Origin: a virus
Virus record (IMG/VR): IMGVR_UViG_3300046817_000193
Coordinates: 1-23,387 of that record
DNA length: 23,387 nucleotides
Direction: 5' to 3' (one strand)
Of this stretch, positions 1-23,387 are shown piece after piece. Each line of letters starts with the position of its first letter. The first letter of the stretch is position 1. The notes under the pieces are model-generated. The model saw only the letters and a list, made by a program, of their open reading frames with translations, ran no database searches and was not told the DNA's origin. The position numbers and the translations under genes are program-made.

Positions 1-7
1 GAGTCGT

Positions 8-24
8 TTTGCAAACAATGCAAA
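8..24. repeat. Inverted repeat upstream of small terminase
   Basis: TTTGCA (8-13) and TGCAAA (19-24) form a 6-bp perfect inverted repeat around a 5-nt spacer, in an AT-rich stretch ending 8 nt before the small terminase start. It could be a protein-binding site, part of a packaging-recognition region, or chance. A second partial copy of the same bases (GCAAA/CAAAT) continues to about 28. No promoter boxes can be assigned because the window starts here. Confidence 0.3.
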
Positions 25-32
25 TTTGACCC

Positions 33-455
33 ATGCCTAGAATATCGGCAGAGGCCCGCTCAGCGGCAGCTTTTCGTGCTGGCGGCACCCGTCCGGCACC
101 GCGACCGGGCATGACGCGGCCGGCTAAGGAGATATGGCAGCGAATTATCGACGATCGGCCGATTGACTTCTTTCGGCCAGGTTCGGTTGAGTTACTTGAG
201 GATTACTGTCAGTTACGGGTTGAGAACCGAAGGTTACTTAGGCTTATCGCGAGGATGCGTGTGGATAGTTTGGAATATTTGGAATTGCAGAACCGACTAG
301 TGAAGAACTCAGCGATGATGTTGTCGCACGCTACGAAGCTGCGGCTCACGCCGCAGGCGGATGTTGACGGCCGTTCCAAGGTGACTGAGGAGCATGGCGA
401 CGCTTCGGCTGCTGCCCGGTTGATTGGCGGCGCCGCTCTGAAGGTCGTCCGGTAA
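33..455 (+). CDS. terS: Small terminase subunit, P27-like
   Basis: A 140-residue protein that should recognise viral DNA and hand it to the large terminase for packaging. The N-terminal half has the look of P27-type small terminases: a basic, Pro/Gly-rich leader, then a helical segment with KEIWQRIIDDRP and DFF at about residues 32-47. A Glu/Leu/Arg-rich helical middle (50-90) may mediate oligomerisation. It lies directly before the large terminase with one base between stop and start, the normal arrangement. There is no clear Shine-Dalgarno before the ATG at 33. GC drops to about 43% around 181-240, with codons such as TTA and CTT that are rare in the neighbouring genes, suggesting a different origin from the next gene. 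The family call rests on position and general sequence style. Confidence 0.75.
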   Translation: MPRISAEARSAAAFRAGGTRPAPRPGMTRPAKEIWQRIIDDRPIDFFRPGSVELLEDYCQLRVENRRLLRLIARMRVDSLEYLELQNRLVKNSAMMLSHATKLRLTPQADVDGRSKVTEEHGDASAAARLIGGAALKVVR

Positions 456-456
456 A

Positions 457-1995
457 ATGCCGAACGCCGCGCGCCGGGATGAGCCGTCCCGCGCTGATGA
501 TGTGATTGCCTTCATCGAAGAATACCTGATCGTCCCCGAGGGGAGGGACGTGGGGCGGCCGATGCGGCTGCGCCCGTGGCAGCGGGAGATCATCGCCGGG
601 ATCTACGAGCCGGGTGTGCGCCGGGTGATTATTTCGCTGGCTCGCAAGAACGGCAAGACGGCGCTGGTCGCGATGCTGGTGCTGGCGCATCTGATCGGCC
701 CCGAGGCGCGGCGCAATGCGCAGATCTTTTCGGCGGCGCAGTCGCGCGACCAGGCCAGCATCGTCTTTGCCTTGGCGGCAAAGATGGTCCGCATGTCGCC
801 GGTGCTGCACAAGCCCGAAAACGTCGTGGTGCGGGACTCGGCGAAGGAACTCTATTCGCCGCTGACCGGGGTTCGCTACAAGGCGCTCTCGGCCGACGCC
901 ACGACGGCTTACGGCTTGTCGCCGGTGCTGGCGATCCACGACGAACTCGGCCAGGTCGAGGGGCCACGATCCGAACTCTACGACGCGCTGGAAACCGCGA
1001 TGGGGGCGCAGGAGGCGCCGCTGTCCATCGTGATCTCCACGCAGGCGCCGACCGATGCGGATCTGCTGTCGCGGCTCATCGACCGGGCCAAGACCGAGGG
1101 CAATCCGCGGACCCGGCTGTTCCTCTACGCTTCGGAACCCGACGACGACCCGTTCGAGGAGGCGACTTGGCGGAAGGCGAACCCGGCGCTCGGCGATTTC
1201 TGCTCGCTGGCGGAAATGCGCGACCTGGCGGACGAGGCGCGCGCCTTGCCGACGCAGGAAGCTGCCTTTCGCAATCTCAACCTCAATCAGCGGATCTCGG
1301 CGGAAGGGCATTTTATCAGCCCGACGGTGTGGGCGCTCAACGCCGGCGAGATGGATCTGGAGGTGTTCGCCAACTCCCCGGTTTATGTCGGTGTCGACCT
1401 TTCGGCGACGCAGGATCTGACGGCGATCGTCGCGGTGGCGATCGGCGATGACGGCGTCCACCATGTCAAACCGTGGTTCTTCCTACCGGGTCAGGGTCTG
1501 AGGGCTCGCGCCGAGCGCGACCGTGTCGAATACGACACCTGGGCGCGGCAGGGTTATCTGATCCCGATCCCTGGTAGCCGGACGATCGACGAGGATTTTA
1601 TTGCGGCGAAGATCGCGCCGCTGCTCAGCCGGCTCGATGTCCGCGCGGTTGCCTATGACCGCTGGCAGTTCGAGAGCCTGCGCAAGGCGTTTCTCCGGGT
1701 CGATTATGAGCCGCCGTTCCTGGAGGATTTCGGGCAGGGTTTTAAGACCATGACCCCGGCGTTGAAGGCACTGGAAACCGTGCTGCTGGAGGGTCGGGCG
1801 CGACACTGCAATCACCCGGTGCTGACGATGTGCGCGTCGAATGTCCGGGTTACCTCAGACGACGCCGGCAACCGTCGTCTGACAAAGCGTCGCTCGACCG
1901 GCCGGATCGACGGCATGGTCGCCTTTGCGATGGCCGAGGGCGCTGCAGCGGCGGATAACGAGGTGCCGCTCGACATCAGGGCGATGGTCGCCTAA
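457..1995 (+). CDS. terL: Large terminase subunit (packaging ATPase/nuclease)
   Basis: A 512-residue packaging motor that cuts viral DNA and pumps it into the prohead through the portal. The N-terminal ATPase shows a Walker A-like loop ARKNGKT at residues 62-68, a Walker B-like strand LAIHDEL at 158-164 and a coupling motif STQ at 194-196. The C-terminal RNase H-like nuclease has candidate metal-binding acids in GVDLS (D314), D320, AYDRW (D401) and RIDG (D485). Length and domain order are normal for siphovirus TerL of the HK97/phage-terminase-1 type. The start at 457 leaves one base after the small terminase stop, so the two are probably co-translated. No frameshift or missing motif is seen. 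Confidence 0.95.
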   Translation: MPNAARRDEPSRADDVIAFIEEYLIVPEGRDVGRPMRLRPWQREIIAGIYEPGVRRVIISLARKNGKTALVAMLVLAHLIGPEARRNAQIFSAAQSRDQASIVFALAAKMVRMSPVLHKPENVVVRDSAKELYSPLTGVRYKALSADATTAYGLSPVLAIHDELGQVEGPRSELYDALETAMGAQEAPLSIVISTQAPTDADLLSRLIDRAKTEGNPRTRLFLYASEPDDDPFEEATWRKANPALGDFCSLAEMRDLADEARALPTQEAAFRNLNLNQRISAEGHFISPTVWALNAGEMDLEVFANSPVYVGVDLSATQDLTAIVAVAIGDDGVHHVKPWFFLPGQGLRARAERDRVEYDTWARQGYLIPIPGSRTIDEDFIAAKIAPLLSRLDVRAVAYDRWQFESLRKAFLRVDYEPPFLEDFGQGFKTMTPALKALETVLLEGRARHCNHPVLTMCASNVRVTSDDAGNRRLTKRRSTGRIDGMVAFAMAEGAAAADNEVPLDIRAMVA

Positions 1996-2010
1996 GCGCG
2001 GGAACTCATC

Positions 2011-3927
2011 ATGGACCTGATCCGCAAAACCGCCGCCGGCAAGGTGGATGGGAGCCTGAGCTATGTGCTTTCGGACGCCACGGTCGACCGCTACGGCGAC
2101 GTGATCGAGCCGAAGGGCTGGCTGCTGGACAATTTCCGGCGCAACCCTGTGGCCCTGTTCAACCACAACGCCAATCATGTCGTCGGCAACTGGCGCGACG
2201 TGCGGGTCGAGAACGGGCGGCTGCTTGCCGAGTTCGAGGCGGCGCCGCCGGGCACGACACAGATGGCAGACGACGTCCGCCGGCTGATCGACGCCGATGT
2301 CCTCGGCGCGACTAGCGTCGGCTTTCTCGGCCTTGAGTCCGAGCCGATCGACGCGAAACGGCCGAATGCCGGGACGCGCTACACCAGGCAGGAGCTTTTG
2401 GAGACGAGCATCGTGTCGGTGCCGGCGAATGCGTCGGCACTGCACGTTGCGCGCTCGATGAACATTTCCGACGACACCATCAACCTTGTCTTCGGCGAGC
2501 ATGCCGCAACGAGACGGGACATGGTGACCACAACCGGCGGGCATGCCGTCACGAAACGCCTTTCCAGGGCGGACAATCCAATGACCATCAGCCAACAGAT
2601 TCAGGACACTCAAACACGCCTTAACGCAGCGCGTGATGCGCTGACGGAGTACGTCACCGAGCCTGATCAAGACCCGGTGCAACGCGACGCGATGTCGAAC
2701 GATATCCTAGCGGTTGAAGCCGAGCTTCGCTCGCTGGAGAATGCCGAGCGTGCCTTAGCGCCGCGCGGGCCGGGGCAACAGGTGGCGGCAACGAGTATTG
2801 CCGCGCCCGCCAACCTTCGTCGTCCGCTCGGGTTGCCGGCGAAGGAACGAACGCACCTCGACCTCTATTTGGGGATGCTGGCGGCACGGGTCCGGGCCGC
2901 GGTGACCAGGCAACCGATCGATGACGTGCTGCGCCAGCATTACCCGGAAGACGAGGGGACGGCGATCGTCACCCGCGCCGCGATTAGCGGAGCGACGACG
3001 GTTGGCTCAGGATGGGCGATCGACCTTGTGCAGTTAGCGCAGGGCGAGTTCGTCAACCTGCTCTATCCGAACTCGGTGTTCCCGAAGCTCTCGGCGATGG
3101 GAACGGCGCTGAACTTCGGGCCGAATGCAGGGGCGATCAAGATCCCGAGCCGAACGGCGTCCCCATCGATCGGTGGCACGTTCGTTGCCGAAGCCCAGCC
3201 GATTCCCGTGCGTCGGTTTGGGACGACGTCGATCACGTTGTATCCACACAAGGTCGGCGGCATCAGCGTCTATAGCCGCGAGATCGCCCAGTATTCCAAC
3301 CCGGCGATTGAAGCGCTGATCCGCGACAGCATCGTCAACGACACGAGCATCAACATCGACGGCGTGTTGCTCGATAATACGGCGGTGTCGACGACGCGGC
3401 CGGCGGGGCTCACCAACGGCGTGTCGACGCTCACCGCGACGACGGGTGGCGGCTATGCGGCGTTCCTGGGTGACCTCAACAAGCTCACGGCGCCATTTTA
3501 TGCCGCCAACGCCGGCCGCAAGCTGGCGCTATTGGTGAACCCGCAGCAACGGCAGCAACTTATGTTCGCGCCTGGGCCGGCCGGCGCCCCGTTCGGGTGG
3601 GCCACCCAGTTCCTCGACATGTTCACCATCGTTGCCTCGACCTCGATCGCCGCCGGCAGCGCGTACATGATCGACACCGTCGATTTTGTCAGCGTGGCGG
3701 ATGCGCCCGAGTTCATCATCAGTGAAGAAGCCACCCTGCATATGGAGGACACGACGCCCTTGCAGCTCGCAACGGGCGCACAGGGTTCCGGGGTGCTCGC
3801 GACGCCGTCGCAATCGATGTTCCAGACTGCGCAAATCGCCATTCGCATGACCGCGAACGTCAGTTGGGCCATGCGGCGCAGCGGCATGGTGCAGTTCATC
3901 GGCAGCGGCATCAACTGGGGGCCGTAA
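2011..3927 (+). CDS. Prohead protease fused to HK97-fold major capsid protein
   Basis: One uninterrupted 638-residue frame carries two head proteins. Residues 1-150 resemble the HK97 gp4 (U35) prohead protease: SDATVDRYGDVIEPKGW near the start, a candidate catalytic histidine in FNHN (H52), a candidate serine in GATSVGF (S102) and the strand ETSIVSVPAN at 131-140. Residues 191-250 are polar and helical (NAARDALTEYV, AVEAELRSLENAERAL) like an HK97 delta/scaffold region. From about 275 the HK97 capsid fold follows, with IKIPSRT, FVAEAQPIP, SREIAQYSNPAIEALI and a C-terminal FQTAQIAIRM segment. The protease would cut scaffold segments during maturation. Such fusions are known in some phages. Met191 has its own good Shine-Dalgarno, so a separate capsid chain may also be made. 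The gene is followed by a terminator-like hairpin. Confidence 0.9.
   Translation: MDLIRKTAAGKVDGSLSYVLSDATVDRYGDVIEPKGWLLDNFRRNPVALFNHNANHVVGNWRDVRVENGRLLAEFEAAPPGTTQMADDVRRLIDADVLGATSVGFLGLESEPIDAKRPNAGTRYTRQELLETSIVSVPANASALHVARSMNISDDTINLVFGEHAATRRDMVTTTGGHAVTKRLSRADNPMTISQQIQDTQTRLNAARDALTEYVTEPDQDPVQRDAMSNDILAVEAELRSLENAERALAPRGPGQQVAATSIAAPANLRRPLGLPAKERTHLDLYLGMLAARVRAAVTRQPIDDVLRQHYPEDEGTAIVTRAAISGATTVGSGWAIDLVQLAQGEFVNLLYPNSVFPKLSAMGTALNFGPNAGAIKIPSRTASPSIGGTFVAEAQPIPVRRFGTTSITLYPHKVGGISVYSREIAQYSNPAIEALIRDSIVNDTSINIDGVLLDNTAVSTTRPAGLTNGVSTLTATTGGGYAAFLGDLNKLTAPFYAANAGRKLALLVNPQQRQQLMFAPGPAGAPFGWATQFLDMFTIVASTSIAAGSAYMIDTVDFVSVADAPEFIISEEATLHMEDTTPLQLATGAQGSGVLATPSQSMFQTAQIAIRMTANVSWAMRRSGMVQFIGSGINWGP
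2566..2583 (+). promoter_or_regulatory. Internal in-frame ribosome-binding site and start for capsid
   Basis: AGGGCGGA at 2566-2573 is followed by 7 nt and an in-frame ATG at 2581, which is codon 191 of the fused protease-capsid gene. Starting here would give a 448-residue capsid precursor beginning MTISQQIQD, exactly at the helical delta-like region. The site falls at the expected domain junction, which argues against chance, but GC-rich coding DNA often contains such purine runs. Confidence 0.45.
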
Positions 3928-3940
3928 GCACCTTGACGGC

Positions 3941-3971
3941 AGGGCGGGGTTCTTCCCCGCCCTCATTTTTT
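3941..3971 (+). terminator. Intrinsic terminator/attenuator after the capsid gene
   Basis: AGGGCGGGG (3941-3949) and CCCCGCCCT (3955-3963) form a perfect 9-bp GC-rich stem with a TTCTT loop, followed by CA and six T residues (3966-3971). This is a textbook Rho-independent terminator. It lies inside the late operon, 13 nt after the capsid stop, and probably sets a high capsid-to-downstream transcript ratio rather than ending all transcription. Confidence 0.85.
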
Positions 3972-3984
3972 CCCGGAGGATTCA

Positions 3985-4416
3985 ATGTCTGATCCAACGC
4001 CGACGCAGGCCGAGGCCGACGTCCTTCAACACACCGCGCTCGGAATCGACCCGACGCATATGCCGCCATCAAACGTCGATGTTCCGGCGATCGGCGGCGG
4101 CGGGCCGCCGGGTTCGACCCTCACCTGCACGATGGGCAACTGGGAGGGCGAGCCGACGAGCTACGCTTACAGTTGGCGAGCCGGCAATGCCAATCTCGGG
4201 TCCGGCGAGACCTATGTCGTCGCCGAGGAGGATGTCGGCCGCGAGATCTGCTGTCTCGTCACCGCGAGCAATGCCTACGGCTCGACGATGGCGCCGCCGT
4301 CCAACAGGGTGACGGTGGCGGCAGGCGGGACGCAGGCGGCGCGGTCCCGTGGTCCCGAGAAAGAGACCCGCGACATGAAGCCCGAGCCTGGATCGCCCGG
4401 CTACAAGACCCGCTGA
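3985..4416 (+). CDS. Ig-like domain protein, possible capsid decoration protein
   Basis: A 143-residue protein with a single bacterial Ig-like fold at about residues 36-113. The signature is visible: GPPGSTLTCTMGNWEG, then YAYSW, a TYVVAEEDVGREI stretch and VTASNAYGS. This is the G..TLT...G.W...P..Y.Y.W....ADVG..I...V.A.N..GS pattern of phage and actinobacterial Ig-like repeats. The C-terminus is basic and disordered. It starts at an ATG with a strong GGAGGA four bases upstream, directly after the capsid terminator. Ig-like domains next to capsid genes often decorate the virion surface and bind glycans; that role is inferred. Its TGA overlaps the portal ATG (TGATG at 4414-4418). Two adjacent cysteines (ICC) sit in the domain. 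Confidence 0.75.
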   Translation: MSDPTPTQAEADVLQHTALGIDPTHMPPSNVDVPAIGGGGPPGSTLTCTMGNWEGEPTSYAYSWRAGNANLGSGETYVVAEEDVGREICCLVTASNAYGSTMAPPSNRVTVAAGGTQAARSRGPEKETRDMKPEPGSPGYKTR

Positions 4417-5807
4417 TGGCGTCGAACTGGCTCGCCAAGCTGCCGTGGGGCAAGCGGGCGGTCGAAGGACAGTATCGACCAGGCCCGTATTACCTGACCC
4501 AGGGACAGAATACCGGCTGGCTGAGCGCGAGCGCGGGCCGATACTGGAACTGGTGGCAGAGCGGCCACAACCTCCAGCCGTTTGGCTCGCAGAGCGCGAT
4601 GCTGGAAGCCTGCGTCTCGGCCTATTCGCAGACCGTCGCGATGTGTCCCGGCGATCACTGGCGCAAGCTCGACAATGGCGGGCGCGAGCGCGTCGCCAAC
4701 TCGGCGTTGACCCGGATTATGAAGTCGCCGAACGACTACCAGAACATCAGTGATTTCCTGATGAACCTGACGCGGCGATTGTACGAGCGCGGCGAGAGTT
4801 TTGCCGTCGCCGAGCGCAACAACCGGGCCGAGATCAGTGCGCTGCACCTGATGCGCGACGGCTGGCCGTCGATCTCCCCCGAGGACGGTTCGATCTTTTA
4901 TTCGCTCGCCGGCAACGAGGTCGCGGCGGCGCGGCTTGACCTGACGACGGGGATTCCGGCACGCGACGTGCTGCACGTCCGTCTGCATACGCCGCGGCAT
5001 CCGTTGCGCGGCGAGAGCCCGATCCTCTCGGCGGCGCTCGACCTGGCGATGTCGAGCCTGGCGCGGCAGCAGCAGGTGAACTTTTACGGTAACCAGTCGC
5101 GGCCGAGTTTCCTGTTGACCACCGATGTGGTCATGCCGCGCGAGAAGGCGAAGGAGCTGCGCGACTGGTGGAACGAGCAGTCGCAGAGCGAGAATGTCGG
5201 CGGCACGCCGATTCTGACCAGCGGGCTCAAGGCACAGCCGATCGAGACATCGGCGATCGACGCGCAGCTCGCCGAGATGCTGCGGATGTCCGACGAGAAG
5301 ATCGCGCTGGCGATGCGGATACCGCTTCAGATTCTCGGCATCGGCGGCACGACCTTCGCGAACACCGAACTTTTAATGCAGTCGTGGATCGCCTCGGGGC
5401 TAGGTTTCACGCTCAACCACATCGAGGAAGCGTTCGGCGCGCTGTTCGGGTTGCGCGGCATGCCCGACGAGTATCTTGAACTGGACACACGCGCATTGCT
5501 GCGCAGCGCTTACCGCGAGCGCATCGAGGGGCTGGCGCGCGGCGTCATCAGCGGCATCTACTCGCCCGACGAGGCACGCGCGGAGGAGGACCTGCCGGCG
5601 GTGCCCGGTGGCTTCGGGAAGCAGCCCCGCGTGCAACAGCAGGTCGTGCCGCTGTCCTACGGTGCCGATCTGAAACCGCCCGACCCGCAGGCCCCAAACC
5701 AGCCACAGCCCGCGAGCAATACCGATCCTGCCGATGATGGGAGCGGCGATGCTGGCGACAACCTTGGGAAAGCCTACCGTGCAGAGCGTCGCCGCCTCGC
5801 CGGTTGA
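4416..5807 (+). CDS. Portal protein, HK97 type
   Basis: A 463-residue protein forming the dodecameric ring at the capsid vertex through which DNA enters and leaves. Family features include [11 protein letters not shown] at residues 125-135, the [12 protein letters not shown] segment (198-208), [12 protein letters not shown] (223-234), and the basic/acidic helix around [18 protein letters not shown]. The reading frame is open upstream to 4173, but the ATG at 4416 is preferred because it overlaps the preceding stop and avoids a long overlap in another frame. The C-terminal 40 residues are a Pro/Gln/Asp-rich disordered tail. The gene lies after the capsid gene; in HK97-like phages it usually lies between the large terminase and the protease. 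Confidence 0.92.
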
Positions 5808-6426
5808 ATTGCTGGCGGCAGAGGTCGCCGCCGACGTTCACGCAATCGAACGTGAGTTGCGCTTGCAGCTATCGGCTGCACTGGCCGAGATCCGCGAGGC
5901 GCGTGCCGCACTGAGGGCCGACCGTGCCGAAGTTGAGTTGCACATCGAGCGCGTGATCACCGAAAAACTTGCCACGCTACAGGATGGCCCGCAGGGGCCG
6001 CAGGGCGCGCCTGGGGAGCGGGGAGAGCGTGGGGAGGCTATCACTGGGCCGCCGGGCGAACAGGGCATTCCTGGACCTCCTGGCGAGCCGGGAGAGCCGG
6101 GGCGCACGATGGCCTTCCGGGGCGCGTGGAAGGCCGCCAGCGCCTATGAAGCGCTCGACGTGGCAATGGTGGACGGTTCGTCATTTGTCGCGCTGTGCGA
6201 CGCGCCTGGGCCGTGTCCCGGCGAGCATTGGCGGCTTATTGCCTGTCACGGCAAAGCGGGGCTGCCGGGACCGGCCGGGCCGATGGGGGAGCGCGGCTGG
6301 CCGGGGCCGCCTGGCGCCGCGCCGGCAGCGCTGGAGGTCGACGGCGAGGGCATGCTGACGCTGCGCCTCGGCGACGGCTCGGCGCTGACCTGTGATTTCT
6401 ACCCGCTGCTGTCGGAGCGGCGGTGA
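5734..6426 (+). CDS. Collagen-like protein with coiled coil and putative glycan-binding module
   Basis: A 230-residue protein with an ordered architecture: a charged coiled coil (about 28-82), a Gly-X-Y collagen block (85-124, with a short break), a compact module at 127-172 beginning [17 protein letters not shown] and containing three cysteines, a second Gly-X-Y block (176-195) and a small beta-rich C-terminus. The middle module has the W/Y spacing of small chitin-binding-like domains (CBM5/12 style). The overlap with the portal end is 74 nt from the ATG at 5734, but the ATG at 5749 has a better Shine-Dalgarno (GGGAG five bases upstream) and would give 225 residues. Its place inside the connector cassette suggests a head or neck fibre. 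It ends in a GTGA overlap with the adaptor gene. The adhesive role is inferred. Confidence 0.75.
5986..6105 (+). repeat. Collagen-type Gly-X-Y repeat block (head-region protein)
   Basis: About 13 Gly-X-Y triplets rich in Pro, Glu and Arg, broken once by an EAIT segment. A shorter block follows after the glycan-binding-like module. Such repeats normally form trimeric triple helices, and the preceding coiled coil would serve as the trimerisation seed. Confidence 0.85.
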
Positions 6427-7061
6427 ACCATTACCGCATCACGCAGGTTGTGACGCCAGCGACGAGCCTCGCGCTGGTGAGCCTCGATGACGCCAAGGCG
6501 GCGCTCGGGATCGATCCGGCGGATACCTCGCAGGACGCCGCCTTAGCGCGGCAGATCGACGCCACGTCGACCGCGATAAACAATTGGTGCGACCGGATCT
6601 TCGTGGTGCAGACATACCGGGATCAGCTGCGCAACGCCTGCGGCTATTTCGGCGAGCCGCTGGTGACGCGCCAATACCCGATCGTGGTGGCGGACGAGGT
6701 GCCGCTGGTCGTCACCGAGGATGGCGCGGCGCTCGACCCGGCGCTCATCGAGGTTTACCCGGAGACGGGGCGGCTCTATCGGCTCGACAGCGCATCCGCC
6801 GCACCGAGCGCCTGGTCGGCGCCGCTGATCGTGGTGGACTACACCGCCGGGTTCGCGGAGATCCCGGCCGATGTCGAGGGCGCGTGTCTCGAATGGCTGA
6901 CGGCGCGCTGGTACGGGATGGGGCGTGACCCGGCGCTGCGCAGCGAGACCATCCCCGACGTGATCTCGCAGACGTGGTCGACCGACACCAGCGCGACCGC
7001 GACGGCGGTGCCGCCCGGCGTGCGCGACTGGCTCGCGCCATACAAGGTGTGGTCGGCATGA
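6423..7061 (+). CDS. Head-tail adaptor (HK97 gp6-like)
   Basis: A 212-residue protein likely to form the ring that docks under the portal. The N-terminus has the family's [12 protein letters not shown] helix start (about 19-30), followed by a long helix with an INNWCDR segment. The centre is beta-rich, and the C-terminal part contains [13 protein letters not shown] and a helix ([19 protein letters not shown]), as in head-tail connector proteins of this class. It uses a GTG start at 6423 in a GTGA overlap with the collagen-like gene. Its own stop overlaps the next ATG (ATGA at 7058-7061). Function is called from position plus these patterns. Confidence 0.8.
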
Positions 7062-7402
7062 GGCCCGAGCAGATGATTGCGCGGCTCGACGCGGCGATTG
7101 CCCAGACTGGCGAGAGCGTCACCTTGCAGCACACCGCGGTGGATAGTGCGACCGGCGGCATCAGCGTGACCGCAGAAGTGACTTGCCCGGCGCAGATCCG
7201 GTCCTATGCGCCGCAAGACCTCGAAGCCGGCGATGTGCAGGATATTCGCGTCATTCTTAGCCCCAACGGGCTCGGCAGCTTCGGCATCCCGAGCCGGGAT
7301 ACCCGCATCCTCATCAACAGCAACCCGTCGAACATCGAGCAGATCGGCCCGCTCTACTATGGCGGGCAGCTCGTCCGCGTGAACCTGCTCTGTCGAGGAT
7401 AA
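7058..7402 (+). CDS. Head-closure/head-tail joining protein
   Basis: A 114-residue, mainly beta protein. Its start was set at 7058 because the ATG overlaps the previous stop. The sequence (SVTLQHTAVDSATGG, then a beta-rich body ending in GGQLVRVNLLCRG) and its slot between adaptor and tail terminator fit the stopper or head-closure proteins that seal the portal after packaging. Recognition is mainly by gene order and size. Confidence 0.65.
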   Translation: MRPEQMIARLDAAIAQTGESVTLQHTAVDSATGGISVTAEVTCPAQIRSYAPQDLEAGDVQDIRVILSPNGLGSFGIPSRDTRILINSNPSNIEQIGPLYYGGQLVRVNLLCRG

Positions 7403-7406
7403 CACC

Positions 7407-7568
7407 ATGATTATCGAGATCCTCTTCGTCGTGACGATGTTCCTCTGGGTTCTCACGCTTTTGCCGTTTCCGCCACTCGCCCCGTATGCCCGCGGGTCAG
7501 ACTTCTTAGCTTTCGTCTCGGTCCTGTTGCTCGCCATGTTCATTTTCCTGCCGGGGTTGCGCGGATAG
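7407..7568 (+). CDS. Small two-helix membrane protein in the neck cassette
   Basis: A 53-residue protein beginning MIIEILFVVTMFLWVLT and ending LPGLRG. It contains two hydrophobic stretches (about 3-21 and 34-49) joined by a short FPPLAPYARGSD turn, so a hairpin integral membrane protein is likely. A good ribosome-binding site (GAGGA at 7395-7399, 7 nt before the ATG) precedes it. It begins 5 nt after the head-closure stop, and the tail terminator ATG follows its stop codon with no gap. Membrane proteins are unexpected among virion neck genes. Possible roles are an accessory holin, a superinfection-exclusion peptide or a membrane-anchored assembly factor, none shown by the sequence. Confidence 0.7.
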   Translation: MIIEILFVVTMFLWVLTLLPFPPLAPYARGSDFLAFVSVLLLAMFIFLPGLRG

Positions 7569-8027
7569 ATGACCGATCAGCGCGAGGCGATCCTGTCGCG
7601 GCTGGTGGCGGTGTGCGGCGAGGTCGAGGGCATCAACGCCGTCGGCCGCAACACGCTCGATGTTTCGGCGATGCTGCGCCCGGCGGTGATCGTGCTCGAC
7701 GGCACCGAACAGATCGCCACGGCGGCGCTGAGCGATTACCGGGCGCCGACCGTGACCAAGCGACAGATCATGCAACTCGTGCCGCAGATCATCATCGCCC
7801 TGCGCGGCAATACCGGCGCCGAGGGCGGCACGCTGCTCACGCTGTTCCGCAACCGGGTGCTGTCGGCGATCCTCAGCGACGCGGCGCTACAAGCCAGCGT
7901 CACCAGCAACGGCGGTATTCGCTACACCGGCTGCGTGGTGCCGCCGCCCGACGCCGAGGGGCGAGAGTTCCGCATCGACCTCAATCTGACGTTCACCTAC
8001 ACGTTCGATTTGAGCGGGCTGCAATGA
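7569..8027 (+). CDS. Tail terminator/tail completion protein
   Basis: A 152-residue protein of the gpU-like type: an N-terminal helix (REAILSRLVAVCGEV), a strand pair around PAVIVLDGTEQ, and a C-terminal beta segment FRIDLNLTFTYTFDLSGL, as in phage tail terminators that cap the growing tube. It lies between the connector and the gp10-like gene, the expected place. The stop overlaps the next start (ATGA at 8024-8027). Confidence 0.72.
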   Translation: MTDQREAILSRLVAVCGEVEGINAVGRNTLDVSAMLRPAVIVLDGTEQIATAALSDYRAPTVTKRQIMQLVPQIIIALRGNTGAEGGTLLTLFRNRVLSAILSDAALQASVTSNGGIRYTGCVVPPPDAEGREFRIDLNLTFTYTFDLSGLQ

Positions 8028-8482
8028 ACGTCGATGTCCGTATCGAGGTCAGCGACACACGTGTGCAATTGATGTTCGACCAGTTGCCGAAAACGCTGCA
8101 AGCCAACCTGAAGGTCAAGATCGACGCGCTCACCGCCGAATTGCTTGCCAAAGTGCGCGCCGGCGAACCGCATCGCACGGGTCGGCTCATGCAAGAGACC
8201 AGGAGGTTTGTCGACGAGCGCGAGGACTGGGTGCGCGGTCGGGTCCGCGTCCTTGGCCCCGGCGGGCGCGGCCACGCCATCGCCGCCGCCGCGCTCGAAT
8301 ACGGCGCGCACCGTGCCTTCCCGGTGAAGGGCTATAGCCGCCGCGGCGGAACCGCGGTCAGTGGTTATGACCGACACGCCAACATCGCGGCGCGGCGATT
8401 TCTGCGCGGTGCGGCCGAGGGGATGCGCGCAAAGGTGCTCGCCGAATTGCAGCAGGCCATCGCCGAAACGGTTGCCACCTAG
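8024..8482 (+). CDS. HK97 gp10-like neck/tail component
   Basis: A 152-residue protein whose start at 8024 is fixed by an ATGA overlap. The layout fits the HK97 gp10 family: an N-terminal helical stretch, a GEPHRTGRLMQETRRF segment, an ALEYGAHRAFPV turn (the typical E-Y/F-G region) and a C-terminal helix ending the gene. Members act at the head-tail junction in siphovirus assembly. The segment at about residues 105-125 (YSRRGGTAVSGYDRHAN) is loop-like and may be an insertion. Confidence 0.75.
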   Translation: MNVDVRIEVSDTRVQLMFDQLPKTLQANLKVKIDALTAELLAKVRAGEPHRTGRLMQETRRFVDEREDWVRGRVRVLGPGGRGHAIAAAALEYGAHRAFPVKGYSRRGGTAVSGYDRHANIAARRFLRGAAEGMRAKVLAELQQAIAETVAT

Positions 8483-8496
8483 AGGAGAATCAATCG

Positions 8497-9033
8497 ATGC
8501 AAGGAGCCACACCCCGCGTCGCGACGCCGGGCACCTTCGATGTCTACGCCGCCGACCAAATCGTTGCCGCGGTGAAGTTTGTCGGCGGCAATGCCATTGG
8601 GCCGCAAATCCAGATGGATCTCGTCCGGGTCATGTTCCGGCCGAATAACCCGGTCGGCTTGATCCAAGATGAATGGGGGCAATTGCACCTGACCGGCGAG
8701 GTGCTCGCCGACGACACCGGCAGTTTCGGGACCGTGACCCATCCCGACACTACCCTCGTTTCGCCACTGACCGATATGTACTACCTCGGCAAGGGCATCG
8801 TCTCGATCCAGACCGAGGGCGATATTACCTACCGCGACCTCGGCAACGTCCCAACATTTGAATTTGTCCCCGCCGTCACCACGCTGCCGCACTATTCCTC
8901 GCGTCACGGCGTGCGAGTGAAGGATCTCGAAATCATCCATGAGAAAGCCGCGTCGCTAAACCTGATCATGGACGAGTGGACTTACGACAACCTGAAGCTG
9001 GCGTTCCTCGGTATGGACTCGGCCGGCCCCTGA
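8497..9033 (+). CDS. Major tail tube protein (likely)
   Basis: A 178-residue protein located after the neck genes and before the chaperone pair, where the tail tube gene normally sits. It is mostly beta, with long strands such as HLTGEVLADDTGSF and GIVSIQTEGDITYRDLG and a C-terminal helix, consistent with a tube monomer that polymerises around the tape measure. It has one of the clearest Shine-Dalgarno sequences in the window (GAGGAG at 8483-8488), fitting high expression. Direct family signatures were not recognised, so the call rests on context. Confidence 0.65.
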   Translation: MQGATPRVATPGTFDVYAADQIVAAVKFVGGNAIGPQIQMDLVRVMFRPNNPVGLIQDEWGQLHLTGEVLADDTGSFGTVTHPDTTLVSPLTDMYYLGKGIVSIQTEGDITYRDLGNVPTFEFVPAVTTLPHYSSRHGVRVKDLEIIHEKAASLNLIMDEWTYDNLKLAFLGMDSAGP

Positions 9034-9488
9034 TGGTTTCGCTGGTCGACATCGTCAGGCAGAAGCGCACGGTGAAGATCGCCGCGGGCGAGATCGAGTT
9101 GCGCGGCCTCGGTCTGCGCCAAATCGCGGAGCTGTTCCTGCAATTCCCTGGCTTGCGCAACATCTCCACCGAAGGCGCGCCGGATATCGGCGTCATCGAG
9201 CTTGTCGCCCAGGCACCAGATGCTATCGCCACCATCATCGCTGAAGCGGCGGGCCAACCGGAAGCGGTTGAGGCGATTGCGGACGGTGTTCTTACCCCGG
9301 ACGATGTGATCGAGTGTTTGACGGCGATTGCCGACCTCACGTTCCCGCAAGGTGCCCGCCCTTTTCTGGAAAGGCTGTGGCGCCTGCTCGGCCTGCGCGT
9401 CGCCGCCAAGGCTGGCGAGGATCTGGATACGAGTGCGCCGATGGTGCCGAGCGGCTTATCGCCTCCGGTCATGATGGCCGCGAAGTGA
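9033..9488 (+). CDS. Tail assembly chaperone, first protein (gpG-like)
   Basis: A 151-residue, largely helical cytoplasmic protein directly upstream of the tape measure, where tail chaperones lie. The N-terminus (VDIVRQKRTVKIAAGEIELRGL) is a short beta element, followed by helices. The segment LTFPQGARPFLERL near residues 103-116 is typical of pre-tape-measure chaperones. It starts at a TGATG overlap with the tube gene. A heptamer CCCTTTT in the X XXY YYZ register lies at 9359-9365, and the following small ORF is in the -1 frame, so a frameshifted G-T product is possible. Confidence 0.7.
   Translation: MVSLVDIVRQKRTVKIAAGEIELRGLGLRQIAELFLQFPGLRNISTEGAPDIGVIELVAQAPDAIATIIAEAAGQPEAVEAIADGVLTPDDVIECLTAIADLTFPQGARPFLERLWRLLGLRVAAKAGEDLDTSAPMVPSGLSPPVMMAAK
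9359..9365 (+). promoter_or_regulatory. Candidate -1 slippery heptamer in the tail chaperone
   Basis: C CCT TTT sits in the reading frame of the chaperone gene as a canonical X XXY YYZ site. A -1 shift here would enter the frame of the next small ORF and yield a fusion of about 202 residues. It is 120 nt before the zero-frame stop, farther than in lambda G-T, and no convincing downstream stem was identified by eye. Confidence 0.35.
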
Positions 9489-9640
9489 TGAACTACACCC
9501 CGCGGCAACTTCAGGCGTTTCTGTTTCTCGCACAGCGGCGACGGCAGGGCGAACTCTCTGAGCAACTGCACCTGAACACCCTTGCTGCCCGCGGCGACGA
9601 GAAGGCGGTGCGCAAGCAAATGCGAGAATTGGAGAAGTAG
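9488..9640 (+). CDS. Small tail assembly chaperone, second protein
   Basis: A 50-residue basic, helical protein beginning MNYTPRQLQAFLFLAQRRR. Its ATG overlaps the previous stop (TGATG), which would allow re-initiation. Small proteins of this look, placed between the larger chaperone and the tape measure, are common in alphaproteobacterial phages and in the Rhodobacter gene transfer agent. It may act alone or as the C-terminal part of a frameshift product. Its last codons supply the Shine-Dalgarno (GGAG) for the tape measure GTG. Confidence 0.65.
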   Translation: MNYTPRQLQAFLFLAQRRRQGELSEQLHLNTLAARGDEKAVRKQMRELEK

Positions 9641-11380
9641 GTGGCGCTCGGCGGCGGCGGCAACAACCTCACCATCGGCATCGGTGTCGACACCTCGAAG
9701 ATGCGCGCCGAGCTGGCGCAGGCTAGGGTCGATCTGCAACGGTTCACCCGAGAGGCGAACGCCGCCGCAAAATCCGGCGACACCGCGCAAAGGTTTGCCT
9801 CGGCGCAGAAGGCCAGCGAGGCGGCGAACAAGGTCAACGCCTATGCGCAGGCGATCCGCAACGCCAACAAAGCGCACATCGAAGGCGCCGCCGCTTCCAA
9901 GGAGTTCAGCGCCACCTTCGGGAAGCTCTCGGCCGATTTCGCCCTCTTTGGGGAAAGCGCGAGGGCGATCAAAGGCGGCCTGATCGCGACGGGGATCATC
10001 GAGGCGTTGAAGTTTGTCGGCGAGGCGGTGACCTCGGTGACCGAGAGGATCGAGACTCTCCAGCGAATCTCAAAGGCCACCGGGTTCGACACCAGGACGA
10101 TCCAGATCTTTGAAAAGGCGCTGAAAGACACCGGCGCCGATGCGACTGAGGTCGGCAAGATCCTCTTCAAGCTCAGTCAATCATATGACTCGGTCCGGCT
10201 CGCAGCCGAGCGCGGTGGCAAGGCGCTCGGCAGCGCCACCAGAATCCTTCGCGGCGGTGACCAGAGCACGATGCAAGGCGGCGTTCAGATCGTCCGGGGT
10301 GGCGAGGGGAGCCTGCGTCCGGGGCCGCAAATGATGAATGTCATGCGCGGCAGCGCTATCGTCGCTCCGCCCGAGATCAAGGACGCGGCGACGGCATACG
10401 AGGCGCTTGGGGTCGAGGCCACGAAGTACAACAATTCTCTCGAAGACCAGCAGCAACTGATCGTCGATATCGGTAAGGGACTGCGGGCCTGGCGCGACGC
10501 CGGCCGTGTCGATGTCGCCAACGCCGCCGCCGTGCAGCTCCTGGGAAAGAACTACCGGGAAGTGGCGAAGGCGCTCGACGAAATTTCTAAACCAGGGGCG
10601 ATGGCGAGTATCCAGGCCGCCTTGGCGAAGACAGGTCAGCTCATCACCCCGGAACAACAGGAGCTTGTCGACAAGTTCAGCCAAACACAGTCGGCCTTTG
10701 GCGATCAATTTGAGGGGTCGCATACCAGGACGGCAATGAAGGCGCTGCCGACTGCCACGGCAACAATTGAACAAATGACGAAGGCGCTGGAAGAGGCGGC
10801 AAAAGCACCAAGCGACGTCGCCGCGGCGATCACGCAGACGGGAAACAGCATCACCGAGGGCTGGAACCGCGTTTCGACCAACGTCACCCAGGCATCCAGC
10901 GACCTCGTCGGCTTCTTTAACAATCTCGGCGGCCAGATCACCAACACCTGGAATGCCTACATGCAGCAGATCGGGAAGGCCTCGACTGGCGCGTTTCCCG
11001 TGGTGCCCTCGCCCTTTGCGTCGGGCGGCCTGGTGAGCGGCCCCGGTACCGGCACCAGCGACAGCGTCCTGGCGCGGCTCAGCAGCGGCGAGTTCGTGGT
11101 CAATGCCGCTCGCGTCCGACAGGTCGGGCTCGGCTTTATGCACCGGCTCAACGGCTACGCCTCCGGCGGCCTGGTGCCGTCACCGCTCCGCTTCGCCGCG
11201 GGCGGTCTGGTGCCGGGCGCTAGTGGCGGGACGCCAGTCCATCTCCACCTCGACGGGCAGTCATTCGCGACGAGCGCGACGGAAAGCGTTGCGGGTGCGC
11301 TGGTCGTGGCGGCACGCCGGCAGCAAATGCGCTCGGCGGGCGTCAAGCCGTCGTGGTACGGCGGAAGGCCGGGCGCCTGA
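9641..11380 (+). CDS. Tail tape measure protein (short)
   Basis: A 579-residue protein that sets tail length and is threaded through the tube. It has Ala/Lys/Glu-rich coiled coil at 18-95, a hydrophobic helix around 108-132 (KGGLIATGIIEALKFVGEAV) and further helices. The C-terminal region contains SGPGTGTSDSVLARLSSGEF, the conserved end motif of many lambda-like tape measures. Three copies of [FY]-A-[SA]-G-G-L-V lie in the last 125 residues. The GTG start at 9641 immediately follows the chaperone stop. At roughly 0.15 nm per residue it predicts a tail near 85-90 nm, which is short for a siphovirus. No peptidase domain was seen. Confidence 0.88.
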   Translation: MALGGGGNNLTIGIGVDTSKMRAELAQARVDLQRFTREANAAAKSGDTAQRFASAQKASEAANKVNAYAQAIRNANKAHIEGAAASKEFSATFGKLSADFALFGESARAIKGGLIATGIIEALKFVGEAVTSVTERIETLQRISKATGFDTRTIQIFEKALKDTGADATEVGKILFKLSQSYDSVRLAAERGGKALGSATRILRGGDQSTMQGGVQIVRGGEGSLRPGPQMMNVMRGSAIVAPPEIKDAATAYEALGVEATKYNNSLEDQQQLIVDIGKGLRAWRDAGRVDVANAAAVQLLGKNYREVAKALDEISKPGAMASIQAALAKTGQLITPEQQELVDKFSQTQSAFGDQFEGSHTRTAMKALPTATATIEQMTKALEEAAKAPSDVAAAITQTGNSITEGWNRVSTNVTQASSDLVGFFNNLGGQITNTWNAYMQQIGKASTGAFPVVPSPFASGGLVSGPGTGTSDSVLARLSSGEFVVNAARVRQVGLGFMHRLNGYASGGLVPSPLRFAAGGLVPGASGGTPVHLHLDGQSFATSATESVAGALVVAARRQQMRSAGVKPSWYGGRPGA

Positions 11381-11384
11381 ACCG

Positions 11385-11834
11385 ATGCTCCCAGCGACAT
11401 TCTCCACGGTGCTCGATATCGTCGGTCCCGGCGTCAATCCATTTTCGGCGCGTGCTCTGCGCGGCACGCTCAGCCCGATTGCGCTGGCGCAAGGCAATGA
11501 CAAGCTGGCGCGCACGGTCAACGGAACGCTCGTCGACGTCTCCGCGCCGCAAATGCGCAAGTACCAGCTCGAAGTATCCGGCGATGACGTGGCGCCGCCC
11601 GCGCTCGACGGTCTGTGGGTCGGGATGCAAGTCACGGTGAACTCGCACGTCGAGTTGGCCTATCTGACGGCCGGTGGCGTGCCGGGACGCACGCCGGTCT
11701 CTGGCAGCCAGCGCATCGAGGGCGACTATACCTATTACTGCCCGCAGTTTGAGATGCTGGTCGTGGAATTACAGGTCGAGCGGCAGGAATGGGCCGCCGA
11801 AGTGACCTGGTCGCTCAAGTTTGAGGAGCTGTGA
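11385..11834 (+). CDS. Small tail-tip protein, function unknown
   Basis: A 149-residue beta-rich protein between the tape measure and the large hub, where distal-tail or hub-adaptor proteins are found. The start at 11385 was chosen because it lies 4 nt after the tape measure stop. The sequence is unremarkable except for a GLWVGMQVTVNSHVELAYL stretch and a C-terminal strand, WAAEVTWSLKFEEL, which reads like a tail-ring interface. No family was recognised. The last codons provide GAGGAG, the ribosome-binding site for the hub gene. Confidence 0.6.
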   Translation: MLPATFSTVLDIVGPGVNPFSARALRGTLSPIALAQGNDKLARTVNGTLVDVSAPQMRKYQLEVSGDDVAPPALDGLWVGMQVTVNSHVELAYLTAGGVPGRTPVSGSQRIEGDYTYYCPQFEMLVVELQVERQEWAAEVTWSLKFEEL

Positions 11835-14713
11835 TGCCCGGCCCATTTTACTTTTCGTGGTGCGGTGGGGCGATCCAAGAGCAAGTGACGCTCGTCACCA
11901 ACGGCAACACGCACGGTGGCAATATCGGCAGCACGCCGATTGTGGGCGACACGCAAGGCTTACAGGTCGTCAATGTCGCCAGTAGCTCCGGACTCCAGGA
12001 GGCTGAGCTCTATCAGCTCAGCGGGCCGGGCGTCGCTGATGGCACCTATTTTGTTTATGATACCGGCTTGCTGAGCGGCGCACCCAACTCGATCGCCCTA
12101 ACGCGCGCCGTGAGCACAGCGCGCTCCGTTAACCTCCAAGCCAATAATTCGATTCCTGTCGGCGAGGTGGCCGCGACGCTTCTGGCCGGCAGCGATGTTG
12201 CGGTGCTCAGCGATATCGATCTCGCGCCGGGAACTTACGGCATTCGCGGGACCGGCATCGCCGCAGTGCTTCAGACCATCACGCAGACGAGCATTTCAAG
12301 CGGCGGCGACAGCGTAACCAGCAGCACGACAAACCTCGTGCTCACGAGCTCCGCTTTCTTCGAATACGACGGCACCAGCGGCTCGGCGCATATGCGATAC
12401 ATGGTCGCCGATAATGATGTCACCATCACAAACGACCTGCTCGGCGGAACGATCACGACCACTCAGTATCACGTCGTCAAAAAACCGGCGTTCGCGACGA
12501 CAACGGGCCAATTTCCCGTGGTGATTTCGGGAATGCCGAATAGCGATTGGTACAGCATCACCAGCATACCGAGCGGCGTGCTCTCCGGGCTGCAAACCGG
12601 CTTGCGGTACAACATCACCGGGAACGGGCTACAGGTCGGCACGACCTTCGTCGCGCCCAGCGGCGGCAACGCGATCGAGATTGATCAGCCGGCCTCGTCG
12701 TCTCAGCTAAACGCCATCCTCACAATCACCGGACCTCGCACGCCCGACAGCGCGTTTGATCCCGCCGTGCACGACCGCTTCGATGCTGACATCCTCGCTA
12801 TCGACATCAGCCAGGAGGAAGGGTCATTCGCCACGCTGACCGTCAGCCTGAAGCCGACGAGCCTCGGGCTCGGCCTGCTCGCCGTCGGTCGCAATCTCTG
12901 GTGCTGGCTTTCCTGGGATCAGGCGTGGACGCCGGGCGGCTCGGTGCCGCCGGACCTCGTGCCGCTGTTCAATGGGCGCTTGATTGGGGTGCCGAAACTG
13001 CAAGCCGGCGAGATCGTGCAACTCGAATTCATCGCAAGGCCGGATGACTTCGGCGCCCAAAAACTCGCACTCTTCGAGTCGCTCGCCGAGCTGCCTTATT
13101 ACGACCCGGTCTGGCTCGCGGCGAACGTCAACACCGACACCGTGCTCGAAACCTATTCCGCGCTCTGGCATATCGACCGGGCCACGCTCGGCGTCACCGT
13201 CAGCGATTTGCTGCAGGGCGAGGACGGCACGATTGTCGTCGATGAAACCGTTTCGCTTTACGAAAACTTCAGCCTGACCTATGGGCAACCGCCGCTCGTC
13301 GCCGTGACCGTTTCCGGCACGGTGACGTGGCAACAACAAGCCACCGGCAATCTCGATGTGACGCAGAAGATCGTGGACGCCTTTCGCGCGCAGAACTCCC
13401 CGTGGAAAGACGCCTTCCCCAAGCCCGAGGGGGACACCGGACCCGGTGGTGGTGGCCTTATTTCGGTGCTCTCTGGTGACGGGATGCAAACTGATTGGCC
13501 GAAGCCGGGAACCAGCATCGGCGGCGGGTGGAGTTTGTCGAGCTACAATGACGGCAGCGGATATCCGCTCTGCTATTGCTGGAATGCGGTCTGGCCGATC
13601 GGCTGGTTGAAGTCGAAAACCTACAACGTCACCGTTGCCGCCCAAAACCCGAGCGTGCAGACGAATGCCGATGGCTCGGCGAATAATTCAGCAATGCTCA
13701 CGGGGCAATACAGCACATACATCTATGGCTTCCCCTTGAACATTTACAAAGTGCGCATGGTGCTGCGGTACGAGGCAGACCGGCGGCGCACCGAAACCAT
13801 CAGCGCCGTGATGATGGCTGACGTGCAGCGCTTGCTTTCGGATACCGCCGAACAGGACCGCGAAACCGTGGAGCTAACCTCGGAATATGTCGGGCAAGGC
13901 GTCGACCCCGGCGGCGAAGTCCCGATCGGCGATGTATCTTATCGCTCGTATTTCCAGACCGAGCGCGGCACCAGATCCTTTGAATACTTGCTGCTTGCTG
14001 CTCGGGCGAAACTACGGGCCAGGGCGCGAGCGGTGGACATTACCTTTGCGATGCCTTGGGGCGCCTCGCTTGGTCTCAACCTTCGCAACAGCGTTACGCT
14101 TTTCGATCGCCGGCTTCCCGGCGGCTCGGCAACCGGCAAGGTGAAATCGTACAAGCTGAGCGTGAGCGGAGGCCGGATGCTCGGCGAGTTTACAATCGGT
14201 TGCAGCATCGGGACCGGGGACGCTTCAACCGCCGTCGCTGGCGTCAATGCTTACGTCGATGACGGCTATGTCGACGGCTACCAAGTCGTGGCCGGCGGTC
14301 AAGCGATGCTACTCGACGACGAGCTGGCTTATCAAACGCTCGACGACTTCGCTATCGACGATGACGGGCTGCAATTGCGAAACATGACCATCCGCAGCGC
14401 GGTCAATGTCTGCACCGTACTCAACGGTTTGTTGACGCAGCTTCAGGCGCTTGGCCCCTATCAGCAGACGGTCGGATACGGCGATCCGTCGAGCGTCATT
14501 CGGAACCTTAGCACACAGGTCACGCTCGACATGAAGCCGGTGCAGGGGGCCGAGTTTCACACCTCGTTCTTCCCCGCCGTCTCCCCGTTGGCGCTTCCGA
14601 AGACAATCGACCTCGGCGCCACCGACGACGAGATGATGGCCGAGTGGGATCGCGGATCGGGCGGCTCGACATGGGACGGCGGCGACACTTCCTGGGATCA
14701 ACCGAGTGCCTAG
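11834..14713 (+). CDS. Tail hub/central tail-tip protein with large N-terminal insertion
   Basis: A 959-residue structural protein. It opens with MPGPFYFSW; the hub part resumes at about residue 307 with [20 protein letters not shown] and [14 protein letters not shown], followed by [20 protein letters not shown] and [10 protein letters not shown]. As I recall this alphaproteobacterial phage hub family, the FYF start is followed almost directly by the FD...DI..F....EG.FA.L region, so residues 11-300 look like an added block of Thr/Ser/Gly-rich beta modules. Later sections (540-960) include a long helix-containing region rich in Arg and an acidic C-terminus. The start at 11834 has GAGGAG five bases upstream; GTG at 11831 is an alternative. 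The TAG overlaps the next GTG start. Confidence 0.75.
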
Positions 14714-15827
14714 CCAGATCGACCCGACGCAGCCGCCCGAAGGTCAGCCGACGACGCAGGGCGTCCGCGATAATTTCGCGGTCGCGGCGTCGGAGATTAC
14801 GGCGCTGCAAGATGCGGCGCAGGGCGCGCCATTCATGTCGCTGTCCGGCGGGCAGATGGCCGGATCGCTGATGCTGAACAACGATCCCGGCGCGGCGCGG
14901 GAGGCGGCGAGCAAGCAATACGTCGATCGCATGGTGGCGCCGGGGCCGGCCGGCGCAGAGGGGCCGGTGGGGCCGGTGGGGCCAGCCGGCGTCCAAGGCG
15001 CGCCCGGAGCGCAGGGCGTGCCAGGAACACCGGGTGCCCAAGGCCCGCAAGGATTGCCGGGGGCGAAGGGCGATATCGGCTCAACCGGCGCCACCGGACC
15101 GCAGGGGCAGATGGGCCCGCAGGGCCAGCAAGGGCCGAACTGGCAAGTCGGCCCGGGGCTGAGGCTGAATGCGGGGACGACGCCATCGACGCTGCTGTTC
15201 GGAGACGTGGCCGATGCGAACTTGCTGGCGAACGTCAGCGGCGCGGTCGCGCCCGCCGTCGCTACCACGCTTACGGCGTTGCTCGACAAGGTGTTCGGCA
15301 ACACGCGCGGCGCGATTCTCTATCGTGGAGCGACCGGCTGGGCCGCGCTGCCGCCGGGAGCAAATGCCAGCCATCTGATGTCGCAAGGTCCGAATGCCGA
15401 TCCGATTTGGGTAACGAACGCGACATTGCAGCTTTCACCACCGGACCCGGCCGGCACGATGAGCACCGTGGGCGTCATGTGTGGTTTTGGCGTTGCCGGC
15501 GCTGTGATTACGCCAGCCGCAGCCGGGAATGTCCTCATCACCGTGACCGGCGCAGCGGGCGTCTCGTCCGGCAATGCTCCCGGCACGGTGAAGCTGGTCG
15601 TAGGCACCGGCACGCGGCCGGCGAACGGCGCGGCATTGCCGGCAGGCGCCACGGTTATTTCTTCAACTCTCGCCGCAGCGGTGCGCGCCGAGTTTACGCT
15701 GACCGGGCTCGCGCTCGGCTTGACCCGTGGCACGCAATACTGGATCGATCTGCTACAGGCGAGCCCGGCCAGCAACCTGACACTGACACTGACGAACAAC
15801 ACCATCACAGCAGTGGGAATGGGCTAA
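14706..15827 (+). CDS. Collagen-like tail fibre
   Basis: A 373-residue fibre with a GTG start at 14706, overlapping the hub stop by 8 nt. The N-terminus [20 protein letters not shown] is a tail-attachment segment common to phage fibres, followed by [12 protein letters not shown], another fibre hallmark. Residues 80-143 form a Gly-X-Y collagen block, and 171-236 are one copy of the ~70-residue unit found four times in the gene at 17000. A beta-rich C-terminal domain (about 248-373) ends the protein and probably contacts the host. The TAA overlaps the next ATG by one base. Confidence 0.85.
14943..15134 (+). repeat. Collagen-type Gly-X-Y repeat block (tail fibre)
   Basis: About 21 Gly-X-Y triplets rich in Pro, Ala and Gln with no long interruption. 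The triple helix would make a rigid shaft between the attachment domain and the repeated fibre unit. Confidence 0.9.
15216..15413 (+). repeat. Single fibre repeat unit shared with the 726-residue fibre
   Basis: The unit reads LLANVSG, then [25 protein letters not shown] and ADPIW. It aligns by eye with four copies in the downstream fibre gene, with conserved positions L-A-N-x-S-G, T-L-x-x-x-L-D, RG-x-[IV]-L-x-R, G-W-x-x-L and PG. Confidence 0.8.
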
Positions 15828-16285
15828 TGCTCGAATATGCCGTCCGGCCCTACCAGACGCCGAACAGCCAAGGGAAGATCATCATCCCGTCGACGCCGGG
15901 CTCATCGAGCCAGCGCGCGACGATCACATGGGGCGCAAAGAATTCGGCGATCCCACAAGCGAACAAGGGCTTTAACGTCGTCTGCTGCTCCGAGCAGTTG
16001 GACGAAGTCGAGCGTGAAGGTGAAGTCGTCCAAATCCCGATCACGCAAGCGCAAGTTGACCAAGGTCACATGGAAGTTTTCCGGGCCAACAAACTAAAGC
16101 ACAACAAGAAATCCAACGATAGCCACCCGTGCGATAGCCCTCTCGACCAGTACCTAGGCGCGGAGTTCGGCCTCGATGACACGGGCGACACCCACATCGA
16201 TCTCGGCTGGGCCGGGACTGTCGATGAAGATTCCAAGTGTCACGTTACTTGGGCGCTGAACAATAACACGGCGGCGGCTGCGTGA
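15827..16285 (+). CDS. Fibre-associated protein of unknown function
   Basis: A 152-residue protein starting at the ATG overlapping the fibre stop (TAATG). The sequence is hydrophilic, with four cysteines (a CC pair near residue 53), a basic KHNKKSND stretch and an acidic C-terminal half (LDDTGDTHIDLG). No family was recognised. Placed between two fibre-type genes in a coupled operon, it may be a fibre chaperone or a small tip component; the sequence does not decide. Its stop overlaps the next start. Confidence 0.6.
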   Translation: MLEYAVRPYQTPNSQGKIIIPSTPGSSSQRATITWGAKNSAIPQANKGFNVVCCSEQLDEVEREGEVVQIPITQAQVDQGHMEVFRANKLKHNKKSNDSHPCDSPLDQYLGAEFGLDDTGDTHIDLGWAGTVDEDSKCHVTWALNNNTAAAA

Positions 16286-16992
16286 TGGTCGATTACGTCG
16301 AGTTCCCGACCGATCTGGTTCGCAGGATCGTTTTACCGAAGAAGCCAGATGATGGCGGCGGCGGCGATGATGGCGGGGGGCATTTCTGCGGCTCGTATGG
16401 TTACGGCGCGATAACCGCTTTCGTCACGCCCGGCCTTATCTCCGACGTACCCTATGGGCCTAGTCTCGCTGAGCCTTTCGTCGGCCCAATCCACTTTGGT
16501 GATCAGGTTGTGGCCCAAGCCGCCCCTTATGGGCAAGCCGCAGAAGGGTTAGCACTAAACCTCAGTGGAATTGACTTTACAACACCACAAACGCGAGAGC
16601 TGTCACACACAATTCCCGGAATGTCAGAGCGGTTTACTGCCAATCTGGTAGTTGGCTATGAAACGCTTGGGTATCAGCTCGATTTTGCATGGTTCTCATC
16701 AGCGACAATTACAGTAGAGCTCCCGGGGCAACCCCTATATGGCTTGGATTTTCAGAACGCCGAACATCCTGAGCTTCCATTTACGCCCAGAATTATAATG
16801 GGCACAGCTATCGGTGAGGGAGGCTTTAGCTATTTCTATGACTTCAAAAGTAAAGGGCCTGCGGTAGTGTGGTGGAGATGGAATGATTATCCCATTTTTA
16901 CCGAACTGTGGATTCCAACCGGCCTCTACGCGGGGCACAACCTTTTTGAAGGCGATTGGTACACTTGGCAAATAACCGCCGTCTGTGGCTGA
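16285..16992 (+). CDS. Unknown tail-tip/receptor-binding candidate, AT-rich
   Basis: A 235-residue protein with no recognised family. A short N-terminal segment is followed by a Gly/Asp run (DDGGGGDDGGG at about 22-32), which reads like a flexible linker, then an aromatic-rich beta domain with many Trp, Tyr and Phe residues (WWRWNDYPIFTELW, GDWYTWQI) typical of glycan-binding folds. The first 240 nt match the operon's GC, but from about 16540 to 16990 the GC falls to 45-48% with different codon use. This suggests that the distal domain was acquired separately. The ATG at 16285 follows a TGATG overlap; GTG at 16282 is also possible. Confidence 0.6.
   Translation: MVDYVEFPTDLVRRIVLPKKPDDGGGGDDGGGHFCGSYGYGAITAFVTPGLISDVPYGPSLAEPFVGPIHFGDQVVAQAAPYGQAAEGLALNLSGIDFTTPQTRELSHTIPGMSERFTANLVVGYETLGYQLDFAWFSSATITVELPGQPLYGLDFQNAEHPELPFTPRIIMGTAIGEGGFSYFYDFKSKGPAVVWWRWNDYPIFTELWIPTGLYAGHNLFEGDWYTWQITAVCG
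16540..16990. other. AT-rich compositional island within the fibre region
   Basis: Hand counts over 16561-16740 give about 47% GC, against roughly 60-65% in neighbouring genes. The shift begins inside the gene at 16285 and ends with it, marking a domain-level rather than gene-level boundary. Confidence 0.6.
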
Positions 16993-16999
16993 ATAACCA

Positions 17000-19180
17000 A
17001 TGATCGATATAACGTATCGCACCATCGGGCCTTGGGGACCGGGTAAAGGCGCGAACCTTCAGGCGAGCGAAGTTGATAATAATTTCTGGTCTGCCGCTGT
17101 CGCGATCGACGCGCTGATCAACGACCCGCCGGAAGCGAACGGCATCGGCGCCATTAGTGTTTCCGGCACGCAGATGACCATCGTCCTGAACGACGGGACG
17201 GTGATGGGTCCGTATACGATCCCCGTGCTCACGTTCCGTTGGCGCGGCGAGTGGAACCCGAGCACTCCGTACGCGGAACTCGATGTGTTCACTAAAGACG
17301 CCGTAGGTATCTTCCTCGTGCAGATTGCCTACACCTCCGGCACGGATTGGGATCCGAACGTCACTGACGGCTCTGGTAATCTGATTCTCAAACAGTTGTT
17401 TGGCGCTGTTGATGCTGGTCTTCGCAATTTGCCAGATGTTCGGATATCAACAGATGGTCTCCATAGTGGCGATGCACTCATCTGGGTAGCTGAAGACGGA
17501 TTCTGGGAGAATTTCACCCTCGGCGGCATGGCGTATCAAGACCCGTCGTTTGTAAACATTACCGGCGGCGTCATTACTGGAATGTCAAATCCCGCCGACG
17601 CCAGCGACGTTGCAACGAAGGCTTATGTCGACAGCGCAGTGGTCGGAGGTACGCCGCCGATCCCGCCGCTCACGATGCTCTGCAATATCAACACGTTCAC
17701 CGCAGTACCTTCCGCGCCGCAATCACTGAGTAACTATCTGGACGCCGCGTTCGGCTCGACCGTCGTCGGCAATATCATTTATCGCTCCGGTGCAGTCTGG
17801 CAGGTATTGCCGCCAGGGGCACCGGGCACCATCCTTCAGTGCAACGGTGCGGGCGTCGATATCACTTGGACAGCCGCGCCGGGATTGGGCGTCGTGTCGA
17901 TCACCGCCGGACCCGGCATATCGACCGGCGGCGCGCCGATCACGTCCACCGGCACAGTCTCGCTCGCCAACGTCTCGGACGGGCAGCTGCTCGCCGACAT
18001 CAGCGGCAGCGCTGCGGCGCCGACCGGCGTCACGCTGAGCGCATACCTTGATCACGTCCTCAGCTCGTCGCGCGGCACTATCCTGACGCGCAACGTCAGC
18101 GGCTGGGTGAGCCTCAATCCCGGCACATCCGGCTATTACCTCAAGACACAGGGCACCGGGGCCGACCTCATGTGGGACGCGCCGCCGGGAGCCGGCACGG
18201 TGCTTTCCGTTGGCAGCGGTACAGGGTTAACCGGCGGGCCAATCACCGGCAGCGGCACGCTATCGCTCGCGCCGATCGCCAGCGGCAATGTGCTGGCGAA
18301 CACCAGCGGGTCATCGGCTGCGCCGATCCCAACCACCGTGAGCCTCTTGCTCGATACCGTCTTTGCGAGCGGTCGAGGCAACGTGCTCTATCGCGGTGCG
18401 TCCAGTTGGTCGGCGCTTGCTCCCGGCACGTCGGGACAGTTCCTGTCCACCGGCGGCACGACAGCAGACCCGTCGTGGCAGAACGCGCCGACCAGCGGCG
18501 GCAGCGTCCCCAACCTTCGCATCCTCGCGAACATATCCGGCAGTGCCGGCGTCCCGACCGGCAACACCCTCAGCGCGATCTTCGATGCGATCCTGTCCTC
18601 GTCGCGTGGTTCGGTGATCTACCGCACGAACAGCGGCTGGGTTGCGCTCGCGCCGGGAACTGCCGGCCAAGTGCTCACCACTGCCGGCGGCAGCGCTGAC
18701 CCGACATGGACGACCAACGGCGGCGGCTCGCTGGGCATCGCCTCGCCCGCGGCACAGGACACGCTTTCTTACAATACAAGCTCGGGGAAGTTCGAGAACG
18801 TCCGCGCGCGCTATCACTTGGGGACCTACGTCCCAGGCACCATGTCGGCGAGCCAAAACCTGCTGTTTCATCGCTTCTCGAAGGCCGTCACCATCCCGGC
18901 GAACTTCGGCGCTTATCTCGGCCACATCAGCGAAGCCGCCGGCATGGTCGCCGCGACCGCGTCAACCGTGATCACCATCAGCAAAGCGCTGAGCGGTACG
19001 CCGACCACGTTCGCCACCGTCGCCACGATCACCTTCGCGGCGGGTGCCGTGCTCGGCACGTTCTCGACCCAAGCCGCCATCACCTTCGCGCAAGGCGACC
19101 TGATCAGGGTTCGCGGGCCAGCAACCGCAGACACTTCGTTTTCCGACTTCACCGCCACGATTATGGGCTGGGAGACTTAA
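17000..19180 (+). CDS. Large modular tail fibre
   Basis: A 726-residue fibre. The N-terminus (residues 1-75) contains ASEVDNNFWSAAVAIDAL, a tail-attachment-like helix. Residues 78-120 hold a small module, RWRGEWNPSTPYAELDV, like that in the head-region collagen protein. VATKAYVDSAV (204-214) is a fibre hallmark. Four ~70-residue units lie at about 226-297, 327-398, 429-499 and 507-575, with two copies of a G-G-x-P-I-T-x-[ST]-GT-x-SLA spacer between units. The C-terminus (about 600-726) is a distinct beta domain and a candidate receptor-binding head. The ATG at 17000 lacks a good Shine-Dalgarno and starts 7 nt after the previous stop, so translation may depend on coupling. Confidence 0.85.
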   Translation: MIDITYRTIGPWGPGKGANLQASEVDNNFWSAAVAIDALINDPPEANGIGAISVSGTQMTIVLNDGTVMGPYTIPVLTFRWRGEWNPSTPYAELDVFTKDAVGIFLVQIAYTSGTDWDPNVTDGSGNLILKQLFGAVDAGLRNLPDVRISTDGLHSGDALIWVAEDGFWENFTLGGMAYQDPSFVNITGGVITGMSNPADASDVATKAYVDSAVVGGTPPIPPLTMLCNINTFTAVPSAPQSLSNYLDAAFGSTVVGNIIYRSGAVWQVLPPGAPGTILQCNGAGVDITWTAAPGLGVVSITAGPGISTGGAPITSTGTVSLANVSDGQLLADISGSAAAPTGVTLSAYLDHVLSSSRGTILTRNVSGWVSLNPGTSGYYLKTQGTGADLMWDAPPGAGTVLSVGSGTGLTGGPITGSGTLSLAPIASGNVLANTSGSSAAPIPTTVSLLLDTVFASGRGNVLYRGASSWSALAPGTSGQFLSTGGTTADPSWQNAPTSGGSVPNLRILANISGSAGVPTGNTLSAIFDAILSSSRGSVIYRTNSGWVALAPGTAGQVLTTAGGSADPTWTTNGGGSLGIASPAAQDTLSYNTSSGKFENVRARYHLGTYVPGTMSASQNLLFHRFSKAVTIPANFGAYLGHISEAAGMVAATASTVITISKALSGTPTTFATVATITFAAGAVLGTFSTQAAITFAQGDLIRVRGPATADTSFSDFTATIMGWET
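17675..18724 (+). repeat. Four-copy fibre repeat array
   Basis: Units at about 17675-17890, 17978-18193, 18284-18496 and 18518-18724 share the pattern L-[AC]-[DN]-x-S-G ... L-[DS]-x-x-[FL]-D ... RG-x-[IV]-[IL]-x-R ... W-x-x-L-x-PG ... G-x-x-ADP-x-W. The first unit is the most diverged. Divergence at protein level indicates old duplication rather than a recent tandem expansion. Confidence 0.85.
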
Positions 19181-19184
19181 AGAC

Positions 19185-19844
19185 ATGACCGGGTTCACCG
19201 ATCGGGTCGCGCAAGGCATCTTGAACCACGTCGTCGGCAAGACGACCATCTTCACGATGCCCACTGCATACGTCGCCCTGTTCACGGCCACGGGCACCGA
19301 TGCCGGCTCCGGGTTCAGCGAGCCGAGCGGCGGCGCTTATGCCCGCGTGGCGACGGCTGCGGCGGATTGGAACACCGCCACCGGCTCGGCGCCGTCGCAG
19401 ATCACCAACGCGAACCCAGTCAACTTCCCGACCGCCACAGCGAATTGGGGCAACATCATCGCCTTCGGCGTCTATGACGCATCGACCGCGGGCAATCTGC
19501 TCCTGTGGGATTATTTCGGCGCGTTCACCTGGCTGCCGGCGAGCGTATCGGCTGCATCGCCCGCGGTGCTCAACGCGAAAGCGCACGGTTTCACCGCGGG
19601 CGATCTCATCGAGTGGTCGGTGGAATATGGCGGCACGACGCCGACATTCTCGCAATCGAACTTTACCGGGCCGCTCACCGTCGTTAGTCCTGCCACCGAC
19701 ACCTTCACCGTCACCAACGGAGGGACCGCCGTCAACACCAGCACGACCGGGAACGGCATGTTGCGAAAGATGACGGTGCAAGGCATCAACAGCGGCGTGC
19801 AGGCGAGTTTTCCGGCCTCGTCGCTCACCATCACGGCGGCGTGA
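19185..19844 (+). CDS. Tail fibre/tip protein with embedded FCCH-like module
   Basis: A 219-residue protein. Residues 1-110 match a common small phage tail protein type: FTDRVAQGILNHVVGK, TAYVALFTA, SGGAYARV, VNFPTATANWGNI and FGVYDASTAGNLL. Residues 130-190 are a separate module, AKAHGFTAGDLIEW, ending TFTVTNGGTAVNTSTTG. Databases often label this phage repeat an 'ubiquitin-activating E1 FCCH domain'; that label reflects a fold resemblance, not enzyme activity. The last 25 residues resume the fibre-type protein. It starts 4 nt after the fibre stop. Confidence 0.75.
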   Translation: MTGFTDRVAQGILNHVVGKTTIFTMPTAYVALFTATGTDAGSGFSEPSGGAYARVATAAADWNTATGSAPSQITNANPVNFPTATANWGNIIAFGVYDASTAGNLLLWDYFGAFTWLPASVSAASPAVLNAKAHGFTAGDLIEWSVEYGGTTPTFSQSNFTGPLTVVSPATDTFTVTNGGTAVNTSTTGNGMLRKMTVQGINSGVQASFPASSLTITAA

Positions 19845-19847
19845 CAT

Positions 19848-21341
19848 ATGGCTCTTCTTTTCATGGACGGAATGGATAAGTACGGCGGAGCGAACACAAA
19901 CACCACGTCCGTTATCGCGCTGATGGCGGGTGAGTGGACCACGGTAACGGGCACGCCAAACATCGCGGCGCCGTTAAGCGCAATTGGGCAAGCGTTGTTT
20001 CTTGGGAGCATCTCGACTGCCGCAAAAACGCTAGCAACTAATTACGGGAGAATTATTGGTGGGTTTCGTTTTAGTGCGAATTTAGTTGGTTATTTTGGCA
20101 TTCAGTTTCTCGACGCGGGCTCTAATCAGTGCGGCATTCAGATACCAACAACAGGAACTATAACTCTTCGCAACGGTTCTCTGGCTGCCGGGACAATAAT
20201 CGCCACCGGAACTACTGTCGCAGCTAACACTACCCACTACCTGGAGTGGGATATCACTCTCGGAAACTCAGCCGCCTACAATGTCTATCTCGATGGCGTA
20301 TCAATTATTTCCGGCACGGGCGACACAACGGCGACAGCTAACAACACCATCAATGGGGTGTCACTCCAGACTCAATCTGCTGGCACCGCCAGTGTCGACG
20401 ACCTCTATCTCTTCGACACCACCGGCACCACCAACAACGCGGTCCTGCTCACCTCGCCGCGTATCGAGACGACGTTGCCGGTATCGGATAGCTCGGTACA
20501 GTTTGGAATTGGCGCTTCGGTGCTCGGCGGGACGCTGGCGCGCACCGCGACGAACTTCTCGACCGCGGCAAACCAATTTTATCTGCGGCCGTTTACGCCG
20601 TCTCGCGCCTGCACGCTGAACTCGATTGCGATCAACGTCATTACGACGAGCGCGACGGTCAACCTGCGCCCGATCGTCTATGCCGACAGTTCGGGCGCGC
20701 CGGGATCCCTGCTCTCGGGCGGCTCGACCGTGACCGGCATCACGGCCGCGACGACGGTGACACTGCCCCTGACGACCCCGCAGAGCCTGACGGCTGGGAC
20801 ACAATACTGGCTCGGCTACATGGCCGACATCGCGGTCACCAACGCCTTTGTTGCGGGTGATACGACGGCGGCCGGCCGCACGGCGACCAGTACCTTTGCC
20901 AGCGGCGCGCCGGGCAGCGCACCCGCGACCACCGCTGGTCAGGCGAGCGTGCAGCTTTGGGGCAACGTCACGCTGGCGAGCGCAGCCAATTACTACGAAG
21001 TCTCGCAATCGCCGCCGCCGGCCGCGAACACAAGCTACGTTACGGACACCACCGTCGGGCACGAAGACCTCTACAGCTTTGCGAACCTGAGCGCGACGCC
21101 GGCCAGCATCTATGCGGTGGCGGTCAAAGCCTATTGCGAGCGCAGCGATAGTGGCGCCCGCACCGTATCGTTGCGCATGCTCTCCGGCGGCACCGATGGC
21201 GGCGGCTCGCTGACCGGCCAGACACCGGGCACAAGCTACGCCTGGATCGGCTCGTATTTCGCGACTGATCCGAACGGCTCGATTGCGTGGACGGGGACCG
21301 CTCTGAACGCCGCGACAACCGGCTTCAAGATCGATGCCTGA
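19848..21341 (+). CDS. Lectin-like tail protein, mosaic
   Basis: A 497-residue protein. The N-terminus LLFMDGMDKYGG and the repeated strand pattern to about residue 205 (HYLEWDITLG, YNVYLDGV, SVDDLYLFDTTG) match concanavalin A/LamG-like phage tail proteins. The middle (about 240-325, FYLRPFTPSRACTLNSIAI to QYWLGYMADIAV) is a second beta domain, and the C-terminal 110 residues (YYEVSQSPPPAANTSYV and on) a third that recurs in many phage fibres. The DNA of the N-terminal domain is AT-rich (about 37% GC at 20041-20100), whereas the rest returns to high GC, so the front domain appears recently exchanged. Probable role: host surface recognition. It overlaps the next gene by 8 nt. Confidence 0.7.
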   Translation: MALLFMDGMDKYGGANTNTTSVIALMAGEWTTVTGTPNIAAPLSAIGQALFLGSISTAAKTLATNYGRIIGGFRFSANLVGYFGIQFLDAGSNQCGIQIPTTGTITLRNGSLAAGTIIATGTTVAANTTHYLEWDITLGNSAAYNVYLDGVSIISGTGDTTATANNTINGVSLQTQSAGTASVDDLYLFDTTGTTNNAVLLTSPRIETTLPVSDSSVQFGIGASVLGGTLARTATNFSTAANQFYLRPFTPSRACTLNSIAINVITTSATVNLRPIVYADSSGAPGSLLSGGSTVTGITAATTVTLPLTTPQSLTAGTQYWLGYMADIAVTNAFVAGDTTAAGRTATSTFASGAPGSAPATTAGQASVQLWGNVTLASAANYYEVSQSPPPAANTSYVTDTTVGHEDLYSFANLSATPASIYAVAVKAYCERSDSGARTVSLRMLSGGTDGGGSLTGQTPGTSYAWIGSYFATDPNGSIAWTGTALNAATTGFKIDA

Positions 21342-21834
21342 CGATCCCACCCAGCAAGACAGGCCGAGTTTACTAACGACAGAGGGGCGTCTCGGCGGGA
21401 TCAGACGCGAGGCGCTGGTTGCGGATACTGGCGTTGCGAAGCTCGCGGGCATTGTCCGCGAAGCGCTGATTGCCGGCGTCGGCCTCGCTGGTCGTATCCG
21501 CGCGCAATCGTCGGCCAGCGGCTCCGTCAACACCGTCTTTACCGGAATTACTCTCGCCGGCACAGCGACGGCGAGAAGCGCGGCCCGCGCCGTAGGAACG
21601 TTCCGCACCGCCCTCGCAGGCAAGATCACCGCCGCATCAGTCGGCGTGATGTTCATTCCGCAGCACATCACCGTTGGCGGGCGGGTGGCGACAATGGCTC
21701 GCACTCGGCTCGCCGCGCTCGGTCAGAACCTCGTCGGTGGTCGAGTCACCATGCAGACCAAGGCGTCGGGGCTGGTCAACCTCGCGCTCGTCCCGGTGAG
21801 CCGGCAATTCGGCGTGATCATTAACACGGGGTGA
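21334..21834 (+). CDS. Repetitive small structural protein, unknown
   Basis: A 166-residue Ala/Gly/Arg/Thr-rich protein. The N-terminal half contains a near-duplicate, GIRREALVAD and GIVREALIAG, and the rest has recurring G-R-[IV]-x-x-x-[AT] elements. Almost no acidic residues occur after residue 45, making the body strongly basic. The ATG at 21334 overlaps the preceding stop by 8 nt, so it belongs to the late operon. No family was recognised. Similar low-complexity basic proteins close fibre operons in some alphaproteobacterial phages, which is as far as the sequence goes. Confidence 0.6.
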   Translation: MPDDPTQQDRPSLLTTEGRLGGIRREALVADTGVAKLAGIVREALIAGVGLAGRIRAQSSASGSVNTVFTGITLAGTATARSAARAVGTFRTALAGKITAASVGVMFIPQHITVGGRVATMARTRLAALGQNLVGGRVTMQTKASGLVNLALVPVSRQFGVIINTG

Positions 21835-21838
21835 TGCG

Positions 21839-22018
21839 ATGGCATGCGGTGGCTGCTTGCAGATGCGACATACGATGGTCCGGGTTGTCCTCGGCCGCAG
21901 CGCAGCCGACAAGCTCGTACCGTCGGGCAGGCAAGTTGCCACCCGAGCCCCGCCCGGCAAGGCGAGCACCGAGACAGTCGTGCGCCGCAATATCATCATC
22001 AGAGCTCCACGACGTTAA
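21839..22018 (+). CDS. 59-residue CxxC protein
   Basis: A short protein beginning MACGGCLQMRHT, with a CGGC motif at residues 3-6, basic thereafter (12 Arg or more) and ending NIIIRAPRR. Its ATG lies 4 nt after the previous stop, behind a GGGGTG stretch. The other + frame here is also open, but its translation in this stretch looks like out-of-frame sequence, so this frame is preferred. Small CxxC proteins of this kind occur near lysis genes in some phages of alphaproteobacteria. Metal binding or a redox role would be inference. Confidence 0.5.
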   Translation: MACGGCLQMRHTMVRVVLGRSAADKLVPSGRQVATRAPPGKASTETVVRRNIIIRAPRR

Positions 22019-22029
22019 CCGGCGGGCAT

Positions 22030-22317
22030 TTGGACAGCCACGATCGCCTTATCTGGGCGGCGTTCGCTGCGGTGGCGGTGCTAGTCACGATCACCGGGCT
22101 TGTGGTTTTTGGATCGATTTTCTTCGCTCCCGGCAGCGACGCCACGGTCAAGCAGATGATCGAGGGGCGGATCATCAGCAGGGCGCTCGTCCTCTTCCTG
22201 ATCGTGCCGACGATCGCGCTTTTGTGCCTACAGGACAGGATCAGCGGCGAGGCAGCGCTGGCCGCGCTCTCGGCGATCGCCGGATATATCCTCGGCGGCA
22301 GCGGTCCCGGTCAGTAG
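22030..22317 (+). CDS. Holin-like small membrane protein
   Basis: A 95-residue protein with a short charged N-terminus (LDSHDRLIW when written from the TTG codon) and hydrophobic stretches at about 7-32, 52-68 and possibly 75-91. This is a three-helix layout like class I holins or holin-adjacent 'membrane protein' genes at the end of late operons. The frame is open upstream to 21844, but that part looks non-coding and overlaps the 59-residue gene, so a TTG start at 22030 is proposed, with GGCGGG just upstream. No endolysin is nearby, which weakens a lysis-only interpretation. Confidence 0.5.
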   Translation: MDSHDRLIWAAFAAVAVLVTITGLVVFGSIFFAPGSDATVKQMIEGRIISRALVLFLIVPTIALLCLQDRISGEAALAALSAIAGYILGGSGPGQ

Positions 22318-22321
22318 ATGA

Positions 22322-22708
22322 TCACCGGCAAGACGGCTCCCAATGGTCCCGTTGCCAGTGGTCCGGGCCGCAGACCTCGAACCCTCCGGGCCGCAACCCC
22401 TTTTTTAGGTTCTCTGCCGCCCTCGCCCTCGCACGCTCCCTTGCATCCGCGATTGGCCCCTGGGTTGCCCTCGCCTCCTCAAGGGTGCGACGCAGGCCGT
22501 CTATTACCAGCATATAATTCTTGCAGTCTTGTTGCTCGCGCATATTTAGCTTGCTGACGGCTAATTCGCATTTGTCCAGGTCCGTCATGTCGTCGCGGGC
22601 CATAGCAGGCGTTGCACCGAGCGCCGCGACGAACGCGACGGCAACCAATGATTTGACGGCGTTCATTGGATGGTAAAATCTGAAAGAAGCCATGTGTCGA
22701 GGTTCCAT
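22322..22708 (-). CDS. Secreted coiled-coil protein, likely moron
   Basis: Up to 128 residues, on the strand opposite the late operon and convergent with it (4 nt between stops). A clear signal peptide, MNAVKSLVAVAFVAALGATP with AMA cleavage, starts at an internal Met (start near 22666), which would give a 114-residue precursor; the upstream ATGs at 22708 and 22693 are alternatives. The mature part has four cysteines, a helical DLDKCELAVSKLNMREQQDC region, an Arg/Ala-rich coiled coil (ADARERARARAAENLKKG) and a duplicated DHWQRDHW near the end. Lone reverse-strand secreted proteins in late regions are often lysogenic-conversion genes. No family was recognised. Confidence 0.6.
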   Translation of the reverse strand: MEPRHMASFRFYHPMNAVKSLVAVAFVAALGATPAMARDDMTDLDKCELAVSKLNMREQQDCKNYMLVIDGLRRTLEEARATQGPIADARERARARAAENLKKGLRPGGFEVCGPDHWQRDHWEPSCR

Positions 22709-22870
22709 CTCGATAGTGGTCAGGGGCTCGCCGCCGCTAGCACGGAGGCGGGCCTCGCTTATCTAACGCGGGGCCGCAGCGCCCGCTTGATAGACCCGGC
22801 CAAAAACTTGATAGTTGGGACAATCGGAGGAAGGAGAAGGCCAACCCTTGCGGATTGACCCCCTCCCGGT
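22709..22870. other. Non-coding interval between minus-strand genes
   Basis: About 160 nt with no convincing gene on either strand. It would hold the promoter and leader for the secreted protein on the - strand; no reliable -35/-10 pair could be picked. TTGATAGTTGGGA near 22808-22820 is an imperfect inverted copy of TCCCACTATCAGG near 22909-22921. Confidence 0.4.
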
Positions 22871-22945
22871 TTACCGATAGATGATGAGCTTGACGCGGAA
22901 ACGCCAAACTCCCACTATCAGGACCAGGAGTTTCCGAGTGTGCAT
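22871..22945 (-). CDS. 24-residue ORF with strong ribosome-binding site
   Basis: A tiny open frame, MHTRKLLVLIVGVWRFRVK plus five residues, basic and hydrophobic like a membrane-active or leader peptide. AAGGAG (reverse complement of 22952-22957) lies 6 nt before the ATG, the best Shine-Dalgarno on this strand. A long hairpin sits just upstream. A sequence this short can arise by chance, so only the ribosome-binding site argues for expression. Confidence 0.35.
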   Translation of the reverse strand: MHTRKLLVLIVGVWRFRVKLIIYR

Positions 22946-22961
22946 CGGACTCTCCTTCCCA

Positions 22962-22994
22962 GAATGCCGGCCAGGACGCCCCTGACCGGCATTC
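22962..22994. terminator. Long hairpin, possible terminator or leader structure
   Basis: GAATGCCGG (22962-22970) pairs with CCGGCATTC (22986-22994). Inside, CAGG pairs with CCTG after one C/A mismatch, leaving a 5-nt loop: 13 paired positions in all. On the + strand it is followed by GCC and TTTT (22998-23001), a weak terminator for + transcription. On the - strand it stands 4 nt before the purine-rich GGGAAGGAG ribosome-binding region of the 24-residue ORF and could affect its translation. Confidence 0.55.
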
Positions 22995-23016
22995 GCCTTT
23001 TAGCACAGAACGCAGT

Positions 23017-23235
23017 TTATTCGCGCGGCCGCCCGACCAGACGTTCGAGTTGCTCAATAGCGACCCGCATCCGCACCGCACGCATGTTCCGGCGCTGCCG
23101 CGCTGTGTACCAGGCGTCGACCACCTCACGGCTGGCGGCGATCAGCTCGTCGCCGAGCCGGCGCCCGATCGAGATGTCGAGGCTCACCTCGTCGAGCATC
23201 GCGCGCTCTTGGTTGAGGCGACGCTGCGCGGTCAC
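23017..23235 (-). CDS. 72-residue helical protein, unknown
   Basis: A small basic helical protein with the start taken as GTG at 23235, because that codon overlaps the previous stop (GTGA). An in-frame ATG at 23199 would shorten it to 60 residues. The body (LDEVSLDISIGRRLGDELI, then REVVDAWYTARQRR) predicts two long helices with many Arg. No family was recognised. It is the most downstream member of a chain of overlapping genes that enters from the right window edge. Confidence 0.55.
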   Translation of the reverse strand: MTAQRRLNQERAMLDEVSLDISIGRRLGDELIAASREVVDAWYTARQRRNMRAVRMRVAIEQLERLVGRPRE

Positions 23236-23318
23236 AGCACAAAGACCACGGCCGCGGCGAGCGCGACGAGTCCGAGAAGCCCGTCGGCGAGCGCGAGCCA
23301 CGATGTCGGCGCGGTCAT
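23232..23318 (-). CDS. 28-residue single-helix membrane peptide
   Basis: The translation is MTAPTSWLALADGLLGLVAL followed by AAAVVFVL: a short polar start and one hydrophobic helix of about 20 residues running to the C-terminus. Its ATG overlaps the stop of the gene entering from the right (ATGA at 23315-23318), and its stop overlaps the next GTG. These overlaps on both sides make a real gene more likely than length alone would suggest. Confidence 0.45.
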   Translation of the reverse strand: MTAPTSWLALADGLLGLVALAAAVVFVL

Positions 23319-23387
23319 TCGTAATCTTCCCAATCAGTAGCGATCTCGTACGCGAGGTCTTGGATGAACTCGTTCACCTCAACCAGC
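23315..23387 (-). CDS. 3' end of a gene running off the window
   Basis: The last 23 codons of a - strand gene, reading LVEVNEFIQDLAYEIATDWE and DYE before TGA. The tail is acidic and helical. Too little is present to assign a family. It heads the overlapping small-gene set on this strand. Confidence 0.55.
   Translation of the reverse strand, partial: LVEVNEFIQDLAYEIATDWEDYE

Follow-up and report, generated by a model that had tools for sequence, protein, structure and literature searches.

A putative internal capsid start in the fused prohead protease–capsid gene of a phage

The gene at positions 2011–3927 of the window, that is, the whole 23,387-nucleotide stretch of IMG/VR virus record IMGVR_UViG_3300046817_000193, probably comprises two nested in-frame cistrons, encoding a full-length protease–capsid chain and a free capsid chain; from the sequence comparisons below, a probability of about 0.87 is assigned to this reading. 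In the proposed scheme, a single mRNA would carry two in-frame starts. Initiation at 2011 would yield a 638-residue protease–delta–capsid chain, and initiation at Met191 (2581), directed by a Shine–Dalgarno (SD) sequence within the linker codons, would yield a 448-residue delta–capsid chain equivalent to an ordinary HK97-type capsid precursor. Since the assembly domains are common to the two chains, which have estimated masses of approximately 70 and 49 kDa, the long chain would be built into the prohead together with the short one, bringing in the protease in a fixed proportion, and would afterwards excise itself and the delta segments. We infer that both products are made, with the free form in excess, and that they co-assemble and are cleaved; a few fused and many free capsid chains, as envisaged in the first-pass annotation, are a plausible outcome. 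The protease count per prohead is an old question of capsid assembly, and here the ratio would be set by two starts in one gene.

Fused gene and its internal start

The gene, which like all of its features described here lies on the plus strand, is a single open reading frame (ORF) of 638 codons, so that the protease and the capsid do share one frame as first annotated. Residues 15–630 of the product match the PHROG_617 'major head protein' family (E = 1.4e-63). The S78 (HK97-type) prohead protease domain at residues 26–148 (2086–2454) is identified by PF04586 with 31.6 bits, above the cut-off of 21, and TIGR01543 scores 33.7, below its cut-off of 59. Among the HK97-fold capsid profiles, PF05065, which matches residues 363–517 (3097–3561), reaches 23.6 bits against a cut-off of 24.2, and TIGR01554 reaches 24.3 against 27.5; the relatives L076 and L067 exceed the HK97-fold capsid profile cut-off. 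Two NCBIfam families, NF045541 and NF045540, describe fused protease–capsid genes. With NF045541, the window gene obtains 28.6 bits, far below the cut-off of 525 bits, and Rhodobacter phage RcKemmy lies above it with 752.5 bits. PDB sequence searches found no solved relative.

The AF2 model of the product, built from an alignment of 27 sequences (mean pLDDT 45), presents a moderately modelled protease and a capsid part of low confidence. A variable linker at residues 165–190 (2503–2580) is delineated by the alignment and by pLDDT values below 50 over residues 165–191, and is followed by a block with pLDDT of approximately 65–79 over residues 191–240, corresponding to the delta-like helices. 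This delta-like segment, residues 193–249 (2587–2757), is predicted to contain two helices at residues 193–215 and 222–249. Met191 is thus situated at the end of the low-pLDDT stretch, two residues ahead of the first helix. The first-pass annotation had located the junction exactly where the protease ends and the helices begin; the helical start at Met191 is borne out, but the protease end is placed loosely, because the PF04586 match stops about 40 residues earlier.

The ATG of Met191 occupies 2581–2583, and AGGGCGGA (2566–2573) is separated from it by seven bases, the coordinates of both having been read correctly at the outset. The conserved SD core of the relatives is (G)AGGG; the window carries AGGG 11 bases ahead of the ATG, followed by CGGA, and the AGG codon of Arg186 occupies 2566–2568. 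The nested cistron, a putative free capsid precursor of 448 codons (2581–3927) with the delta-like helices and the capsid, continues through the capsid region, and its product would therefore not be a scaffold only. The window gene thus has the in-frame internal start codon with an SD after the protease domain that characterizes dual-start protease head genes of the lambda C/Nu3 and Mu I/Z type. Ahead of the N-terminal start ATG at 2011, there is a weak purine run, GGGAA (2000–2004), with an anti-SD ΔG of −4.3 kcal/mol.

The terminase large subunit gene (457–1995) is located upstream of the fused gene, and a small ORF and then the portal gene are located downstream. The small ORF (3985–4416) has a weak match to the virion structural family PHROG_12736 (E = 4e-5) and contains a TCTMGNWEGEPTSYAYSW stretch that looks Ig-like, with a comparable stretch following the capsid in L020; the product of the small ORF may be a decoration protein. 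Two ORFs at 5734–6426 and 14706–15827 contain collagen-like Gly-X-Y repeats as judged by eye, the former of which matches tail-fibre families, yet sits between the portal and head–tail adaptor genes. The 960-codon ORF of the tail region (11831–14713) has no PHROG match at 0.001.

Conservation and codon choice in the home family

The home family consists of 51 loci from two IMG/VR scans, of which 45 reach the junction. Together with the window and the single prophage returned by a genome-contig scan (Aureimonas glaciei, gene 48% identical), these form a home set of 47 junction-bearing genes, all of which keep the junction ATG. Met191 is present in 46 of the 46 rows that align there, and the 47th gene, L052, which starts 19 bases upstream, shows the ATG as well. 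The residues flanking Met191 vary, with indels on both sides, and the proteins of the family diverge by up to approximately 34%. Among 13 sequences with identities down to 25%, Met191 is nearly invariant (90% or more), and one of them, L075, possesses a GTG behind AAGGAG in place of the ATG. The occurrence of GTG on the column where the ATG is absent, both in L075 and in family Ib (see below), indicates that a start codon, and not just a methionine, is retained.

Pairing with the anti-SD was scored over 15 bases ending four bases before each ATG, using the standard tail, which was assumed and may not be that of the host; all p-values in this work count related sequences as independent. In 24 home representatives (<90% identity), the mean at the junction ATG is −6.47 kcal/mol versus −2.04 for 327 other in-frame ATGs (Mann–Whitney p = 3e-14, relatedness ignored), and a ΔG of −5.8 is reached at the junction in 22 of the 24, as compared with 5.5% of the other in-frame ATGs. 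When synonymous codons are shuffled over the seven codons upstream, the mean expected by chance is −2.69, and none of 2000 shuffled means is as low as that observed; for individual genes, p ranges from 0.003 to 0.84, the latter in L059, an Aureimonas home-family member with a junction SD of −3.4. Synonymous shuffling over the whole linker supports the signal in the home family, where the Fisher p is 3e-6 and 8 of 23 genes lie below 0.05. It gives no support in the other groups, with p values of 0.48 over 37 genes and 0.079 over 24 genes, since Lys-Glu and similar peptides already yield GGAG there. In addition, folding predictions for the RNA show less structure around the junction than in the rest of the gene in 24 of 24 representatives (mean z 1.54). 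On average, SD pairing is stronger for the internal start (−6.5, 24 representatives) than for the N-terminal one (−4.9, 26 genes), pairing energy being a weak indicator of output.

At Arg186, 21 of 23 representatives use AGG, even though AGG makes up 5.8% of Arg codons; the other two, which belong to the window's own subclade and have a ΔG of −5.8, use CGG. At 18 other conserved Arg columns, AGG is found in four representatives at most, and a ranking of rare codons places column 186 second of 415, after Thr174. The codon of Thr174 (2530–2532, in the linker) is ACA in 13 of the 15 representatives with Thr, the most unusual codon choice of the 415 columns. Conservation of the ATG and its SD across aligned relatives had been proposed in the first-pass annotation as a test of the internal start, and both are conserved, the ATG without exception in the home set and the SD through the rare Arg codon.

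Conservation of Met191 could also arise if only the full-length chain were made and the protease cut at the junction, with Met191 forming part of the cleavage site. Fused genes are indeed annotated as single proteins, and capsid maturation proteases do cleave capsid precursors, as stated in the available part of one source (PMC8508860). However, a cleavage site leaves unexplained the AGG codon at Arg186 and the GTG in genes without the ATG, as well as two features described below, namely, SDs encoded by unrelated peptides and the capsid start of split relatives at the equivalent residue. This explanation was rejected on the codon evidence and is regarded as very unlikely.

Junction signals in other fused and split genes

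A PHROG_617 search of 397 genomes from the order of the Aureimonas host gave matches in 279. From the loci returned and 40 further stretches taken by place, 40 long frames with a protease profile were obtained; the protease occurs with PF25209 in L103, L105, L111, and L066, and PF05065 capsids occur in L069, L071, L068, L094, and L076. The long frames, the home representatives, and 25 named-phage genes constitute 87 fused genes, which fall into 41 clusters at 60% identity; L127 was dropped for its truncated frame and L129 for lack of a capsid match. The junction SD is at −5.5 kcal/mol or lower in 32 of the 41 clusters versus approximately 12% of 521 other in-frame ATGs, where the junction ATG is the one with the best SD in the searched interval, or was set by hand in six cases, a choice that inflates the 32 of 41. 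For clusters with a single ATG in the interval, the proportion is 15 of 20, including L075, which was scored at an unrelated ATG with its GTG left unscored. The nine weaker clusters are Alexa (−4.3), S-LBS1 (+0.3), Mica (−4.6), M29 (−3.5), L066 (−3.1), L068 (−3.9), L069 (−3.2), L071 (−4.3), and L076 (−1.0), and the junction SDs of S-CBS1 (−3.0) and S-CBS3 (−3.1) are weak too. Across these genes, the junction SD coincides with unrelated peptide sequences, for example SRA, KE, PEG, SED, GDD, and KGEG, and lies in different codon registers. Among cultured relatives of the same design, the junction methionine is Met217 in Escherichia phage HeidiAbel_Bas97, Met215 in Rhodobacter phage RcKemmy, and Met200 in Rhizobium phage RHph_X2_26.

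Three further IMG/VR scans, with the best 80 loci taken from each, define families Ib, II, and III; because these scans favour full-length fused matches, they give no measure of the frequency of fusion. Family Ib, a distant sister family of the L067, Eco, and Rhizobium type, includes 75 fused genes, with 43 representatives at an identity below 70%. The ATG is on the aligned column in 68 of the 75 and within six residues in 3 more, while the remaining 4 carry a GTG on the column behind GGAGG (ΔG −10.8 to −11.4), GTG accounting for 34% of the Val codons of this family. The junction ATGs show a mean ΔG of −9.31, with 62 of 71 at −5.5 or lower, and 1049 other ATGs show −2.41. In family II (RcKemmy and L103 type; 44 representatives), which has another capsid type, the ATG is found within six residues in 78 of 78 genes and on the column in 77; the mean ΔG is −7.09, with 63 of 78 at −5.5 or lower, and that of 797 other ATGs is −2.18. 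The background of other in-frame ATGs reaching −5.5 would allow a chance ATG behind a purine run, but the conservation and the codon evidence stand against such a coincidence, the probability of which is put close to zero. The junction start is not due to chance.

In the case of family III (RcCronus, Bas97, Mica, and kin), the aligned-column test failed: among 79 genes with an unalignable linker, the ATG is on the column in 3 and at most six residues from it in 43, GTG or TTG only is found in 5, and no start codon is found in 31. A window test was therefore used in this family. Within the 60 codons after the protease, an ATG is present in 77 of the 79 genes, and the other two have a GTG behind GAGGGG. 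The best ΔG is −5.73 versus −2.86 for equal numbers of other ATGs, with 49 of 77 at −5.5 or lower, and genes with a single ATG in the interval reach this value in 18 of 37 cases. The fusions MD8, L404, L406, and L411, taken as ClpP-like and picked by eye with L426 and L429 left out, have an SD-bearing ATG after the protease (ΔG −5.6 to −8.6), and in MD8 and L406 other ATGs pair more strongly than this one. The evidence for a dual start in family III and in these four fusions is suggestive. Among 12 further frames that were not taken as ClpP-like, the SD of a post-protease ATG is at −5.5 or lower in seven (L417, L421, L423, L425, L428, L430, and L432), and the same screen, applied irrespective of domain content, found no such ATG in L407, L413, L416, L418, and L431. 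A similar predicted junction signal is therefore present in other groups of fused genes annotated as single proteins.

Separate protease and capsid genes are found in Stenotrophomonas phage SOVA965 and in Moraxella phage Mcat7. The SOVA965 capsid, which is annotated as two overlapping ORFs, has its first residue opposite Met253 of the fused L067 (50% identity). The first residue of the Mcat7 capsid falls on Met193 in the fused protein from Escherichia phage vB_EcoS-705R7 (36% identity); its alignment with the window protein starts at residue 5 and is untidy in register close to the junction. In L174, L180, L218, and L221, which are split loci of the family Ib scan, the capsid-frame ATG precedes the same AEQI motif. 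L180 has a further in-frame ATG earlier than the AEQI-adjacent one, and in L174 the protease stop codon is located between the SD and the capsid ATG. The predicted capsid genes of split relatives thus begin at the residue equivalent to Met191. An internal start with a predicted SD exists in the fused genes, is conserved at the nucleotide level, and coincides with this capsid start. L019, L020, and L046 were also considered as split forms and ruled out, being intact fusions with a second capsid-like fragment downstream. In L020 (5537–5791; also in L019 and L046), this fragment covers query residues 333–454 with 32% identity and resembles a truncated second copy.

The internal start might instead serve mainly to supply extra delta/capsid chains, influencing shell size or stability and not protease dose, since the long chain already holds every domain. 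The split relatives, however, encode the protease and the capsid as separate proteins, which makes protease and capsid the natural product pair, and this use of the start is considered unlikely.

In a tree of 33 capsids, where 'split' denotes a separate capsid ORF, at least six changes between the fused and split forms occur on well-supported branches, and three long branches are of unsure place. The tree includes L074 and L099, for which no protease was found in the stretch covered, and L077, L078, L087, L089, and L095, in which the protease match lies downstream of the capsid. In the latter five loci, the protease profile matches between the capsid ORF and a portal-like ORF, which is the reverse of the HK97 order. 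In L074, a small ORF (897–1346), an HNH-type endonuclease by eye, directly precedes a capsid gene without the N-terminal delta-like part. Of 34 split loci, 25 have the ORF chosen downstream of the protease in frame with it; the search reads through stop codons and so favours this outcome, and the chosen ORFs are putative capsids. Among the 34, the chosen ORF is portal-like by eye in L077, L078, L082, L087, L089, and L095.

Such interchange on the tree, and the same-frame ORFs with the reservations just given, would also fit an SD and ATG that are merely the inactive relic of a recent gene fusion. Nevertheless, the AGG codon persists in spite of the divergence of the home-family proteins and the turnover of other conserved Arg codons, and all 75 family Ib genes have an ATG or GTG on the column or no more than six residues from it. 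A relic was likewise rejected on the codon evidence and is held to be highly improbable.

With two nested cistrons as the preferred reading, fusion and fission may need little beyond removing or creating the stop codon of the protease, the capsid ribosome-binding site staying in place, and the two-start design suggests how fused and split gene orders interchange on the tree. In a more general form, the protease–capsid fusions of tailed phages would be dual-start genes in which the fused chain acts as a protease escort; with the ribosome-binding site of the capsid retained inside the gene in different lineages, fusion and fission by one stop codon would be nearly neutral. This generalization, seen with PHROG_617 capsids and Phage_capsid_4 (Mu gpT-like) capsids, is given slightly better than even odds. 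If the two-start reading is true, database records of 600–700-residue 'major capsid proteins' may name the minor product, with consequences for structure work, capsid-based taxonomy, and proteomics.

Comparison with known systems

Fused protease–capsid genes have been described in Arthrobacter AM/AU/AN phages, Paracoccus prophages, the Rhodobacter RcC cluster, thaumarchaeal proviruses, and Pseudomonas MD8 (PMC5513430, PMC6536676, PMC8601537, PMC6563490, PMC8508860), so that the first-pass remark on known fusions in phages has published examples behind it. These fusions have the same architecture as the window gene and, in the available parts of the sources, are treated as single proteins with no mention of an internal capsid start. 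In Gordonia phage EpicDab, gp9 is a protease–capsid fusion with an N-terminal extension, in which an in-gene ATG is pointed out by the authors in the available text (PMC9671378); this ATG precedes the protease and the capsid together, whereas the window ATG sits at the protease/capsid junction. In HK97, the N-terminal delta domain is described in the portions available as being attached to the capsid and serving as its scaffold (PMC10275583, PMC8508860). HK97 genes 4 (protease) and 5 (delta–capsid) have the same order and domains as the window gene, but they are two separate genes in the available account (PMC8508860), in contrast to the one fused gene of the window. The fusions themselves are therefore already known; among the literature matches listed, mostly from openly available papers, none describes a capsid start inside the gene where protease and capsid meet, and an earlier description is possible.

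By analogy, the two-start gene may be regarded as a capsid version of lambda C/Nu3 and of the Mu genes named I and Z. Lambda C/Nu3 is a protease gene with an in-frame internal start, the short product of which consists of the shared C-terminal assembly domain and is a scaffold. The window gene is likewise a protease gene with an in-frame internal start, and the difference lies in the short product, which is a scaffold in lambda and here a putative capsid with a delta-like segment. In Mu-like phages, according to the available part of the source, an in-frame scaffold start exists inside the protease gene, and in gene 27 of Pseudomonas phage PaMx73 the putative start is a Val codon preceded by ACGAGGA (PMC4378225). 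In both Mu and PaMx73 gene 27, the internal product is a scaffold and the capsid is encoded by a separate gene, whereas the internal start of the window gene would yield the capsid precursor itself.
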